Assembly (NCBI GenBank): GCA_944385035.1
Contig: CALWVV010000008.1
Span: forward strand, 40,453 to 104,452
DNA from: an uncultured Oscillospiraceae bacterium
GTDB lineage: Bacteria > Bacillota > Clostridia > Oscillospirales > Oscillospiraceae
Reading direction: 5' to 3'
DNA: 64,000 nucleotides
Both the position numbers and the translations under genes were made by a program. Position 1 is the stretch's first letter; each line of letters begins with the position of its first letter. The notes under the pieces were generated by a model that had not been told where the DNA came from, ran no database searches, and saw only the letters and a program-made list of their open reading frames with translations. Of the stretch, positions 1 to 64,000 are shown in pieces.

Positions 1-46
1 GCTGATTTGCAGAGATTTTGTGATGATAACCGGCATTTCCCCCTGC

Positions 47-52
47 TATAAT
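47..52 (+). promoter_or_regulatory. Candidate -10 box of the PstS-like operon
   Basis: A perfect TATAAT lies 66 bp upstream of the first lipoprotein start. No convincing -35 hexamer sits 16-18 bp before it, so the promoter may depend on an activator, or the match may be chance. Only 46 bp of upstream sequence is visible. Confidence 0.4.
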
Positions 53-118
53 AAGCTTACCCGGTGGGAACAGATTCCCACGGGCCGATCCTTTTTTCCA
101 CCTGACAGGAGGAACTTT

Positions 119-1057
119 ATGATGAAACGTGTCTTATCTTGCATAGCCGCCGCCCTTTCCCTGGCGGTGGTCCTTACCGCCTGTTCCCCCAAAACTGCCC
201 AGGGAGGCTCCGCCTCCTCCGCTCCCGCGTCCAGCGCTTCCCAGGCCCCCTTTGTGTTTACCAGGGAAAACCTGCCCCGGCTGGACGGCTCCACCTCCAC
301 CGTCCCCCTGGCCAAGGCCATGTGCGCCGTTTTGTTGGGGGAGGCGCCCGAGCAGGTGGCCGATCTGGTCAGCTTCTCCCGCACCACCCAGTCCTACCGC
401 AATCTCATGGCCGGAGAGCGGGACCTGGTGCTGGCGGCAGAGCCGGAGGGCGAGGTGCTGGCCCAGCTCCAGGAGGAGGGGCACTGGCTCTACACCCCCT
501 TTGCCACGGACGCCCTGGTCTTTGTGGTCAACGAGGACAACCCGGTGGACAACCTGACCTCTGAGCAGGTGCGGGACATCTACACCGGGGAGATCACCAA
601 CTGGAAAGAGGTGGGCGGCAGCAGCCTGGACATCGTCCCCTTCCAGCGCAACCAGGGCGCGGGCAGCCAGACCATGTTTGAAAAGCTGGTCATGGACGGC
701 CAAAGCCCCATGGAAGCCCCCGAGGCCTGGGTGCCCGACTCCATGCAGGGGCTCATCGATGCGGTGCGGCAGTATGACAACACCCCCTCCGCCATCGGCT
801 TTACCGTCTATTACTACGCCAACGATATGGAGATGGCACGGGGGCTAAAGGTTTTGTCCATTGACGGCGTCACCCCCAACGCCCAGAGCATCCAGGACGG
901 CAGCTATCCCTTCCTGAACCCCTACTATGTAGCCATTGACCAGAACACCCCCTCCGACAGTCCCACCCGGATCCTCTACGACTGGGTGCTGGGCGCCGAG
1001 GGCCAGAAGTTGGCAGCCATGGAGGGCTATGTGCCCGTTATGGAAGGAGTGGAGTAG
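119..1057 (+). CDS. PstS-like phosphate/anion-binding lipoprotein
   Basis: A 312-residue extracytoplasmic binding protein of the PstS type, predicted to capture phosphate or a similar oxyanion at the outer face of the membrane. The N-terminus has a lysine/arginine, a hydrophobic stretch and a lipobox ending at Cys22, followed by a Ser/Ala-rich linker. DGSTS at residues 56-60 and RNQGAGSQT near residue 178 match the phosphate-contacting loops of PstS. The start is the first of two adjacent ATGs, 5 bases after AGGAGG; an upstream in-frame start at 20 has no such signal. It is followed at once by a second lipoprotein gene. No pstC, pstA or pstB lies in the window, so it may be an orphan receptor or work with a permease encoded elsewhere. 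Confidence 0.85.
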   Translation: MMKRVLSCIAAALSLAVVLTACSPKTAQGGSASSAPASSASQAPFVFTRENLPRLDGSTSTVPLAKAMCAVLLGEAPEQVADLVSFSRTTQSYRNLMAGERDLVLAAEPEGEVLAQLQEEGHWLYTPFATDALVFVVNEDNPVDNLTSEQVRDIYTGEITNWKEVGGSSLDIVPFQRNQGAGSQTMFEKLVMDGQSPMEAPEAWVPDSMQGLIDAVRQYDNTPSAIGFTVYYYANDMEMARGLKVLSIDGVTPNAQSIQDGSYPFLNPYYVAIDQNTPSDSPTRILYDWVLGAEGQKLAAMEGYVPVMEGVE

Positions 1058-1058
1058 G

Positions 1059-2342
1059 ATGAAGCCCCGTGGCAAATGGGCCGCACTGGCCCTGGCCGGG
1101 GTCCTGCTGGCTGGGTGCGCCCCCCAAACGGGCGGCACATCCCAGCTCCCCGCCGGCCCCAACGTCCAGACCGACTGGTCTGTTCTCCAGGAAGAAGATG
1201 CTCTCCCCGCCGTAGGGGGGCGGTTCTACGAGCAGTATACCCCTGAGCTCATTCCCCGCAGTTCCTACGGCCCCCTGCTTCCCTTTGCAGGAAGCCAGGG
1301 CCTGACCCTGGCCTGGTGGGAGGAGGAGCCCGCCTATACCTCGCCCACCTGGTTCTATGGGCTGATGACCCAGGACGGCACTTTGGTCATGGATGCGGTG
1401 TGCTCCTCCATCACCCGCTGCGGCTACTCCCAGTTGGATGACCAGGGGCAGCGCCAGGACCACTCTCTCCCCGTCTACATCCTGACTCAGGGCAATCCCG
1501 ATCGGGGCAGGCCCGGCACCGGCACCCTGGTGGCCCTGGCTGCCCAGGACGGCAGCTGGTGGACCGATTATCAGTACTGGGGCGTCATCCCCTACCCGGA
1601 CGGGATCGCCGCCGGAAACGGGGAGGGTCTGACCCTGATCAGCGCCCAGACCGGGGAAAAAACGGGCCAGTTTACCTGGGCCGAACTGGGCATCGACGAC
1701 CCGAACGCCATCCCCTGGTTTACCGGCGACGCCACAGGCTCCGTCCAGTGGAAGGACGGCCTGCTCTTTCTGGGCACCTACGGAGACGCCAACCAAATTG
1801 CCCGCTTCCTGGACCCCGCCACCGGGGAAGTCTCCACCACCAGCGCCGAGGAGTGGTTTACCGGGTGGGACGCCTACTGGAACCAGTCCCTCTCCTGGGC
1901 CCCTGTGTCCCATGAGGACGGCACCATCACCCTCTCTCTGGGTGAGACGTCCTACACCCTTCCCTCTCCCATTCCCCAGGACGACTACCCCTCGGTGGTA
2001 GGCGGCGACCGGGTCTATTTCCTCAGCTGGGATGAACAGGGCAGCATCTTCGCCGTCACCGACCTGGAGGGAAACATTTTGATCCCGGTTCAAAAGGGAG
2101 ACCTTACCCCGCTGGACGGCACCCGGGAGGGCGGCCCCCTGCTGTTCGCCATCCCCCAGGGACCGGAATGGCGGATCCTTGACCGGGACGGAAACGAGTT
2201 CTATACCCTGCCTGGCGGAACGGGAAGCTTTTGCTATCTGGTCAACGGGCTCATTGAGGTCGTCCAGGACAATTGCATCTCCTACTATCAGCCCCAAACC
2301 GGGACCTGTATCCGCCGCACCTATGCTGGTCTGCCCGGTTAA
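1059..2342 (+). CDS. Lipoprotein of unknown function
   Basis: A 427-residue protein that I do not recognise by family. It begins with a lysine/arginine-containing signal and the lipobox LAGC (Cys20), so it should be anchored on the outer membrane face. The body is rich in Trp, Gly, Asp and Pro and has repeated short segments of the kind found in beta-propeller or WG-repeat proteins (for example LDRDGNEFYTLPGG near the C-terminus). The ATG at 1059 begins one base after the TAG of the PstS-like gene, and the SD (GGAAGGAG) lies inside that gene, so the two are surely co-transcribed and perhaps translationally coupled. A role beside the binding protein at the cell surface is inference. Confidence 0.7.
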   Translation: MKPRGKWAALALAGVLLAGCAPQTGGTSQLPAGPNVQTDWSVLQEEDALPAVGGRFYEQYTPELIPRSSYGPLLPFAGSQGLTLAWWEEEPAYTSPTWFYGLMTQDGTLVMDAVCSSITRCGYSQLDDQGQRQDHSLPVYILTQGNPDRGRPGTGTLVALAAQDGSWWTDYQYWGVIPYPDGIAAGNGEGLTLISAQTGEKTGQFTWAELGIDDPNAIPWFTGDATGSVQWKDGLLFLGTYGDANQIARFLDPATGEVSTTSAEEWFTGWDAYWNQSLSWAPVSHEDGTITLSLGETSYTLPSPIPQDDYPSVVGGDRVYFLSWDEQGSIFAVTDLEGNILIPVQKGDLTPLDGTREGGPLLFAIPQGPEWRILDRDGNEFYTLPGGTGSFCYLVNGLIEVVQDNCISYYQPQTGTCIRRTYAGLPG

Positions 2343-2372
2343 GGCGGAACTGTAAAAAAACTGTGAACACCC

Positions 2373-2401
2373 TTGCTTTTTTACAACAAGTGCGCTATGA
2401 T
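2373..2401 (+). promoter_or_regulatory. SigA-type promoter of htpG
   Basis: TTGCTT (2373-2378) and TATGAT (2396-2401) are separated by exactly 17 bp, a strong vegetative promoter. The CIRCE operator starts 5 bp after the -10 box and so covers the transcription start. Confidence 0.8.
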
Positions 2402-2405
2402 AACG

Positions 2406-2432
2406 TTAGCACTCAAGAATTATGAGTGCTAA
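2406..2432 (+). promoter_or_regulatory. CIRCE operator (HrcA binding site)
   Basis: The sequence is TTAGCACTC-N9-GAGTGCTAA, identical to the CIRCE consensus in both arms, and the dyad extends to 2402-2436 (AACG...CGTT). CIRCE is bound by the heat-shock repressor HrcA. It lies between the -10 box and the htpG start, so HrcA should block htpG initiation until protein folding stress titrates it. Confidence 0.95.
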
Positions 2433-2490
2433 CGTTATTTCTTTTAATTGTTATAAATAAACTTTACTATACACGGAGGAATCAAAAATC

Positions 2491-4407
2491 ATGGCAAAGA
2501 AGCAGTTTAAGGCCGAATCCAAGCGGCTGCTGGACCTGATGGTCAACTCCATCTACACCCACAAGGAGATCTTTCTCCGGGAGCTTATCTCCAACGCCAG
2601 TGATGCAGAGGACAAGCTGGCCTACAAGTCTCTCACCGACGACAGCGTGGATGTGAAGCGCAAGGACCTGAAGATCACCATCGTCCCCAACAAGGAGATG
2701 CGCACCCTCACCGTGTCCGACAACGGCATCGGCATGACGAAGGAAGATCTGGAGAACAACCTGGGCGTCATTGCCCACAGCGGCTCCGGCCAGTTCAAGG
2801 CCAATCTCAGCGAGGATGACAAGGCCGCCGACAAAATTGACGTCATTGGTCAGTTCGGCGTGGGCTTTTACTCCGCCTTTATGGTGGCCGACCATGTAAC
2901 CGTGGTGTCCCGTGCCTGGGGCAGCGACGAGGCCTTTATGTGGCAGTCCGACGGGGCCGACGGTTACACCATCACCCCCTGCGAGAAGGACGCCCCCGGC
3001 ACCGATATCATCATGCACATCAAGCCCAACGCCGACGAGGAGAACTACGATCCGTATCTGGAGACTTATAAATTACAGGAGCTGATCAAAAAATACTCCG
3101 ACTATATCCGCTACCCCATCGTCATGGAGGTAGAGGACTACCGCCAGAAGGAAAAGCCCGCCGACGCCGGGGAGGACTACAAGCCTGAGTGGGAGACGGT
3201 GAAGGAGTGGAAGACCCTCAACTCCATGGTGCCCCTGTGGCAGCGTCAGAAGTCCAAGGTGAAGCCCGAGGAGTATAACGCCTTCTATAAGGAGAAGTTC
3301 AACGACTGGCAGGACCCCCTGGCCGTCATCCACACCAGTGCCGAGGGCGCGGTGACCTATAAGGCCATGCTGTATATCCCCGCCCAGACCCCCTATGACT
3401 TCTACACCCGTGAGTACCAGAAAGGCCTGCAGCTTTACTCCTCCGGGGTGCTCATTATGGACAAATGCGCCGACCTGCTCCCCGACCACTTCCGCTTTGT
3501 CAAGGGCGTGGTGGACTCCGCTGACTTCTCCCTGAACATCAGCCGTGAGGTCCTCCAGCACACCCGCCAGCTGAAGGTCATCGCCTCCGCACTGGAGAAG
3601 AAGATCAAGTCTGAGCTGCTGAAAATGCAAAAGGACGACCGGGAGAAGTACGAGAAGTTCTGGGGCGCCTTCGGCACCCAGATCAAGTACGGCGTGGTGG
3701 CCGACTACGGCGCCCACAAGGATGTGCTCCAGGACCTGCTGCTGTTCTGGTCCTCCAAGGAGGGGAAGAACACCACTCTGGCCGCCTATAAAGACCGTAT
3801 GCCCGAGGACCAGCCCTTCTACTACTACGCCTGCGGCGAGAGCGTGGAAAAGATCGCAAAGCTGCCCCAGGTGGAGCGGATTCTGGACAAGGGCTATGAG
3901 ATCCTCTACTGCACCGAGGATGTGGACGATTTTGTGATGAAGGCCCTGGGTGAACTTGACGGCAAACAGTTCAAGTCCGTCAACGAGGAGGACGCCCTGC
4001 CTCAGACCGAGGAGGAGAAGAAGGCCGCCGAGGAGAAGGCCGAGGCCGGCAAGGATGTGCTGGATGCCGTGAAGGAAGCCCTGGGTGACCAGGTGAAGGA
4101 AGTGCGCATCTCCTCCATTCTCAAGTCCGGCGCCTGCTGCCTCACCGCCGACGGCCCCGTCTCTCTGGAGATGGAAAAGTATATGCGCAAGGTGGAGGGC
4201 AGCGCCCACATGAAGGCTGACCGGGTGCTGGAACTGAATCCCGACGCCGCCCCCTTTGCCGCCCTGAAGCGGGCCGTGGAGGCCGGCGACCAGGACACCG
4301 TAGCCAAGTACGCCAAGCTGCTGTACGCCCAGGCTCTGCTCCTGGCCGATCTGCCTCTGGAGGACCCCGCCGGGTACACCCAGCTGGTGTGCTCCCTGAT
4401 GGTCTGA
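2491..4407 (+). CDS. htpG: Molecular chaperone HtpG (Hsp90)
   Basis: A 638-residue cytosolic Hsp90 ATPase, the usual length for bacterial HtpG. The N-terminal GHKL ATPase domain shows ELISNASDA at residues 31-39 (catalytic Glu31, Asn35), DNGIGM from Asp77 and GQFGVGFYSAF; the middle domain contains FTREYQKGLQLYSSGV, with the dimerisation domain at the C-terminus. The ATG follows ACGGAGGA by 8 bases. It is a single-gene unit: the perfect CIRCE element precedes it and an intrinsic terminator follows. In Bacillus subtilis htpG is not an HrcA target, so the control seen here differs from that model. Confidence 0.97.
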   Translation: MAKKQFKAESKRLLDLMVNSIYTHKEIFLRELISNASDAEDKLAYKSLTDDSVDVKRKDLKITIVPNKEMRTLTVSDNGIGMTKEDLENNLGVIAHSGSGQFKANLSEDDKAADKIDVIGQFGVGFYSAFMVADHVTVVSRAWGSDEAFMWQSDGADGYTITPCEKDAPGTDIIMHIKPNADEENYDPYLETYKLQELIKKYSDYIRYPIVMEVEDYRQKEKPADAGEDYKPEWETVKEWKTLNSMVPLWQRQKSKVKPEEYNAFYKEKFNDWQDPLAVIHTSAEGAVTYKAMLYIPAQTPYDFYTREYQKGLQLYSSGVLIMDKCADLLPDHFRFVKGVVDSADFSLNISREVLQHTRQLKVIASALEKKIKSELLKMQKDDREKYEKFWGAFGTQIKYGVVADYGAHKDVLQDLLLFWSSKEGKNTTLAAYKDRMPEDQPFYYYACGESVEKIAKLPQVERILDKGYEILYCTEDVDDFVMKALGELDGKQFKSVNEEDALPQTEEEKKAAEEKAEAGKDVLDAVKEALGDQVKEVRISSILKSGACCLTADGPVSLEMEKYMRKVEGSAHMKADRVLELNPDAAPFAALKRAVEAGDQDTVAKYAKLLYAQALLLADLPLEDPAGYTQLVCSLMV

Positions 4408-4420
4408 TTTTTTCCCAAAC

Positions 4421-4462
4421 GCATGTCCCTCCGGTCATTCAGCCGGAGGGACATGCTTTTTT
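4421..4462 (+). terminator. Intrinsic terminator of htpG
   Basis: A 14-bp perfect stem (4421-4434 with 4443-4456) with an 8-base loop is followed by six T residues, 13 bases after the htpG stop codon. Confidence 0.93.
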
Positions 4463-4544
4463 CCTTGCAATTATTGCAAAAATCGATTAAAATAGAATCA
4501 GAACTCCGTTCCTTACACAGGAACCAGTACAGGAGGAAACTGAT

Positions 4545-4979
4545 ATGATTGCCATTGCTTCCGATCACGGAGGATATATGCTCAAGGAGCACATCAAAGC
4601 CTATCTGGCCGCGAAGGGCATTACCTGCGAGGACTTCGGCACCAACAGTACCGACAGCTGTGACTACCCCGATTTTGCCAAGCCCGCCGCCGAGGCGGTA
4701 GCCAGCGGCCAGTGCGAACGGGGCATCGTCATCTGTACCACCGGCATCGGCATCTCCATCTCCGCCAACAAGGTCAAGGGCATCCGCTGCGCCCTGTGCG
4801 GAGATGTGCTGTCCGCGGAGATGACCCGCCGGCACAACGACGCCAATATGCTGGCCATGGGCGCGGGGATCGTGGGCCCCATGCTGGCCGAGCGCATTGT
4901 GGACACCTTTTTGTCCACTGAATTTGAGGGAGGCCGCCACGCCCGGCGGGTAGCCAAGATGATGGAGATTGAATCATAA
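4545..4979 (+). CDS. rpiB: Ribose-5-phosphate isomerase B
   Basis: A 144-residue RpiB/LacAB-family sugar-phosphate isomerase interconverting ribose-5-phosphate and ribulose-5-phosphate in the cytosol. It shows the N-terminal SDHGG motif (Asp7, His8), the active-site Cys64 in ICTTGIGISI and the phosphate-binding RRHNDAN segment around His97. The ATG follows AGGAGGAAACTGAT. It stands alone between two terminators. The residue after Cys64 is Thr rather than the commoner Gly, so activity on allose-6-phosphate or another sugar phosphate cannot be excluded. Confidence 0.93.
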   Translation: MIAIASDHGGYMLKEHIKAYLAAKGITCEDFGTNSTDSCDYPDFAKPAAEAVASGQCERGIVICTTGIGISISANKVKGIRCALCGDVLSAEMTRRHNDANMLAMGAGIVGPMLAERIVDTFLSTEFEGGRHARRVAKMMEIES

Positions 4980-5004
4980 TCCTCCTCCCCCTTCACCCCC
5001 AGCA

Positions 5005-5104
5005 CGACAAAGGGCCCTGACCATTCGGTCAGGGCCCTTTGCCTGTGTGTGTTGTAAAAGGAGAGGGAGAAATGGGAGATACAGTTTGTAGCTTTGCTAC
5101 AAGC
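5005..5104 (-). ncRNA. Candidate Pho-controlled small RNA A (leftward)
   Basis: Read on the minus strand, three 11-bp-spaced Pho-like repeats (5160-5133) are followed after 20 bp by TATCAT (5112-5107). A transcript starting near 5104-5100 would have a 5' stem-loop (TTGTAGC-AAA-GCTACAA), a C/U-rich stretch containing CTCCCTCTCCTTTT, the sequence TACAACACACACAGGCAAA, and a 15-bp hairpin (5041-5008). The C/U stretch is complementary to AAAGGAG-type ribosome binding sites. The same order of parts recurs in copy B next door, which is the main support. The terminator's U tract is short (UUUG). No protein-coding reading is conserved between copies. A transcript has not been shown. Confidence 0.5.
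5008..5041. terminator. Bidirectional terminator hairpin (rpiB / small RNA A)
   Basis: A perfect 15-bp stem with a 4-base loop (5008-5022 and 5027-5041) lies 29 bases after rpiB. It is symmetrical, with only three T residues on each side, so it could end rpiB on the plus strand and the candidate small RNA on the minus strand. Termination efficiency is uncertain because the U tracts are short. Confidence 0.65.
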
Positions 5105-5132
5105 ATATGATAAATGAAATTTAAGGCAAAAT

Positions 5133-5160
5133 CGTGACTTTCTCGTGAACTTTTTGTTAA
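5133..5160 (-). promoter_or_regulatory. Pho-box-like triple repeat, copy A
   Basis: On the minus strand the hexamers TTAACA (5160-5155), TTCACG (5149-5144) and GTCACG (5138-5133) recur with exact 11-bp spacing. This is the layout of PhoP/PhoB binding sites (TT-A/C-ACA half sites every 11 bp). A -10-like TATCAT follows after 20 bp on the same strand. Confidence 0.55.
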
Positions 5161-5176
5161 CGTTGTGCCGCCAGCT

Positions 5177-5270
5177 GCGACAAAAAGCCCCGGCTGCCTG
5201 ACCGGGGCTTTTTGCCTGTGTGTTGTAAAGGAGAGAGAGAATAGAGATATGTCTTGTTCACTTGGCTACA
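5177..5270 (-). ncRNA. Candidate Pho-controlled small RNA B (leftward)
   Basis: This is the second copy of the element. On the minus strand, TTCACA, TTCATT and GTCATG repeat every 11 bp (5329-5302), then 20 bp, then TATGAT (5281-5276). A transcript from about 5270 would contain TCTCTATTCTCTCTCTCCTT, TACAACACACAGGCAAA and a 13-bp GC-rich hairpin followed by TTTTTG, a good intrinsic terminator. The CTCTCTCCTTT segment is a near-perfect anti-Shine-Dalgarno sequence, which suggests regulation of translation by pairing to ribosome binding sites. The architecture matches copy A exactly in spacing. Expression and targets are inference. Confidence 0.55.
5181..5214. terminator. Terminator hairpin of small RNA B
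   Basis: A 13-bp stem (5181-5193 with 5202-5214) and 8-base loop CTGCCTGA. On the minus strand the stem ends in TTTTTG. No plus-strand gene lies just upstream that needs it, which is one reason to read the unit leftward. Confidence 0.7.
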
Positions 5271-5301
5271 ATGACATCATAGACTAAGAATAAGGCAAAA
5301 C

Positions 5302-5329
5302 CATGACTATAAAATGAACTTTTTGTGAA
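5302..5329 (-). promoter_or_regulatory. Pho-box-like triple repeat, copy B
   Basis: TTCACA (5329-5324), TTCATT (5318-5313) and GTCATG (5307-5302) on the minus strand keep a strict 11-bp period and precede TATGAT by 20 bp, as in copy A. Because it lies about 30 bp upstream of the CDF -35 box it could also act on the rightward gene. Confidence 0.55.
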
Positions 5330-5358
5330 TGTTTCCGGGGTGGACGGCGGATTCCCGC

Positions 5359-5388
5359 TTGACTTGCCTCAGGGCCTCGTGCCATAAT
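5359..5388 (+). promoter_or_regulatory. Promoter of the CDF transporter gene
   Basis: TTGACT (5359-5364) and CATAAT (5383-5388) are 18 bp apart. The predicted start leaves a leader of about 45 bases before the GTG at 5439. Confidence 0.6.
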
Positions 5389-5438
5389 AATGGTTAATTC
5401 TTTGCTCACAATTTTTCTTTGCGAGGTGGACGTTTCCC

Positions 5439-6632
5439 GTGAACAGGATTCTTCAGCTTTGCCTGCGTGGGGAGGACCCCAATTCCCCCCAGGTCCGCCG
5501 CCGGTGCGGAACAATCGCCGGCGGAATGGGTATTTTTCTCAACCTGCTGTTATCCGCCGGCAAGCTGCTGGCAGGGCTGCTCACCGCCTCGGTGGCCATG
5601 ACCGCGGACGGCCTCAACAACCTCTCCGATGCAGCCACCTCCGTGGTCACCCTCATTGGATTTCGCCTGGCCGGACAGGAGGCGGACGCAGAGCACCCCT
5701 TTGGCCACGGAAGAATGGAATATGTAGCCGGGCTGATCGTCTCCCTGGCCATTCTCCTGATGGGGGTGGAGGTGGGCCGCTCCGCCGTGGACTCTCTGCT
5801 CCACGGCTCCACGCCCGAATTTTCTCCCCTGGCGGTGGGCATCCTGTGTGCCGCCATCCTGGTAAAGTTCTGGATGTTCTGGTTTAACCGGGCTCTGGGG
5901 CAAACTATCGGCTCGACGGCCATGCAGGCCACCGCCGCCGACTCCCTCTCTGACACGCTCTCCACCGGGGTGGTCCTTGTGTCCACCCTGCTGTGCCACT
6001 TCTTCCAGCTCCATGTGGATGGCCTGGCCGGCCTTTTGGTGTGCGCCTTCATTTTAAAAACCGGCTGGGAGGCCGCTCGGGACACTCTGGACCCCCTTCT
6101 GGGCCGGCCTATGGACCCGGAGCTGGCCGCCGACATTGACAAGCTGGTGCTGGGCCACGACCACATTCTGGGCATCCACGACCTGGTCTATCACGACTAC
6201 GGCCCCGGCCGGGCCATGATGTCCTTCCACGCGGAGGTCCCCGCCGACGGCGACCTGCTGGAGATCCACGACATCATCGACCACATTGAGCGGGAATTGA
6301 AGGCCAAGCACCATATTGAGACGGTGATTCATATGGACCCCGTGGTCTGCGACGACAGCACTTCTGCCCTGCGTGCCCAGGTGGATGCCCTTGCCAAGAA
6401 GCTGGACCCGGCGCTGTCCACCCACGATTTCCGGATGACGGCCGGCCCCATCCATACCAATATCATCTTTGATGTGGTGGTCCCCTATGGCTTCCGCCTG
6501 ACGGACCACCAGGTATGCGAGGAACTCTCCCAGGCCATCCACGCCCTCTCCCCCCGGTACTACGCGGTGATCCAGGTGGACCACTCCTATGTGGACGGAA
6601 GAGGAGACCAAAAAGCCTCCTCCACCCCGTAA
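5439..6632 (+). CDS. CDF-family divalent metal exporter
   Basis: A 397-residue cation diffusion facilitator, predicted to pump Zn, Mn, Fe or a related divalent metal out across the membrane against protons. The membrane domain carries the metal-site sequences DGLNNLSD (Asp57, Asp64) in helix 2 and DSLSD (Asp168, Asp172) in helix 5, with HPFGHGRMEY between helices 2 and 3. A long C-terminal cytosolic region follows from about residue 210; it is larger than the usual CTD and holds HDLVYHDYGPGR and a second ferredoxin-like segment. The DxxxD helix-5 site is more typical of the Mn/Fe-type subgroup than of HxxxD zinc exporters. The GTG start follows GAGGTGG. Metal specificity is inferred. Confidence 0.9.
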   Translation: MNRILQLCLRGEDPNSPQVRRRCGTIAGGMGIFLNLLLSAGKLLAGLLTASVAMTADGLNNLSDAATSVVTLIGFRLAGQEADAEHPFGHGRMEYVAGLIVSLAILLMGVEVGRSAVDSLLHGSTPEFSPLAVGILCAAILVKFWMFWFNRALGQTIGSTAMQATAADSLSDTLSTGVVLVSTLLCHFFQLHVDGLAGLLVCAFILKTGWEAARDTLDPLLGRPMDPELAADIDKLVLGHDHILGIHDLVYHDYGPGRAMMSFHAEVPADGDLLEIHDIIDHIERELKAKHHIETVIHMDPVVCDDSTSALRAQVDALAKKLDPALSTHDFRMTAGPIHTNIIFDVVVPYGFRLTDHQVCEELSQAIHALSPRYYAVIQVDHSYVDGRGDQKASSTP

Positions 6633-6649
6633 TTCACAAATTATTCACC
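6633..6649 (+). promoter_or_regulatory. Pho-box-like repeat before the two-component system
   Basis: TTCACA-N5-TTCACC gives two half sites 11 bp apart. A perfect TATAAT (6669-6674) follows 19 bp downstream and the -35 position has no SigA hexamer (CACCCA), as expected for an activator-dependent promoter. This is almost the same layout as the small RNA promoters at 5.1-5.3 kb, and suggests autoregulation by the adjacent response regulator. Confidence 0.65.
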
Positions 6650-6721
6650 CAAGACGTTCCTTTTGCGGTATAATAATTGCGGTATCATAAACTATAAATT
6701 ACTTAGGATGGGGTGACACTT

Positions 6722-7414
6722 ATGCCCAAAAAGGTTTTGATCGTGGAAGACGACGGAAATATCGCAGAGCTGCTCCACCTCTATTTAGAGAAGGAGGGCT
6801 TTGAGACCCAGGTAGCCAAGGACGGAGGACGGGGAGTGGAGCTGTTTCGCTCCTTTCAGCCCGATCTGGTGCTGCTGGACATCATGCTGCCCATTATGGA
6901 CGGCTGGTCTGTACTGAAAAAGATCCGGGAAACGGAGAAGACCCCCGTCATCATGCTCACCGCCAAGGGCCAGACCGAGGACAAGGTGGCCGGTCTGGAA
7001 CAGGGGGCGGACGACTATATTGTAAAACCCTTTGAAATGAAGGAAGTCCTGGCCCGGATCCATGCGGTGCTGCGCAGAACCGGCGCCGAGGAGGAGCCTG
7101 GAGAGAAAAAGCTCTCCTTTGACAAGCTGGTCATCAACCTGGACTCCTATGAGCTGCTGGTAGACAACCAGCGGGTGGACACCCCGCCCAAGGAGCTGGA
7201 GCTGCTGTTCCATCTGGCCTCCTCTCCCAACCGGGTATTTACCCGCAACCAGCTTCTGGACGAGGTCTGGGGCTTTGACTACTTCGGCGACAGCCGCACC
7301 GTAGACGTGCACATCAAGCGCCTGCGGGAGAAGCTGGAAAATGTCAGCGACCAGTGGCGGCTGAAAACCGTCTGGGGCGTGGGCTATAAGTTTGAGGTGG
7401 GCCCTGCCTCTTGA
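6722..7414 (+). CDS. OmpR/PhoP-family response regulator
   Basis: A 230-residue response regulator. The receiver domain has the acidic pair Asp10/Asp11, the phosphoacceptor Asp53 in LLDIMLP, and a conserved TAK near residue 81; the C-terminal half is a winged-helix DNA-binding domain (RTVDVHIKRLREKLE). Proteins of this family bind tandem repeats with an 11-bp period, and such a repeat lies just upstream. The ATG at 6722 is preferred to the in-frame GTG at 6713 because AGGATGGGG lies 8 bases before it. It is co-transcribed with the histidine kinase 39 bases downstream. I infer PhoP-like phosphate control from the promoter; WalR- or VanR-like roles remain possible. Confidence 0.9.
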   Translation: MPKKVLIVEDDGNIAELLHLYLEKEGFETQVAKDGGRGVELFRSFQPDLVLLDIMLPIMDGWSVLKKIRETEKTPVIMLTAKGQTEDKVAGLEQGADDYIVKPFEMKEVLARIHAVLRRTGAEEEPGEKKLSFDKLVINLDSYELLVDNQRVDTPPKELELLFHLASSPNRVFTRNQLLDEVWGFDYFGDSRTVDVHIKRLREKLENVSDQWRLKTVWGVGYKFEVGPAS

Positions 7415-7453
7415 TTTTCCGTTCCGAATACCATGTTAAGGAGGTGAGGCGTT

Positions 7454-8890
7454 TTGCGGTCTCTCTATAAGCGTCAGCTGACCATGATGGTGGGCATTAT
7501 GATCCTGTCCTTTACGCTCCTGTCCGCCGCTTTTATGCTGCTGTCCTACCGGTACCTTATTTCAGAAAAGCGGGAGTCCATGGAGCGCAACGCAGGGTAT
7601 ATTGCCGGCTTTACCGCCCTGTATTACAAGGAATACCGGGACATTCAGGACGAGCTTTACAGCAACTATGTGGCCAATATCGCCCTGATCTCCGACTCCT
7701 TTGTCATCGTCGCCGGACCGGACGGAGAAATCCTCTACGCCACGGACGGCTCCAAAATTTATGATTATAAAAATGCCGTTCTGCCCGCCTCCGTCACTAA
7801 CCAAGTGCTGAGCCATGGGACCTATGCTGGTCTGACCAGCCTGGAAGGAATTTATCCCGAGCGCCGGTACACCGCCGGATTGCCCATCAACATTTCCGTT
7901 TTGGGGCAGACGGTCAACCAGGGCCTGGTCCTGGTCTCCGCCGACGCCTCCAACCTCTCTCAGATGTGGTCGGCCACCGCCACCATTTTCTTCTTTTCCG
8001 CCGTGGTGGTGCTGCTCATCTCTGTGGTGGCCAGTACCATTACCTCCGCCCACCAGGCCCGGCCCCTGAACGAAATGGCAGAGGCTGCCCGAAAATTTGG
8101 GCAGGGAGAGTTTGACGTGCGGGTCACCAGCTACGAGGGGCGCTGCGACGAGATCAGCACCCTGGCCGAGGCCTTTAACGCCATGGCCAACTCCCTGGAG
8201 AAGGTGGAGACCCAGCGTGCAGAATTTATCGCCAACATCTCCCACGAGCTGAAAACCCCCATGACCACCATCTCCGGCTTTGCCGAGGGAATTCTGGACG
8301 GAACCATTCCCCCCGAGCGGGAGCGGGAATCCCTTCAGATCGTGGTGTCCGAGACCCGCCGGCTCTCCCGCCTGGTACGGCGGATGCTGGATCTGTCCCG
8401 GCTCAACGCCCTGGCGGAGAATTCCATCACCGCCCAGGAGACCTTCGATCTGACCGAGACCATGTCTCAGGTGCTCATCAGCCTGGAGAGCAAGATTACC
8501 GGCCGCAACCTGGATGTGGACGTACAGATGCCCCAAGAAAAGCTGATGGTATGGGGCGACCCCGACTCGGTCACCCAGGTATGCTATAACCTGCTGGACA
8601 ACGCGGCCAAATTTGCCGCGCCGGGCACTACCATCACCGTCCAGATCACGAAGAAGGACGGCAAGGCTGTCACCTGTATCCGCAATCTGGGGGCCACCAT
8701 TCCCCCGGAGGAGCTCCCCCTGCTTTTTGACCGGTTCCACAAGGCGGACTACTCCCGCTCCATGGACCGGGAGGGGGTTGGTTTGGGGTTGTACATTGTG
8801 AAAACGATTTTGGGCAACCTGAAAGAGACCATCAATGTCACCAGCGAGGATGGGGTGACCCAGTTCACCTTTACACTGACGCTGGCATAA
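7454..8890 (+). CDS. Sensor histidine kinase (PhoR-like)
   Basis: A 478-residue membrane kinase that should phosphorylate the regulator encoded just before it. It has a transmembrane helix at about 8-33, an extracytoplasmic sensor of about 140 residues, a second helix at about 176-198, a HAMP domain, a HisKA domain with the phospho-acceptor His264 in FIANISHELKTPM, and a HATPase domain with NLLDNAAKF (N box) and GVGLGLYIV (G box). No PAS domain is evident between HAMP and HisKA, unlike WalK and B. subtilis PhoR. Translation starts at TTG, 5-6 bases after AAGGAGGTGAG. Confidence 0.9.
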   Translation: MRSLYKRQLTMMVGIMILSFTLLSAAFMLLSYRYLISEKRESMERNAGYIAGFTALYYKEYRDIQDELYSNYVANIALISDSFVIVAGPDGEILYATDGSKIYDYKNAVLPASVTNQVLSHGTYAGLTSLEGIYPERRYTAGLPINISVLGQTVNQGLVLVSADASNLSQMWSATATIFFFSAVVVLLISVVASTITSAHQARPLNEMAEAARKFGQGEFDVRVTSYEGRCDEISTLAEAFNAMANSLEKVETQRAEFIANISHELKTPMTTISGFAEGILDGTIPPERERESLQIVVSETRRLSRLVRRMLDLSRLNALAENSITAQETFDLTETMSQVLISLESKITGRNLDVDVQMPQEKLMVWGDPDSVTQVCYNLLDNAAKFAAPGTTITVQITKKDGKAVTCIRNLGATIPPEELPLLFDRFHKADYSRSMDREGVGLGLYIVKTILGNLKETINVTSEDGVTQFTFTLTLA

Positions 8891-8936
8891 TCACCGTTGC
8901 TTGATCTTACGGCCCTGGGCCACTGGGAGGAAATGT

Positions 8937-10190
8937 ATGGAGCATCATCATCAAAACGATCTGTGGCAGGGCGGTCCCTGGGAACAGCCCTCCCCGGTTT
9001 TTTCTCCCCCTCCGCCGGTACAAATTCCCCTTCCCCGCCAAAAGACGTCCCGCCCCGTCCTTCGGACCCGGCGCCGGGGGCCCCGGTGGCCGTGGGTCAC
9101 AGGGCTTGTGGTATTGGTTTTGTCCCTGTGTGCGGTAACCATTTTTCTGGACCAGTATTTCTCTCCCGCCTCCCTGTTTTCCTCGCAGCCCTTTTCTGAG
9201 GAGAATTACCGGCGGGAGGAGACCCAGAACACCAACCAGCCCCCGGATATTCCCCAGGCTGAGACGGGCACCGGCTTTACCCTCACTCTGAATGAGAGTC
9301 ATGGCGAGGCTCTGTCCCTCTCCCAGGTCCACAGTAAGGCCATTGAGTCCCTGGTCTCTATCGAGGCCTACTCCGACGTCTACTTCAGCTCCGGCAGCGG
9401 GGTGATCCTCTCCTCCGACGGCTACATCGTGACCAACGCCCATGTGGTGGCCGGAGCCAACGATGTGCGCGTCCAGCTGAGTGACAACCGCATCTTCCCC
9501 GCCAGCCTGGTGGGGTTCAGCGCCCAGGAGGATCTGGCCGTGCTGAAAATTGATGTGGACGGCCTGCCTGCGGCGGAATTCGGCGACTCCAACGCTCTGG
9601 TATGCGGAGAGTCTGTATCCGCCTTAGGCGACTCTCTGGGGTATCGAGGCACCTTTACCGACGGGATCATTTCCGCTCTGGACCGGGAGATGACCATGGA
9701 GGACGGCTCCACCATGGTGCTCATCCAAACCAGCGCCGCCATCAACTTCGGCAATTCCGGCGGCCCTCTGCTCAACCAATACGGCCAGGTGGTGGGCATC
9801 AACACCATCAAGATCATTGCCGATGACGGCTCGGCCGAGTCCCTGGGCTTTGCCATCCCGTCTACCCGTGTGAAATACGTGACCGACCACCTGATCGCCG
9901 GAGAGGAGATCCGCACCGCCGCCTTTGGCTTTACGGTCTCCATTGTCCAGCTCCCCGAAGGCGGGCTGGAGCTTCTGGATGTGGACCCCACCAGCGATGC
10001 CTATGCCCAGGGCCTGCGGGCTGAGGATATTCTGGTGGCCGCCAACGGGCAGTCCATCTCCAGCACACAAGATCTGGTGCGGCTCAAGCAAACGCTGGGG
10101 CCCGGAGACCAGGTGGAGCTGACCTATCTGCGGGAGGGCGTTTCCCATACCATATGGGTGGAACTGATGGATGCGGAGCTCTTTTCCTAA
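8937..10190 (+). CDS. htrA: HtrA/DegP-type membrane serine protease
   Basis: A 417-residue S1C protease expected to degrade or refold damaged proteins on the outer membrane face. It starts with an His-rich, Pro-rich cytosolic segment, has one transmembrane helix at about 51-72, a trypsin-like domain with the triad His169, Asp199 and Ser274 (GNSGGP), and one C-terminal PDZ domain. The ATG at 8937 is preferred over 8901 because GGGAGG lies 6 bases upstream. It begins 46 bases after the histidine kinase and has no promoter of its own that I can see, so it is probably the third gene of the two-component operon. Confidence 0.92.
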   Translation: MEHHHQNDLWQGGPWEQPSPVFSPPPPVQIPLPRQKTSRPVLRTRRRGPRWPWVTGLVVLVLSLCAVTIFLDQYFSPASLFSSQPFSEENYRREETQNTNQPPDIPQAETGTGFTLTLNESHGEALSLSQVHSKAIESLVSIEAYSDVYFSSGSGVILSSDGYIVTNAHVVAGANDVRVQLSDNRIFPASLVGFSAQEDLAVLKIDVDGLPAAEFGDSNALVCGESVSALGDSLGYRGTFTDGIISALDREMTMEDGSTMVLIQTSAAINFGNSGGPLLNQYGQVVGINTIKIIADDGSAESLGFAIPSTRVKYVTDHLIAGEEIRTAAFGFTVSIVQLPEGGLELLDVDPTSDAYAQGLRAEDILVAANGQSISSTQDLVRLKQTLGPGDQVELTYLREGVSHTIWVELMDAELFS

Positions 10191-10195
10191 TTTCC

Positions 10196-10231
10196 GCGGC
10201 GCGGGGAGAACCCCGCGCCGCTTTGATTTTT
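10196..10231 (+). terminator. Intrinsic terminator after htrA
   Basis: An 11-bp GC stem (10196-10206 with 10211-10221), AGAA tetraloop and a T-rich tail (TTTGATTTTT) start 5 bases after the htrA stop. Confidence 0.9.
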
Positions 10232-10234
10232 CCG

Positions 10235-10263
10235 TTGCCCCAGGGCGCCGGGCGTGTTATACT
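10235..10263 (+). promoter_or_regulatory. Promoter of the Nudix-mutarotase operon
   Basis: TTGCCC (10235-10240) and TATACT (10258-10263) are 17 bp apart, directly after the htrA terminator. The transcription start would lie almost at the Nudix start codon, so the leader is only a few bases. Confidence 0.65.
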
Positions 10264-10278
10264 GCCTACAAAGGGGGA

Positions 10279-10767
10279 ATGCCTGTGATCAACACCACAC
10301 TGTGCTACATCCGCCAGGGAGAGGATTATCTGATGCTCCACCGGGTCAAGAAAAAAAATGACCTGAACCAGGACAAATGGATCGGCATCGGCGGAAAGTT
10401 CGAGGACAAGGAGAGCCCCGAAGATTGCCTGCTCCGGGAGGTCTGGGAGGAAACCGGCCTTACCCTTACCCGCTACCAGTACCGGGGACTGGTCACCTTT
10501 GTCTCCGACCGGTGGCCCACCGAGTATATGCACCTTTTTACCGCCGACCAGTTTACCGGCACACTGAAAGAGTGCGACGAGGGGGAGCTGGAGTGGCTGC
10601 CCTATGACCAGCTGCTCCGCATTCCCCACTGGGAGGGGGATGCGATTTTTCTGGATCTCATCCACCGGGATACGCCCTTCTTCTCCCTGAAACTGTGTTA
10701 TGAGGGGGAGACCCTGGTGGAAGCGGTTCTGGACGGACGGCATTTGAAGGGAGGCTCGCACCCATGA
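10279..10767 (+). CDS. Nudix hydrolase (MutT-like)
   Basis: A 162-residue Nudix protein. The box GGKFEDKESPEDCLLREVWEETGL fits Gx5Ex7REUxEExGU completely, so it should hydrolyse nucleoside diphosphate-X substrates; homologues beginning with NTTLCYI and LMLHRVKKKNDLN are annotated as 8-oxo-dGTP diphosphatases, which sanitise the nucleotide pool. The ATG at 10279 has AGGGGG only one base away, while the GTG at 10285 has it 7 bases away, so the true start may be the GTG (two residues shorter). The stop codon overlaps the start of the next gene by 4 bases (ATGA). Confidence 0.9.
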   Translation: MPVINTTLCYIRQGEDYLMLHRVKKKNDLNQDKWIGIGGKFEDKESPEDCLLREVWEETGLTLTRYQYRGLVTFVSDRWPTEYMHLFTADQFTGTLKECDEGELEWLPYDQLLRIPHWEGDAIFLDLIHRDTPFFSLKLCYEGETLVEAVLDGRHLKGGSHP

Positions 10768-11669
10768 TTGTTACCATTCAATCCCATGCGCTCACTGTAG
10801 AGATTGATTCCCTGGGCGCACAGCTCGCCTCCATCCGCGCCAACGACGGCGAGGAGTACCTGTGGCAGGGGAGGGAAGACATCTGGGCCCGCCGGGCCCC
10901 CATTCTGTTTCCCTTCATCGGCCGGCTGAAAGACAGCACCTATCTGCTCCGCGGCACACCCTACACCATCTCCACCCACGGCTTTGCCCGTGATATGGCG
11001 TTTGAGGTGGTGGAGCGGGCAGGGGACCATGTCTCCTTCCAGCTTACCGATACCCCCCAGACCCGTGCAGTCTACCCCTTTGCCTTTACCCTGACGGTAA
11101 CGTATTCCCTGAAGGACAACCAGCTTACCAAAACCCACCGGGTCACGAACCGCTCCCAGGAGGAGATGCTCTATGAGCTGGGTGCCCACGACGGCTTCCG
11201 GGTCCCGGTAGGGGAGGGGCTCACCATGGCCGACTACTCTGTCCGCCTGCCCGGTGTGGACAAGGTCCGCTTCTACGGCATGGACAAGGACCTCATGCTC
11301 ACCCCGAAGGGGGAGGAGATCGCGCTGCAAAACTCCGCTCTGCCCCTCACCCCTGCCACCTTTGGCCTGGACACCATGATTCTGGACACCCCGCCCCAGG
11401 CTCAGGCCCTCCTGTGCGACCGTCAGGGCAATCCCAGAGTGGGCCTCACCTTCCCGGACTTCCCCTATCTGGGGCTCTGGACCCAGGCAAAGCCCTTTGA
11501 CACGGGGTATGTGTGCATCGAGCCCTGGTCCACCCTCCCAGACGGCATCTTTATGGGCCGGGAGCTTCGGGACAAGACGGGCATCCGCCGCCTGGCGCCG
11601 GGACAGAGCGAGGCGCTCTGCTATACCACCACATTTTACGAAAAAGGAGTTTCACAACATGAAGCCTGA
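10764..11669 (+). CDS. Aldose 1-epimerase-like protein (LacX type)
   Basis: A 301-residue member of the galactose mutarotase-like superfamily, predicted to interconvert alpha and beta anomers of a hexose or hexose phosphate. FPFIGRLKDSTYLLRG and THGFARDMAF correspond to the conserved substrate-binding strands with the His of the HGFAR motif; ELGAHDGFRVP carries the second conserved His and YVCIEPW the Glu. The start overlaps the Nudix stop by 4 bases, so the two are coupled. A clear sugar operon is absent, so the substrate cannot be told from context. Confidence 0.88.
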   Translation: MIVTIQSHALTVEIDSLGAQLASIRANDGEEYLWQGREDIWARRAPILFPFIGRLKDSTYLLRGTPYTISTHGFARDMAFEVVERAGDHVSFQLTDTPQTRAVYPFAFTLTVTYSLKDNQLTKTHRVTNRSQEEMLYELGAHDGFRVPVGEGLTMADYSVRLPGVDKVRFYGMDKDLMLTPKGEEIALQNSALPLTPATFGLDTMILDTPPQAQALLCDRQGNPRVGLTFPDFPYLGLWTQAKPFDTGYVCIEPWSTLPDGIFMGRELRDKTGIRRLAPGQSEALCYTTTFYEKGVSQHEA

Positions 11670-11898
11670 ATACGCCAATTCCTTCGGCATCCGCAAGGTA
11701 TCCGACAAAGACGGGGAGATCCTGGAGGTCACCCTGGACATCGCCTATAAATATATGGAGAACGCCATCACCTTTACCTCCAAGGGCATGGAGAACATCT
11801 CCACCCCCGCCGCCGATCCCGTGGCCTCCATCGTCATGAACCGCCAGAGCGCCATCTCCCTGCGCAACCTGCTCATCCAGACCCTAGGCGTGGAATAA
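11659..11898 (+). CDS. Small protein of unknown function (79 aa)
   Basis: A 79-residue soluble protein without a recognised domain. It begins within the last codons of the mutarotase gene, with AAGGAG 9 bases before the ATG, so it is the third gene of this operon. The composition is normal for a folded protein (KVSDKDGEILEVTLDIAYKYMENAIT). It ends at a bidirectional terminator. No function is proposed. Confidence 0.7.
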   Translation: MKPEYANSFGIRKVSDKDGEILEVTLDIAYKYMENAITFTSKGMENISTPAADPVASIVMNRQSAISLRNLLIQTLGVE

Positions 11899-11929
11899 AT
11901 ATTCCACATGTCCGGCCTGTTTTGTGGAA

Positions 11930-11966
11930 AAAAATCCCCCCGCAGCCAAACAGGCTGCGGGGGTTC
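11930..11966. terminator. Bidirectional terminator between convergent genes
   Basis: An 11-bp stem CCCCCGCAGCC/GGCTGCGGGGG (11937-11963) with a 5-base loop. The plus side has TTCTTTCC; the minus side has a stronger run of T (complement of GGAAAAAAAT). It serves the small gene on the left and the LCP gene on the right. Confidence 0.88.
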
Positions 11967-11970
11967 TTTC

Positions 11971-13176
11971 CTAATATTGATAGTAGCTGTCTGCCGGCAT
12001 AAGGTTCATATCCTCCGCCGTCAGCGCCCGGCCATAGGGGTTAATGAGGCGGTTCACCGTCTCAACGGTCTTTTCCTCGTCCAGTTCAAAGCACCAGAGG
12101 AAACCCTGGTAAATGGCATCGCCCCGCCCCTCCAGGGTGGCGGTCTCTACGCCGCTGTTCACATCCAGGTCCACGGCCTTCTGGGCAAAGAATAGCATGT
12201 TGTTCAGGGTGAGGTCGGTCTCCACATACTGGTTGAAGATCTCCACAAAGCCGTTGATCTTGGTCAGGCTGTCCCAGGCCAGCACCTTCTTGGCCAGGGC
12301 AATCAGAATCTCCTGCTGGGTCTTGGTCCGTCCCACATCCGTATAGTCCTGGTTGGGGCCGGGGGTGCCATCGGGATTGTTATTGTCATGGCGGTACCGG
12401 GCCACCTCCATAGCCTGCTGGCCGTTCAGGTGCTGCATGCCCTTCTGATAGTGGATGTGCAGGTTTTGAACGGGGTCGTCATAGTTCATATCCACCGGGA
12501 CATAAAAGTCCACCCCATCCAGGTAATCTACCAGGGCAATAAAGCCGTTGATGTCCACTTTCACATACCCGTCAATGACGATCCCCAGCATATCGGAGAT
12601 TTCCTCGATCCGCCGTTCCACGCCGCCCGAGCCATAAACCAGCTTCGGGTTCTTCCCCGTCTCCCGCTGGGTAATGGTATCCCGCGGGATGGACACCACA
12701 CCCACCTTCTGCTCCACGGTGTCGTAGCTGAGCACCATCATGGTGTCGGTGCGGAAGCCCTCCACGTCCGTGGCCGCCAGGAAGATATTATAGACCCCCT
12801 CCCTGCGCTTCAGGACGCTGGGGTCCTCCTGGCTGGTATCCGCACTGACGTCTCCCACGGGAACGGGATCCGTGTCCGGCGTATTGTTCGGAGCTTTCTG
12901 CTCCGGGGCCTTGCTCATCAGCTGCAGGCCGATGTAGGCCGCCACAATGAGGGCGGACACCACCACCAGGGCCTTATAGCAGCCCAGACCGATGGACGCC
13001 GCCCGAGAACGCCTGGGCTTTGCCTTTTGCCGGGCAGCAGCCGGCCGGGCCGCTTTTTTCCGTCTTCCGGGGGGCTCTTCCCAGTGCTCCCGCGCCCGCC
13101 GCTGGGCTTGTCTCGGGCGTGGGTCGGGCTCCCGCCGCTCCCGTGACACACTCAAATATTTCTCTTCCAGGGTCAT
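11971..13176 (-). CDS. LytR-CpsA-Psr (LCP) family cell-wall ligase
   Basis: A 401-residue membrane protein of the LCP family, whose members transfer lipid-linked teichoic acid or capsule polymers onto peptidoglycan. A basic, Arg/Lys-rich cytosolic head of about 65 residues precedes one transmembrane helix (about 68-88), a Pro/Asp linker and the external catalytic domain with FRTDTMMVLS, VVSIPRDT, the conserved arginine segment VGRTKTQQEIL and YRHDNNNPDG. The ATG follows GGGAGGGA. It is transcribed alone from a promoter at 13203-13231. Confidence 0.92.
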   Translation of the reverse strand: MTLEEKYLSVSRERREPDPRPRQAQRRAREHWEEPPGRRKKAARPAAARQKAKPRRSRAASIGLGCYKALVVVSALIVAAYIGLQLMSKAPEQKAPNNTPDTDPVPVGDVSADTSQEDPSVLKRREGVYNIFLAATDVEGFRTDTMMVLSYDTVEQKVGVVSIPRDTITQRETGKNPKLVYGSGGVERRIEEISDMLGIVIDGYVKVDINGFIALVDYLDGVDFYVPVDMNYDDPVQNLHIHYQKGMQHLNGQQAMEVARYRHDNNNPDGTPGPNQDYTDVGRTKTQQEILIALAKKVLAWDSLTKINGFVEIFNQYVETDLTLNNMLFFAQKAVDLDVNSGVETATLEGRGDAIYQGFLWCFELDEEKTVETVNRLINPYGRALTAEDMNLMPADSYYQY

Positions 13177-13202
13177 TCCCTCCCCGATGGTGATTCTAGT
13201 CT

Positions 13203-13231
13203 AGTATATCGGCTTCCTTTCCCTTCGGCAA
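13203..13231 (-). promoter_or_regulatory. Promoter of the LCP gene
   Basis: On the minus strand TTGCCG (13231-13226) and TATACT (13208-13203) are 17 bp apart, 27 bp before the start codon. Confidence 0.7.
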
Positions 13232-13331
13232 GGGGCGCCGTTTTATTTTTAAAAAAATTTAAGAATTATGTTACCCGCACAGCTTACCTAATCATAGGGA
13301 TGCTATTTTTCCCCATTTGGTGACAGGATCC

Positions 13332-13371
13332 AAAAAAATTTTTTGCCCGGCCCCATATCCAGGGCCGGGCA
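13332..13371 (-). terminator. Intrinsic terminator of the MATE gene
   Basis: On the minus strand a 10-bp GC stem (13371-13362 with 13353-13344) is followed by AAAAATTTTTTT, 10 bases after the MATE stop codon. Confidence 0.85.
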
Positions 13372-13380
13372 GCTTTGGTC

Positions 13381-14769
13381 TTACACGGGATTGTTCCGCA
13401 GCTCCAGCGCCTCTTCCTCCACGCTGGGGTAGAGCTTGCGCAGCCTTGCAATACAGGCCATGCTGGCCGGCACCAAAAACAGGTCCGCGCAGATCCAGGC
13501 GGCAGGGGAGGCAAAGCAGGCGGCGGCAAACCCAAATACAGGCACCAGGCACAGACCCACCACCGTTCTGGCAAACATCTCCAGCACCCCGGCCAGGATG
13601 GCAAAGGTGCTGTATCCCATGCCCTGGATGGAGAAGCGGACAATATTCACCAGAGACAGGGGGAAGAAGAAGGCGGTGAGGGTAATGACATACTGGCTGG
13701 TGAGCTTTACCAGCAAGGCCAGCTGCTCCTCATTCGGGTTGAGGAAAAACATGGAAAACTGGGGGGCAAAGAGCAGCATGGCCGCCAGGGCGATCAAAGA
13801 ATAGCCCAGGCCCAGCAGGGCACAGGCTCGGATGCCCTGGCCCAGACGGCCCAGCTTGCAGGCCCCCACATTCTGCCCGCAGTAGGTGGCCATGGTGGCT
13901 CCCATGGCGTCGAAGGGGCAGGCAAAGAGCTGAAAGAGCTTTGCCCCGGCGGCCACCGCCGCCACATAGAGGCTGCCCAGGGTGTTGACGGCAGACTGCA
14001 GCACAATGGAGCCCACAGCGGTCACCGAATACTGCAGTCCCATGGGGATGCCCATGGCGCACAGCACCTTGCAGGAGTGAAGATCCAGCTTTCGCTCCTC
14101 CTGGGTCATGCGCAGGATGGGGTAGGCCCGGCGCATATACAGCAGGCAGGCCACACCGGAGATCCCCTGAGACACCACTGTGGCAATGGCCGCCCCGGCC
14201 ACTCCCGCGTCAAACCACAAAATGAGGGCAAAGTCCAAAAAGATATTGAGGAAGGAGGACAGGGCGAGGAAGTAAACCGGCGTCTTGCTGTCCCCCAGGG
14301 AACGGATCACCCCGGCCAGGAGATTATAGAGGAAGGTGGCGGGAATGCCCATAAAGATCACAAAAATATAGGCATTGGCGTTGGCAAAAATATCAGCGGG
14401 AGTGCGCATCAGGGTGAGGATGTCCTTGCACAAAAGCCCCGTGGCCACGGTGAGCACCAGGGCAAAGAGCACAGCCAGGTAGGCGGCATTGGCCACATAC
14501 CGGCGCATTTTGGACGGCTCGTTGGCCCCCATCCGCTGGGCCACCGGAATGGCAAAGCCGTTGCACACGCCCATGCAGAAGCCGATGACAAAAAAGTTGA
14601 TGGAGCCGGTGGAACCCACAGCGGCCAGAGCCTGCGCCCCCAGCAGCTTACCCACGATCATGGTGTCTACCAGGTTATAAAACTGCTGAAAGAGCATACC
14701 GAACAGGGTGGGCAGGGCAAAGCCCACGATCAGCCGCATGGGGCTGCCCACCGTTAAGTTTTTGGTCAT
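13381..14769 (-). CDS. MATE-family multidrug/solute exporter
   Basis: A 462-residue polytopic membrane protein of the MATE (MatE, DinF/NorM-like) family, normal in length and with about 12 hydrophobic segments in two related halves. The N-terminus (GSPMRLIVGFALPTLFGMLFQQFYNLVDTMIVG) and SSFLNIFLDFALI are typical of the clostridial branch. Such proteins export cationic drugs or metabolites in exchange for Na+ or H+. The ATG follows GAAAGGAGAAGCT. A TATAAT-like -10 is present on the minus strand at 14839-14834, without a clear -35 box. No regulator is adjacent, so the substrate is unknown. Confidence 0.92.
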   Translation of the reverse strand: MTKNLTVGSPMRLIVGFALPTLFGMLFQQFYNLVDTMIVGKLLGAQALAAVGSTGSINFFVIGFCMGVCNGFAIPVAQRMGANEPSKMRRYVANAAYLAVLFALVLTVATGLLCKDILTLMRTPADIFANANAYIFVIFMGIPATFLYNLLAGVIRSLGDSKTPVYFLALSSFLNIFLDFALILWFDAGVAGAAIATVVSQGISGVACLLYMRRAYPILRMTQEERKLDLHSCKVLCAMGIPMGLQYSVTAVGSIVLQSAVNTLGSLYVAAVAAGAKLFQLFACPFDAMGATMATYCGQNVGACKLGRLGQGIRACALLGLGYSLIALAAMLLFAPQFSMFFLNPNEEQLALLVKLTSQYVITLTAFFFPLSLVNIVRFSIQGMGYSTFAILAGVLEMFARTVVGLCLVPVFGFAAACFASPAAWICADLFLVPASMACIARLRKLYPSVEEEALELRNNPV

Positions 14770-14914
14770 AGCTTCTCCTTTCTTTGCAGGGACACCGCCC
14801 CGCCTCTTTCATACCTTTCCAAAGAACCGTATTATTATAATCATTCCGTCCCGGTCTGCATAGAGATTTTTTCCACAAATTTGAGGCTTTTTGCCCCCTG
14901 TCCTTTCCTCAAAA

Positions 14915-14958
14915 TGAAAGGGATGGACCTGGAAACATGAGTTTCCCCGGTCCATCCC
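14915..14958 (-). terminator. Terminator of the ABC transporter operon
   Basis: On the minus strand GGGATGGACCGGGGAAAC pairs with GTTTCCAGGTCCATCCC across a small loop, with one bulge, and is followed by TTTCATTTT. Confidence 0.8.
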
Positions 14959-14966
14959 GCACCTGG

Positions 14967-16811
14967 TTATGCACTTTTTGCCATCCGGCGGCAGGCCAGC
15001 GCCGTGGCCAGGAAGTAGCCTCCATAGACCACCACCAGCACCAGGGCGGTCACCGCGCTGCTGGAGACGCTGTCCACCTTTCCCGCCGTGGCGATCAGGT
15101 CGTTGGCCGCCTTCATGCCCACCACACTGTGGACCAGCGCCAGGAGCAGGGGGAGCAGAAAGGCCAAGGCCACCTGCTGGGTGGCCGACCGGGCCACCAG
15201 CGTTTCCTCCGCGCCCAGCCGGCGCAGCAGGGCATACCGCCCTGCGTTGTCCGCCCCCTGGCTCAGCTGCTGCAGGGCCAGCACCGCCGCCGCAGCCAGC
15301 AGGAAGGTAAAGCCCAGATAGAGCCCCAGGAACAACGCCAGCATTTTGCTGCCCATCAGATCCTGGTAAATGTTAAGCCGGGTGGTGATCCAAGAGGCAA
15401 AGGAAACATCCAGAGACTGGATGGTGTCCATGAGCTCCTCTTCCGTCGCTTCCGGATCACCCGCATAGTCCGCCGACCAGATCTGGCGGCAGGGAGAGAG
15501 CTTCTGGGCCATCTCATCGGGGATGAGTACATAGCTCAGTCCCAGGCTGCCGGTGGTGAGCTCCTCCTCCAGCTGGTCCGCCCGGTGGGGCAGCAGCCCG
15601 CTGTAGGCCGGCTTCCCCTGCCGCAGCCGCAGGGCATCGTAGTCGGACACCCGCAGGGCCGCGCTGGCGTTTTCAAAGCCAGTCACCTCAGGGTCGTTAT
15701 AATAAAACACGGTGCTGTAGCTCCAGGAGAGCTTCTCTTTGGTATCAAAGCCCGCATCGCCCAGCACCTGGTCAACATCCACCAGCTCCTCCTCTCCGGA
15801 GAGGTTCTGGACTGTGATGTCAAAGGGGGCCTGGTAGCTGCTTTGGGAGGCAATGGTGTTGTTGAGGCCCACTGAGCTTGCGGTAATGCCGATAGCCAGC
15901 AGCAGGAGAATACATACCACCGTCTGGGCCAGGTAGGTGGTGTGCACCTTGCTCAGCCACTGGCGGAGGGTAAACAGGTTCAGGTTCTTGTAGTAGAGGC
16001 TGGGCCGCCCCTGGACCAGCTTCATCACAAAGCCGGACAGGGAGCGGAAAATCAAAAGCGTTCCCACCGTCCCCAGGGCCAGCATAGGGATGCAGATGGG
16101 CAGCACCGCCACGGCAATGGCCATGCCAAAGGTGAGCAGGGTGGCGTAGGCCGCCGCCAGGCAGAGAATCCCCGCCGCCAGCTGGATCACCGCCGGAGTG
16201 AGGGAGCGCACCTTCAGCACCTCATTTTTCCGCTGGCCGTAGATAAGGTCTATGAGCCGGCTCCGGGACACCCGCACCCCGCTGAACACCATCACCAGCA
16301 GAAAAATAAGGCCAAAGGAGAGCAGCGTTTTCCCCGCCGCCTGGATGGAAAAGTTCAGGGCCAGCATCCCCGCCAGATCAATCTGGAACATGGACAGGGT
16401 CAGGGCGGACAGGCCAAAGGAGGCCAGCACCCCCAGCGCCAGCCCGGCCCCCAGGGACACAAGGCCGATGACCCCGGTCTCCAGAAACAGCAGCCTGGAC
16501 ACCTGCCCCTGGGACAGGCCCAGCAGCAGATAGGTCCCCAGCTCCCGCTTCCTCCGGCGCAGGAGAAAGCGGTTGGCGTAGAGGATGAGACAGGCCAGCA
16601 CCACCGCCACAAACACGGAGAACACATCCACCAGAATCTGGATGACCGCTACCGCCGGGTGCTCCCGCTGAGCCAGATAGGCCATGGCCCCCTGCCCCTT
16701 GACGGCGTTGAAGGTATAAAACAGGCATACCCCGAAGGTGAGGGTGAGAAAATAGACCCCATAGTCCCGGAAGGACCGGCGCACATTGCGTATGGCCAGT
16801 TTAGAGAACAT
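14967..16811 (-). CDS. Bce-type (FtsX fold) ABC transporter permease
   Basis: A 614-residue permease with the layout of BceB/VraG-like proteins: one N-terminal helix, three helices at about 55-160, further helices at 190-300, a large extracellular domain at about 310-510, and three C-terminal helices. Such transporters remove peptide antibiotics from their lipid targets and often sense them for a two-component system. NVRRSFRDYGVYFLTLTFGVCLFYTFNA is the usual start. It overlaps the ATPase gene by 11 bases and is translationally coupled to it. No BceRS-like pair lies beside it, which is unusual for the family; the only pair in the window is 6 kb away and looks phosphate-related. Confidence 0.9.
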   Translation of the reverse strand: MFSKLAIRNVRRSFRDYGVYFLTLTFGVCLFYTFNAVKGQGAMAYLAQREHPAVAVIQILVDVFSVFVAVVLACLILYANRFLLRRRKRELGTYLLLGLSQGQVSRLLFLETGVIGLVSLGAGLALGVLASFGLSALTLSMFQIDLAGMLALNFSIQAAGKTLLSFGLIFLLVMVFSGVRVSRSRLIDLIYGQRKNEVLKVRSLTPAVIQLAAGILCLAAAYATLLTFGMAIAVAVLPICIPMLALGTVGTLLIFRSLSGFVMKLVQGRPSLYYKNLNLFTLRQWLSKVHTTYLAQTVVCILLLLAIGITASSVGLNNTIASQSSYQAPFDITVQNLSGEEELVDVDQVLGDAGFDTKEKLSWSYSTVFYYNDPEVTGFENASAALRVSDYDALRLRQGKPAYSGLLPHRADQLEEELTTGSLGLSYVLIPDEMAQKLSPCRQIWSADYAGDPEATEEELMDTIQSLDVSFASWITTRLNIYQDLMGSKMLALFLGLYLGFTFLLAAAAVLALQQLSQGADNAGRYALLRRLGAEETLVARSATQQVALAFLLPLLLALVHSVVGMKAANDLIATAGKVDSVSSSAVTALVLVVVYGGYFLATALACRRMAKSA

Positions 16812-17568
16812 CTGCCATCTCTCCTCCCATCTCCGTCACCACCCGGATGATCTTTTGGAAGAAGGCCCGGCGGTCATCCCCGCCGCGCTTCAGCTCCAAA
16901 AAGATCTGCCCGTCCCGGAGAAACACCACTCGCCCGCAGCAGCTGGCGGTAAAGGCGTCGTGGGTGACCATAAGGATGGTGGCCCCCAGGTCCCGGTTCA
17001 AGGTCTCCAGGCAGTTCAGAAGCAGCCGGGCCGCTTTGGAGTCCAGTGCCCCGGTGGGCTCGTCGGCCAACACCAGGGCCGGGTGGGTCACCATGGCCCG
17101 TGCGGCAGCGCAGCGCTGCTGCTGGCCTCCCGACATCTCATAGGGGTATTTCTCCAGGCAGTTTTCGATCCCCAGCAGCCCGGCCATCTCCCGCACCCGG
17201 CCGGGGATCTGCCCCGCCGGGGCCCCGGTGATGGAGAGGGCCAGAGCAATGTTTTCTCCCGCGGTGAGGGTGTCCAGCAGGTTGCAGTCCTGAAAAATAA
17301 AGCCCAGCCGCTCCCGGCGGAATTTGGCCAGCTCCTTGCCCTTCAGGCCGGTGAGCTGCCTGCCGTCAATGATGATGGACCCGGACGTGGGGCGGTCGAT
17401 GGTGGACACACAGTTGAGCAGGGTGGTCTTTCCAGACCCCGAAGGCCCCATGACCCCCACAAATTCTCCTGCCTCCAAAGACAGGGACACCCCGTCCAGG
17501 GCACGGGTCACCGCCCCGCCCCGTCCGTAGATTTTCTTCAAATCGGTTACCGCTAATATTTCCTCCAT
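16801..17568 (-). CDS. Bce-type ABC transporter ATP-binding protein
   Basis: A 255-residue ATPase of the MacB/LolD/BceA group that powers the permease encoded next. It has Walker A GPSGSGKTT, the Q-loop IFQDCNLLDTLTAGEN, the signature YEMSGGQQQR, Walker [14 protein letters not shown] and the H-loop His in MVTHD. The start at 17568 is chosen because AAGGAGGA lies 6 bases before it; an in-frame ATG at 17592 lacks such a signal. A conserved last segment (KRGGDDRRAFFQKIIRVVTEMGGE) extends beyond the core. Confidence 0.93.
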   Translation of the reverse strand: MEEILAVTDLKKIYGRGGAVTRALDGVSLSLEAGEFVGVMGPSGSGKTTLLNCVSTIDRPTSGSIIIDGRQLTGLKGKELAKFRRERLGFIFQDCNLLDTLTAGENIALALSITGAPAGQIPGRVREMAGLLGIENCLEKYPYEMSGGQQQRCAAARAMVTHPALVLADEPTGALDSKAARLLLNCLETLNRDLGATILMVTHDAFTASCCGRVVFLRDGQIFLELKRGGDDRRAFFQKIIRVVTEMGGEMADVL

Positions 17569-17595
17569 CGTGCTCCTCCTTCGCTCTCCCACATG

Positions 17596-17745
17596 TCAAG
17601 GCAGGGAAATTACCATAATTGCAGTCTCCACGGACTTCTGCTCCATGACCGGCTCTCCCGTCCAGCTGCACTCCTGTACATAGGCCGCCAGCAGCGCCAG
17701 AGCCAGAGCCAGGGCACACAACGTCGTCTTCATCCGCTGCGCCAT
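17596..17745 (-). CDS. Small membrane or secreted peptide (49 aa) ahead of the ABC operon
   Basis: A 49-codon reading frame that begins MAQRMKTTLCALALA, with a short basic head, a 17-residue Leu/Ala hydrophobic stretch and a short polar tail ending MVISLP. It has a strong AAAGGAGTG ribosome binding site 7 bases before the ATG and stops 27 bases upstream of the ATPase start, so it would be the first gene of the transporter operon. I find no family for it. The hydrophobic segment could be a signal peptide or a membrane anchor. A role as a modulator or sensed substrate of the transporter is inference. Confidence 0.55.
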   Translation of the reverse strand: MAQRMKTTLCALALALALLAAYVQECSWTGEPVMEQKSVETAIMVISLP

Positions 17746-17761
17746 GCTCATTCACTCCTTT

Positions 17762-17803
17762 GGGAACGTGTTCCCTTAAACTGTATGGAAGCATACCATA
17801 CAG
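17762..17803. promoter_or_regulatory. Two dyads upstream of the peptide-ABC operon
   Basis: A perfect 14-bp palindrome GGGAACGTGTTCCC (17762-17775) lies next to an 8-bp inverted repeat with a 7-bp centre, CTGTATGG...CCATACAG (17781-17803). Both are in the leader or promoter of the minus-strand operon. They may be operators or leader hairpins; neither ends in a T tract in the minus direction. Confidence 0.4.
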
Positions 17804-17840
17804 CTGCGATATTTCCTCTAAAGGAATTATGAGGATTTCA

Positions 17841-17857
17841 TTAAGGTTTTCTTAAAG
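17841..17857. promoter_or_regulatory. Candidate response-regulator box (TTAAGG repeats)
   Basis: TTAAGG (17841-17846) and TTAAAG (17852-17857) recur with an 11-bp step about 100 bp upstream of the peptide gene. OmpR-family regulators of Bce-type transporters bind repeats of this kind. The match is short and unconfirmed. Confidence 0.4.
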
Positions 17858-17861
17858 CCGC

Positions 17862-17893
17862 AAAAAAAGGCCCTGACGACCGGGTCGTCAGGG
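17862..17893 (-). terminator. Intrinsic terminator of the 91-aa protein gene
   Basis: On the minus strand CCCTGACGACC pairs with GGTCGTCAGGG and is followed by seven T residues. It lies 125 bases beyond the stop codon of the gene at 18018-18293, leaving a long 3' untranslated region. Confidence 0.88.
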
Positions 17894-18017
17894 TCCATGG
17901 AATAAGGAGGAAATAAAAAAATCCGGCTCATTGGTACAGTCACCGTATATACAAAGGAGGTAGAAGGGGCTGCCGCTGCCCCCTTCCACACCATTCTATG
18001 CTCCCCTCCCGCTGGGG

Positions 18018-18293
18018 TTACAGGGCAAACAGCCAAAGCCACCAGCCCGCCGAGGCTGCCACGGCGCCCACCGCTGCCCAGGCCGCACCAGGCAGCCGTT
18101 CCAGGCGCCGGTTCCAGGCCTTTCCCTGCTTCAGATAGCCGTCGGCAGCCTGCCGTGCCTCTTTCAGCACCCGCTCCGCGCTGACCCCTTCCCGTGCTAG
18201 AGCCTCCTCCTTGACAATAAAGATGGCCTCCTCAAACAGACGGGGATCGGGAGATTTCACTAAAATGACCTGGCGGGTAATCCCTTTCACCAT
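18018..18293 (-). CDS. Small tail-anchored protein of unknown function (91 aa)
   Basis: A 91-residue protein with a conserved-looking N-terminal half (MVKGITRQVILVKSPDPRLFEEAIFIV), a helical charged middle and a C-terminal membrane anchor (AAWAAVGAVAASAGWWLWLFAL). Proteins with this VKGI...VIxVKSPDPxxFEEAIFI pattern recur in Oscillospiraceae as hypotheticals (recalled, not searched). The ATG follows AAAGGATG. It stands alone between the tiny plus-strand gene and the ABC operon. Confidence 0.75.
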   Translation of the reverse strand: MVKGITRQVILVKSPDPRLFEEAIFIVKEEALAREGVSAERVLKEARQAADGYLKQGKAWNRRLERLPGAAWAAVGAVAASAGWWLWLFAL

Positions 18294-18412
18294 ACGATCA
18301 CATCCTTTCGCGTTCTGCCCAAATATTACCGTTATTCTGTCCCATTTTTCCCGGTATATTCATCCCCGCCCTGTTACTACACTAGAAGGCGGACAAAAAG
18401 GAGGTGAGCGGT

Positions 18413-18505
18413 TTGCACCCTGGATTTCGCAGCCGTTTTTTCTGGTTTTTGGTGGTCTATGCCTTTAACCTGGCCATTATTTTTTTCTTTCTGGCCTTTG
18501 GATAA
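18413..18505 (+). CDS. Candidate 30-aa single-helix membrane peptide
   Basis: A TTG start 5 bases after AAGGAGGTGAG opens a 30-codon frame: a short basic head (HPGFRSRF) and one strongly hydrophobic helix ending in FFFLAFG. The stop codon ends at 18505, directly against the convergent gpr stop at 18506. The strong ribosome binding site and the clean membrane-helix composition argue for a real gene; the small size argues caution. Function unknown. Tiny membrane proteins of this kind are common in sporulation regulons, but no sporulation promoter was identified here. Confidence 0.45.
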   Translation: MHPGFRSRFFWFLVVYAFNLAIIFFFLAFG

Positions 18506-19396
18506 CTAGCTGAGCAGCAGTTCCAGCTCCTCCACCGTCATTCCGGGCTGGAGGGCAAGGTTTATGCCATAGCCGATGACCTTGGCCAGATCGGCCACCT
18601 GACTGTCGATGTCTTTGGGGGTCACAAACAGCTCCCGCCCCTGGCCCAGCCGGGGCAGCTCCTGGGTCCCCATCAAATCGGCAGCCAGTGTGGCAGCGTC
18701 CACCACCGTGGGCACGCCCACCGCTATGACCGGAATTCCAAGGGTCTGCCGATTGAGCCCCAGGCGGTGGTTTCCCACCCCCGAGCCGGGGGTGATCCCC
18801 GTGTCCGAGAGCTGGATAGTCCGGCACAGCCGCTCCACCGACCGGGACGCCAGGGCATCCACCGCAATGACGCAGGCGGGCTGGATCTTTTCACACACTG
18901 CCCGCACCACCTCCCCGCTCTCCACCCCCGTGGAGCCCAGCACCTCGGCCGCCAGGGAGGCCACCGGCCGCAGGGCCCCGAACTGCTGGGGCAGACGCTG
19001 GACCAGGTGGCGGGTGACCAGGGTCTGCTCATGGACCTTCGGTCCCACCGCGTCGGGGGTGATGGACCGGTTTCCCAGCCCGGCCACCAGCACCAGCCCC
19101 TGGGGCGGAATGTCCTTCATCAGCTCAAAGAGCTCCCCCGCCACCGCCTGGACTGCCCGCTGAAAAATGTCCTCCTCCCGGCGCTCCAGCCCCTCCAAAG
19201 TCAGGGTGACATAGCAGCCCCTGGGCTTGCCCAGGGCCTGTTCCCCCTGCTCATCCAGTACCCGGACCGTGGTCACCGGGATACCGTCCCGCAGGCCATC
19301 GTGGGCCTCCACTCCGGAGAGCCTGGTGGTCTCTCCCGCACTCTCCTGCCAAAGCTCCCTGGCCTCCAGGGCCAGGTCTGTGCGGCGTATCTGCAT
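18506..19396 (-). CDS. gpr: Germination protease GPR
   Basis: A 296-residue aspartic-type spore protease (family A25) that degrades small acid-soluble DNA-binding proteins when the spore germinates. The N-terminal RTDLALEARELW resembles the SASP cleavage site at which the zymogen P46 processes itself. GLGNRSITPDAVGPKV and VIAVDALASRS carry the conserved catalytic Asp segments, followed by DTGITPGSGVGNHR and GIPVIAVGVPTVVDA. The start at 19396 is chosen because TAGGAGGAA lies just before it; the frame stays open upstream without a better signal. Divergent to rpsT, an arrangement common in Clostridia. It shows that the organism sporulates. Confidence 0.95.
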   Translation of the reverse strand: MQIRRTDLALEARELWQESAGETTRLSGVEAHDGLRDGIPVTTVRVLDEQGEQALGKPRGCYVTLTLEGLERREEDIFQRAVQAVAGELFELMKDIPPQGLVLVAGLGNRSITPDAVGPKVHEQTLVTRHLVQRLPQQFGALRPVASLAAEVLGSTGVESGEVVRAVCEKIQPACVIAVDALASRSVERLCRTIQLSDTGITPGSGVGNHRLGLNRQTLGIPVIAVGVPTVVDAATLAADLMGTQELPRLGQGRELFVTPKDIDSQVADLAKVIGYGINLALQPGMTVEELELLLS

Positions 19397-19504
19397 GTCA
19401 GTTCCTCCTAATCCCATATCTTGTGGAATGCTTCCCGCTTTACCCCTAGCTTTTGCCGCAGCAGGAAAACTATCCCGCAGACAAAAATTTTTTTGAAAAA
19501 ACGG

Positions 19505-19533
19505 TTGATTTTTTCTTGAACCAATGGTAAAAT
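19505..19533 (+). promoter_or_regulatory. Promoter of rpsT
   Basis: TTGATT (19505-19510) and TAAAAT (19528-19533) with a 17-bp spacer precede rpsT; the leader would be about 55 bases. Confidence 0.7.
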
Positions 19534-19594
19534 ACAAATCTGCACAGGCGCATTGCGCCTAATTTAACGATGAAAATCGGAGGAGGTGTTTGGT

Positions 19595-19858
19595 TTGCCG
19601 AATATTAAGTCTGCCAAGAAGCGCGTGCTGGTGTCCGAGACCAAGGCTGCGCAGAACAAGGCCGCGAAGTCCGCGCTGAAGACCGACATCAAGAAGTTTG
19701 AGGCCGCGGTGGCGGAAGGCAACCGCAGCGAGGCCGATGTCGCTTACAAGGTGGCCGTCAAGGCTGTGGATAAGGCCGCTGCCAAGGGTCTGCTGCACAA
19801 GAACAATGCCGCCAACAAGAAGAGCAATATGACCATCAAGCTGAACAAGCTGGCCTGA
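19595..19858 (+). CDS. rpsT: 30S ribosomal protein S20
   Basis: An 87-residue basic helical protein (PNIKSAKKRVLVSETKAAQNKAAKSALKT) that binds 16S rRNA early in 30S assembly. Translation begins at TTG, 8 bases after GGAGGAGG; the in-frame GTG at 19586 overlaps the SD itself and is rejected. Escherichia coli rpsT also uses a UUG start, which matters for its autoregulation, so the rare start may be functional here too. Single-gene unit with its own promoter and terminator. Confidence 0.96.
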   Translation: MPNIKSAKKRVLVSETKAAQNKAAKSALKTDIKKFEAAVAEGNRSEADVAYKVAVKAVDKAAAKGLLHKNNAANKKSNMTIKLNKLA

Positions 19859-19875
19859 TTATATTGATCGCGTGG

Positions 19876-19904
19876 AAAGCCGTCTGATTGCAGACGGCTT
19901 TTTT
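19876..19904 (+). terminator. Intrinsic terminator of rpsT
   Basis: A stem AAGCCGTCTG/CAGACGGCTT with the tetraloop ATTG runs into a continuous tract of six T residues. Confidence 0.92.
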
Positions 19905-19982
19905 CGTTGCCTTTTTCCCTCCTTTTCCCGGCAAAAATCTGGTATAATAGAATATATTGCTATTGGAAAGGAGGTCCGCCCG

Positions 19983-20846
19983 GTGAAAAAATGGCTTTCT
20001 CTCTCCCCCGTCTCCTTCGCGCTGGAGATGGCCGACCTCTATGGCCGGGTGGGGGTATCCCGGTCTGCGGCGGCCCTGTCCTACTTTTTAATTCTCACGC
20101 TGTTCCCCCTGCTGGTATGCGTCAACTATTTCATCGGCCTGTTCCACCTGGATCTGGAGCAGTTTCTCACCACGCTGGATCAGCTGCTCCCGACAGGTGT
20201 GCTGACTATTATGTCCGACTACCTCTCCTATGTGGCGGACATCCAGTCTCCCGCCCTGCTGCTGGCCAGCCTGTTTACCATCCTCTTTTCTGCCTCCGCG
20301 GGGCTTCGCACCCTGCTGCTCACCATGGACCAGCTCTACGAGCGGGAGGTGGTCCACCCCTTCCGCCGCCTGGCCGCCAGCGTGATTTTGTCCCTGCTCT
20401 TTTTGCTCACGGTCTATCTCTCCGTGGTGGTCATCTTCACCGGCGACTGGTTTTTTACCCTCCTTCAGTCCCACCTGCCTGACTATATCGCCCGGCTGCT
20501 CCCCCTGGAGGCCCTGTCTAAGCTGTGGGTATGGCTCCGTTACCTGCTTCTTTTCTGCTTTGTCATGGTGCTGGTACTCATCGTCTACCGTACCGGCACC
20601 CCCCGTGGAGAAGTGCGGCGGGTGGTGGTGCTCCTCTCCTCCCTGGTAGCCTCCTTTGCCATCGTGGCCGCGTCGGTGGTGTTCTCCTGGTTTATCGGCA
20701 TCTCCTCCCGGTACGCTTTGGTCTATGGCTCCCTGGCCTCGCTGATCATTCTGCTGGTGTGGCTCTACCTGTGCTGCAACATTCTGCTGCTGGGGGCGGT
20801 CATGGGCCGGGTGGTCAGCCTGCGCATATTGGGAAAAATCAGATAG
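19983..20846 (+). CDS. YihY/BrkB-family membrane protein
   Basis: A 287-residue polytopic protein of the YihY (UPF0761, formerly RNase BN) family, with about six transmembrane helices. The family marks SRSAAALSYFLILTLFPLLVC and YGSLASLIILLVWLYLCCNILLLGA are present. The biochemical role is not settled. The GTG start follows AAAGGAGG by 6 bases and a TATAAT -10 box lies at 19943-19948. Confidence 0.9.
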   Translation: MKKWLSLSPVSFALEMADLYGRVGVSRSAAALSYFLILTLFPLLVCVNYFIGLFHLDLEQFLTTLDQLLPTGVLTIMSDYLSYVADIQSPALLLASLFTILFSASAGLRTLLLTMDQLYEREVVHPFRRLAASVILSLLFLLTVYLSVVVIFTGDWFFTLLQSHLPDYIARLLPLEALSKLWVWLRYLLLFCFVMVLVLIVYRTGTPRGEVRRVVVLLSSLVASFAIVAASVVFSWFIGISSRYALVYGSLASLIILLVWLYLCCNILLLGAVMGRVVSLRILGKIR

Positions 20847-20853
20847 CAAATGG

Positions 20854-20893
20854 CACAGGCCCCGAAACAATTCCTTCCGGGGCCTGTTTCTTC
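20854..20893 (+). terminator. Intrinsic terminator after yihY-like gene
   Basis: ACAGGCCCCG (20855-20864) pairs with CGGGGCCTGT (20878-20887) across a 13-base loop and is followed by TTCTTCC. Confidence 0.8.
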
Positions 20894-20974
20894 CTTTTCT
20901 TCGGGGAAAAAATGTGCTATTCTAAATGTAAGATAGCCTCGTCCCCACTTTTGTAACAAGCTGAGGTGGTATCC

Positions 20975-23900
20975 GTGAACGATAAACTGATCCGGCAGCT
21001 TAACCGGGAAATTGTGGAGGCCCTGGTCTCCCGAAAATTTACCGCCGTCTCCAGCCGCCGGGCCGCCATGGCCCTGACCAAAACCCCCGGCTGGTCGGAG
21101 GGTCTCTCCGCGCTTTTTCCCATCCGCGCCCGCCTGAGCTGCACCCAGATTTTACAGGTATGCGCCCCGATTCTGGACAATCTCTGTCCCCAGCCGCCCC
21201 AGCAGGGCTGGGGCCTCTTCTGCTACCAATACATCTGCCGCACCATGTTCCCGCAAAACGGCTTTGTCCCAGATGCCCAGCCCTACGAGGCGGGCGCCCG
21301 GTTCTATCTCACAGTCCTGCAGATCCTGCTGGACCATGAGCGCGCCGCCCTGCCCTTCGATCCCATGATGGACTTTCAGTTCCTCACCGAGGAGGAATAT
21401 TCCTCCTATGACCTGGGCCGGGAATACCGCCGTTTCCTTTGGTGTTGGCGGGAGGAGTTTCTCTATGAGCTTATGCGCCTGGGGCTGGAATTCACTCCCT
21501 TTAAAACCCTCAGCCACATCTCCGGGGTCCACTACATCGCCATGACCGCCGCCCGCGGCCTGAAGGAGGCCGGAGTGGAGGTGGACCTGGCCCTCATTTC
21601 CGGCGCTGCCGCTGCCCACGACGTGGGGAAATTCGGCTGCCGGCCGGGGGAACGGGTGCCCTACCTTCACTACTACTACACGGACCAGTGGCTTTTGGAG
21701 CGGAACATGGACTCCATCAGCCACATTGCCTCCAACCACTCCACCTGGGATCTGGAGCTGGAATCCCTGTCCGTGGAGTCCCTTTTGCTCATCTACGCGG
21801 ACTTCCGCTCCAAGCAGGAGCGGGACAAGGACGGCAATGAGATCACCGTTCTCTTCCCCCTGGACGAATCCTTCCAGGTGATTTTGTCCAAGCTGGACAA
21901 TGTGGACTCCAAAAAGCGCCGCCGGTATGAATTTGTCTACGGCAAGCTCCACGACTTTGAGGACTACATGCGCTCCCTGGGGGTGGACGTGGATCTCACC
22001 GGGCAGCTCCAGCCCCCTCTGCCCCACAAGGACACCGCCCTCATGAACCCCCAGGAGACTCTCAACAGCCTCATTCTCCTGTCGGTGGAGCACAACCTTC
22101 AGCTCATGCACATGCTCTCCAACGAGCAGAAGTTCGGCAATATCATCGAAGAGGCCCGCTCGGTGAAGAGCTGGCAGCAGCTGCGTGCCTACCTCAACGT
22201 CTTTGAGGAGTACTTCACCTACCTGTCGGTGCGCCAAAAGACCCAGGCGCTCACCTTCCTCTATGAGCTGCTGATGCACCGTGAGGGCGACATCCGCCGC
22301 CAGGCCGGCGCCCTCATCGGCCAGATCATCGCCCGCTTCCACCTGGTCTATCGCAAGGAGGTCCCCGCCGACGCCCAGAACGACCCGGCAGAGGAGGTCC
22401 CCTTTACCCTGTGGAGCCAGTATCTGGACATGATCATCTTCCCCGACCACAAGACAACCCAGCAGCAGCGCAGCCACATCGGCTACACCCTGAAGCTGGT
22501 GGTGGAGTCCATGCTGCTCCACGCCCGTGCCGGGGACATCCCCCGGTTTTTGGGGGCTTTGCTGCACTACTATGACGACCCGGAGCACACCGACGCGGAC
22601 ACCGCCTTTACCCTGCTGGATGCGGCCTGCTACCTGCCCCCCAAGCACTACGGGGAGCAGACACGGGAGAAGCTCATCCACTTTGCCGCCCACTTTGCCG
22701 CTTCGGACGATCTGCGTCTCACCACCGCTGCCCTTCAGTTCCTGCGGGAGACTGAGCGCAATATCCCCCGCTCCCACCCCCAGATGGCCCGGATCGTGGA
22801 AATCGCCCGGAGCGTCCAGGGGACACAGCTGACCACCGTGTTTTTAAAGAGCAAGATCCTGCGCCGGGCGGGGGAGGATGTGTCCGACCTGGAGGAGCTG
22901 CTCTACCAGACGGACATCACCAGCGAGGTGTTCCTGGACAACCTGAAGATCGCCACCCCCTGGATCGTCAAGGTGGCCGGTGTGGACCTGCTCCGGGACC
23001 AGGTGGACCACGGGGCCCAGGCCCACATCCTCCACATCGCCACCCACTTCTCCAACCTGGTCAAGGTGTCTGAGCGGGTGGTGGTCCGCCACACCGCCGG
23101 CTCCGCCCTGGTGCGCACCCTGGCCTCCCTGCGCCGGGACCAGCGCAACGAGGTGGTGGTGGAGCTGGGCAAGGGCCTGGAGATGGGCCAGTACCAGATC
23201 TCCAAATACATCCCCCAGTATTTGGGGGAGGCCGCCCTCTACCTCCACCCCAGCGAGCTGGACGAGCAGGTGCTGTGGCTCAAGTCCCTGCTGGGTTCCC
23301 CCAATAACTCCGCTGTGGCCGGAGCTCTGAACACCGTGGGCATCCTGCTCCAGCACTACCCCGCCTACCGGGAGCGCTTTTCCGAGGACACCGCCGCCTA
23401 TGAGGCCCGGCGCCAGGAGCTGCTGGGGCTTTTGCTCCAGGGTCTGGCCCACTACCGGGAGGCCGTGCGCCAGGAGGCCCTGCTGGTCATCGGTAAGCTT
23501 CTCTTCAGCTCCCCCCAGCTGAGCATGGAGGAGAAAGCCCGGCTGTTCTCCCTGTGTTACCGCAAGCTCTTGTTCCTCATCCAGGAATCCCCCCGGCAGG
23601 ATGGGCTCACCTTCTTCTACCGGGCCGCCGCCCTGGCCCACATCAACCGCTTTATTGCCCTGCGGCGGTTGGATCACGGTCCCTTTACCTTTGAGCCCCC
23701 CCGGAAGATCGCCTTCTTCCCCGGCACCTTTGACCCCTTTACCTTGTCTCACAAGGGCATTGTCCACGCCATCCGCAGTCTGGGCTTTGAGGTCTATCTG
23801 GCCGTGGACGAGTTCTCCTGGTCCAAAAAGGCCCAGCCTCATCTGATCCGCCGGCAGATCGTCAACATGTCGGTGGCGGGGGATTTCCATATCCACCTGT

Positions 23901-25768
23901 TCCCCGATGACATCCCCGTGAACATCGCCAACCCCGCCAACCTGCGCCATCTGCTGGAGCTCTTCCCCGGCCAGGAGGTCTACATCGTGGTGGGCAGCGA
24001 TGTGGTGGCCAACGCCTCCTCCTACCAGGCCCCCTCCCGGCCCTATTCCATCCACCGGATGAACCACATCATCTTCCGCCGGGCGGGGGAAAAGGAACTG
24101 CCCCGTGACCTGCCCATCACCGGCGATGTGATCCGGCTGCAGCTGCCCTCCCATCTGAAGGACATCAGCTCCACCCGTATCCGGGAAAATGTGGACCTGA
24201 ACCGGGATATTTCCAGTCTGGTGGACCCAGTCATTCAGGACTTCATCTATCAAAATGGCCTGTACCTGCGGGACAGTCAGAACAAGCCCATGCTGGATGC
24301 AGGCGAGCTGGAGTTTCAGTGGCTGGGGGTCCCCGACCCCATTTTGCTGGACAGCCTGACCGCCGGTCAGCCGGACCGGGAGGTCCTCCGCTCGGCCATC
24401 GCCCAGCAGGGGGACAGCGTCCTCGTACTGCGTCACAGCCACTCCCACGCCACACTGGGCTATGTGAGCTACCGCTCCCTGTCCACCTCCCAGCTTTTTG
24501 CCGCTCTGGGGGATACGGAGCTGGCCAACCACATCCGCCTGCGCGCCTCCGGCAAGGTGCTGATGGTCACCTCTCTTGCCGCCGACACCTCCGACCGGCA
24601 CAAGGACTACCATCAGCTTCTGCTGTGTGAGCTGCTGGCCAAAGCCCTGGAGGAGTCCTGTGTCTACGCCATTTATGCTCCCTATGACAACACCATTTCC
24701 CCCCTGCTGGAGGATGTGCTCTCCCGCTTTGGCTTTGCCGCTCGGGAGGGAGCGCTCCCCATCTGGGAGACGGATATGCACGCCCCCACCGTCCTGATTC
24801 AAAATCTGGAAACGACCATCCAGGACCCCCTCAACCGAAACCCCAGGGTATTGTCCGCTGTGGTCCGGGGACACCGGCGCATCCAGGCCGCCCTGGCCCA
24901 GCTCTATCCCGGCTCGGTGGTGCTCACCCTGTCCGCCGATATGATCCACCAGCGGCTTCTGGAAAAGATCACCGCCTATAATAATGTCCCCGCTGTGCCC
25001 ACCTCCCCACGGGTACTGGGCGAAAACATGTGCGTGCCCTACGGCAAGCTCCTCCGGGGCAAGATGGTGCCCAACACCGTGACCAAAACCATCCACACGG
25101 ACAAGGTGTTCTCCCCCGATCTGTCCGAAAGCGTCATGGAGCCCTTCCCCTACTACGCCCCCATCGCCAGTCAGATCCGCACCATCAAATCCTTTGACCG
25201 GCCGGTCATTTTGGTGGACGACCTTATGCACCCAGGCTTCCGCTTCAAGGCCCTGGACCCCATCTTCCGCCGGGAGGGGGTCCCCATCCGGATGGTGCTG
25301 GTGGGGGTGCTGTCCGGCTACGGCAAGGACCTGATGAACGCCTGGGAGCGGCCGGTGGACAGCGTCTATTACCTGCCCACCCTGCGGCAGTGGTTTGTGG
25401 AGTCCACCCTGTTCCCCTTCATCGGCGGCAACACCGTCCGCCGGCCCAATCCCCCGGTGCCTGGGATGCTCCCCGGCATCAACCACATCCTCCCCTACGC
25501 CACCCCCTCTTACCGGGAGGAGTGCGGCCGGGAAGCGGTGTTCCGCCTGTCCCGCGCCTGCCTGGAGAGCTCCCTGGACGTCATCCGCACCCTGGAGCAG
25601 GAATACCGCATCCTCTACGGCCGGAACCTGACCCTGTCCCGGCTGGCTGAGGCGGTCATTCTGCCTCTGTGCCCCGATAAAGGGACCTGCCTGCACTACG
25701 ACCCCAACCTGTCCGCCTCCGTCTATCTGGAAAATGACCTGGAGCAGCTTTTGCGCCAGAACCAATAA
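20975..25768 (+). CDS. Giant multidomain protein: HD + helical repeats + NadD-like nucleotidyltransferase + PRTase-like
   Basis: A 1597-residue predicted cytosolic protein with no signal peptide or membrane helix. Residues 175-325 look like an HD metal-dependent phosphohydrolase: His181, His186, His215-Asp216 (AAAHDVGKFG), His255 (SNHS), then LDNVDSKKRR. Residues about 370-890 are helical, HEAT-like repeats. Residues 905-1110 carry a nicotinate/cytidylyl-type nucleotidyltransferase: GTFDPFTLSHKG (917-928) and ISSTRIR (1064-1070). Residues about 1130-1290 resemble a GNAT fold. VILVDDLMHPGFR (1411-1423) resembles the PRPP loop of type I phosphoribosyltransferases. The GTG start follows TGAGGTGG by 5 bases. 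It is first in a three-gene operon (15- and 12-base gaps). Function unknown; a multi-step nucleotide or nucleotide-sugar activity is inference. Confidence 0.85.
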   Translation: MNDKLIRQLNREIVEALVSRKFTAVSSRRAAMALTKTPGWSEGLSALFPIRARLSCTQILQVCAPILDNLCPQPPQQGWGLFCYQYICRTMFPQNGFVPDAQPYEAGARFYLTVLQILLDHERAALPFDPMMDFQFLTEEEYSSYDLGREYRRFLWCWREEFLYELMRLGLEFTPFKTLSHISGVHYIAMTAARGLKEAGVEVDLALISGAAAAHDVGKFGCRPGERVPYLHYYYTDQWLLERNMDSISHIASNHSTWDLELESLSVESLLLIYADFRSKQERDKDGNEITVLFPLDESFQVILSKLDNVDSKKRRRYEFVYGKLHDFEDYMRSLGVDVDLTGQLQPPLPHKDTALMNPQETLNSLILLSVEHNLQLMHMLSNEQKFGNIIEEARSVKSWQQLRAYLNVFEEYFTYLSVRQKTQALTFLYELLMHREGDIRRQAGALIGQIIARFHLVYRKEVPADAQNDPAEEVPFTLWSQYLDMIIFPDHKTTQQQRSHIGYTLKLVVESMLLHARAGDIPRFLGALLHYYDDPEHTDADTAFTLLDAACYLPPKHYGEQTREKLIHFAAHFAASDDLRLTTAALQFLRETERNIPRSHPQMARIVEIARSVQGTQLTTVFLKSKILRRAGEDVSDLEELLYQTDITSEVFLDNLKIATPWIVKVAGVDLLRDQVDHGAQAHILHIATHFSNLVKVSERVVVRHTAGSALVRTLASLRRDQRNEVVVELGKGLEMGQYQISKYIPQYLGEAALYLHPSELDEQVLWLKSLLGSPNNSAVAGALNTVGILLQHYPAYRERFSEDTAAYEARRQELLGLLLQGLAHYREAVRQEALLVIGKLLFSSPQLSMEEKARLFSLCYRKLLFLIQESPRQDGLTFFYRAAALAHINRFIALRRLDHGPFTFEPPRKIAFFPGTFDPFTLSHKGIVHAIRSLGFEVYLAVDEFSWSKKAQPHLIRRQIVNMSVAGDFHIHLFPDDIPVNIANPANLRHLLELFPGQEVYIVVGSDVVANASSYQAPSRPYSIHRMNHIIFRRAGEKELPRDLPITGDVIRLQLPSHLKDISSTRIRENVDLNRDISSLVDPVIQDFIYQNGLYLRDSQNKPMLDAGELEFQWLGVPDPILLDSLTAGQPDREVLRSAIAQQGDSVLVLRHSHSHATLGYVSYRSLSTSQLFAALGDTELANHIRLRASGKVLMVTSLAADTSDRHKDYHQLLLCELLAKALEESCVYAIYAPYDNTISPLLEDVLSRFGFAAREGALPIWETDMHAPTVLIQNLETTIQDPLNRNPRVLSAVVRGHRRIQAALAQLYPGSVVLTLSADMIHQRLLEKITAYNNVPAVPTSPRVLGENMCVPYGKLLRGKMVPNTVTKTIHTDKVFSPDLSESVMEPFPYYAPIASQIRTIKSFDRPVILVDDLMHPGFRFKALDPIFRREGVPIRMVLVGVLSGYGKDLMNAWERPVDSVYYLPTLRQWFVESTLFPFIGGNTVRRPNPPVPGMLPGINHILPYATPSYREECGREAVFRLSRACLESSLDVIRTLEQEYRILYGRNLTLSRLAEAVILPLCPDKGTCLHYDPNLSASVYLENDLEQLLRQNQ

Positions 25769-25783
25769 CAAAAAGGTGATGTT

Positions 25784-27022
25784 ATGTATTATTACCGCTA
25801 TCAGGATTGCAATCTGGTCTCTCTCACCCCTATGGAAGGCTTTGGAGCAGAAATTTCCCCCGTCACCGAAGGCCCCCTCTACGCCCTGGTGGGGGGAGAC
25901 CCGGTACTGGGCCGGGGCTCCTTCAAGGTAACGCACCCCGGCCAGCTGGAGGCCGGCCACACGCTGGAGAGTCTGGACGCCTCCCGCCTGCCGGACACCC
26001 AGGTGGACGCGGCCGTCGCCGCCGCCATCCGGGAGGGCCGTCTCACTGCCGTCAATCAAAACCGCACCGGCTGGGAGCAGGTCCTCACCGCCGCCCCCAA
26101 GGCGGGGAAAAAGCGGGTCAACATCCTGGCCATCGGAGACGTGGGCTCCACCCTGCTCACGGGATTGAAGCTTCTGGGGGGCGACGTGATCGAATCCATC
26201 GGCATCTGCGACCTCTCCGACCAGATCACCGCCCGGTGGGAGTTTGAGATGGGCCAGATCGCCCTGCCCTGGGACTACGACGCCTTCCCCGAAGTGAAGG
26301 TGGTCAAGCCCGAGGAGCTTTTCGACTGTGACATGTTCGTCTTTGTGGCCTCTAAGGGCATCCCCCCTGTGGGCTCCCAGGTAAAGGACGTGCGGATGTA
26401 TCAGTTTGAAAACAACGCCAAAATCGTGGCCCACTACGCCAAGCTGGCACGGGCCGCCCACTTCCAGGGGCTTTGGTGCGCCGTGTCCGACCCGGTGGAC
26501 CCCCTGGCTAAAACCGCCTATCTGGAGAGCAACAAGGACGAAAACGGCGTCTTTGACGGCAAGGGCCTGCGCCCTGAGCAGGTCCAGGGCTTCGGCCTGG
26601 GGGTAATGAACGCACGGGCGGCCTACTTTGCCAAGCGGGATCCCAGACTCGCCTCCTTCCTGACGGAAGGCCGCTCCTTTGGCCCCCACGGCACCGGGCT
26701 TTTCATTGCCAACTCCATCGACCACTACGACGAGGCCATCTCCCAGGAGCTGACCCAAAAGACGGTCACCGCCAATCTGGTCATGCGGGAGATCGGTTTT
26801 AAGCCCTATGTGGCCCCCGCCATGTCCTCCGGCGCCCTGTCCCTGCTGCTCACCCTCCGGGGGCAGTGGCACTGCGGGTCGGTGTTCCTGGACGGGATCT
26901 GCATGGGGGTCAAGAACCGCTACACCCCCGCCGGGGTGGAGACGGAGCTGCTGCCCCACATCCCCGACCAGCTATTCGGCCACATCCGGGAAGCCGCAGA
27001 GCATTTGAAGTCCATTTTGTAA
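25784..27022 (+). CDS. Lactate/malate dehydrogenase-fold protein, divergent
   Basis: A 412-residue protein with an N-terminal extension of about 105 residues and then a Rossmann fold resembling the LDH/MDH superfamily: NILAIGDVGSTLLTG (about 112-126), a helix-strand pattern, SDPVDPLAK (Asp236-Pro-Val-Asp239) where true dehydrogenases have SNPVD, and FGPHGTGLF (His302) at the place of the catalytic GEHGDS His. The Asn-to-Asp change and loss of the GEHGDS context suggest a different substrate, or loss of the classic hydride transfer. The ATG follows AAAGGTGATGTT, 15 bases after the giant gene. Known relatives in this combination are not recalled. Confidence 0.75.
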   Translation: MYYYRYQDCNLVSLTPMEGFGAEISPVTEGPLYALVGGDPVLGRGSFKVTHPGQLEAGHTLESLDASRLPDTQVDAAVAAAIREGRLTAVNQNRTGWEQVLTAAPKAGKKRVNILAIGDVGSTLLTGLKLLGGDVIESIGICDLSDQITARWEFEMGQIALPWDYDAFPEVKVVKPEELFDCDMFVFVASKGIPPVGSQVKDVRMYQFENNAKIVAHYAKLARAAHFQGLWCAVSDPVDPLAKTAYLESNKDENGVFDGKGLRPEQVQGFGLGVMNARAAYFAKRDPRLASFLTEGRSFGPHGTGLFIANSIDHYDEAISQELTQKTVTANLVMREIGFKPYVAPAMSSGALSLLLTLRGQWHCGSVFLDGICMGVKNRYTPAGVETELLPHIPDQLFGHIREAAEHLKSIL

Positions 27023-27034
27023 GAAGGTGACCCT

Positions 27035-28096
27035 ATGTCCCTTGTTGTCATTCACCCCACTCCCGACGCCGCCTGGGCGGATATGCGCCTGCAAGGGGTG
27101 CTGCGGCATGCCCTGGAGGGCCGGGACTTCCGCACGGTATGCCGCGCGGAGGAGCTGGAGGAGGTATCGGGAGAGAAGCTTCTTTTTGCCGTCCCTCTGG
27201 GGGAGGCGGGCATCAACCTGGAGTATACCCGGCTGCTCCTCCAGCTGCGCACCCGGCCCAACCTGCTCCAGGGCTGCACCGCCGCACTTATTGTGGACGG
27301 GGCAGGGGAGCTCTACACCAAGTCGGTGGGGGCCGAACTGGCCCTGGCTGTAAACCGCTCCGGCTGCGCTCTGCCGGGCCGACCCCTGGTGGAGGGCACC
27401 GGTTCCCTGGCTAACTTTGCCGTCCAGGCCAAAAATCTGGATACCGATCTCATGGGGGCCTACCGCGCCGCCGCAAGGGAACTGGTGGACCGGCTGCTGG
27501 GGGAGACCTTTCCCAAGCGTCCCCGGCCAAAGCTTCTGGCCCTTCACGCCTCCAGCCACCACACCTCCAACACCATGGCCCTGTGGGCCAGGGTAAAAAG
27601 CTCTCTGGAGGACTGCTGCGACATCCGGGAGATCGGCCTTCGCAACGGCACCCTGTCCGACTGCTCCGGCTGCCCCTACACCATGTGCCTCCATTTCGGC
27701 GAGCGTGGGGGCTGCTTCTATGGAGGCGTCATGCAGGAGGAGGTCTATCCCGCTGTGCGGGAGGCGGACGCCCTGGTGCTGCTGTGCCCCAATTATAACG
27801 ATGCCCTCTCCGCCAACCTCACCGCTTTCATCAACCGCCTCACCGCCCTGTTCCGCCAGACCCGCTTTTATGACAAGGCGGTCTTTGCCCTGGTGGTATC
27901 GGGCTACTCCGGGGGAGATATTTTGGCCCGGCAGGTCATCTCCGCCATGAACATGAACAAGTCCTTCTACCTGCCCCCTCAGTTTGCTCTCATTGAGACA
28001 GCCAATTTCCCCGGTCAGGCCATGGCCCTGCCTGGGATCGAGGAGCGGCTGGAGGCCTTTTCCCAACGGATCCGCGCCACGATTTTGGACCAATAA
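27035..28096 (+). CDS. Flavodoxin-fold oxidoreductase with cysteine cluster and extra N-terminal domain
   Basis: A 353-residue protein. The first 165 residues form a domain I do not recognise (VIHPTPDAAWADMRLQGVLRHAL). The rest is an NADPH-dependent FMN reductase/iron-sulfur flavoprotein fold: LLALHASSHHTSNTMAL for the FMN phosphate loop, the cysteine cluster Cys210, Cys213, Cys218 and Cys227 in CSGCPYTMCLHFGERGGCF, ALVLLCPNYNDALSANL, and VSGYSGGDIL. The clustered cysteines fit a 4Fe-4S site as in iron-sulfur flavoproteins. It ends the three-gene operon, 12 bases after the dehydrogenase-like gene, and is followed by a strong terminator. A redox step acting with its neighbours is inference. 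Confidence 0.78.
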   Translation: MSLVVIHPTPDAAWADMRLQGVLRHALEGRDFRTVCRAEELEEVSGEKLLFAVPLGEAGINLEYTRLLLQLRTRPNLLQGCTAALIVDGAGELYTKSVGAELALAVNRSGCALPGRPLVEGTGSLANFAVQAKNLDTDLMGAYRAAARELVDRLLGETFPKRPRPKLLALHASSHHTSNTMALWARVKSSLEDCCDIREIGLRNGTLSDCSGCPYTMCLHFGERGGCFYGGVMQEEVYPAVREADALVLLCPNYNDALSANLTAFINRLTALFRQTRFYDKAVFALVVSGYSGGDILARQVISAMNMNKSFYLPPQFALIETANFPGQAMALPGIEERLEAFSQRIRATILDQ

Positions 28097-28136
28097 CAAA
28101 ACCCCGCCCGGAAGTCTTTCCGGGCGGGGTTTGTTT
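28097..28136. terminator. Bidirectional terminator (giant operon / spoIIQ)
   Basis: A 15-bp perfect stem (28099-28113 with 28118-28132) and 4-base loop. The plus side continues GTTT; the minus side continues TTTTGTTATT. It separates the operon ending at 28096 from the convergent spoIIQ gene. Confidence 0.92.
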
Positions 28137-28151
28137 ACAGGCACCAGACAG

Positions 28152-28907
28152 TCAGTCCAGGTACTCCTTGGGGTCCACCTGGACTCCGTTCAGAATGGTC
28201 TCCAGATGGACATGGGGCTCCACCCCAACTTCGGCAATGGCAGTTCCTCCCACGGTACCCAGCACCGAGCCGATCTCCACCTGGTCTCCCTGGGCCACGG
28301 CGGTCTCGGCGGACAGGTTGCTGTACCAGGACTGAAGGCCGCCTCCGTGGTCCACTACCACGGTGGTGCCCATCAGATCGTCGTCATAGACCTGGGCCAC
28401 CGTCCCCGCGCTGATGGACAGCACCTGCACCCCCTGGGCGGCGGCAATGTCCAGACCGCCATGGGTACGCCAATCCCCCATGGTGGGGTCCAGGGAGAGC
28501 GTCTCTACACTGAAGTCCCGGAGGACCGCTCCCTTCACCGGCCAGGTAAATACATCGGACACTGTACCTTCCTGCTGGGTCTGGGCCGCCTGCTCCTCCT
28601 GGGTCTGCTTGACCGGCTCCGGATCATCCTCCTGTACCGGCTCCACCGTCTGCGTCTCCTGGGTGACCGAGGGTCTCTCCTGCACCGGGGGAGCCACCGG
28701 GGTCACCGGCCGCTGCACACTCTGGTCGGGAATGGTCACCGATGCGTCCCCGCCCGCCTGGGCCGAGATGCCGGTATCCAGAGCGACGGTCTGGATCAGG
28801 TAGTAGACCGAAATCCCTATGGCGGCCACGCACAGGAACAGGACGATGTAGAACCCTTTCCCCAGCATGAAGTCGCCCAGCTTTCTCATAAAGCCTTGGT
28901 TTTTCAC
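28152..28907 (-). CDS. spoIIQ: SpoIIQ-like M23 metallopeptidase-domain protein
   Basis: A 251-residue forespore-type membrane protein: one transmembrane helix at about 14-36, a Glu/Gln/Thr/Pro linker, and an M23 (LytM) domain. WPVKGAVLRDFS, TMGDWRTHGGLDIAA and LMGTTVVVDHGGG match SpoIIQ, the channel partner of SpoIIIAH between mother cell and forespore. The zinc ligands His149, Asp153 and His232/His234 (HVHLE) are all present, as in Clostridium difficile and unlike B. subtilis SpoIIQ, so endopeptidase activity is possible. The GTG at 28907 is chosen because CGGAGGTGG lies 4 bases before it. A SigF/SigG-like promoter precedes it. Confidence 0.85.
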   Translation of the reverse strand: MKNQGFMRKLGDFMLGKGFYIVLFLCVAAIGISVYYLIQTVALDTGISAQAGGDASVTIPDQSVQRPVTPVAPPVQERPSVTQETQTVEPVQEDDPEPVKQTQEEQAAQTQQEGTVSDVFTWPVKGAVLRDFSVETLSLDPTMGDWRTHGGLDIAAAQGVQVLSISAGTVAQVYDDDLMGTTVVVDHGGGLQSWYSNLSAETAVAQGDQVEIGSVLGTVGGTAIAEVGVEPHVHLETILNGVQVDPKEYLD

Positions 28908-28926
28908 AAAACCACCTCCGAAGGCT

Positions 28927-28955
28927 ATTGTGGACAAGGCCTTTGCCCCTTATAC
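28927..28955 (-). promoter_or_regulatory. Candidate SigF/SigG-type promoter of spoIIQ
   Basis: On the minus strand GTATA (28955-28951), 15 bp, and GTCCACAAT (28935-28927) fit the GYATA-N15/16-GGNNANANT form of forespore sigma factors with one mismatch. The transcription start would fall at the edge of the ribosome binding site, so the leader is very short; this tempers the call. Confidence 0.4.
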
Positions 28956-29043
28956 GTTTTTGGCAAAATTTTTCCGCCATGGACGCAAGGGTTTTTTTGT
29001 GCTATACTGCACCCAAACGTATGCTGTCATCCAGGAGGTCTCT

Positions 29044-30297
29044 ATGTACCAACAGATCAACTTGCCCAACGGGGCCAGGCTGTTGACCCAGCACCTGCCC
29101 CAGGCTCAATCCGCCGCCCTGGGCTTTTTTGTGGGAGTGGGCTCCCGCCACGAAGCGCCTTCCGAAAACGGCGCGGCCCACTTTATTGAGCACATGCTGT
29201 TTAAAGGGACTGCCCGGCGCTCCGCCGGGCAGCTCGCCCAGGATATGGACGCCATCGGCGGCCAGGTCAACGCCTACACCACCAAGGAACACACCTGCTT
29301 TTACGCCCGCACCCTGGGCAGTCATCTGGACCGGGGGCTGGATATTTTGTCGGACATGCTCTTTCACTCCCGCTTTGCCCAGCAGGACGTGGCCCTGGAG
29401 CGCGGGGTCATTCTGGAAGAGATCGACATGTATGAGGACACCCCGGAGGATCTGGTGGCGGAGCGGCTGTCTGCCGCCGTCTACAAGGGTACTGCCCTGG
29501 CCCGGCCCATCTTGGGCCGCCAGTCCACCCTAAATCACATGACCGGGGAGTGGCTGGCCCGGTGGCAGAAGCAGCACTACCACGCGGGCAACCTGGTGGT
29601 CTCCCTGGCGGGGAATTTTACCCAGGGGCAGGTGCAGTCTCTCACCGATCTGCTCGCCTCCCTGGAGCCGGGAAAGCCCTCCTCCATCACCCCCGTATCC
29701 TACCGCCCCGCCGTCACCGTGAAGAAGAAGGCCATTGAGCAAAACCACCTGATTTTGGCCTTTCCCGCTCCCAATTACCTGGACGAGCGCCGGCAGCAGG
29801 TGGCCCTGCTCAACGCCCTGCTGGGGGGCGGCTGCTCTTCCCGCCTCTTTCAGCAGCTGCGGGAGCAGCGGGGGCTGTGCTACACCGTCTACTCCTATGT
29901 GGCCGACCACCAGGACACCGGCCTTCTGGGGATCTATGTAGGCCTCAACCAGGAGCAGGAGCGCGCCGCTCTGGACCTGGCCCGGAATGTGGTGGCCGAC
30001 CTGGCCGACCACGGCCCCACCCAGGAGGAGGTGGACCGGGTGCGGGAGCAGGCCAAGGCCAATCTGCTTATGGGCACCGAATCGGTCCAGGCCCGCATGA
30101 GCCACCTGGGGGGCTCCGCCCTGCTGTACGGCAAGATCCGGGAGACCGAGGAGCTGGTGGAGCTCTATGACGCTGTCACCCGAGAGCAGCTCCGGGACCT
30201 GGCCGGGGACATGTTCTCCATGGACCAGGCCTCCCTGTCCGCCGTGGGCCGGGTATCTCCCGCCCAGGAGTACGCCGCCTGGCTGGGCCGGGCATAA
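29044..30297 (+). CDS. M16-family zinc peptidase (YmxG/PqqL-like)
   Basis: A 417-residue single-chain M16B peptidase, cytosolic by sequence. The inverted zinc motif HxxEH is complete (His46, Glu49, His50 in HFIEHMLFKG) and the third ligand lies in RGVILEEIDMYEDTP. The second, inactive half contains the R-Y pair region GLCYTVYSYV that helps bind substrate. Relatives in Firmicutes include YmxG (MlpA), encoded near dut or pnp in Bacillus. The ATG follows CAGGAGGTCTCT. Expected role: degradation of short peptides or processing of one. Confidence 0.93.
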   Translation: MYQQINLPNGARLLTQHLPQAQSAALGFFVGVGSRHEAPSENGAAHFIEHMLFKGTARRSAGQLAQDMDAIGGQVNAYTTKEHTCFYARTLGSHLDRGLDILSDMLFHSRFAQQDVALERGVILEEIDMYEDTPEDLVAERLSAAVYKGTALARPILGRQSTLNHMTGEWLARWQKQHYHAGNLVVSLAGNFTQGQVQSLTDLLASLEPGKPSSITPVSYRPAVTVKKKAIEQNHLILAFPAPNYLDERRQQVALLNALLGGGCSSRLFQQLREQRGLCYTVYSYVADHQDTGLLGIYVGLNQEQERAALDLARNVVADLADHGPTQEEVDRVREQAKANLLMGTESVQARMSHLGGSALLYGKIRETEELVELYDAVTREQLRDLAGDMFSMDQASLSAVGRVSPAQEYAAWLGRA

Positions 30298-30311
30298 AGA
30301 AGTATAAGAAG

Positions 30312-30365
30312 CCGCCCGTTCGGTTACACTGGCATTAAACCAATTTTTACCGAAAGGGCGGTTTT
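30312..30365 (+). terminator. Hairpin between M16 and CBS genes (terminator or SD-sequestering)
   Basis: CCGCCC-g-TTCGGT (30312-30324) pairs with ACCGAA-a-GGGCGG (30349-30361) over a 24-base loop and is followed by TTTT, so it has terminator form. However, the right arm contains the AAAGGGCGG ribosome binding site of the CBS gene, whose ATG follows the T run directly. It may end M16 transcripts, limit CBS translation, or both. Confidence 0.55.
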
Positions 30366-30797
30366 ATGATGCAGGTAAAAGATTTAATGAACCCCAGTGT
30401 GGTCACCATTGAGCCGGGCTCCTCCGCGGCCCTGGCCGCCCGGCTCATCAGCCGGCACAATGTGGGCGCGCTCCCAGTGTGCGGAGAGGACCGGCGGCTT
30501 CGGGGCGTGGTCACCGACCGGGACATCGTGCTGCGGTGCATTGCCGCCGAGGAGGACCCGGCCCAGACCCCGGTGCGGGACATTATGACCCGCAGCTGTG
30601 CCACCGTCGCCCCAGGGGATGATTGCCGGGAGGCCACAAGGCTTATGTCCCTGCACCAGGTGCGCCGTCTGCCCGTGGTGGAGGGCGGCAAGCTGGTGGG
30701 GGTCATCTCTCTGGGCGATGTGGCCCGCAGCGGCCGCTTTGACATGGAAGCAGCCCAGACCCTGTGTGAGATTTCGGAAAATATCATTGTGCGCTGA
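30366..30797 (+). CDS. Two-CBS-domain protein
   Basis: A 143-residue protein made of a pair of CBS domains and nothing else: VKDLMNPSVVTIEPGSSAALAARLI...GVVTDRDIV, then VRDIMTRSCATVAPGDDCREATRLM...GVISLGDVA. Such stand-alone pairs bind adenine nucleotides and act as energy or redox sensors. Start is one of two adjacent ATGs (30366, 30369); the second has the better 7-base spacing. Its SD lies in the stem described at 30312-30365. Partner unknown. Confidence 0.9.
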   Translation: MMQVKDLMNPSVVTIEPGSSAALAARLISRHNVGALPVCGEDRRLRGVVTDRDIVLRCIAAEEDPAQTPVRDIMTRSCATVAPGDDCREATRLMSLHQVRRLPVVEGGKLVGVISLGDVARSGRFDMEAAQTLCEISENIIVR

Positions 30798-30841
30798 AAA
30801 GGCCCGCTGTTCCAGATTGGGACAGCGGGCCTTTGTTTATT
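30797..30841. terminator. Bidirectional terminator (CBS gene / rluD-like)
   Basis: AAAGGCCCGCTGTTCC (30798-30813) pairs with GGGACAGCGGGCCTTT (30819-30834); T-rich tails exist on both strands (TTTGTTTATTT to the right). Confidence 0.88.
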
Positions 30842-31745
30842 TGTCGATCTGTTTCAGTACGGCCTGGAACCAGTCGGGCAGGGGACACTCCACCTCCACC
30901 GGCTTGCCGGTGGTGGGGTGGATGAACCGCAGCTTCCGGGCGTGGAGACATTGCCCGGCCAGGCCCGGCCAGGGCTTTTTGCTCCCATAGACCACGTCCC
31001 CCAGGAGGGGGTGGCCGATGGAGGCCATGTGGACGCGGATCTGGTGGGTGCGCCCGGTCTCCAGCCGGCACTGCACATGGGTATAGCCGGGGTAGCGGCC
31101 CAAAACAGTGTAGTGGGTCACCGCCCGCTTACCGTTTTTCCGGTCAATGGCCATCTTCTTCCGGTCCACCGGGTGGCGGCCGATGGGGGCGTCCACGGTG
31201 CCCTCGTCCTCCTTCAGTCCCCCCACCGTCACTGCCTCATAGGTGCGGGCCAGGGAGTGGTCCTGGAGCTGCTCGGCCAGGGCCAGGTGGGCGCGGTCGT
31301 TTTTGGCGGCGATGATAAGCCCCGAGGTGTCCCGGTCGATGCGGTGGACGATCCCCGGCCGCAGCACGCCGTTGACCCCGGACAGGGAGTCGCCGCAGTG
31401 GTAGAGCAGGGCGTTGACCAGGGTGCCGTCCGGATGGCCGGGGGCAGGGTGGACCACCAGGCCTACGGGCTTGTTGACCACGATCACATCAGCATCCTCA
31501 TAGACCACGTCCAGCGGGATGTTTTGGGGGACCACATCCAGGGGCTCAGGGTCAGGGAGGGTGAGCTCCAGCTCCTCATCCAGGCTCAGCCGGTCATTTT
31601 TCCGCAGGGCAGCCCCTTTTCGCTTCACCATTCCCTGCTCCAGCAGCTTCTGGGCAGCGGAGCGGGTCAGGTCGGGGACGCTCCGGGCCAGAAAGGCGTC
31701 CGCCCGTTCCCCCTCCCGGTCAGTGTGCAGGGTGATGGTCGTCAT
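30837..31745 (-). CDS. RluD-family 23S rRNA pseudouridine synthase
   Basis: A 302-residue RluA/RluD-family enzyme converting uridines in rRNA to pseudouridine. An S4 RNA-binding domain (about 14-60) is followed by the catalytic domain with Asp137 in HRIDRDTSGL, and by GRTHQIRVHMASIGHPLLGD. The gene next to lspA is usually annotated ylyB/rluD in Firmicutes. The start at 31745 (GAGAAGGACC before ATG) overlaps the lspA coding end by 26 bases. Confidence 0.93.
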   Translation of the reverse strand: MTTITLHTDREGERADAFLARSVPDLTRSAAQKLLEQGMVKRKGAALRKNDRLSLDEELELTLPDPEPLDVVPQNIPLDVVYEDADVIVVNKPVGLVVHPAPGHPDGTLVNALLYHCGDSLSGVNGVLRPGIVHRIDRDTSGLIIAAKNDRAHLALAEQLQDHSLARTYEAVTVGGLKEDEGTVDAPIGRHPVDRKKMAIDRKNGKRAVTHYTVLGRYPGYTHVQCRLETGRTHQIRVHMASIGHPLLGDVVYGSKKPWPGLAGQCLHARKLRFIHPTTGKPVEVECPLPDWFQAVLKQIDK

Positions 31746-32208
31746 GGTCCTTCTCCCGCGGCTCCAGCTTGTCCATGAAAAAGAGGTAATAGACCGCCGC
31801 GGCGATGCCCCCCACCACCACGCAGATGTCCGCCACATTGAACACGGCAAAGTTCATAAAGAGCACATTGAACATATCCACCACAAAGCCCCGGAACACC
31901 CGGTCGATGAGGTTGCCCACCGCCCCGGCCAGCAGCAGGGCCAGGGTCACTTTTCCCACCGGGTGGCGGAAAAAGTTTTTCCACAGGGCGACAGCCAGTA
32001 CCACAGACATGACCAGGGAAATCAGGGCCAGAATCCAGGTATGTTCCTCAAAGAGGGAAAAGGCCGCCCCGGTATTTTCCACATAGGTCAGCTCCAAGAT
32101 GTGGGGCAGAAAGGGGACATGGGCCCCTGGGGCAATGTTTTCTAGGACCAGGAACTTGACCAGCTGGTCCAGGGCCACCAGGGCCACAGTCAGGATCAGA
32201 TAGGGCAT
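31720..32208 (-). CDS. lspA: Signal peptidase II (lipoprotein signal peptidase)
   Basis: A 162-residue, four-helix membrane aspartyl protease that removes the signal peptide of diacylated prolipoproteins, such as the two encoded at the left end of this window. ENTGAAFS, GNLIDRVFRGFVVDMF (Asp102, Asp111) and FNVADI (Asp127) are the conserved catalytic and structural segments. The ATG at 32208 follows GCGGAGGATG; a longer frame upstream lacks an SD. It lies between dnaC-like and rluD-like genes on the minus strand. Confidence 0.95.
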   Translation of the reverse strand: MPYLILTVALVALDQLVKFLVLENIAPGAHVPFLPHILELTYVENTGAAFSLFEEHTWILALISLVMSVVLAVALWKNFFRHPVGKVTLALLLAGAVGNLIDRVFRGFVVDMFNVLFMNFAVFNVADICVVVGGIAAAVYYLFFMDKLEPREKDHDDHHPAH

Positions 32209-32246
32209 GGAACATCCTCCGCAGTTTTTCTTTTTTCGCAGCCGGA

Positions 32247-33251
32247 TCACAGCCGCTTCTTTTTCAGCATCCGAATGTCGTCCCCGAAGAAGTGGAGCAC
32301 ATGGTACTCCCCCTCGATTCGGGAGGCGATTTGGGGATTGTAGCGCCTGGCGATCTCCTCCAGGGACAGGTTGGTGGAGATCACGGTGTGCCGCTGGGCC
32401 ACCAGGCGGGTATTGATCAGTTCATACAGGGCCGCCTGGGTCAGCTGGGTGGTCAGCTCGCTGCCCAGATCGTCCACAATCAGCAGATCGCAGTTGAGAT
32501 ACCGGCGGGTCTCATCCCGTGCATCTTGGCCGTCGGCGCTGGAGCGCAGGAACTTTTTGGCCTCGAACTGGGCAAAGATATTGCCCGCCGTGTCGTAGAC
32601 CACCGAATATCCATGCTCGGAAACGTCCCGTGCAATGCAGGCTGACAGGAAGGTCTTTCCCAGCCCCGGCGCTCCGGACATCAGCAGATCCTTAAACCGA
32701 AAACTTTCAAACTTCCGGGCATAGTTGAGGCACACATCATAGACCAGCTCCATGTTCTTCCGGGGAGAAGCGCCCTTTCCGGGATAGGGTGTCTCACTGT
32801 AGTAATCCATCCGGAAGGTGTCGAAGGACTGCTCTCCCAGATCCAGCAGCTTGGACAGCTCCTGAATCTGCTCCTGGGCACAGAGCGCACGCAGGCACTG
32901 GCACATTTTGGCCCCCTGCCAGCCGGTATCCCCGCACAGGGGACAGGCGGGCTTGTCATCCAGGGCGTCGCTGGGCAGCCCCAGGGCGCCCAACAGCACA
33001 GCCCGCTCCTGCTGCAGGTCCAGATTATGCTCCCGGATCTCCTGCACCGCCCGGACGGGGTCGCCCCCCTGGCGGAGGGTGGCGGCCACCAGTTGGGCCA
33101 TGGTGGCCTGGAGCTTTCTCTCCAGCTGCCGCAGCTTAGGCTGGCGCTCATAGGCCTGGCTGCGCAGCCGTTCCAGCCGCTCCTGGCGGCTGCGGCGCTC
33201 CGTCTCCAGCCGGTCGGTGGCCCGGCGTAAAATATTGGCGTCATAGGCCAT
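32247..33251 (-). CDS. DnaI/DnaC-type helicase-loader ATPase
   Basis: A 334-residue AAA+ protein predicted to load the replicative helicase. The N-terminal half is a charged helix-rich region with a zinc-ribbon (CPLCGDTGW...CQC); the C-terminal half has Walker A GAPGLGKT (193-200), Walker B LLIVDDLGSE and sensor STNLSLEEI. It starts 4 bases after the DnaD-domain gene, and the two form the usual primosome pair. It probably continues into lspA and rluD in one minus-strand transcript. Confidence 0.92.
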   Translation of the reverse strand: MAYDANILRRATDRLETERRSRQERLERLRSQAYERQPKLRQLERKLQATMAQLVAATLRQGGDPVRAVQEIREHNLDLQQERAVLLGALGLPSDALDDKPACPLCGDTGWQGAKMCQCLRALCAQEQIQELSKLLDLGEQSFDTFRMDYYSETPYPGKGASPRKNMELVYDVCLNYARKFESFRFKDLLMSGAPGLGKTFLSACIARDVSEHGYSVVYDTAGNIFAQFEAKKFLRSSADGQDARDETRRYLNCDLLIVDDLGSELTTQLTQAALYELINTRLVAQRHTVISTNLSLEEIARRYNPQIASRIEGEYHVLHFFGDDIRMLKKKRL

Positions 33252-33255
33252 GGCT

Positions 33256-34203
33256 TCAGCCCTCCTCCCGCTTCATCTCTTCCATCAGGCGGCGCATGCG
33301 TTCCATATCCTCCCGCACCCGCTGGTCCTGGTCCGCCGTAGGCGGACGGTCCACCTGGCCGCCGGCCCGGACGGGTCTGGGGTCCCGGTCGCCGGCCTGG
33401 ATGGCGGCGGCGGTATGCAGCCCCTTCTCGTGCCAGCGGCGCAAAATTCCGTTCATATAGCCCCAGTCCATGGACTGCTTCTTGAGCACAGTCTTCTCAT
33501 AGGCCATGCGGATGGCCTCGTCCTCAAAGCCCATGTCATCCCAGGCAGCAATGTAGGTTTTCTCCCGCTCCACCAGGGGCCGGGGGCTGATATCCAGCAG
33601 GCGGAGCACCTCCGCCTCCCGTCCCCGCAGGCGGGTGAGCTTGGCGATATATTCCTCCGCCCGCTCCATGGTGTCGATCCCCCGCCGGGCCCAGACGAAG
33701 CCCTCCTTGCTGATCTGGGACAGGAAGGGCCGGCGGCCGGGGCCGTACTTGCGCTCCATCTCCTCGATGCACCAGCCCACCAGCATCAAAATCACTTCCG
33801 GGGGCAGAGCCAGGTGGTCATAGAGGGTATAGAGCTTCTTCAAATCCGGAGCGGACAGCTTTTTCCCCAGCCGCCGCTCCACCTCGTCGGCCAGGGCGGA
33901 AAAGAGGGACGCCCGGTCGGCCAGGGCGGCGGCCACCTCCTCGGTGGCGTATTCCGGGGGCGGAAGCTCCTGGGCCGGGGGCTCGGGCGGTGGGAGCTCC
34001 TGGGCGGGGGCCAGCCCTTGGGAGCGCAGGCGCTCCAGCGCGGCCTGGAGCCGGTCCTGGGTCCACTTCAACCCGGACAGGCTGCCGTGGCGCAGCAGAT
34101 GGAGGTACAGAAGGGCGGCATCCCCATCTCCCAGCTTCAAAAGCCGGTCCACCGCCTGGCCAGTCATGGCCAGCACCTCTCCGGGCAGCAGCGTATGTGC
34201 CAT
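33256..34203 (-). CDS. dnaD: DnaD-domain replication initiation protein
   Basis: A 315-residue protein with an N-terminal winged-helix-like region, a Pro/Glu linker holding a near-perfect duplication (AQELPPPEPP, AQELPPPEYA), and one or two DnaB_2/DnaD C-terminal domains (LYTLYDHLALPPEVILMLVGWC and WGYMNGILRRWHEKGLHT with the YxxxIxxxW-type motif). DnaD-type proteins remodel origin DNA and recruit the helicase loader encoded next. The ATG follows AGAGGAGGGGG. Confidence 0.88.
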   Translation of the reverse strand: MAHTLLPGEVLAMTGQAVDRLLKLGDGDAALLYLHLLRHGSLSGLKWTQDRLQAALERLRSQGLAPAQELPPPEPPAQELPPPEYATEEVAAALADRASLFSALADEVERRLGKKLSAPDLKKLYTLYDHLALPPEVILMLVGWCIEEMERKYGPGRRPFLSQISKEGFVWARRGIDTMERAEEYIAKLTRLRGREAEVLRLLDISPRPLVEREKTYIAAWDDMGFEDEAIRMAYEKTVLKKQSMDWGYMNGILRRWHEKGLHTAAAIQAGDRDPRPVRAGGQVDRPPTADQDQRVREDMERMRRLMEEMKREEG

Positions 34204-34258
34204 GGGGACCCCCTCCTCTCCTGTGTTTTACCGCATGGTCTGCTTTGGCTGTTGTTCC

Positions 34259-34287
34259 ATTTTACCGCAAAATTTTCCCGGCGTAAA
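34259..34287 (-). promoter_or_regulatory. Promoter of the dnaD-dnaC-lspA-rluD group
   Basis: On the minus strand TTTACG (34287-34282) and TAAAAT (34264-34259) have a 17-bp spacer, about 56 bp before the dnaD start. Confidence 0.6.
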
Positions 34288-34379
34288 CAGCAAAATTCCT
34301 TCCCGCCCATCCTTGGCGCGGCGTCTGAAATTTTCGGCGGATTTTTGAAAAGAAAGAGCAAAATTCATGAAATATCTAT

Positions 34380-34408
34380 TTTTCAAATGTGGGGGGCTGT
34401 GTTATAAT
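34380..34408 (+). promoter_or_regulatory. Promoter of zapA
   Basis: TTTTCA (34380-34385) and a perfect TATAAT (34403-34408) are 17 bp apart. The leader to the ATG at 34474 is about 60 bases. Confidence 0.65.
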
Positions 34409-34473
34409 GGTTCCAACTAGAATGAAGCTGGGGGCATGGGCCCAGAGAGATAACCAGTTTGGGAGGAATCGTG

Positions 34474-34785
34474 ATGAGGAACAAAGTAGTGGTCACCATC
34501 GCCGGACGGGAATATACCATGGTTGCCGTGGAGGACGAGACCTACGTCCGCAAGTGTGCCGACCTTGTGGATCAGCAGCTCAAGCAGATTTCATCGGGCA
34601 GCCTGTCCCAGGCGGACGCCGCGGTGCTGGCCGCCATGAACATTGCCGACCAGTTTTTGAAAGAGCAGCAGGCCAGCGACGACCTGCGCCGCCAGGTGAA
34701 GGAAAACCTGGAGGATGCCAACCGGCTGAAGCTGGAGCTGTCGGAAGCCAAGCGGGAAATCTTCAAGCTGAGCACCCGCAAATAA
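34474..34785 (+). CDS. zapA: Cell division protein ZapA
   Basis: A 103-residue ZapA, which cross-links FtsZ filaments at the division site. The N-terminal beta-hairpin domain (VVVTIAGREYTMVAVEDETYVRKCADLVDQQL) leads to a coiled coil (residues about 60-100) used for dimerisation. ATG at 34474 is preferred over the GTG at 34471 because GGAGG then sits 7 bases away. The neighbouring U32 gene follows zapA in many Clostridia. Confidence 0.92.
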   Translation: MRNKVVVTIAGREYTMVAVEDETYVRKCADLVDQQLKQISSGSLSQADAAVLAAMNIADQFLKEQQASDDLRRQVKENLEDANRLKLELSEAKREIFKLSTRK

Positions 34786-34793
34786 TTTCCAAC

Positions 34794-34819
34794 ACAGGTC
34801 GCCCCTCCGGGCGACCTGT
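34794..34819 (+). terminator. Hairpin after zapA
   Basis: An 11-bp perfect stem ACAGGTCGCCC/GGGCGACCTGT with the tetraloop CTCC lies between zapA and the U32 gene. It lacks a T tract, so it may stabilise or only partly terminate the transcript. Confidence 0.5.
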
Positions 34820-34848
34820 TCACCGTACTTGCCAAAGGAGGCGCTCAC

Positions 34849-36933
34849 ATGCTGGAACTGCTCTCCCCCGCCGGCTCCATGGAGGCGGTGACCGCCGCCG
34901 TTCAAAACGGGGCGGACGCCGTCTATCTGGGATATGGGGATTTCAACGCCCGCCGCAACGCCAAGAATTTCACCTGGGAAGAGGCTGCGGCGGCCGTTTC
35001 TTACTGCCATCTTCGGGGCTGCAAGGTCCATCTTACCCTCAACACCCTGCTTACCGACCGGGAGCTGCCCGGCGCGGCGGCGGTGGCCGCCCACGCCAGC
35101 GACATTGGGGTGGACGCGGTCATCGTCCAGGACTTGGGCGTGGCCCGGATGCTCCGCCAAACGGTGCCCGACCTGTCCATCCACGGCTCCACCCAGATGA
35201 CCATCCACTCTCTGGACGGGGTCAAGGCCTGCGCCGACCTGGGAATGACCCGTGTGGTGCTGGGCCGGGAGCTGAGCCGGGACCAGATCGCCTACATCTG
35301 CCAGCACGCTCCCATTGAGATCGAGGTCTTTGGCCACGGGGCCCTGTGCATGTGCTGGTCAGGCCAGTGCTTTTTCTCCTCCGTCATTGGAGGCCGCAGC
35401 GGCAACCGGGGGCTGTGCGCCCAGCCCTGCCGGCTGAAATATGGCTGGGGCGGCCAGGCCAACGAATATCCCCTGTCCCTGAAGGACCTGTCCATGGCGG
35501 GCCACCTGAAGGAGCTGTCGGAGATGGGGGTGGCCTGTCTGAAGCTGGAGGGGCGGATGAAGCGGCCGGAATATGTGGCCATCGTCACCGGCATCTACGC
35601 CCGCGCCATCAAGGAGGGCCGGGAGCCTACCGCCCAGGAGATCGAAATTCTGGCCCAGGCCTTTTCCCGCCAGGGCTTTACCGACGGATACTACATGGGC
35701 CGCACCGGCCCGGACATGTTCGGAACCCGCCAGGAGGAGAAGGAGCCTCGGGAGCTCTTTGCCCAGGCCCGCTCCACCTATGAAAACGGAGAAAACCGCA
35801 AGGAGCCGGTACGCCTCTATGCTCTCATCGAGGAGGGAGAGGCCGCCCAAGTGGCCGCCGAGGACCATCAGGGTCACGTGGCACGGGTGGAGGGCCCCAT
35901 CCCGGAGGCCGCCCGGAATGTCCCCCTCACACGGGAAAAGGTGGAGGGGCAGCTCCAGCGCACCGGCGGCACCCCCTATGCCTGCGAAAAGGCCACCGCC
36001 AAGGTGGGGGAGGGGTTGTCTCTGCCCCTGTCCGCCCTGAACGATCTGCGCCGGCGCTGCCTGGAGGAGCTGTCCGCCCAGCGTCAGGCCCTGCCCCAGC
36101 GGCGCAAGGAACCCTTCCGCCCCGGGGTCCGGTACGAAAATCCCAAACAGCCCCCGGTCTTCACCGTCTCCCTGCGCACGGCGGAGCAGTTCAGCGACGA
36201 GCTTTTGCAGCTGGGCCCCGCCCTTGTCTACCTCCCCGCCGATGTGGCCGCCGCCAATCCCGACCTGGTCCGCCGCTGTCAGCAGGCGAAGGTCCCCCTG
36301 GCGGTCATTATGCCCCGGATCTGCACCGACAAAGAGCTGCCCCAGCTGGAGCAGGACCTGGTCGCCCTGCGCAGCCTGGGGGTCACCCAAGCCCTGGCGG
36401 GCAACCTGGGCTCCATCCGCCGGGCATCCCAGCTGGGCTTCCAGGTCCGGGGAGACTTTGGCCTGGGGGCCTATAACAGCCAGACCATGAAGGAGCTCAA
36501 ACGCCTGGGGCTCATCTCCGCCACCGCCTCCTTCGAGCTGAAGCTGGCCCAGATCCGGGACCTGTCCAAAACCATTCCCACAGAGTTTGTGGCCTATGGC
36601 CGCCTGCCTCTGATGATTATGGAAAACTGCATCATTCACAACCACTCCGGCCAGCACACCTGCAACAATGTAAACCTGCTCACCGACCGGAAGGGGGAGC
36701 GCTTCCCCGTGGTCAAGGCCTGGGGCTGCCGCAATGAGATCTATAATTCCAAAAAAGTCTTTTTGGCGGATAAATTTGCCGACTGGCAGCGGCTGGGGCT
36801 GTGGGCTGCCCGGCTGATGTTCACCACTGAAAACGCCGCCGAGTGCGTCCAGGTCCTGGAGCGCTACCTCTCCCAGGGCCGCTATCAGCCCAATGACTAC
36901 ACCCGCGGGCTCTACTACCGGGACGTAGAGTAA
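34849..36933 (+). CDS. U32 family protein with C-terminal extension (RlhA-like)
   Basis: A 694-residue member of the U32 family. The N-terminal TIM-barrel half begins LELLSPAGSMEAVTAAVQNGADAVYLG and has the cysteines C167, C169, C174 and the CAQPC motif, which ligate an iron-sulfur cluster in RlhA/TrhP/UbiU-type proteins. The long C-terminal half resembles DUF3656 and holds a second cysteine-bearing segment (ENCIIHNHSGQHTCNN). RlhA hydroxylates C2501 of 23S rRNA; that function is the best guess here, though the family was named for collagenase activity. It is followed 23 bases later by the LuxE-like gene. Confidence 0.88.
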   Translation: MLELLSPAGSMEAVTAAVQNGADAVYLGYGDFNARRNAKNFTWEEAAAAVSYCHLRGCKVHLTLNTLLTDRELPGAAAVAAHASDIGVDAVIVQDLGVARMLRQTVPDLSIHGSTQMTIHSLDGVKACADLGMTRVVLGRELSRDQIAYICQHAPIEIEVFGHGALCMCWSGQCFFSSVIGGRSGNRGLCAQPCRLKYGWGGQANEYPLSLKDLSMAGHLKELSEMGVACLKLEGRMKRPEYVAIVTGIYARAIKEGREPTAQEIEILAQAFSRQGFTDGYYMGRTGPDMFGTRQEEKEPRELFAQARSTYENGENRKEPVRLYALIEEGEAAQVAAEDHQGHVARVEGPIPEAARNVPLTREKVEGQLQRTGGTPYACEKATAKVGEGLSLPLSALNDLRRRCLEELSAQRQALPQRRKEPFRPGVRYENPKQPPVFTVSLRTAEQFSDELLQLGPALVYLPADVAAANPDLVRRCQQAKVPLAVIMPRICTDKELPQLEQDLVALRSLGVTQALAGNLGSIRRASQLGFQVRGDFGLGAYNSQTMKELKRLGLISATASFELKLAQIRDLSKTIPTEFVAYGRLPLMIMENCIIHNHSGQHTCNNVNLLTDRKGERFPVVKAWGCRNEIYNSKKVFLADKFADWQRLGLWAARLMFTTENAAECVQVLERYLSQGRYQPNDYTRGLYYRDVE

Positions 36934-36956
36934 CCTTTGGAAAGGGGGAAGCTCTT

Positions 36957-38081
36957 ATGCTGGAACGGCAGAGGCTCTTCTGGTCCGCCCATCCCTATGA
37001 CCTGGAGGGCACCCAGGAGAAATTTCTCCGGGCGGTGCGGGCAAACTGCGCCTTTCACCTAAAGCGCTGTCCCGAATACCGCTCCATTGCCCAGGCCCTT
37101 CCGTTTTCCCCCGACCAGCTTCAGACCATAGAGGACCTGGCCAAGATTCCCGTCCTGCCCACCCTCTTTTATAAGCGCCACGCTATCTTCTCCATGTCCC
37201 GCAGCCGCCTGGCCATGTATGTGACCTCCTCGGGCACCAGCGGGAAATTTAGTCAGATCGGCTTTGACTGGGGCTGTGTCTTTGCCGAGGCCCCCATGGT
37301 GCTCCGCCTGGGCTGGAAGCACGGCCTTATCTCCCCAATGCCCGCCCACTGTGTGATTTTGGGCTATAAGCCCCACAAATCCAACCGCACCGGGGTCACC
37401 CGCACCATGTACGGCCTGACCTATTTTTCTCCCCCCATCAGCCGGACCTATGCCCTTCAGTATGTGGACGGAGGCTATGTCCCCGACCTGGATGGGGTGG
37501 CCCAGGCCCTGGAAAAGCTGGGGCGCTCCCACTTTCCCACAAGGATCGTGGGCTTTCCCTCCTACCTGTGGTTCGGTCTTAAGCGGATGGAGGAGCTGGG
37601 CCTTCGTGTGAAGCTTCCCCAGGGCTCCAAAATCCTGCTGGCGGGGGGCTGGAAGCAGCACTACTCCCAGCAGGTGGAAAAATCCGTGCTCTACGACCTG
37701 GCCGGGCGGGTGCTGGGCATCCCGGAGGAGGCCATCCACGAATCCTTCGGCGCGGTGGAGCACCCCATTTTTTATAACGCCTGTAAGCACCACCACTTCC
37801 ACATCCCCATCTATTCCCGTGTGATCATCCGGGATGTGAACACCCTGGAGCCCCTGCCCATGGGGCGCATCGGGCTGGTGAATCTCATCACGCCCCTGAT
37901 GAACGCCACCCCCACCACCAGCGTCATGACCGATGATCTGGGCTATCTCACGCCTGGGGAGGCGTGCGGCTGCGGCATCTCATCCCCCTATCTGACCCTG
38001 TTGGGCCGGGTGGGGCTCAGCGACATCCAGACCTGCGCCGCCGGGGCCGCCCAGATTTTGGGAAAGGGGGAAGGGTTTTGA
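36957..38081 (+). CDS. LuxE-type acyl-protein synthetase
   Basis: A 374-residue member of the acyl-protein synthetase (LuxE) family of the ANL adenylating superfamily. It begins with the family's helical region, has the phosphate-binding loop YVTSSGTSGKFSQI (about 86-99), and ESFGAVEHPIFYNACKHHHFHIP and MTDDLGYLTPGEACGCG near the C-terminus; LuxE itself carries its acyl group on a Cys near the C-terminus, and Cys362 region (IQTCAAG) is a candidate. In luminous bacteria LuxE activates fatty acids for reduction by LuxC. The LuxC-type gene follows with a 4-base overlap, so the two act together. Confidence 0.87.
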   Translation: MLERQRLFWSAHPYDLEGTQEKFLRAVRANCAFHLKRCPEYRSIAQALPFSPDQLQTIEDLAKIPVLPTLFYKRHAIFSMSRSRLAMYVTSSGTSGKFSQIGFDWGCVFAEAPMVLRLGWKHGLISPMPAHCVILGYKPHKSNRTGVTRTMYGLTYFSPPISRTYALQYVDGGYVPDLDGVAQALEKLGRSHFPTRIVGFPSYLWFGLKRMEELGLRVKLPQGSKILLAGGWKQHYSQQVEKSVLYDLAGRVLGIPEEAIHESFGAVEHPIFYNACKHHHFHIPIYSRVIIRDVNTLEPLPMGRIGLVNLITPLMNATPTTSVMTDDLGYLTPGEACGCGISSPYLTLLGRVGLSDIQTCAAGAAQILGKGEGF

Positions 38082-39343
38082 TCTTTGCAAAGGGAACCAT
38101 CCTCCCGCCGGAGCAGCTGCCCCAGGTGCTGGAGCGGCTGCCGGAGGACCTGATTGCCGTTCGTTCTCAGCCTCCGCTGACCTCCAAAGTAGTCATCGAT
38201 GCCTGTCAGCGGCTTTTGGAACGGCTGGACCGGGGGGAGCTGGATGGGCTCATCGCCCAGTACGCCACCCCCCAGCTGCTCTCCGCCCTGGAGCAATACC
38301 GCTACCTGCTTCGTCCGGAGAGCCTGGAATATAAGCTCTCTGTGGAGACGGGCGGGCTTCTCTCGGTCGAAGACCGGCCCTTTGGCCGTACAGCAGCTGT
38401 CCCTCTGGGCACGCTGCTCCACATCACTGCCGGAAATCTGGACGGCCTGCCCGCCTTCAGTGTGGTAGAGGGCCTGCTCACCGGCAACGTCAATTTGCTA
38501 AAACTTCCCTCGGGGGATTCGGGGCTGTCCCTGGCCCTTTTGAAGCTGCTCACCGATACCGAGCCTAAGCTTGCCCCCTATGTGTATGTCTTTTCCATCC
38601 CCTCCAGCGACCGATCTTCCCTCCAGGCCCTGGCTAACCTGTCGGACGGCATCGTGACCTGGGGCGGGGATGAAGCCATCCGGGCCATGCGCGCCATGGC
38701 CCCTGCCGGGTGCAAGCTCATGGAGTGGGGCCACCGGCTGAGCTTTGCCTACCTGTCCGGCGAGGGCAGGGGAGAGGAGCTGGAGGCGCTGGCCGGGCAC
38801 ATCATTCAAACCGGAGGACTGCTGTGCTCCTCCTGCCAGGTCATCTATCTGGACACCGCCGACCTGGACCGGGCCCGGCACTTCTGTCAGAGCTTTCTCC
38901 CCATTCTGGAACGGGCCGCGGCCCAGGGACACCAGACCCCCGGCCAGGCGGCCATGGCCACCCTTCACGGCTACGAGCACCGGCTGGAGCTGGCGGTGGA
39001 GGGAAGCTCTGCCGAAGTATTTCAGGGGAGGGGCTGCTCGGTCACCCTGTGCCCCGACCGGGCGCTGGAGCTGTCTCCCCTCCACGGCAATGTACTGGTG
39101 AAGTGCCTACCCCGGAATGAGCTTGCTGCCGCCCTGTTTTCCCAGCGGGGACGGCTTCAGACGGTGGGACTGCTCTGTCCGCCCCAGGAGCGCAGGGAGC
39201 TTTGCCAGCGGCTCTCCCGTGCGGGAGTGACCCGCATCACCACCGCCGCTCATATGTCCGAACCTTTCCTGGGGGAGTGCCACGACGGAGAATATCCCCT
39301 GCGGCGCTACCTGCGCCTGGTGGACGTGGAGGCCCCGTTATAA
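38078..39343 (+). CDS. LuxC-type acyl-CoA/acyl-protein reductase
   Basis: A 421-residue member of the LuxC fatty acyl reductase family (aldehyde dehydrogenase fold), predicted to reduce an activated acyl group to an aldehyde with NADPH. GTLLHITAGNLDGLPAFSVVEGLLTGNVNLLKLPSGDS is the family's cofactor-binding signature, and GGLLCSSCQVIYLD contains candidate nucleophiles Cys250 and Cys253. The TTG start overlaps the stop of the LuxE-type gene (TTGA), with AAAGGGGGAAGG upstream. No luxD, luxA or luxB is in the window. Confidence 0.87.
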   Translation: MIFAKGTILPPEQLPQVLERLPEDLIAVRSQPPLTSKVVIDACQRLLERLDRGELDGLIAQYATPQLLSALEQYRYLLRPESLEYKLSVETGGLLSVEDRPFGRTAAVPLGTLLHITAGNLDGLPAFSVVEGLLTGNVNLLKLPSGDSGLSLALLKLLTDTEPKLAPYVYVFSIPSSDRSSLQALANLSDGIVTWGGDEAIRAMRAMAPAGCKLMEWGHRLSFAYLSGEGRGEELEALAGHIIQTGGLLCSSCQVIYLDTADLDRARHFCQSFLPILERAAAQGHQTPGQAAMATLHGYEHRLELAVEGSSAEVFQGRGCSVTLCPDRALELSPLHGNVLVKCLPRNELAAALFSQRGRLQTVGLLCPPQERRELCQRLSRAGVTRITTAAHMSEPFLGECHDGEYPLRRYLRLVDVEAPL

Positions 39344-39367
39344 AAATTTAAGTTGGAGTTTATGATT

Positions 39368-39817
39368 ATGGAGTTGAAAATCAAAGCCCTTTCCCCTAAA
39401 ATTGGGAACGAAATCCCCCTGCCCTACTACGCCACGCCGGGCGCGGCGGCCATGGACCTGCACGCCTGCATGGACGAGGCGGTGACCATCCCCGCCGGAG
39501 AGCGCCGGATCATCCCCACCGGGCTTGCCATTGCCCTGCCCTCGGCGGAATATGTAGCCCTGATCTTCGCCCGCAGCGGTCTGGGCATTAAGCACGGCAT
39601 CGCCCCGGCCAACTGCGTGGGCGTCATTGACAGCGACTACCGGGGGGAAATCATGGTGGGATTGCAGAACTCGGGGAAGGATGACTTTACCATAAAGCCC
39701 GGAGACCGCATCGCCCAGATGATGATCACCCCCGTGGTCCAGGCCCAGATCCAGATGGCCGACGACCTGGACGAGACCCAGCGGGGGGCCGGGGGCTTCG
39801 GTTCCACTGGCAAATAA
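39368..39817 (+). CDS. dut: dUTP diphosphatase
   Basis: A 149-residue trimeric dUTPase that hydrolyses dUTP to dUMP and keeps uracil out of DNA. All five motifs are present: GAAAMDLHA, ARSGLGIKHG, GVIDSDYRGE, GDRIAQMMI and RGAGGFGSTG. MELKIKAL is the usual N-terminus, so the ATG at 39368 (GGAG nine bases upstream) is chosen over 39362 and the TTG at 39353. Confidence 0.96.
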   Translation: MELKIKALSPKIGNEIPLPYYATPGAAAMDLHACMDEAVTIPAGERRIIPTGLAIALPSAEYVALIFARSGLGIKHGIAPANCVGVIDSDYRGEIMVGLQNSGKDDFTIKPGDRIAQMMITPVVQAQIQMADDLDETQRGAGGFGSTGK

Positions 39818-39831
39818 AGGAGTAATGCACC

Positions 39832-40692
39832 ATGTTTGGACTGTTTAAGAAAAAAGAAGCCCCCAAGCCCAGCCCCTCTTCCGAGAGCAGTGCGGTCAAG
39901 TCCTTTGCCGCCGATTTTTCCCCGGAGGAGCTGGACATCTTGGCCGTCACCGGCCCCAGCGGCTTTGGCGCCGTGCAGCAGGAGGACACCGGACTTTGGG
40001 AGGCCTCCATCGGCCTGACCGCCTGGATGGAGGAGGACAGCCCCGAGATCCATCAGGAGGAGATCGGGCTGGTCTCCCTGTGCGATGACACCCTGCGAAG
40101 CTATCTGCGCCAGCGGGTCCCCCCGGATTTTATCATCAAGTTCCGGGCCAGACTTTCGCTGGACGGAAAGCGGCTGCTCATGGTGGACCTGCCCCAGCCT
40201 GCCTTCGATCCGGACTTGAAGGCCATTCTGGAGGAGCAGAAAAAGCCCGAAAGCACCTATGTGGACGGGCTGGGCACCTTTGTGCTCAACCGCCAGGTGG
40301 GCTGGTATGAGGCCGAGGTAGACTGGCTGGAGGGAACGGTCCGCCTGGACTTTGACAAGGGCGAGGCCGAGGCCATGAAGGCCGCCCAGAATACGGCCCG
40401 TGCCCTGCTCTCCGACGCCCAGAGCTGGGACCAGCGGGTGCGCACCTTTGCCGCTGAGCAGCTCACGGACCTTGCCAACCAGTGGGCCCAGGACGGGGAA
40501 GAGGCGGATGAGGCTCCGGAGGAGATCACCCCTCAGGACTTTATGGGGCGCATGGAGCTGGACGCCATCCAGGTGGACGATCAGGGGGGCTTCACCTTCT
40601 GGTTTGAGGACGGCGAGATGTTCTGGGGCCACTCTATCCGGGTCAGCGGCACCCTGGCCGGCGGCCCGGACGACGCCCAGATGGAGGGCTGA
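39832..40692 (+). CDS. DUF2262-like protein
   Basis: A 286-residue cytosolic protein. The N-terminus has a KKKEAPKPSPSSES linker; the middle contains GLGTFVLNRQVGWYEAEVDWLEGTVRLDF, and the C-terminus GRMELDAIQVDDQGGFTFWFEDGEMFWGHSIRVSGTL, which is the pattern of DUF2262 (FxLDR...WY...W, then FxF..GD.F.GH.I.V). The function of that family is unknown. It begins 14 bases after dut and ends 4 bases before maf, so it is part of this operon. Confidence 0.75.
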   Translation: MFGLFKKKEAPKPSPSSESSAVKSFAADFSPEELDILAVTGPSGFGAVQQEDTGLWEASIGLTAWMEEDSPEIHQEEIGLVSLCDDTLRSYLRQRVPPDFIIKFRARLSLDGKRLLMVDLPQPAFDPDLKAILEEQKKPESTYVDGLGTFVLNRQVGWYEAEVDWLEGTVRLDFDKGEAEAMKAAQNTARALLSDAQSWDQRVRTFAAEQLTDLANQWAQDGEEADEAPEEITPQDFMGRMELDAIQVDDQGGFTFWFEDGEMFWGHSIRVSGTLAGGPDDAQMEG

Positions 40693-40696
40693 GGCC

Positions 40697-41290
40697 ATGC
40701 ACATCATCTTAGCCTCCCAATCCCCCCGGCGGCGGGAGCTGCTGGAGCGGATGGGGATCTCCCAATTTGACGTGATCCCCGCAAAAGGGGAGGAGCGCGC
40801 CGACCCCAGCCTCACCCCCGAGCAGCTGGTGGAGGCCCTTTCCCGGCAGAAGGCGGCGGAAGTTGCCGCCGCCCACCCGGATGCCCTGATCATTGCCGCA
40901 GATACGGTGGTGGCAGTGGATGGGGCCGTCCTGGGCAAGCCGCGCAGCCGGGAAGACGCCGCGGACATGCTCAAGCGGCTCTCCGGCCGGGAACACACCG
41001 TCTATTCCGGCCTCACCGTCTCTTGGCAGGGCCGGTCCATCACCCAGCACGAGGCCACCACCGTCCGTTTCCGCCCTCTCACCCAGGCGGATATCACCCA
41101 CTACATCTCCACCGGCGAACCCATGGACAAGGCTGGTTCCTACGGCATCCAGGGCTATGGCTGCACCCTGGTAGAGGGCATCTCCGGAGACTACTACAAT
41201 GTGGTGGGGCTGCCGGTATGCCGGCTGAGCCAGATCCTGTCCGGTTTCGGGGTGGAGGCTCTGGCCATGGCCGCAAAGAAGGAGCTTTAA
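40697..41290 (+). CDS. maf: Maf nucleoside triphosphate pyrophosphatase
   Basis: A 197-residue Maf protein (dTTP/UTP pyrophosphatase type) that removes modified nucleotides and is linked to septum formation. ILASQSPRRRELL is the diagnostic N-terminus; AADTVVAVDG with the catalytic Asp, GKPRSREDAADML and DKAGSYGIQGYG complete the site. It stands at the head of the shape cluster maf-mreC-mreD-PBP2, the common order in Firmicutes. Confidence 0.95.
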   Translation: MHIILASQSPRRRELLERMGISQFDVIPAKGEERADPSLTPEQLVEALSRQKAAEVAAAHPDALIIAADTVVAVDGAVLGKPRSREDAADMLKRLSGREHTVYSGLTVSWQGRSITQHEATTVRFRPLTQADITHYISTGEPMDKAGSYGIQGYGCTLVEGISGDYYNVVGLPVCRLSQILSGFGVEALAMAAKKEL

Positions 41291-41293
41291 GCT

Positions 41294-42136
41294 GTGAAAG
41301 ATTTTCTGCGCAAAAACGGAATTCTTCTGCTGATCATTGCCCTGCTGCTGTCCATTCTCATTGGGGTGGGCTCCGCCTTTTTGGGCGGGAATGCCGACCC
41401 TCTGTCCAATGTTGCCAATACGGTGACCGCCCCGGTCCGGGGCGCGATCGCGGCCGTGGCCGATTGGGCGGAGGGGGTCTACGCCTATGTGTTCCACTAC
41501 GGCGAGCTCCAGGAGGAGCTGGACAGCCTGCGCAAACAGGTAGCTGAGCTGGAGGACGCGGTGCGTCAGGGCCAGGAGGCCAGCCGGGAAAACGAGCAGC
41601 TTCGTTCTCTGCTGGATCTGCAGGAAAAGCGCCGGGACTTTGTCTTTGAGTCTGCCAAAGTCACCGCCCGCTCCACCTACAACTGGGAGTCCTTCCTCTC
41701 CCTGAGCAAGGGCTCCTCCGCCGGGATCGAGGTAGGGGACTGCGTCATCACGGAAACCGGCGTCCTGGTGGGCGTGGTGTCCCAGGTGGGCTATAACTGG
41801 TCCTCGGTGTCCACCATCATCAACACGGACACAGAGATGGGCGGCATCGTCTCCCGCACCTACAGCGCCGGCGTACTGGAGGGGGATTTTGCCCTCATGA
41901 CCCAGGGTAAGATGAAGCTCAACTACCTCCCAGAGGGGGCGCAGCTGGTGTCCGGGGACGAGGTGGTCACCTCCGGCAAGGGGGACGTGTTCCCCTCGGG
42001 CCTGGTGGTGGGCCAGGTGGAGGGGGTCTTTACCGACCCCTCCGGCCAGTCCCGCTACGCGGTGGTAGCCCCTCTGGCAAAGCTGGATTCTCTCATTGAG
42101 GTCTTTGTCATTAAGGACTTTACCATTGTGGAATAG
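41294..42136 (+). CDS. mreC: Rod shape-determining protein MreC
   Basis: A 280-residue membrane protein with one helix at about 8-28, a coiled coil at about 65-105 (ELQEELDSLRKQVAELEDAVRQ), and the two-barrel MreC domain (STYNWESFLSLSKGSSAGIEVGD...GLVVGQVEGV). It scaffolds the elongation machinery outside the membrane. The GTG start lies 3 bases after maf with AAGGAGC as SD. No mreB is present here. Confidence 0.95.
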   Translation: MKDFLRKNGILLLIIALLLSILIGVGSAFLGGNADPLSNVANTVTAPVRGAIAAVADWAEGVYAYVFHYGELQEELDSLRKQVAELEDAVRQGQEASRENEQLRSLLDLQEKRRDFVFESAKVTARSTYNWESFLSLSKGSSAGIEVGDCVITETGVLVGVVSQVGYNWSSVSTIINTDTEMGGIVSRTYSAGVLEGDFALMTQGKMKLNYLPEGAQLVSGDEVVTSGKGDVFPSGLVVGQVEGVFTDPSGQSRYAVVAPLAKLDSLIEVFVIKDFTIVE

Positions 42137-42148
42137 GAGGGAGCTCAC

Positions 42149-42661
42149 ATGACGCGACGCGATCTGTTCCACAAGTGGTTTGTGTACAGCCTGGGCCTGC
42201 TGCCCATCTGGCTGCTGGATGCCTACATCCTTCCCCGGTACCCTCTGGGCGGGATCTCCCCCATGCTGCTGCCCCTGGCGGCGGCGGCAGTGGCTGTTTT
42301 GGAGGGAGCTTACGCCGGCACCGGGTTTGGAATGGGAGTAGGCCTTCTGTGGGAGCTCACCTATCCCGGCGGCTTTGGCGGCCTGGTCTTTGGCATGGCC
42401 CTGGCGGGGATGCTCATGGGGGCGGTCTCCCAATATGCCCTCAGCCAATCTTACCCCGGATGCCTTATCTGCTCGGCGGGTGTACTGTGTGCCCTGGATG
42501 GGCTGCGCCTTGCCCGTGGACTGTTGGTCCACACCGCCCAGCTTCCTGACATGCTCCATGTAGCCGTGCCGGAGTTTTTCTATTCCCTGGCCTGGACCCC
42601 TCTCATCTGGCTGCTGTTCCGGGCCATCTTCAACAAGGTCGGCGGAACAAAGCTGGCCTGA
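42149..42661 (+). CDS. mreD: Rod shape-determining protein MreD
   Basis: A 170-residue polytopic membrane protein with five or six hydrophobic segments and the size and place of MreD, between mreC and the elongation PBP. Sequence conservation in this family is low, so the call rests on context and topology. ATG follows AGGAGGGAGCTCAC. Confidence 0.85.
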   Translation: MTRRDLFHKWFVYSLGLLPIWLLDAYILPRYPLGGISPMLLPLAAAAVAVLEGAYAGTGFGMGVGLLWELTYPGGFGGLVFGMALAGMLMGAVSQYALSQSYPGCLICSAGVLCALDGLRLARGLLVHTAQLPDMLHVAVPEFFYSLAWTPLIWLLFRAIFNKVGGTKLA

Positions 42662-42703
42662 CGGTTCCCGTTTCCCATTGCCCCTCTGGAAAGGAGGTCT
42701 TTC

Positions 42704-44992
42704 ATGAATCCCAAACAATTTCAGCGCCGTGCCCTGGTCATGGTGCTTCTGCTGGCCCTGATGCTCACCGGCATGGGCGCCACCCTCTACGATCTTCAGA
42801 TCAACAACGGCGAAGAGTATGCCCGCCAGGCCCAGAACAAGATCGCCGAACAGGAGACGGTGGAGGCTGTCCGGGGCCAAATCCTGGACCGAAACGGCCA
42901 GGTGCTGGTCTCTAACAAGGTAGTCTACCAGGTCTCTCTGGATACCTCCCTGATGAAGGAGGACCGCAACCGGATCCTCCTGTCCCTGATGGAGATTTCC
43001 CAGGAGGAGGGCGTGGAGTGGACCGACAACCTGCCCATCTCCAAATCCGCTCCCTTCACCTTTACCACCGACACCCCCTATTTCACCACCTCCACCGACG
43101 AGGAGGGGAACACGGTCCAGTCCCTCACCCGGTTGGGGCGGCTGGCGGTCTACTACGGCTGGATCGAGGACCCCACCGAGACTCCGGAAGAGCCGGAGGA
43201 GGGGGAGGAGCCCGCCGCGCCGGAACCGGGCCTTTGGGACAAGATCAAGGCCTTTTTTACCGGGAAGGATTTGTCCCAATCCGCCGACACCTCTCAGCAA
43301 ACGGAGCCGGACGCTCTGCCCACTGCTCTGGAGCTGCTGGGTATGATGTGCGCCGACTGGGACATTCAGGGGGAGGGCGCTGTGGAGGAGAGCTCCGACC
43401 AAACGGTCCCCGTTTTAAACATCGGGGATATGTCCGCCCAGGATGCCCGTGCCCTGGCGGGCATCCTCTATGAGCTGAACCTGCGCTCCAGCAATGTCTA
43501 TGTGGCCAACGAGTATGTCTTTGCCCAGGATGTGAACATTGACTTTATCACCCAGGTAAAGGAACACTCCCTGACCGGTGTTATCATTGAGCCCACCACT
43601 GTGCGCCAGTACCACACCACCTACGCCGCCCATCTGCTGGGCCAGGTGACCCCCATCTATTCCGGGGAGGTGGAGTACTACACCTCTCTGGACCTGGACG
43701 GAGACGGAGTGCCCGACTACTCCCTCAACGACACGGTGGGCCGGGGAGGGGTGGAGCAGGCCTTTGAGTCCTACCTCCGGGGTTCCTCCGGCGTACGGAC
43801 CGTGGAACGCAACACCTCGGGAAAAATCGTCTCGGAGACCTGGCTGGAGGAGCCGGAGCCGGGCGACAATGTGGTGCTGACCCTGGACATCAACCTCCAG
43901 GCCTATGTGGAAAACACCCTGGCCACCGCCATCCCCCAGATCGACGTGGAGGAGGCGGTGGGCGGCGGGGCCTGCGTCGTCCTGGACGTGGACACCTCCG
44001 AGGTGCTGGCCTGCGCCTCCTATCCCACCTTTGACCCGGCCAAGTATAACTCCAACTTCAACGAGTACGCCGCCGATCCCTTGCTGCCCCTCCTGAACCG
44101 GGCCCTTCAGGGCACCTTTGCTCCCGGCTCCACCTTTAAGATGATCACTGCCATCGCCGGACTGGAGAAGGGGATCATCACCCCCACCACGGAGATCAAG
44201 GACGAGGGCATCTACAAACACTACTCCAGCCCCCAACCCCGGTGCTGGATCTACAACACCAACGGCGGAAACCACGGCTCCATCAATGTCAGTGAGGCCA
44301 TCGAGGTCTCCTGCAACTACTTCTTCTACGAGGTCGGCCGTCTGCTGGGCATTGACACGCTGGTGGACTACGCCACCCGCTTCGGTCTGGGACAAAAAAC
44401 CGGGCTGGAGCTGGAGGAGCGCGCAGGCGTCATGGCCAGCCCCGAATATACCGAATCCATGGGCGGAACCTGGTATGAGGGCAGCGTTCTGTCCGTGGCC
44501 ATCGGCCAGGAGAGTACTCAGGTCACGCCCATCCAGCTGGCCAACTACATTGCCACCCTGGTCAACGGGGGGTCCCGCCGTGCCACCCACCTGCTCAAAG
44601 AGGTCAAGTCCAGCGACTTCTCCCAGGTGCTCTATACCAAGGAGCCGGAGCTGCTGAGCACCATTGAAATTCAGGACGAAAACCTGGAGGCCGTCAAGGC
44701 CGGCATGCTGGCCCTGACGACCCATGGCTCTGTCAGCCGCCACTTTGTGGGCCTGCCCTTCCAGGTAGGCGCCAAAACTGGCTCTGCCCAGGTGGACGGC
44801 CAGGTAGAGGCCAACGCCGTGTTCGTGTGCTTTGCCCCCTATGACGACCCGGAAGTGGCCGTGGCCCTGGTGGTTCAGCGGGGCGGCAGCGGCTCTGAAC
44901 TGGGCGCTATGGCCGCTGATATTCTGTCCTACTACTTTTCTTCCCAGGAGAACCGGGACGAGGCGCCCACGGAAAATACCCTGGTGCGCTGA
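42704..44992 (+). CDS. mrdA: Penicillin-binding protein 2 (elongation transpeptidase)
   Basis: A 762-residue class B PBP that cross-links lateral-wall peptidoglycan. One N-terminal helix (about 10-30), a dimerisation domain with RGQILDRNGQVL, and a transpeptidase domain with Ser476-x-x-Lys479 (PGSTFK), Ser536-x-Asn538 (SCN) and Lys691-Thr-Gly693 (KTG). It is longer than typical; residues about 155-220 are an acidic, low-complexity insert (PEEPEEGEEPAAPEPG). GTG/ATG choice is clear: ATG follows AAAGGAGG. Last gene of the shape cluster. Confidence 0.95.
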   Translation: MNPKQFQRRALVMVLLLALMLTGMGATLYDLQINNGEEYARQAQNKIAEQETVEAVRGQILDRNGQVLVSNKVVYQVSLDTSLMKEDRNRILLSLMEISQEEGVEWTDNLPISKSAPFTFTTDTPYFTTSTDEEGNTVQSLTRLGRLAVYYGWIEDPTETPEEPEEGEEPAAPEPGLWDKIKAFFTGKDLSQSADTSQQTEPDALPTALELLGMMCADWDIQGEGAVEESSDQTVPVLNIGDMSAQDARALAGILYELNLRSSNVYVANEYVFAQDVNIDFITQVKEHSLTGVIIEPTTVRQYHTTYAAHLLGQVTPIYSGEVEYYTSLDLDGDGVPDYSLNDTVGRGGVEQAFESYLRGSSGVRTVERNTSGKIVSETWLEEPEPGDNVVLTLDINLQAYVENTLATAIPQIDVEEAVGGGACVVLDVDTSEVLACASYPTFDPAKYNSNFNEYAADPLLPLLNRALQGTFAPGSTFKMITAIAGLEKGIITPTTEIKDEGIYKHYSSPQPRCWIYNTNGGNHGSINVSEAIEVSCNYFFYEVGRLLGIDTLVDYATRFGLGQKTGLELEERAGVMASPEYTESMGGTWYEGSVLSVAIGQESTQVTPIQLANYIATLVNGGSRRATHLLKEVKSSDFSQVLYTKEPELLSTIEIQDENLEAVKAGMLALTTHGSVSRHFVGLPFQVGAKTGSAQVDGQVEANAVFVCFAPYDDPEVAVALVVQRGGSGSELGAMAADILSYYFSSQENRDEAPTENTLVR

Positions 44993-45042
44993 GAGCCCTT
45001 ACTCTCATATCCATGTAACTTACAACAAGGAGATGTTCCTCT

Positions 45043-45855
45043 ATGTCTGAAAATTGCACCCACGATTGCTCCAGCTGCAGTGCCGACTGTTCCTCCCGTG
45101 ACATGCGGGTTCCCGCCAACGCCATGTCCAGCATCAAGCGGGTCATTGCCGTGGTCAGCGGCAAGGGCGGCGTCGGTAAGAGCACCGTTACCGCCTCTCT
45201 GGCAGTAGCCATGGCCAAAAAGGGCCGCAAGGTGGCCATTCTGGACGCCGACATCACCGGCCCCTCCATCCCCACCGCCTTTGGCATCCACCAGAAGGCC
45301 ACCGGTACCGACGCAGGCATCGACCCCGCCGTCACCGCCGGAGGCATCAAGCTCATGTCCCTGAACCTGCTCACCGCCAACGAAACTGACCCCGTCATCT
45401 GGCGCGGCCCCGTCATCGCCGGTGTGGTCACCCAGTTCTGGCAGGAAGTGGTCTGGGGCGATGTGGACTATATGTTTGTGGATATGCCTCCGGGCACCGG
45501 CGACGTCCCTCTGACTGTGTTCCAGTCCCTCCCCGTGGACGGGGTCATCGTGGTCACCTCTCCCCAGGATCTGGTGTCCATGATCGTCACCAAGGCGGTG
45601 AACATGGCCAAGATGATGGACATTCCCGTCCTGGGTCTGGTGGAGAACTACAGCTACTTCCAGTGCCCCGACTGCGGCAAGCGCCACACCATTTTCGGCG
45701 AGAGTCACCTGGATCAGGTAGCCGCCGAGCTGGAGGTCCCTGTGCTGGCCAAGCTGCCCATCGACCCCACCCTGGCCGCTGCCTTTGATGCGGGCCAGAT
45801 TGAAAACGCCCCCGCCAACTATATGGAGGACCTGGCCGCCCGTCTGGACGGCTGA
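45043..45855 (+). CDS. Mrp/NBP35-family ATP-binding iron-sulfur carrier
   Basis: A 270-residue deviant-Walker P-loop ATPase (VVSGKGGVGKSTVT, residues 38-50; DADITGPSIP; MPPGTGD) thought to carry and transfer Fe-S clusters. A cysteine-rich head (Cys5, Cys9, Cys12, Cys16) resembles the N-terminal ferredoxin-like motif of NBP35, and CPDC near residue 210 is the conserved bridging-cluster site. ATG follows CAAGGAGATG. It has its own terminator. Confidence 0.93.
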   Translation: MSENCTHDCSSCSADCSSRDMRVPANAMSSIKRVIAVVSGKGGVGKSTVTASLAVAMAKKGRKVAILDADITGPSIPTAFGIHQKATGTDAGIDPAVTAGGIKLMSLNLLTANETDPVIWRGPVIAGVVTQFWQEVVWGDVDYMFVDMPPGTGDVPLTVFQSLPVDGVIVVTSPQDLVSMIVTKAVNMAKMMDIPVLGLVENYSYFQCPDCGKRHTIFGESHLDQVAAELEVPVLAKLPIDPTLAAAFDAGQIENAPANYMEDLAARLDG

Positions 45856-45862
45856 CCCGTTC

Positions 45863-45893
45863 GCCCGGAGCCAGAGCGTTCCGGGCATTTTTT
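45863..45893 (+). terminator. Intrinsic terminator of the mrp gene
   Basis: GCCCGGA (45863-45869) pairs with TCCGGGC (45880-45886), followed by ATTTTTT. Confidence 0.82.
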
Positions 45894-45993
45894 ATGCCGC
45901 TGCGGCTTGCCTCTGTGTGTGCAAATTTCCCACAAAAGTGCCCCTTCGGGGGACCTATTTTCCCTGTTTTCTTTCCGCCTGCCACCGGGAAAT

Positions 45994-46025
45994 CCCTTGA
46001 AAAATCAAGGGTTATCCGCTACAAT
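45994..46025 (+). promoter_or_regulatory. feoAB promoter with overlapping palindrome
   Basis: TTGAAA (45997-46002) and TACAAT (46020-46025) have a 17-bp spacer. A perfect dyad CCCTTGA-AAAA-TCAAGGG (45994-46011) covers the -35 box, an ideal place for a repressor. It is not a recognisable Fur or DtxR consensus. Confidence 0.65.
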
Positions 46026-46074
46026 AGCATGGTACGCATATCTGTAATCCGTGCAGCACAGGAGACGATAAGTT

Positions 46075-48483
46075 ATGGAAAAGCGCTCCTCATCCAGTAC
46101 ATTAAACGATTTAAAGCCGGGCCAGAGCGGTACCATCCTCTCGGTGGGCAACCAGTCCGGGGCGGTCAAGCGCCGTCTGGTAGACATGGGCCTGACCCCC
46201 GGAACCCAGGTCACCGTCACAAAGGTGGCTCCCCTGGGCGACCCTCTGGAGGTCAGTCTCCGGGGCTATGAGCTGTCCCTGCGGAAAGCGGATGCCGCCC
46301 AGATCACCATGGGCCAGCCCCGGCGCTCCTCCCACTCCGCCCGCAGCGCCATGACCCGCCACATCCCCGACCCGGAGGTGGCACGCCGGCAGATGAACGA
46401 CCACGCCCATGAGCTGGAAGCCCACGGAGCCCGGTATGACTCTGCCGCACACGACAGCCGCCCCATGCGCATTGCCCTGGCGGGCAATCCCAACTGCGGC
46501 AAGACCACCCTCTTCAACGCCCTGACCGGTTCCAACCAGTATGTGGGCAACTGGCCTGGGGTCACGGTGGAAAAGAAGGAGGGCACCGCCCACTTGGGTG
46601 ACAAGGAACTCACCGTGGTGGATCTGCCCGGCATCTACTCTCTGTCCCCCTACTCCATGGAGGAAATCGTGGCTCGGGACTTTATCATCGGGGAGGGGCC
46701 CGACTGTGTCATTGACATTGTGGACGCCACCAACCTGGAGCGAAACCTCTATCTCACCGTCCAGCTGCTGGAGCTGGAGCGGCCCACCGTCCTGGCCCTG
46801 AACTTTATGGACGAGGTGGAAAAGCGCGGAGACTGCATCGACGTGTCCCGCTTGTCCAAGGAGCTGGGCATCCCCGTGGTCCCCATCACCGCCCGGACCG
46901 GAGAGGGCCTGGAGGAGCTTCTGCACACCGCCCACCGGCAGATGCACCTGGGCTTTACCATGGAGCCCGACGACCTCTATGACGACTATACCCACGACAT
47001 TCACCACCGCATGGGCGAGCTCATCCACGACTACGCCTACGCGGCCAACCTGCCCGCCCACTGGGCCTCCATCAAGCTTCTGGAGGGGGACGAGCTGGTA
47101 CAAGAAGCCCTGCACCTGCCTGCCGGCGTTCAGCAGCAGCTCAGCGCCATTGTGGCTGAGTATGAAAATTCCAGCGACCTGGGCGACCGGGAGACCCTCA
47201 TTGCCGACAGCCGCTACCAGTACATCGAAAAGGTAGTCTCTGCCTCGGTCATCAAGGGACAAAAGCCCGGTGAACTCACCCTGACGGAAAAGATCGATCA
47301 GGTGGTCACCCACCGCATTTTTGCCATCCCCCTGTTCCTGTGCACCATGCTGGTGATGTTTGTCATTACCTTCGGCCCCTTCGGCTCCTGGCTTTCCGAC
47401 CTGGTGGGGGAGGGGATCGGCCTGTTCGGCACCTGGCTTGGCACCGCACTGGCGAACCTGGGGGTCTCCTACGTGCTGGTCTCCCTCATCTGCGACGGCA
47501 TCATCGCCGGGGTGGGCGGCGTGCTCACCTTCCTGCCTCAGATCGCTTTGCTGTTTCTGTTCTTGTCCTTTTTGGAGGACTCGGGCTATATGTCCCGCGC
47601 CGCCTTTATCATGGACCGGCTGCTGCGGCGCTTCGGTCTCAGCGGCAAGGCCTTTATCCCCATGCTCATGGGCTTTGGCTGTTCGGTGCCCGCCATTATG
47701 GGGGCCCGCACCATGGAAAATGAAAAGGACCGGCGGATGACCATCCTTCTGGTGCCCTTCATGTCCTGCTCGGCCAAGCTGCCGGTCTACGGCCTTATTT
47801 CCGCCGCCTTCTTTGGCCCTTGGGCGGGGCTGGTGGTCTTTGGCCTCTATGTCATCGGTATGGCGGTGGGCATCCTCTCGGGGCTCTTCTTTAAAAAGTC
47901 CCTCTTTGTGGGCGAGCCCGCCCCCTTTGTGCTGGAGCTGCCCCCTTATCGCCTGCCCTCCCTGGGCAACATGCTCACCCATGTGTGGCAGAAGGTAAAG
48001 GGCTTCCTGATCAAGGCCGGTACCCTGATTTTGCTCATGTCCGTCATTTTGTGGCTGCTGCAGTCCTTTGACTTCTCCCTGCACATGGTGGAGGACACCT
48101 CCCAGAGCATGCTGGGCGCCTTGGGCAGCCTGATCGCCCCCCTCTTTGCCCCTCTGGGCTTTGGCCACTGGCAGGCCGCTGTGGCCTTGCTCACCGGCCT
48201 TATTGCCAAGGAGATGGTGGTTTCCTCCCTGTCCATGTTCTACGGCTTCTCCCTCACTGCCACCAGCAGTCAGGTGGCCGCCGCCATGGTGGGCTTTACC
48301 CCCCTGTCCGCCTTCTCCATGCTGGTGTTTATCCTGCTTTACGTCCCCTGTGTGGCTGCGGTGTCCACCCTGTTTAAGGAGCTGGGCAGCCCCAAATGGG
48401 CCTGGTTCTCCATTTTCTGGCAGCTGGGCTGCGCCTATGTGGTCTCCCTGCTGGTCTATCAGGTGGGAGCGCTCTTCTTCTAA
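46075..48483 (+). CDS. feoB: FeoA-FeoB fusion, ferrous iron transporter
   Basis: An 802-residue fusion. Residues about 7-75 are FeoA (SH3-like; LNDLKPGQSGTILSV...RRLVDMGLTPGTQVTVTKVAPLGDPLEVSLRGYELSLRK). A 50-residue His/Arg/Ala-rich linker leads to the FeoB G domain (GNPNCGKTTLFNALTG, VGNWPGVTVEKKEG, DLPGIYSLSPYSMEE, NFMDE), a helical insertion domain, and two Gate/core membrane regions (for example LMGFGCSVPAIMGARTM). It imports Fe2+ using GTP hydrolysis. FeoA and FeoB are separate in most Firmicutes. ATG has only a weak upstream AGGAGACG 6 bases away. Confidence 0.95.
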   Translation: MEKRSSSSTLNDLKPGQSGTILSVGNQSGAVKRRLVDMGLTPGTQVTVTKVAPLGDPLEVSLRGYELSLRKADAAQITMGQPRRSSHSARSAMTRHIPDPEVARRQMNDHAHELEAHGARYDSAAHDSRPMRIALAGNPNCGKTTLFNALTGSNQYVGNWPGVTVEKKEGTAHLGDKELTVVDLPGIYSLSPYSMEEIVARDFIIGEGPDCVIDIVDATNLERNLYLTVQLLELERPTVLALNFMDEVEKRGDCIDVSRLSKELGIPVVPITARTGEGLEELLHTAHRQMHLGFTMEPDDLYDDYTHDIHHRMGELIHDYAYAANLPAHWASIKLLEGDELVQEALHLPAGVQQQLSAIVAEYENSSDLGDRETLIADSRYQYIEKVVSASVIKGQKPGELTLTEKIDQVVTHRIFAIPLFLCTMLVMFVITFGPFGSWLSDLVGEGIGLFGTWLGTALANLGVSYVLVSLICDGIIAGVGGVLTFLPQIALLFLFLSFLEDSGYMSRAAFIMDRLLRRFGLSGKAFIPMLMGFGCSVPAIMGARTMENEKDRRMTILLVPFMSCSAKLPVYGLISAAFFGPWAGLVVFGLYVIGMAVGILSGLFFKKSLFVGEPAPFVLELPPYRLPSLGNMLTHVWQKVKGFLIKAGTLILLMSVILWLLQSFDFSLHMVEDTSQSMLGALGSLIAPLFAPLGFGHWQAAVALLTGLIAKEMVVSSLSMFYGFSLTATSSQVAAAMVGFTPLSAFSMLVFILLYVPCVAAVSTLFKELGSPKWAWFSIFWQLGCAYVVSLLVYQVGALFF

Positions 48484-48536
48484 GCTTCCCCACCCGCCTG
48501 CGGCCCAATTTTTTAACCATAGGAAAGAGGAACACT

Positions 48537-48679
48537 ATGATTCGACTGATTTCCCTGGACCTGGACGGCACCCTTCTGGATCCCTCCGGCGGGTAAAGGT
48601 AAAGGCCGCCGCCTACCGCATCGCCCCCTCCAACGCCGAGGAGGGCGTGGCACAGGCCATTCTCAGTTGTCTGGACTGA
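48537..48679 (+). pseudogene. Remnant of a Cof-type HAD phosphatase gene
   Basis: A good ribosome binding site (AGGAAAGAGG) and ATG open MIRLISLDLDGTLLDPSGG, the classic N-terminus with the DxDGTLLD nucleophile motif of Cof-type HAD phosphatases, but the frame stops after 19 codons. In another frame, 48597-48679 encodes KVKAAAYRIAPSNAEEG followed by VAQAILSCLD and a stop, which matches the C-terminal end of the same family. The roughly 230 residues between are missing. A short direct repeat (GGTAAAGGTAAAGG) marks the junction. A terminator follows, as for a real gene. I read it as a large internal deletion. Confidence 0.8.
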
Positions 48680-48700
48680 TCATCTCTGCAACTTGCTTAA

Positions 48701-48739
48701 ACGCGCCGAAGCCTTTCCCAGGCTCCGGCGCGTTTTTTT
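48701..48739 (+). terminator. Terminator after the HAD remnant
   Basis: ACGCGCCGaaGCC pairs with GGCtcCGGCGCGT, followed by seven T residues. It ends the feoAB/HAD transcript. Confidence 0.88.
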
Positions 48740-48759
48740 GTCCGTTTGGCAAATTTCTC

Positions 48760-48790
48760 TTGACCTTCCACCTAGTGGAGGGTGTAGGGT
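48760..48790 (+). promoter_or_regulatory. MerR-type promoter/operator
   Basis: TTGACC (48760-48765) and TAGGGT (48785-48790) are 19 bp apart, the over-long spacer of MerR-family promoters. The spacer holds the dyad ACCTTCCAC-CTA-GTGGAGGGT (48763-48783, one mismatch), closely like the ACCTTCCAC-type operators of MerR-like regulators. It precedes the MacAB-like operon by about 120 bp. No MerR-family gene lies in the window. Confidence 0.65.
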
Positions 48791-48907
48791 AAGCTGAAAA
48801 ATTTAATGAAAATTTTAACGGTTCTTACCCTGGATATAAGATTTACCCGGTACAATAGCCATCGATCCGTTTAGACTGAAACCAGCTGTGAAAAGAGGGA
48901 ACATGAT

Positions 48908-50548
48908 ATGGATGTGACACAGGCAAATAAGGCGGAGGAGGTCCTGCTCCCACGGGAGGAAACAGGGCCTTCTCTCAAGCTGCCCAAAAAGAAGAAAAAG
49001 TGGATCAAGTGGGCTTTTCTGGCCGTGGTGGCCGTGGTGGTCCTCTGGTGGATGTTTCTGCGGCCAAAGGCCGACCCCTCCGTCTTGACCGGGGGGCAAT
49101 ACATACCCGTTTCCGCCCTCCGGCAGGATCTGACCATCTCGGTGGACGGCTCCGGCGCGGTGACCCCCATCGAGTCCTACCAGGTCAGCGCCCTGACCAG
49201 CGGTGAGATCCTCCAGGCCCCTTTTGAGGTGGGGGACTGGATTGAACAGGGTGCGCTTCTCTACCAGTTGGATGCAAAGGAGGCCCAGGCCGCCATTGCC
49301 CAGGCCGAGCTTGCCCTGCGCCAGGCTCAGCTCTCCTATGACACGGTGGCCGCTGGGCTCACCGCCCGTGCCTCCGCTTCCGGTGTGGTCCAGACCATCC
49401 ATGTCCAGAAGGGAGATCTGGTGTCCCCCGGCACACCCATCGCCGATATTACCGACACCTCTACCATGCTTCTCTCCCTGCCCTTCCAGTCCGCGGACGC
49501 GGCAAGCATCACCCCAGGCCAGAGTGCCCAGGTCACCCTCTCCGGTACGCTGGAGACCCTGCCAGGTACCGTGGAGTCCGTCTCCTCGGCCGACCTGGTG
49601 GGAGCTGGCGGCGCGCTGGTGCGGCAGGTGCAGATCCGGGTCTCCAACCCCGGCGCCCTGACCACGGCACAGTCTGCCACCGCCACCATTGGGGAATTCT
49701 CCTGCGCCGGCAGCGGGAATTTTCAGGCAAACAGCCGTCAGACGGTGACGGCCCAGGCCTCTGGTGAAATTACTGACCTCTATGTGACCGCAGGCTCCAA
49801 GGTCACCGCCGGCGCCGCGGTAGCCGCCATCGGGGGCGAAGGCGCCCAAAATTCCCTGGCCAACGCCGCCATGGGGGTAGAGAGCGCCCAGCTCTCCCTC
49901 CAGCGCGCCCAGGATGCCCTGGAAAACTACACCATTACCTCTCCCATCTCCGGCACCGTCATTGAAAAGAATTTTAAGGCGGGGGATAAGCTGGACGGCA
50001 TGGAATCGGGTGCACTGGCCGTTATCTTTGATCTGAGCAGCCTGAAGCTGCCGATCAACGTGAGCGAGCTGAACATCAGCCAGCTTCACCCCGGTCAGAA
50101 GGTGGAAATTACCGCCGAGGCCCTGCCTGACCAGGTATTTTATGGCGTTGTGGACGCGGTGAGCATCAACGGCACCACCACAAAGGGCTTTACCACCTAC
50201 CCGGTGACCATCGTGCTGGAGGAGTTTGGGGATTTGAACCCCGGCATGAATGTGTCTGCCAAGGTGATTATTTCCCAGGAAACGGACGCTCTGTGTATCC
50301 CCGTGTCCGCCGTGGACAGCGACGGCACCGTCCTGGTAGCCGGGCCGGGGACCCTGTCTGAGGACGGCTCTACGGTGGTGGACCTCTCCAAGGCCCAGCG
50401 GCGCACTGTGACCCTGGGCTCCGGGGATCAGGAGTATGTATCGGTCACCGACGGACTGGAGGAGGGGGAGGTCGTCCTGGTTCCCGTCCAGTCCACCGCC
50501 GGTCTGGGCACCGGCAGCAGTACCGCAGTTGTGGCAGCAGGAGGCTGA
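48908..50548 (+). CDS. MacA/HlyD-type efflux adaptor protein
   Basis: A 546-residue membrane-fusion-type protein: a lysine-rich cytosolic head (PKKKKKWIKWAF), one helix at about 36-52, then an external part with two biotinyl-lipoyl-like segments (SGAVTPIESYQVSALTSGEILQ near 80 and QTVTAQASGEITDLYVTAGSKV near 280), a short alpha-hairpin, and beta-barrel and membrane-proximal domains. In a Gram-positive it should assist the MacB-like transporter encoded next, rather than link to an outer membrane. ATG follows GAGGGAACATGAT. A repeat-rich A/T stretch and TACAAT at 48852-48857 suggest a second, weaker promoter besides the MerR-type one. Confidence 0.9.
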   Translation: MDVTQANKAEEVLLPREETGPSLKLPKKKKKWIKWAFLAVVAVVVLWWMFLRPKADPSVLTGGQYIPVSALRQDLTISVDGSGAVTPIESYQVSALTSGEILQAPFEVGDWIEQGALLYQLDAKEAQAAIAQAELALRQAQLSYDTVAAGLTARASASGVVQTIHVQKGDLVSPGTPIADITDTSTMLLSLPFQSADAASITPGQSAQVTLSGTLETLPGTVESVSSADLVGAGGALVRQVQIRVSNPGALTTAQSATATIGEFSCAGSGNFQANSRQTVTAQASGEITDLYVTAGSKVTAGAAVAAIGGEGAQNSLANAAMGVESAQLSLQRAQDALENYTITSPISGTVIEKNFKAGDKLDGMESGALAVIFDLSSLKLPINVSELNISQLHPGQKVEITAEALPDQVFYGVVDAVSINGTTTKGFTTYPVTIVLEEFGDLNPGMNVSAKVIISQETDALCIPVSAVDSDGTVLVAGPGTLSEDGSTVVDLSKAQRRTVTLGSGDQEYVSVTDGLEEGEVVLVPVQSTAGLGTGSSTAVVAAGG

Positions 50549-50554
50549 TGACCG

Positions 50555-51298
50555 GTGAACCATCTCATTGAGCTGAAAAACGTCTACAAAATCTATCAGA
50601 TGGGGGAGGAGACCGTCCACGCCCTAGATGGAGTAAACATTGCCATTGACCAGGGGGAATTTGTGGCCATTGTAGGTTCCTCCGGCTCGGGCAAATCCAC
50701 CGCCATGAACATCATCGGCTGTCTGGACGTGCCCACCTCCGGGTCCTACCACCTGGGCGGGGTGGATGTGTCCACCATGGACGACGACCAGCAGGCGGAG
50801 ATCCGCAACAAGATGCTGGGCTTCATTTTCCAGCAGTACAACCTGATCCCCAAGCTGTCTGTGCTGGAAAATGTAGAGCTCCCCCTGCTCTATGCAGGCC
50901 TTCCCGCCGACGAGCGCCGGGCTCGGGCCATCCGCGCCCTGGAACGGGTGGGCCTGGCGGAAAAGCACAAGAACCTGCCCAGCCAGCTCTCCGGCGGCCA
51001 GCAGCAGCGGGTGTCCATTGCCCGTGCCCTGGCGGGCAGCCCCTCGGTCATTCTGGCTGATGAACCCACCGGTGCGCTGGACTCCCGCACGGGACGGGAG
51101 GTGCTGGGCTTTTTAAAAAAGCTCAACCGGGAGGGGGACACGGTAGTCCTCATCACCCATGACAACTCCATTGCCGTCCGGGCCGACCGGATCATCCGCC
51201 TCCAGGACGGAAAAATTATCTACGACGGCGACGCCCACGACCCCCGTGCCGTGGTACAGCCAGGGAGCGATGGGGAAGGAGAGGAGGACAGCCCATGA
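50555..51298 (+). CDS. MacB-type ABC transporter ATP-binding protein
   Basis: A 247-residue ATPase of the MacB/LolD group: Walker [11 protein letters not shown]-loop [22 protein letters not shown], signature LSGGQQQR, Walker [15 protein letters not shown]-loop ITHD. The GTG start lies 10 bases after CAGGAGG, 6 bases beyond the adaptor stop. The start of the permease gene overlaps its stop by 4 bases. The C-terminal tail is acidic ([11 protein letters not shown]). Confidence 0.94.
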
Positions 51299-52533
51299 AT
51301 TACGGACAATCCTTCCGTCTGGCCGTCAAGTCCCTGGCCGCCAGTAAAATGCGCTCTATCCTCACCATGCTGGGCATTATCATTGGCGTGGCCTCGGTCA
51401 TTGTCATTTTGTCCCTGGGCAACGGAGTCCAGAAGATGATCGATGAGCAGGTGGCCAAGCTGGGTATCAACACCATTGTCACCTACACCTGGGGCAGGGG
51501 AGACGGCAGCACCATGGACCTGGACCCGGCCGATATGTACAAGCTGGTGGAGGAGCACCCGGACGTACTTTCCGGAGTCTCTCCCTATGTAAGCCTCCAA
51601 CCCATGATCCGCCGGGGCGATGAAAAGCTGGAAAAGAGCAAGCTGTACGGCGTCAGCGAGGTCATGTTCAACAGCGTAAGCCGCTCCACCATTGACGGGG
51701 GCGAAAAGCTGGCCCAGGGCCGTTTTCTCTCCGCCCTGGATGTGGCGCGCAGGCAGAACGTGTGCGTCATCGGCGCCTATCTGGCCCAGGAGCTCTTTGA
51801 GGGCAGCGCCCTGGGACAGACCCTCTCCATTGACGGTAACCGCTACACCGTCATCGGGGTGCTGGAGCAGGTGCAGGAGAACATGCAGGAGGGGGGAGCG
51901 GACGATCAGCTGTACATCCCCTATGAGAACGCCCTGGAGATCATGGGAGAGCGGTATGTGACCCTCTATATGTTCACCAGCACCTCCGGCGCCACCGCCA
52001 GCGCCGCCAAGCAGGTCATTGACCAGTACCTGTTTTCCTATTTTCAGGACCCGGAGGCCTACTACATCCAGACCATGGAGGAGCAGGCCAATATGATCAA
52101 CGCCATGATGGGCGTAGCCATCGGGGTATTGGTGGCCATTGCGGCCATCTCTCTGCTGGTGGGCGGCATCGGAATTATGAACATTATGCTGGTGTCCGTC
52201 ACTGAGCGCACCCGTGAGATCGGCATCCGCAAGTCCCTGGGCGCCAAGCGCAAGGACATCCGCCGCCAGTTTGTCATCGAGGCAGGCACCACCTCTGCTG
52301 TGGGCGGCCTTTTGGGCATCGGCCTGGGGTACCTGCTGGCCACAGGGGTGGGCTCTCTGTTGGGGGCCTCTCTGTCCGCCCAGATGAACGGCGCCACCTT
52401 CTCCGCTACCCCCACCTTTGCTTCGGTAGCTATCAGCTTCGGTGTGTCGGTGGGCATCGGAATTCTCTTTGGCTACCTGCCTGCCAACAAGGCCGCCAAA
52501 CTCAATCCCATTGACGCTTTGCGCTACGATTGA
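51295..52533 (+). CDS. MacB-type ABC transporter permease
   Basis: A 412-residue permease with the MacB_PCD external domain after the first helix (SIL-TMLGIIIGVASVIVI, then GVQKMIDEQVAKLG) and an FtsX domain of three C-terminal helices (LVGGIGIMNIMLVSVTERTREIGIRKSLGAKRKDI). It completes the adaptor-ATPase-permease operon, expected to extrude peptides, antibiotics or lipids by mechanotransmission. Confidence 0.94.
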   Translation: MNYGQSFRLAVKSLAASKMRSILTMLGIIIGVASVIVILSLGNGVQKMIDEQVAKLGINTIVTYTWGRGDGSTMDLDPADMYKLVEEHPDVLSGVSPYVSLQPMIRRGDEKLEKSKLYGVSEVMFNSVSRSTIDGGEKLAQGRFLSALDVARRQNVCVIGAYLAQELFEGSALGQTLSIDGNRYTVIGVLEQVQENMQEGGADDQLYIPYENALEIMGERYVTLYMFTSTSGATASAAKQVIDQYLFSYFQDPEAYYIQTMEEQANMINAMMGVAIGVLVAIAAISLLVGGIGIMNIMLVSVTERTREIGIRKSLGAKRKDIRRQFVIEAGTTSAVGGLLGIGLGYLLATGVGSLLGASLSAQMNGATFSATPTFASVAISFGVSVGIGILFGYLPANKAAKLNPIDALRYD

Positions 52534-52595
52534 TCGGCTTCTTCTAATCGAAACAAAACCATGTGGATAGTTCCATTTGAAAAGGGGTTTTTGGA

Positions 52596-54452
52596 ATGAA
52601 ACAACGGATTTTCACACTTCTCCTGGCCCTGAGCCTCAGCGTGTCACTGGCCCTTCCCGCCCTAGCCGCTCCCGCTTCGGTGCCCCAGGAGGATGCCCTG
52701 CAGGCACTTTCGGCCCTGGGCATTTTCTCCGGCGATGACCAGGGGAATCTGAATCTCTCCAGCCGGGTCACCCGTGCGGAATTTGTCACTATGCTGGTCC
52801 GGGCCACCCCCGGCGGCAGCCAGATCGGCCAGGCGGCCACCTCTCCCTATCCTGACGTGCCCCGGAGCCACTGGGCCTCCGGCTTTGTGGAGGCGGCAGT
52901 CTCCCAGGGCCTTGTCTCCGGATACAGTGACGGCACCTTCCGTCCCAACAAGGAAATCACCCTGGCGGAGGGTGTCTCCATGGCTCTTCCGCTGTTGGGC
53001 TATGGCCCGGAGGACTTTACCGGTGCCTATCCCACAGGGCAGTTAGCCCTCTACCGCAGCCTGCGGCTGGACCGGGGCGTCTCCGCCGCCTCTGCCACCG
53101 CCCCGCTCACCCGGCAGGATGCCATGTATCTCTTCTACAACCTGCTCTCCGCCCCCACCAAGGACGGCGCAGCCTATCTCACCACCCTGGGGTATTCCCT
53201 CAACAGCGCGGGCCAGGTGGACCTGCTCGCCCTGGTCAATGGGGCGATGGAAGGTCCGGTAGTGGCACAGCAGGGCTGGCAGTCCGCCCTTCCCTTCACC
53301 CCTTCCAAGGTCATCCGCGGGGGTGCCTATGTCTCTTTGTCTGACATTCAGGACTACGACCTGGTCTATTGGAACGCCTCTATGGGTACCGTCTGGGCCT
53401 ACACCCAGAAGATCACCGGCCCCATCCAGGCCCTGGAGCCCTCCGCCTCCAATCCCACCTCTGTGACCGTAGCCGGGCGCACCTACTCCATTGAGACCTC
53501 CTCCGCCGCCTACGCCCTGTCCGATCTGGGACAGTACGGCCTGGGAGACACTGTCACGCTGCTGCTGGGCCGGACGGGCGGCGTGGCCGCTGTGGCCGCT
53601 GTGAGCGCCAGCGCCGGAGACCGGGTGGGTCTGGTCCTCTCGGTAGAAAAAACCTCCTACCCGGACGGGAACGGCGGCACCTACACCGCCCAGACTGTCA
53701 CCATGCTGGCCACCGATGGACAGACCTATCAATACCAGTGCCAGGGCGCCTATCAAGCCGGCAGCGTCGTCCGGGCCAGCGTCAACCAGAACAATGAGGT
53801 CTCTCTGCGCGGGCTTTCTTCCGACTCCCTCGCCGGCAAGGTCAGCGCCGACGGCACCAAGCTGGGCAAGTACACCTTTGCCGAGGATGTGGAAATTCTG
53901 GACGTGAGCGGCAAGTACGGCATCACCCTCTATCCCACTCGCCTGGCCGGTATCAATCTCACCGGAGACATGGTCCGCTATTACTCCCTGAATGGTCTGG
54001 GTCAGATCGACACCCTGATTCTGGAGGAGGTCACCGGGGATATGTATCAATACGGTGTTCTTACCTTCCTGGAAGAGCAGGGAGAGGGGGTCCACAAATA
54101 TTACACCTACCGCTATGATGTGGGCGGCACCTCCTATACCATCCCCAACTCCACCACTCGGTTCCGGGTAGTCACCGGTCCCATTCAGGTTCTGGGCGAG
54201 GCGGACAACCCCGACCGGATGTATTCTCTCACCGCTACCGAGCCGGGCCAGATCGTGGGCAATCAGTTTGCTGCCGGCAACCGGAAGTATACCCTGTCCG
54301 ATCAGGTGGTGGTCTACGAGCAACGGGGCAGCCAATACTTCCTGTCCAGTCTGAGCCGTGCCCAGAACGGTGACTTCACCCTCACCGCCTGGTACGACAA
54401 GGAGGATTCCCAGGGCGGCCGGGTCCGGGTCATTGTGGCACGGGAGTCCTGA
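52596..54452 (+). CDS. S-layer homology (SLH) domain protein
   Basis: A 618-residue secreted protein with a signal peptide cleaved near residue 25 (ALPALAAPA). Residues about 30-200 contain two to three SLH repeats (YPDVPRSHWASGFVEAAVSQGLVSGYSDGTFRPNKEITLAEG), which bind pyruvylated wall polymers. The remaining 400 residues are beta-rich with Thr, Ser, Tyr and Gly and no recognised domain. ATG follows AAAAGGGG-type SD. It may share the MacAB transcript (62-base gap) or have its own start; a terminator follows. Confidence 0.9.
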   Translation: MKQRIFTLLLALSLSVSLALPALAAPASVPQEDALQALSALGIFSGDDQGNLNLSSRVTRAEFVTMLVRATPGGSQIGQAATSPYPDVPRSHWASGFVEAAVSQGLVSGYSDGTFRPNKEITLAEGVSMALPLLGYGPEDFTGAYPTGQLALYRSLRLDRGVSAASATAPLTRQDAMYLFYNLLSAPTKDGAAYLTTLGYSLNSAGQVDLLALVNGAMEGPVVAQQGWQSALPFTPSKVIRGGAYVSLSDIQDYDLVYWNASMGTVWAYTQKITGPIQALEPSASNPTSVTVAGRTYSIETSSAAYALSDLGQYGLGDTVTLLLGRTGGVAAVAAVSASAGDRVGLVLSVEKTSYPDGNGGTYTAQTVTMLATDGQTYQYQCQGAYQAGSVVRASVNQNNEVSLRGLSSDSLAGKVSADGTKLGKYTFAEDVEILDVSGKYGITLYPTRLAGINLTGDMVRYYSLNGLGQIDTLILEEVTGDMYQYGVLTFLEEQGEGVHKYYTYRYDVGGTSYTIPNSTTRFRVVTGPIQVLGEADNPDRMYSLTATEPGQIVGNQFAAGNRKYTLSDQVVVYEQRGSQYFLSSLSRAQNGDFTLTAWYDKEDSQGGRVRVIVARES

Positions 54453-54466
54453 CTTCTTTTCCAACG

Positions 54467-54507
54467 AAAAAACCGTGTCTGACGAATTTGTCAGACACGG
54501 TTTTTTT
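54467..54507. terminator. Bidirectional terminator (SLH gene / amidohydrolase)
   Basis: A 13-bp stem AACCGTGTCTGAC/GTCAGACACGGTT with a 6-base loop, flanked by A runs on the left and seven T on the right. The amidohydrolase stop codon (54506-54508, minus strand) lies inside its tail. Confidence 0.92.
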
Positions 54508-55330
54508 ACAGTCCCAGACCGTAAATCCGGTTGGCGTTGGCAAAAAAGACGTCCTCCCAATGCTCCTGCGGCACCAGGCGGCGGATAAATTCCACATATT
54601 CTCCCAAATTGACAATGGGCCAGTCGGTCCCGAACAGAATATCCTTCCACTGTCCAATCGCGGTCAGCCATGTGGTCAGCAGCCCTGCATATCCTGCCTG
54701 CTGCTGAAAATACTGCTCCAGATCCACCCGGCCCTCCAGAAGACCGGACAGGTCGGCGGCTACATTGGCATTTTTCTCCACCACCGCAGCCGCACTCTCC
54801 AAAAAGGGGTTTCCAAAGTGGCACATGACAAAGCGGGTCTTGGGGTGGTCCGCTGCCACCTCATCCAAGGCCAGGGGATGGCAGTATTTCAGATGGGCCC
54901 CCCGCTGAGCGGTCAGCCCCATATGGACGGCCACCGGCTTATCATAGCGCGCGGCCAGGTCATAAATGGGCGTATATATGGAATCCGACAGCCAGATCTT
55001 ATTATATCCAGGGTAAAGCTTTACGCCGCAGCAGGCCTCCTGCTTCAGATTTTCCTCCACCTTTTCATACAAATTGGGGACAACCCGCTGCCCCTTATCC
55101 ATCAGTACACTGTCCAGGCCGATGCAGTAGTGGAATAGGTCAGAAGGGTACTGGTGGTATGCTGGCTCCAGGCTGCGGTTGCCCATGACCACCCCGTGGA
55201 CAAAATTCAGTTCCCCGTATACCTTGCGCAGGTGGTCCCAATTGTTGTGGTGTCCAACAGCTTGGGCCGTCCGCTCCGCCCAGGCCTCGTCCTGCGGAAA
55301 AAGGTGGAGGTGGGCATCGATGATCTTCAT
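54506..55330 (-). CDS. Amidohydrolase 2-family metal-dependent hydrolase
   Basis: A 274-residue TIM-barrel hydrolase/decarboxylase of the amidohydrolase_2 family. IIDAHLHLFP (metal ligands HxH), GVKLYPGYNKIW, VAVHMGL, FVMCHFGNP and LFGTDWPIV with the catalytic Asp are in the expected order. Substrate cannot be told. The ATG at 55330 follows AAAGGAATTTGCCT; a TTG two codons upstream is less likely. A TATAAT (55377-55372, minus strand) lies upstream with no good -35. Confidence 0.88.
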   Translation of the reverse strand: MKIIDAHLHLFPQDEAWAERTAQAVGHHNNWDHLRKVYGELNFVHGVVMGNRSLEPAYHQYPSDLFHYCIGLDSVLMDKGQRVVPNLYEKVEENLKQEACCGVKLYPGYNKIWLSDSIYTPIYDLAARYDKPVAVHMGLTAQRGAHLKYCHPLALDEVAADHPKTRFVMCHFGNPFLESAAAVVEKNANVAADLSGLLEGRVDLEQYFQQQAGYAGLLTTWLTAIGQWKDILFGTDWPIVNLGEYVEFIRRLVPQEHWEDVFFANANRIYGLGL

Positions 55331-55455
55331 AGGCAAATTCCTTTCCCAATGTTGCGTGGTTTCTGGCTGTCATTATAGCAAATTCAGCCGGTCAAAAAAA
55401 GTCTTTCTTTCTGCAGCCTCCGTTTCTGTCCCCTCTGCCCCATACAAAGGGGCAA

Positions 55456-55487
55456 TAAAAATCCCGGTCCAAACGGACCGGGATTTA
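55456..55487 (-). terminator. Terminator of the ribosomal operon
   Basis: AAATCCCGGTCC/GGACCGGGATTT with loop GTTT on the minus strand, followed by TTATTGCC-type T-rich sequence, just after rplQ. Confidence 0.9.
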
Positions 55488-55501
55488 TACACCATTTGTG
55501 A

Positions 55502-55846
55502 TTACACCAGCTGGATGATGGCCATCTCGGCGGCGTCGCCGCGGCGGGGGCCAATGCGGACAATGCGGGTGTAGCCGCCGTTACGGTCGGCGTACTTGGG
55601 CCCGATCTCCTTGAACAGCTTGTTGGCCACGTCCTCCTTGGTGACGAAGGCCAGAGCCTGACGGTAGGAAGCCAGGGTGTTGTCCTTAGCCAAAGTAATC
55701 ATCTTCTCGGCCACGGGAGCGACTTCCTTGGCACGGGTAACAGTGGTCTTAATCTGGCCATTCTCCAGCAGGTAGGTCACCATGGCACGGAGCATAGCAC
55801 GACGCTGATCGCTGGTACGGCCCAGCTTACGGTTCTTCTGAGACAT
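55502..55846 (-). CDS. rplQ: 50S ribosomal protein L17
   Basis: A 114-residue L17 ([29 protein letters not shown]), which sits near the peptide exit tunnel. The start at 55846 (MSQKNRKL) follows AAGGAGTG; an in-frame start three codons earlier overlaps that signal. Last gene of the long minus-strand operon. The 156-base gap to rpoA is rich in short inverted repeats but shows no T-tailed terminator or gene. Confidence 0.97.
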
Positions 55847-56002
55847 GAGAAACACTCCTTCGACCTCGCGTGGCGAGATCCTTTTTAAATTCGTTCATTT
55901 GGCCAAAGGCCGGGGCACCCGTCTCCGGGACGGCAAATGCCGCACGGGAAGCGGAACGTTACATACCTTCCTCGCTGCCCTTTGCAATAAACCTAAGATC
56001 TA

Positions 56003-56956
56003 TTACTGGTTGTTGTCCTCGCTGGCCAGGGACAGGCCCATCATAGCCAGCTTGTTGATGACCTCTTCCAGGCTCTTACGGCCCAGGTTCCGGACCTTCA
56101 TCATCTCTTCCTCGGTCTTGGAGATCAAATCCTCCACCGTGTTGATGTTGGCCCGCTTCAGGCAGTTGTAAGAACGCACGGACAGGTCCATGTCGTCGAT
56201 GGTCATCTCCATCACCTTATCCCGCTGGGCTTCCGCCTTCTCCACCACCGTGGACTTGTTGCCCATGGTCTCGCTGAGATCGGTGAACAGGGTGAAGTGG
56301 TCGCAGAGGATGCGCGCGCCCAGGGAGACGGCGTCACGGGCATCGATGGTCCCGTTGGTCCAGACCTCCAGGGTCAGCTTGTCATAATCCGTGGCGTCGC
56401 CCACACGGGTGTTCTCCACAGTGTAGTTGACCTTGCGCACAGGGGTGTAGATGGAGTCCACGGGGATCACCCCGATGACGGACTGAGCGGACTTGTTCTT
56501 GTCCGCGGGGATATAACCCCGGCCGTGGGACAGGGTCAGCTCCATGGACAAGGTGGCATCGGGACCCAGGGTGGCAATGTGCAGATCCGGATTGAGAATC
56601 TCCACATCGGCATCCGCCTTGATGTCTCCGGCCGTTACCTTGCACTCGCCGGCCGCTTCAATGTGCACGGTCTTCACGCCCTCGCAGTAGAGCTTGGCAA
56701 TGATTCCCTTCACATTCAGGACGATCTCAGTGACGTCCTCCTTCACACCGGGGATGGTGGTAAACTCATGCTGGACGCCGGCGATCTTGATGGAGGTCAC
56801 CGCGGTGCCAGGCAGAGAGGACAGCAGGATCCGGCGCAGGGAGTTGCCCAGAGTGGTGCCGTAGCCGCGCTCCAGGGGCTCAACCACATACTTGCCGTAA
56901 GAGGCATCGCCGGGGTTTTCCACGCATTCAATGCGGGGCTTTTCAATTTCTACCAT
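56003..56956 (-). CDS. rpoA: RNA polymerase alpha subunit
   Basis: A 317-residue alpha subunit. The N-terminal assembly domain (about 1-230; [21 protein letters not shown]) dimerises and recruits beta and beta'; the C-terminal domain (about 245-310; [44 protein letters not shown]) binds UP elements and activators. Usual place between rpsD and rplQ. Confidence 0.98.
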
Positions 56957-57049
56957 ATGCTAGGATACCCTCCTTTTCTCGGCGGCGCTCCTGCGCCGCT
57001 TCATTCAGCTCACCAATATCTGAGGGTTGTCTAAGTCTGTTTGGGCTGA

Positions 57050-57078
57050 CCGCTCCGGCCAATTTTGGCCGGAGCAGG
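57050..57078 (-). other. Hairpin in the rpsD-rpoA intergenic region
   Basis: A perfect GCTCCGGCC-N6-GGCCGGAGC inverted repeat lies just after the rpsD stop codon. It has no T tract in the minus direction, so it is more likely a transcript-stabilising or partial attenuation structure than a terminator. Confidence 0.45.
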
Positions 57079-57087
57079 CAGAGAAAA

Positions 57088-57690
57088 TTACTTAGAATAC
57101 AGCTCGACGATGAGGTGCTCTTCCACGGGGAAGTCAATATCTTCCCGGGTGGGCATGGCAACGACGGTACCCTGGAGGGTATTCTTGGCCCGGTCCAGCC
57201 ACTTGGGCAGGTTGACCACGGGGGCGTCCTCACCCAGCAAGCCCTTGAACTTGACGGAGGAGCGGCTCTTCTCGCGCACCTCGATCACGTCACCGGCCTT
57301 CACCAGGTAGGAGGGGATGTCCACCCGCTGGCCGTTCACGGTGAAGTGGCCGTGGGTGGTCAGCTGACGGGCCTCGCGGCGGGTCTTGGCAAAGCCCAGA
57401 CGATACACCACGTTATCCAGGCGGCGCTCGATCATGGTCAGCAGGTTCTCGCCAGTCTTGCCGGGCATGCGGGAGGCCTTCTCATAGTACATATGGAACT
57501 GCTTCTCCATGATGCCGTAGACAAACTTGACCTTCTGCTTCTCGGTCAGCTGCATGGCGTACTCAGACTGCTTCTTGCGCATCTGACCCTTGGGGTTGCG
57601 GTTGGTAGTCTTCTTGTCATAGCCCATGGCGGCGGGGGACAGGTTCAGAGCCTTGCACCGCTTGGCAATGGGCTGCATGTTTTTAGCCAT
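57088..57690 (-). CDS. rpsD: 30S ribosomal protein S4
   Basis: A 200-residue primary 16S rRNA-binding protein with the S4 domain ([32 protein letters not shown]). No zinc-binding cysteines are found near the N-terminus apart from one in KRCKAL, so this is the Zn-independent (C-) form. It lies in the alpha operon, unlike in B. subtilis, where rpsD is separate. Confidence 0.97.
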
Positions 57691-57713
57691 CTGTCAAAAC
57701 CTCCTTTTCACGA

Positions 57714-58115
57714 TCAGACACGGCGGCGCTTCGGGGGACGGCAGCCGTTGTGGGGAACAGGGGTCACGTCCTTGATCAGGGTGACCTCCAGGCCCACAGC
57801 CTGCAGAGCCCGGATAGCGGCCTCACGGCCGGCGCCGGGGCCCTTGACAAAGACCTCAACGGTCTTCAGGCCATACTCCATAGCGGCCTTGGCAGCCGTC
57901 TCGGCGGCAGTCTGAGCGGCAAAGGGGGTGGACTTACGGGAGCCACGGAAACCGAGCCCGCCGGAGGAAGCCCAGCTCAGGGCATTGCCCTGGGAATCGG
58001 TGACGGTGACCATAGTGTTGTTGAAGGAGGAGCGGATGTGCACCTGGCCCCTCTCTACGTTCTTACGCTCGCGGCGCTTACGCACCACTTTCTTAGCCTT
58101 GGTATTAGCAGCCAT
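57714..58115 (-). CDS. rpsK: 30S ribosomal protein S11
   Basis: A 133-residue S11 with the conserved [30 protein letters not shown] core and the basic C-terminal tail [13 protein letters not shown] that lines the platform and contacts the Shine-Dalgarno helix. Confidence 0.98.
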
Positions 58116-58127
58116 GTGTATCCCTCC

Positions 58128-58496
58128 TTACTTCTTCTTATTGGCGACGGTACGCTTGGGACCCTTGCGGGTACGGGCGTTGGTCTTGGACCGCTGGCCG
58201 CGCACAGGCAGGCCCTTACGGTGGCGGATGCCACGGTAGCAGCCGATCTCGGTCAGCCGCTTGATGTCCATGGCCACATTACGGCGCAGGTCGCCCTCCA
58301 CGGTGTACTCGTGGGCGATGACCTCACGCAGCTTGGCCTCATCGTCCTCGGTGAGGTCCTTCACGCGGGTGTCGGGATTTACCCCAGCCTTGGCCAGGAT
58401 CTTGTTGGCGCTGGTGCGCCCAATGCCGTAGATATAAGTGAGGCCGATCTCGATTCTCTTCTCTCTCGGCAGGTCAATACCGGCAATACGAGCCAT
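58128..58496 (-). CDS. rpsM: 30S ribosomal protein S13
   Basis: A 122-residue S13 ([34 protein letters not shown]) of the 30S head that contacts L5 and P-site tRNA; the C-terminal tail [13 protein letters not shown] is basic as usual. Confidence 0.98.
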
Positions 58497-58514
58497 TTTT
58501 TACAGCACCTCCAA

Positions 58515-58848
<334 letters not shown>

Positions 58849-59067
58849 TTACTTAGATCGCCAGGTGATACGGCCTCTGGTGAGGTCGTAGGGCGACATT
58901 TGAATGGTCACTTTATCTCCAGGCAGGATGCGGATAAAGTTCATGCGCAGCTTGCCGGAAATATGTGCCAGGATGATGTGGCCGTTTCCGATATCCACAT
59001 GGAATGTGGTGTTAGGCAGGGCCTCCGTTACGACGCCCTCCAACTCGATCATATCGTCTTTAGCCAA
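58849..59067 (-). CDS. infA: Translation initiation factor IF-1
   Basis: A 72-residue OB-fold protein ([41 protein letters not shown]) that occupies the A site during initiation. Its start overlaps the stop of the KOW-domain gene by 8 bases. Confidence 0.98.
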
Positions 59068-59341
59068 GCTTAAATCCCTCCTTGAAGGCGGCCAGCGCCC
59101 GTCTCAGTTCCCGGTCTGACACCGGTTCTCCTTGTTTCAGCTTCTGGATGGTGGGGTGGTCATATTCCTGCTCTGAGAACACCTGCACATGCCCCAGCTT
59201 TTTCGCTTTGGGGCGGGCAGCTCTGCGCCTCTTTCCGTTGGCCAGAAGCAGACGTTCCTGCTCCATTCCAACCACGCAGAACAGATCCCCTTTGTCTCGT
59301 CCGGCGGTAGCACGGACGACTTGGCCTGTGTAATTATACAT
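59060..59341 (-). CDS. KOW-domain RNA-binding protein (L14e-like)
   Basis: A 93-residue basic protein with an N-terminal KOW motif ([35 protein letters not shown]) and a helical tail. Clostridia commonly encode this protein between map and infA, where it is annotated as a KOW or L14e/L6e/L27e-like ribosome-associated protein; its role is not established. The second ATG (59341) is chosen because GAGGATGGAG precedes it; the first (59350) overlaps that signal. It overlaps both neighbours by 8 bases. Confidence 0.88.
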
Positions 59342-60110
59342 AGGCTCCATCCTCAGTAACCGTCAGGATCTCCGGTTCTCCGTCCGTAATGAGGATACTA
59401 TTTTCATAGTGGGCGGTGAGAGAGCCGTCCAGGGACACGGTGGTCCACTTGTCGGCCAGCACCTTCACCTGCCAGTCCCCCGCGCATACCATAGGTTCCA
59501 CCGCCAGAGTCATCCCAGGCAAAAGCCGGGGACCGTGGCCGGCAGGGCCGAAGTTGCGCACTTCGGGGGGCTCGTGGAGCTTTGCGCCCACACCGTGGCC
59601 CACAAAGTCGCGAACCACAGAAAATCCGTTGGCCTCCACATATTCCTGAACCGCGTGGCCAATGTCGGACACCCGGAAGCCCTTGCGGGCCAGCTTGATG
59701 CCCTCCCAAAAGCTCTGTTGAGTCACATCGATCAGCTTCTGCGCCTCGGGGCTGATCTGCCCGCAGGCGTAGGTGGCGGCACAGTCGCCGTGGAAACCGC
59801 CGATGAAGGCGCCCACATCCACGCTGACGATGTCCCCCTCCTTCAGCTTTCGGGGGCCTGGAATTCCGTGGATGACCTCCTCGTTCACCGAGATACAGGC
59901 CGAACCCGGAAATCCAGCGTAGCCCAGGAAAGAGGGCTTTGCTCCATGACTTTCGATAAAGCGGCGCACCGCAGTATCGATCTCGTGGGTGGTGACCCCC
60001 GGCTTGATCATGGAGCCGGCCAGGGCGCGGGCCTGGGCGGTGATCCGTCCAGCCCGGCGCATGGCCTCAATTTCCCGTTGGGATTTTAATGAAATCATTT
60101 CCAGCGCCAT
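59334..60110 (-). CDS. map: Methionine aminopeptidase, type I
   Basis: A 258-residue enzyme removing the initiator Met from nascent proteins. The five metal ligands lie in DVGAFIGGFHGDCAATYA (two Asp), GHGVG (His), AVEPMV (Glu) and ENSILITD (Glu). The ATG overlaps the adk stop (TGATG); a second Met four codons in (60098) is also possible. Confidence 0.97.
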   Translation of the reverse strand: MALEMISLKSQREIEAMRRAGRITAQARALAGSMIKPGVTTHEIDTAVRRFIESHGAKPSFLGYAGFPGSACISVNEEVIHGIPGPRKLKEGDIVSVDVGAFIGGFHGDCAATYACGQISPEAQKLIDVTQQSFWEGIKLARKGFRVSDIGHAVQEYVEANGFSVVRDFVGHGVGAKLHEPPEVRNFGPAGHGPRLLPGMTLAVEPMVCAGDWQVKVLADKWTTVSLDGSLTAHYENSILITDGEPEILTVTEDGAYV

Positions 60111-60748
60111 CAGATCCCCAGCGCCTCCATGATTACGTCGGTGGTCGCCTCAATGGTGCTCTGATTGTCCACAGGGGAGAGGATTCCCTTCTCCGCATAG
60201 TAGCCCTTCAGAGGCTCCGTCTCAGCGTGGTAAACCTCCAGGCGGTGATGCACCGTCTCAGGCTTATCGTCGTCCCGCTGAACCAGAGGACCGCCGCAGC
60301 TGTCGCACACGCCCTCCTGCTTGGGGGGCTTGGCTTTTACATGATAGGGAGCGCCGCAGCTCTGGCACACCCGGCGGCCAGCCATGCGCTCCTCGATCTC
60401 CTCATCGGAAATCTCAATGGAGAGCACGTGGTCGAAGGTAATGCCTGCGGCATCCAGGGCCTGCGCCTGGCCGATGGTGCGGGGCACCCCGTCCAGAATA
60501 AAGCCGGCCTGACAGTCGGGCTGTTCCAGGCGCTGGGCCACGATTCCGATGATCACGGAGTCGGGCACCAGCTTGCCGGCGTCCATATAGGACTTGGCCT
60601 CCATTCCGATGGGGGTCTGGTCCTTAATGGCAGCCCGGAGAATGTTTCCGGTGGAGATGGTGGGGATTCCCAGCTTCGCACTGAGGATCTCGGCCTGGGT
60701 TCCTTTGCCAGCGCCAGGGGCGCCCAACAAGATTAGTTTCATACCCAT
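60110..60748 (-). CDS. adk: Adenylate kinase
   Basis: A 212-residue enzyme converting ATP + AMP to 2 ADP. P-loop GAPGAGKGT (9-17), FILDGVPRT, and a zinc-binding lid with Cys128, Cys131, Cys148 and Cys151, typical of Gram-positives. The ATG at 60748 has GGAGGG 8 bases upstream; the more usual MKLILLG start would be two codons later at 60742. Confidence 0.97.
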
Positions 60749-60762
60749 AAGCCGTTCCCTCC

Positions 60763-62157
60763 TTACTCCAGGAAGCCCTTATAGTGACGCATGAGCATCT
60801 GGGCTTCCATCTGCTTCACGGTCTCCAGCGCCACGCCCACCACGATGATGACGGAGGTACCGCCAATGGCCAGGGAGTGGTAGCTGACAATGTTACCGGT
60901 GACAATGGGGGCGATGGCCACCACAGACAGGTACAGAGCGCCGAACATGGTGATCTTGGACAGCACCTTGGTGATGAAGTCGGCGGTGGGCTTGCCGGGA
61001 CGGAAGCCGGGAATGAAGCCGCCGTTCTTCTTCAGGTTGTTGGCCACCTCAATGGGGTTGAACTGCATGGTGGCATAGAAGTAGCTGAAGCCAACGATCA
61101 GCAGGAAGTAGAGCACACTGTAGAAGAGCTTGCTGGTGTCAAACAGCCGCATGAGGCTGCCGCCAAAGCCCTCGCTCTCCACGGTCCAGCCGGCGAAAGC
61201 GCCGATGGTGGCGGGCAGAGAGGCAATGGACTGGGCAAAGATGATGGGCATAACGCCGCTCATGTTCACCTTCATGGGGATGTGAGTGGACTGACCACCG
61301 TACATCTTCCGGCCCACCACACGCTTGGCGTACTGCACAGGCAGGCGGCGCTCCGCGTTGGAGATGAACACAATGAAGATCACCAGAGCCAGCATGCCGA
61401 TGATGATCAGGGGGATCAGCCAGGGAGCCAGAGCCTGGGCCTGCATGGCCTTGATCTGCTCGGCAGCCTGCTCGGCAGTCAGGCCGGCATCCACCAGCAC
61501 ATCCTCGGTGACCGCGCCGCTGTTCAGGTTGTTCCAAACCGTCACACCGGTGATGGTGTCGGACACCATCCGGGGGAAGCGGGAGACGATACCGGCAAAC
61601 AGGATGATGGAAATGCCGTTGCCGATGCCAAACTCGGTGATCTGCTCACCCAGCCACATCAGGAAGGCAGAACCGGCGGTGAAGGACAGGACGATGACCA
61701 CGCCCACCCAGAAGGCAGGCAGAGTGCCGCCGTTCACCAGGCCATAGCTCTTGATCAGGGTGTAGTAGCCGAAGCCCTGCAGCAGGGCAATGGCCACGGT
61801 GGTATAACGGGTGATGGAAGCGAGCTTCTTGCGGCCCTCTTCGCCGCCCTCCTTGGCCAGCCGCTCCAAAGCGGGGATGGCCACGGTCAACAGCTGAATA
61901 ATAATGGAGCTGTTGATATAGGGCTGGATGGACAGGGCAAAGACCGTCGCCATGGAGAAAGCGGAGCCGCTCATGGCATTCATCAGGCCCAGAATGGTCC
62001 CGCTCTGGGTAGACAGATAGGTCTCCAGAGAAGCGGAATCAATATAGGGTACCGGAATGGCGGAGCCCAGACGGAAGATCAGAAGCGCCATAATGGTAAA
62101 GAGCATCTTCTTCTTCAGCTCAGGCACCTTCCAAGCATTGCGGATCGTTTCGATCAT
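60763..62157 (-). CDS. secY: Protein translocase subunit SecY
   Basis: A 464-residue ten-helix channel protein of the Sec translocon. The N-terminus ([33 protein letters not shown]), the plug region with [27 protein letters not shown], and the cytosolic loop [41 protein letters not shown] are as expected. An insert near residues 205-235 ([21 protein letters not shown]) lies in the periplasmic-side loop. The rplO stop is 2 bases away. Confidence 0.97.
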
Positions 62158-62159
62158 GG

Positions 62160-62600
62160 TCAGATCACCTCCGCCTTACCACCTGCAGCTTCGATTTTTT
62201 CCTTGGCAGAGGCGGAGAAGGCGGAAGCCTGGACGGTCAGCTTCTTGGTGATGGAGCCATTGCCCAGGATCTTGACGCCGTACTCGCACTTAGAGAGAAC
62301 GCCCTTCTCCAGCAGCGCCTGGGCGTTGACCACGGCGCCGTCCTCAAACTTCTCCAGAACGGAGACGTTGACAGCCTCCAGGGGCTTGGCAAAGATGTTG
62401 TGGAAACCGCGCTTGGGCAGGCGGCGGGCCAGAGGCATCTGGCCGCCCTCAAAGCCGACGCGCACACCGCCGCCGCTGCGGGCCCACTGGCCCTTGTGAC
62501 CGCGGCCGGCAGTCTTGCCGTTACCGGAACCGGCACCGCGGCCCTTGCGGTAAGCCTTGGTGTTGGAGCCGGCGGCGGGGGAAAGTTCATGCAGATTCAT
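62160..62600 (-). CDS. rplO: 50S ribosomal protein L15
   Basis: A 146-residue L15 with the Gly-rich N-terminus ([23 protein letters not shown]) that penetrates 23S rRNA and a globular C-terminal half. Confidence 0.98.
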
Positions 62601-62615
62601 TTCTCGCGCCTCCTT

Positions 62616-62798
62616 TTAGTTTTCCTCGGTGACCTGGAGCAGGTAGCCGATGTGGGCGATCTTGCCGCGGGTAGCCTCGTTGTCGGGCTGTACGGTGGTA
62701 TCGCCGATCTTACGGAGGCCCAGGGCCTCGGCGGTCGCCTTGTGCTTGGCGATGCGGCCGTTCAGGCTCTTGACCAGCTTGATGTTCAGATTAGCCAT
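62616..62798 (-). CDS. rpmD: 50S ribosomal protein L30
   Basis: A 60-residue L30 (LNIKLVKSLNGRIAKHKATAEALGLRKIGDTTVQPDN), a short bacterial form. It lies between rpsE and rplO as usual. Confidence 0.97.
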   Translation of the reverse strand: MANLNIKLVKSLNGRIAKHKATAEALGLRKIGDTTVQPDNEATRGKIAHIGYLLQVTEEN

Positions 62799-62810
62799 TT
62801 TTAGCCCTCC

Positions 62811-63311
62811 TTAACCCAAGATCTCGCCGACGCTCTTGCCGCGCACGCGGGCCACTTCCTCGGGGGTACGAAGAGCCTTCAGGCCCTCGAAGGTGGCGGA
62901 GACAACGTTCTGCGGATTGTTGGAGCGCAGGCACTTGGTACGGATGTCCTTGATGCCGATGGCTTCCATCACGGCACGGACGGGGCCGCCGGCGATGACG
63001 CCGGTACCGGCGGCGGCGGGCTTCATCAGCACGCGGCCGGCGCCGAACTCACCGATCACCTCGTGGGGGATGGTGGTGCCGGACAGGGACACAGTGATCA
63101 TGTTCTTCTTGGCTTCCTCGATGCCCTTGCGGATAGCCTCGGGCACCTCGGCGGCCTTACCCAGGCCAAAGCCCACGCGGCCCTTCTCATCGCCGACTAC
63201 CATCAGGGCGGAGAACTTGGCCACACGACCGCCCTTGACGGTCTTGGAAACACGGTTCAGATAGACCAGCTTCTCAACGAACTCGCTGGGCTCTCTCTCA
63301 AATCTAGGCAT
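62811..63311 (-). CDS. rpsE: 30S ribosomal protein S5
   Basis: A 166-residue S5 with the double-stranded RNA-binding N-terminal domain ([42 protein letters not shown]) and the C-terminal domain ([32 protein letters not shown]). It acts in translational accuracy. Confidence 0.98.
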
Positions 63312-63328
63312 TTATTCTTCCTCCTCCC

Positions 63329-63688
63329 TTAGAACTGCAGGCCGCCCTCGCGGGCGCCCTCGGCCAGAGCCTTCACACGGCCATGGTACACATAGCCGCC
63401 GCGGTCAAAGACCACATTCTCGATGCCCTTGGCACGGGCACGCTCGGCCACATTGATGCCCACCTGCTTGGCGGCATCGGACTTGGTGCCATCTACCTTA
63501 AAGTCCTTCTCCAGGGAAGAAGCGGAAACCAGGGTCACGCCGTTCACATCGTCGATGATCTGGGCATAGATGTTGGTCTCACTGCGGAAGACATTGAGAC
63601 GGGGACGCTCGGGCGTGCCGGAAATCTTAGCACGCACGCGCTTGTGGCGCTTGATACGCTGAGAACGAGTATCGGGTCTGTTGATCAT
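63329..63688 (-). CDS. rplR: 50S ribosomal protein L18
   Basis: A 119-residue 5S rRNA-binding protein ([43 protein letters not shown]). Standard place between rplF and rpsE. Confidence 0.98.
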
Positions 63689-63705
63689 AGTGGCACACCT
63701 CCTTC

Positions 63706-64000
63706 TTACTTCTTGGCGCCGGTCTTACCAGCCTTGCGGCGGATGACCTCGTCAGTATACTTGATGCCCTTGCCCTTGTAAGGCTCGGGGGGACGCTTCT
63801 CGCGCACTTCGGCAGCGAACTGGCCCACCTGCTGCTTGTCACAGCCGTGGATGATGATCTTGTTGGGGTTGGGAACCTCGATCTCGATGCCGGGGACCTC
63901 CTCAACGGTGACCTGGTGGGAGAAGCCCAGGTTCATGACCAGCTTGTTGCCCTCCTTGGCCACACGGTAGCCGACGCCGTTGACGTCCAGCTCCTTCTTG
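63706..64000 (-). CDS. rplF: 50S ribosomal protein L6 (partial, 5' end outside window)
   Basis: The C-terminal 97 residues of L6. Reading in from the window edge gives [19 protein letters not shown], the junction of the two L6 domains, then [18 protein letters not shown] and GPGK-equivalent [29 protein letters not shown] at the C-terminus. The N-terminal half lies beyond 64000, so no start is visible. Confidence 0.96.

Follow-up and report, generated by a model that had tools for sequence, protein, structure and literature searches.

A widespread family of sibling small RNAs without an Rfam entry, recognised here by sequence comparison, is represented by two tandem copies in the window (the whole 64,000-nucleotide stretch of Oscillospiraceae DNA that was analysed). 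These siblings are probably anti-Shine-Dalgarno sRNAs that answer to an envelope-type two-component system, in the manner of LhrC under LisRK and of the csRNAs under CiaRH. Their regulator is most likely the neighbouring MtrA/WalR-like response regulator, which is encoded together with HtrA. Comparison of genomes brings out the family itself, its box and spacing, the covariation of its hairpin, and its linkage to and co-occurrence with the regulator.

Two tandem copies in the window

Inspection of the sequence places two tandem copies, A and B, on the minus strand, with the common architecture and at the positions that the sequence-only reading had given them. In each copy, three half sites with an 11-bp period are followed by a -10 box lying 48 bp from the box start, and then by a C/U tract, a linker and a hairpin. 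The exact 11-bp period and the interval of exactly 20 bp between box and -10 box, both claimed in that reading, hold for A and B alike. A repeat search aligns the copies over 73 nt at 73% identity, with a spacing of 169.

In copy A, the putative regulator box (TTAACA-N5-TTCACG-N5-GTCACG) occupies positions 5133..5160 and the -10 box (TATCAT) positions 5107..5112. The predicted sRNA A is 98 nt long (5003..5100, with a predicted 5′ end). It begins with a small 5′ hairpin, GUAGC/GCUAC (5088..5100), which is seen in the fold and present in many type-A copies; continues with the C/U tract UAUCUCCCAUUUCUCCCUCUCCUUUU (5056..5081), the most conserved part of the RNA in the alignment and unpaired in the fold; and closes with a terminator-type hairpin (5006..5043). 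Copy B, also on the minus strand, has its putative box (TTCACA-N5-TTCATT-N5-GTCATG) at 5302..5329, its -10 box (TATGAT) at 5276..5281, a predicted sRNA of 94 nt at 5176..5269 whose 5′ end is placed from the -10 box, an anti-Shine-Dalgarno-like C/U tract delimited by the alignment at 5227..5249, and a terminator-type hairpin at 5179..5216. Boxes and -10 boxes were assigned from the sequence and from the consensus of 107 copies, and the hairpins from repeat comparison, alignment and covariation. Covariance-model matches reach 104.3 bits for A and 84.2 bits for B, the window itself being in the model, and the fold z-scores are -8.5 and -5.3, respectively. The linker had been described as shared: it is present in both copies, and ACACA is found in each, but the full linkers are not identical, being TACAACACACACAGG in A and TACAACACACAGG in B.

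The RNA strand runs convergently into the 3′ end of rpiB and has no sense gene downstream, so that a leader or riboswitch reading was rejected. Upstream and divergent of the sRNAs stand genes for a cation diffusion facilitator (CDF) transporter, then a response regulator, a kinase and an HtrA-type protease. A phage origin was likewise rejected, because the sole match to a phage record spans rpiB and not the sRNAs. That record (MT835937.1) is an unannotated 15-kb 'Bacteriophage sp.' entry from faeces, and its rpiB-like positions 5911-6220 are 68% identical to window positions 4632-4941.

Conservation of promoter and RNA

A blast search gave 119 unique copies, 12 of which were removed beforehand because they were on the wrong strand, consisted of the hairpin only, had no box or were truncated. 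The triple half-site pattern, allowing up to four mismatches, is found in all 107 copies kept, absence of the box having been one ground for exclusion. The distance from box start to -10 box is 48 bp in 92 of the 107, the other 15 having no assigned 48-bp spacing, and the promoter consensus reads TTTACAAAAAGTTCAY-N6-GTCAYGATTTTGCCKTA...TATGATAA. Fixed spacing and a regulator-type box are thus conserved in relatives, as had been anticipated. Two of the 92 copies were too short for trimming, leaving 90 trimmed RNA parts, and the alignment comprises 75 of these; the 15 excluded are 4 from outside the genus and 11 others, mostly near-duplicates.

Among the 75 aligned copies, the C/U tract and the ACAACACAC linker form a near-invariant block, and the GC-rich hairpin that had been noted after the tract shows compensatory changes, with both sides altered and the pair kept, at all 16 of its pairs. 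The terminator loops are short and variable, and a clear U-run is missing from some hairpins. By this comparison the sRNA pair belongs to a real family, with spacing and covariation far beyond chance. The copies fall mostly into two subtypes: A (TCTCCCATTTCTCCCTCTCC; 67 of 107) and B (TATCTCCTTTCTCTCTCC-like; 27), with 13 unclassified. Because there are mostly two subtypes, and because 18 of 28 tandem sets have the order B then A, the duplication appears to be an old one whose two forms have both been retained.

No Rfam family matched at its gathering threshold anywhere in the window, and a relaxed search (E <= 1) of positions 4950-5420 gave sub-threshold matches to other families only; membership in a known RNA family was rejected on this ground.

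Distribution in the genus and family

A DNA search at E <= 0.1 found matches in 59 of 64 genus genomes, and a covariance model of the RNA alone gave at least 45 bits in 56. Matches below 45 bits were counted only when the box was present, and G163 and G165 were also accepted because a box stands in front of the match. The result is 58 sRNA-bearing genomes of 64, with 111 copies, one to three per sRNA-bearing genome and two in 45 of the 58. Conservation in relatives, for which the sequence-only reading had named a covariance-model search as a check, is supported. Thirteen weak or borderline loci were inspected (L340-L347 and L376-L380), and of these only G163, G164 (45.0 bits) and G165 were accepted; for G160, G162 and G167, which have weak matches, absence is a matter of score alone. 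The raw covariance-model tally of 63 of 64 genomes is an upper bound. A weak match in the genome's own DNA (G000:C3:152904) has no box.

Beyond the genus, the covariance model matched 226 of 400 family genomes at E <= 0.01, an upper bound because plain terminators are among the weak matches. With the RNA-only model, relatives come to light in other genera as well, and in 17 of the 20 best loci the best box-like sequence stands at the expected place, 55-96 nt upstream of the match, in a stretch that lies outside the model. In these 17 the box matrix scores lie between 4 and 49 of 56.7. Twelve have their best -10 box at +48, four at +59 or +60, and one at +43. As for the other three, L245 has no box, the best box of L250 lies elsewhere, and the box of L244 is that of a second copy. 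The tract drifts in sequence in other genera and stays rich in C/U motifs of the CCUCC/CUCUCC type.

The adjacent regulator

The regulator lies on the plus strand beyond the CDF gene (5439..6632; TIGR01297 above cut-off), a neighbour that is kept between sRNA and regulator in many relatives. A two-half-site box, TTCACAAATTATTCAC (6633..6648), and a -10 box, TATAAT (6669..6674), 36 bp from the box start, were recognised in an upstream scan. These are followed by genes for an OmpR-family response regulator (6713..7414), assigned as MtrA/WalR-like by profile and structure matches, and, from domain and profile matches, a histidine kinase with a HAMP domain (7454..8890) and an HtrA/DegP-type serine protease with a PDZ domain (8901..10190). 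An ortholog of the regulator is found in 60 of the 64 genus genomes, a count that includes two genes cut at contig ends (G196 and G198). Among NCBIfam models the regulator scores best with MtrA (243.6 bits), then with YycF (228.6) and PhoB (227.1). It stays below the curated cut-offs (243.6 of 300 for MtrA, 228.6 of 340 for YycF), a test that is strict for this clade because the genome's own PhoB is also below its cut-off (231.3 of 296.2). The nearest solved structures are MtrA (2gwr, the best) and RegX3.

A scan of 180 nt upstream of the regulator gene finds a TTYACAAATTATTCAC-type box in its own promoter in 29 of 30 loci, and 9 of 10 further loci have it as well, which makes 38 of 40; the two loci without it begin near a contig end and lack upstream DNA. 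Among 4000 random 180-nt stretches from the own genome, only 5 score as high as the weakest of these boxes. In the window, the gap between the last half site and the -10 box is 25 bp in the regulator promoter and 26 bp in those of the sRNAs. TTYACANNNNNTTCAY has 150 occurrences in 12 genomes, versus 24 for the reversed pattern, a roughly sixfold excess that suggests a wider regulon. The weakest excess (10 versus 5) is that of G189, a genome with neither the regulator nor an accepted sRNA. The genes behind eight other box sites have no clear common theme.

Of the 64 genus genomes, 57 carry both sRNA and regulator, 1 the sRNA only, 3 the regulator only and 3 neither (p = 0.0018); the regulator is thus present in 57 of 58 sRNA-bearing versus 3 of 6 sRNA-free genomes. 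G196 and G198 are counted here as regulator-positive, and the genomes are related by descent and so not independent, which makes co-occurrence weak when taken alone. The genome with sRNA and no regulator found is G202 (94% complete); the regulator with its own box and no accepted sRNA occurs in G159, G161 and G162; and both are missing from G160, G167 and G189. In G159, G161 and G162 (L348, L349 and L350), which are small-genome relatives, the loci inspected contain no boxed sRNA. In 45 of the 57 genomes that have both, at least one sRNA copy is no more than 6 kb away from the regulator. Outside the genus, sRNA and regulator (86% identity) are immediate divergent neighbours in L248 (G027), with no CDF gene between them, and in L252 a CDF gene stands beside the sRNA.

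The C/U tract and its possible targets

The claim that the C/U tract is complementary to ribosome binding sites agrees with the sequence: the tract contains CUCCUUU, the complement of AAAGGAG. In type A it is the reverse complement of AAAAGGAGAGGGAGAAATGGGAGATA, that is, of a ribosome binding site and a start codon; type B has no AUG complement. Folding leaves the tract of RNA A unpaired; that of B is partly paired in the lowest-energy structure and not in the centroid. Over the 66 of 75 aligned copies with a delimitable tract, the mean unpaired probability is 0.79, with values of at least 0.8 in 39 and below 0.8 in 27.

Targets were predicted with 22 sources from the own genome (479 of 2524 kb) and a home-made gene caller that favours Shine-Dalgarno starts. 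The mean predicted pairing energy at 376 start regions is -14.5 kcal/mol for tract A, versus -11.8 in coding stretches, and -12.6 versus -9.5 kcal/mol for tract B. Shuffled versions of tract A give a mean of -13.3 at start regions (sd 0.7, lowest -14.9), so that the excess of the real tract A is modest; the corresponding values for tract B are -11.7, 0.6 and -12.9, versus the real -12.6. The best predicted target of tract A among the 376 is the start of an FtsX-like ABC permease gene at window position 16811 (-29.4 kcal/mol). This target was found in 2 of 16 stretches from relatives, and the pairing is kept in both (-28.9 and -25.4). The permease and an ATPase form a pair at 14970-17568 on the minus strand. 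We regard anti-Shine-Dalgarno action as a plausible hypothesis.

A separate observation concerns L376 (G189:C45:9854-9879), a 26-nt match to tract and linker with no box and 12.3 bits. Its opposite strand, AAAGGAGAGATGATCTATG, resembles a gene start region, and it shows the length that such complementarity to a likely ribosome binding site can have.

Alternative explanations

The sequence-only reading had attributed the sRNAs to phosphate starvation and had called the operon 1.3 kb away PhoPR-like, with a matching box. The box exists, near position 6640; the operon is not the genome's PhoPR, and phosphate control was not borne out. The genome's own pstSCAB-phoU-phoB-phoR operon is on another contig than the window (C1), and its regulator scores best with PhoB (231.3 bits; MtrA 199.5), also below the curated cut-offs; because both regulators fall below, ranking rather than cut-off separates the window regulator from PhoB. 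A homologue of PstS-like phosphate-binding proteins, below the family cut-off, is encoded at window positions 20-1057, outside that operon. It is quite improbable that the sRNAs belong to the Pho regulon, with pst-linked PhoB binding their boxes under phosphate starvation. The PhoP consensus of B. subtilis is of the TTNACA-N5-TTNACA type, which the sRNA box resembles, and the genome's own pst promoter also has TTTACG/TTAACA repeats at 11 bp. This repeat, read in the L188 pst promoter, is a different one, however, and in nine phoU regions no sequence scores above 8.0 with the 28-nt matrix of the three-half-site sRNA box, whose maximum is 43.4; the gene layout was read in L188 only, and L196 may end before the pst promoter. 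The two-half-site pattern occurs once in eight of these regions, about 8 kb from phoU (G154:C1:1094596). A close form of PhoB (at least 74% identity) is found in 25 of 58 sRNA-bearing versus 1 of 6 sRNA-free genomes (p = 0.39). When 14 further genomes with a divergent PhoB-like protein (48-59%) are included, the counts become 39 of 58 versus 1 of 6 (p = 0.024), a co-occurrence that favours PhoB and makes the contrast with it weaker. Still, neither form is recognisable in 19 of the 58 sRNA-bearing genomes, of which six (G171, G193, G197, G200, G202 and G209) are at least 90% complete, and G189 has a pst-linked PhoB (79%) with neither the regulator nor an accepted sRNA. The presence of the sRNA follows the adjacent regulator better than it follows PhoB. 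On the box, gene-content and family-ranking tests we judged phosphate control unlikely, the neighbouring operon being classed by these comparisons as an MtrA/WalR-like system and not PhoPR. The box may look like a Pho box because MtrA boxes are similar direct repeats and phoA and phoP are among the targets of a Streptomyces MtrA. In excerpts of the published accounts, the boxes of M. tuberculosis are GTCACAgcg-like direct repeats (PMC4285127), whereas those of Streptomyces are GTAACC-N5-GTAACC, and Streptomyces MtrA also targets phoA and phoP, so that cross-talk is conceivable (PMC12323332).

It is also improbable that the sRNAs answer to a different OmpR-family regulator whose box is similar, the linkage to the neighbour being inherited synteny only. 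Such a circuit would accommodate the 3 to 19 proteins per genus genome that match the regulator at E <= 1e-40, and the location of sRNA and regulator on different contigs in 11 of the 57 genomes and far apart in G150. It sits less well with the closely similar box in the regulator's own promoter and with the joint absence of regulator and sRNA from three genomes. A different doubt concerns the tract, which could be a protein site, the sRNAs then titrating a protein such as Hfq or being stable by-products. Hfq is encoded in 61 of the 64 genus genomes, tract and ACA linker are conserved as a single block, and the real tracts are only weakly more specific for start regions than shuffled ones, all of which would suit this explanation. 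We nevertheless find it unlikely, because in other genera the tract drifts and yet keeps its CCUCC/CUCUCC-type motifs, which is what pairing with ribosome binding sites would lead one to expect, and because two analogues of similar layout act by pairing, according to excerpts of the reports on them (PMC4132741, PMC4507080).

The proposed circuit and its relation to known systems

In the circuit that we favour, control by the neighbouring regulator, transcription, regulator binding, signal, repression and targets are all proposed steps. The MtrA/WalR-like regulator, encoded 1.3 kb away with its kinase and the HtrA protease, would bind the direct repeats and activate sigma-70-type promoters in which the box replaces the -35 region, and the same regulator would control its own operon. 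In each RNA of about 95 nt, the C/U tract would lie between a variable 5′ part and the GC-rich terminator hairpin and would stay largely single-stranded. The tract would then pair with Shine-Dalgarno regions and lower the translation of some mRNAs when the signal is on, the signal being probably envelope-related.

LhrC has an Rfam entry; the RNAs described here resemble it in having sibling copies with one type of response-regulator box (a putative box, in 107 copies), and differ in that no Rfam family matches them at threshold. In excerpts of two reports, LhrC requires LisR and binds the Shine-Dalgarno region of lapB through CU-rich sites (PMC4132741, PMC5880928). The likeness to LhrC1-5 and Rli22 of L. 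monocytogenes, as described there, extends to multicopy siblings, activation by a response regulator (LisRK; here a prediction), CU-rich pairing with Shine-Dalgarno sequences (here likewise a prediction) and a 3′ terminator; LhrC has three CU-rich sites, including one in the terminator loop (PMC4132741, PMC5880928), whereas here one tract precedes the hairpin. Also unlike LhrC, the present genes are linked to a regulator-kinase-HtrA operon and have a promoter with a three-half-site 11-bp box.

The csRNAs, which repress comC under CiaRH, are comparable in that several similar RNAs of 87-151 nt per genome in streptococci have a response-regulator box and a terminator, as given in excerpts of PMC8186281 and PMC4507080. 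The same excerpts describe complementarity to the ribosome binding site and AUG, a property that type A shares in full, type B having no AUG complement. Unlike the csRNAs, the present copies are often in tandem beside the regulator. In streptococci HtrA is CiaR-regulated, and the CiaR box is TTTAAG-N5-TTTAAG; the box here, TTYACA-N5-TTCAY-N6-GTCAY, with TTTACA-N5-TTCAY in the consensus of the copies, is not of that type. RoxS/RsaE is a further Firmicute sRNA with C-rich seeds and two-component control, as here, and differs from the present family in regulator, structure and copy number.

With MtrA/WalR-type cell-wall regulators the present regulator shares its best model (MtrA), its best structure (2gwr) and direct-repeat boxes; it differs in scoring below every curated cut-off and in its kinase and HtrA neighbours. 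Excerpts of the MtrA literature report no sRNA output of such a layout (PMC4285127, PMC12323332). A search of the open-access literature found no trans-acting sRNA under a two-component system for Oscillospiraceae, and none similar for clostridia.

A bolder reading, which we regard as doubtful, is that this is a core envelope-type two-component system of Oscillospiraceae whose main conserved output is the duplicated anti-Shine-Dalgarno sRNA pair, that this pair slows translation initiation broadly instead of acting on a few targets, and that the same design arose independently in Listeria, streptococci and Oscillospiraceae.

Finally, we note what the proposed circuit would mean if true. Oscillospiraceae are common gut bacteria, and in them an RNA present across the family would have a named candidate regulator and a defined box. 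The RNAs would add to the cases in which sibling CU-rich sRNAs are under the control of a response regulator, and would offer an entry into the regulon of a conserved kinase-regulator-HtrA system.
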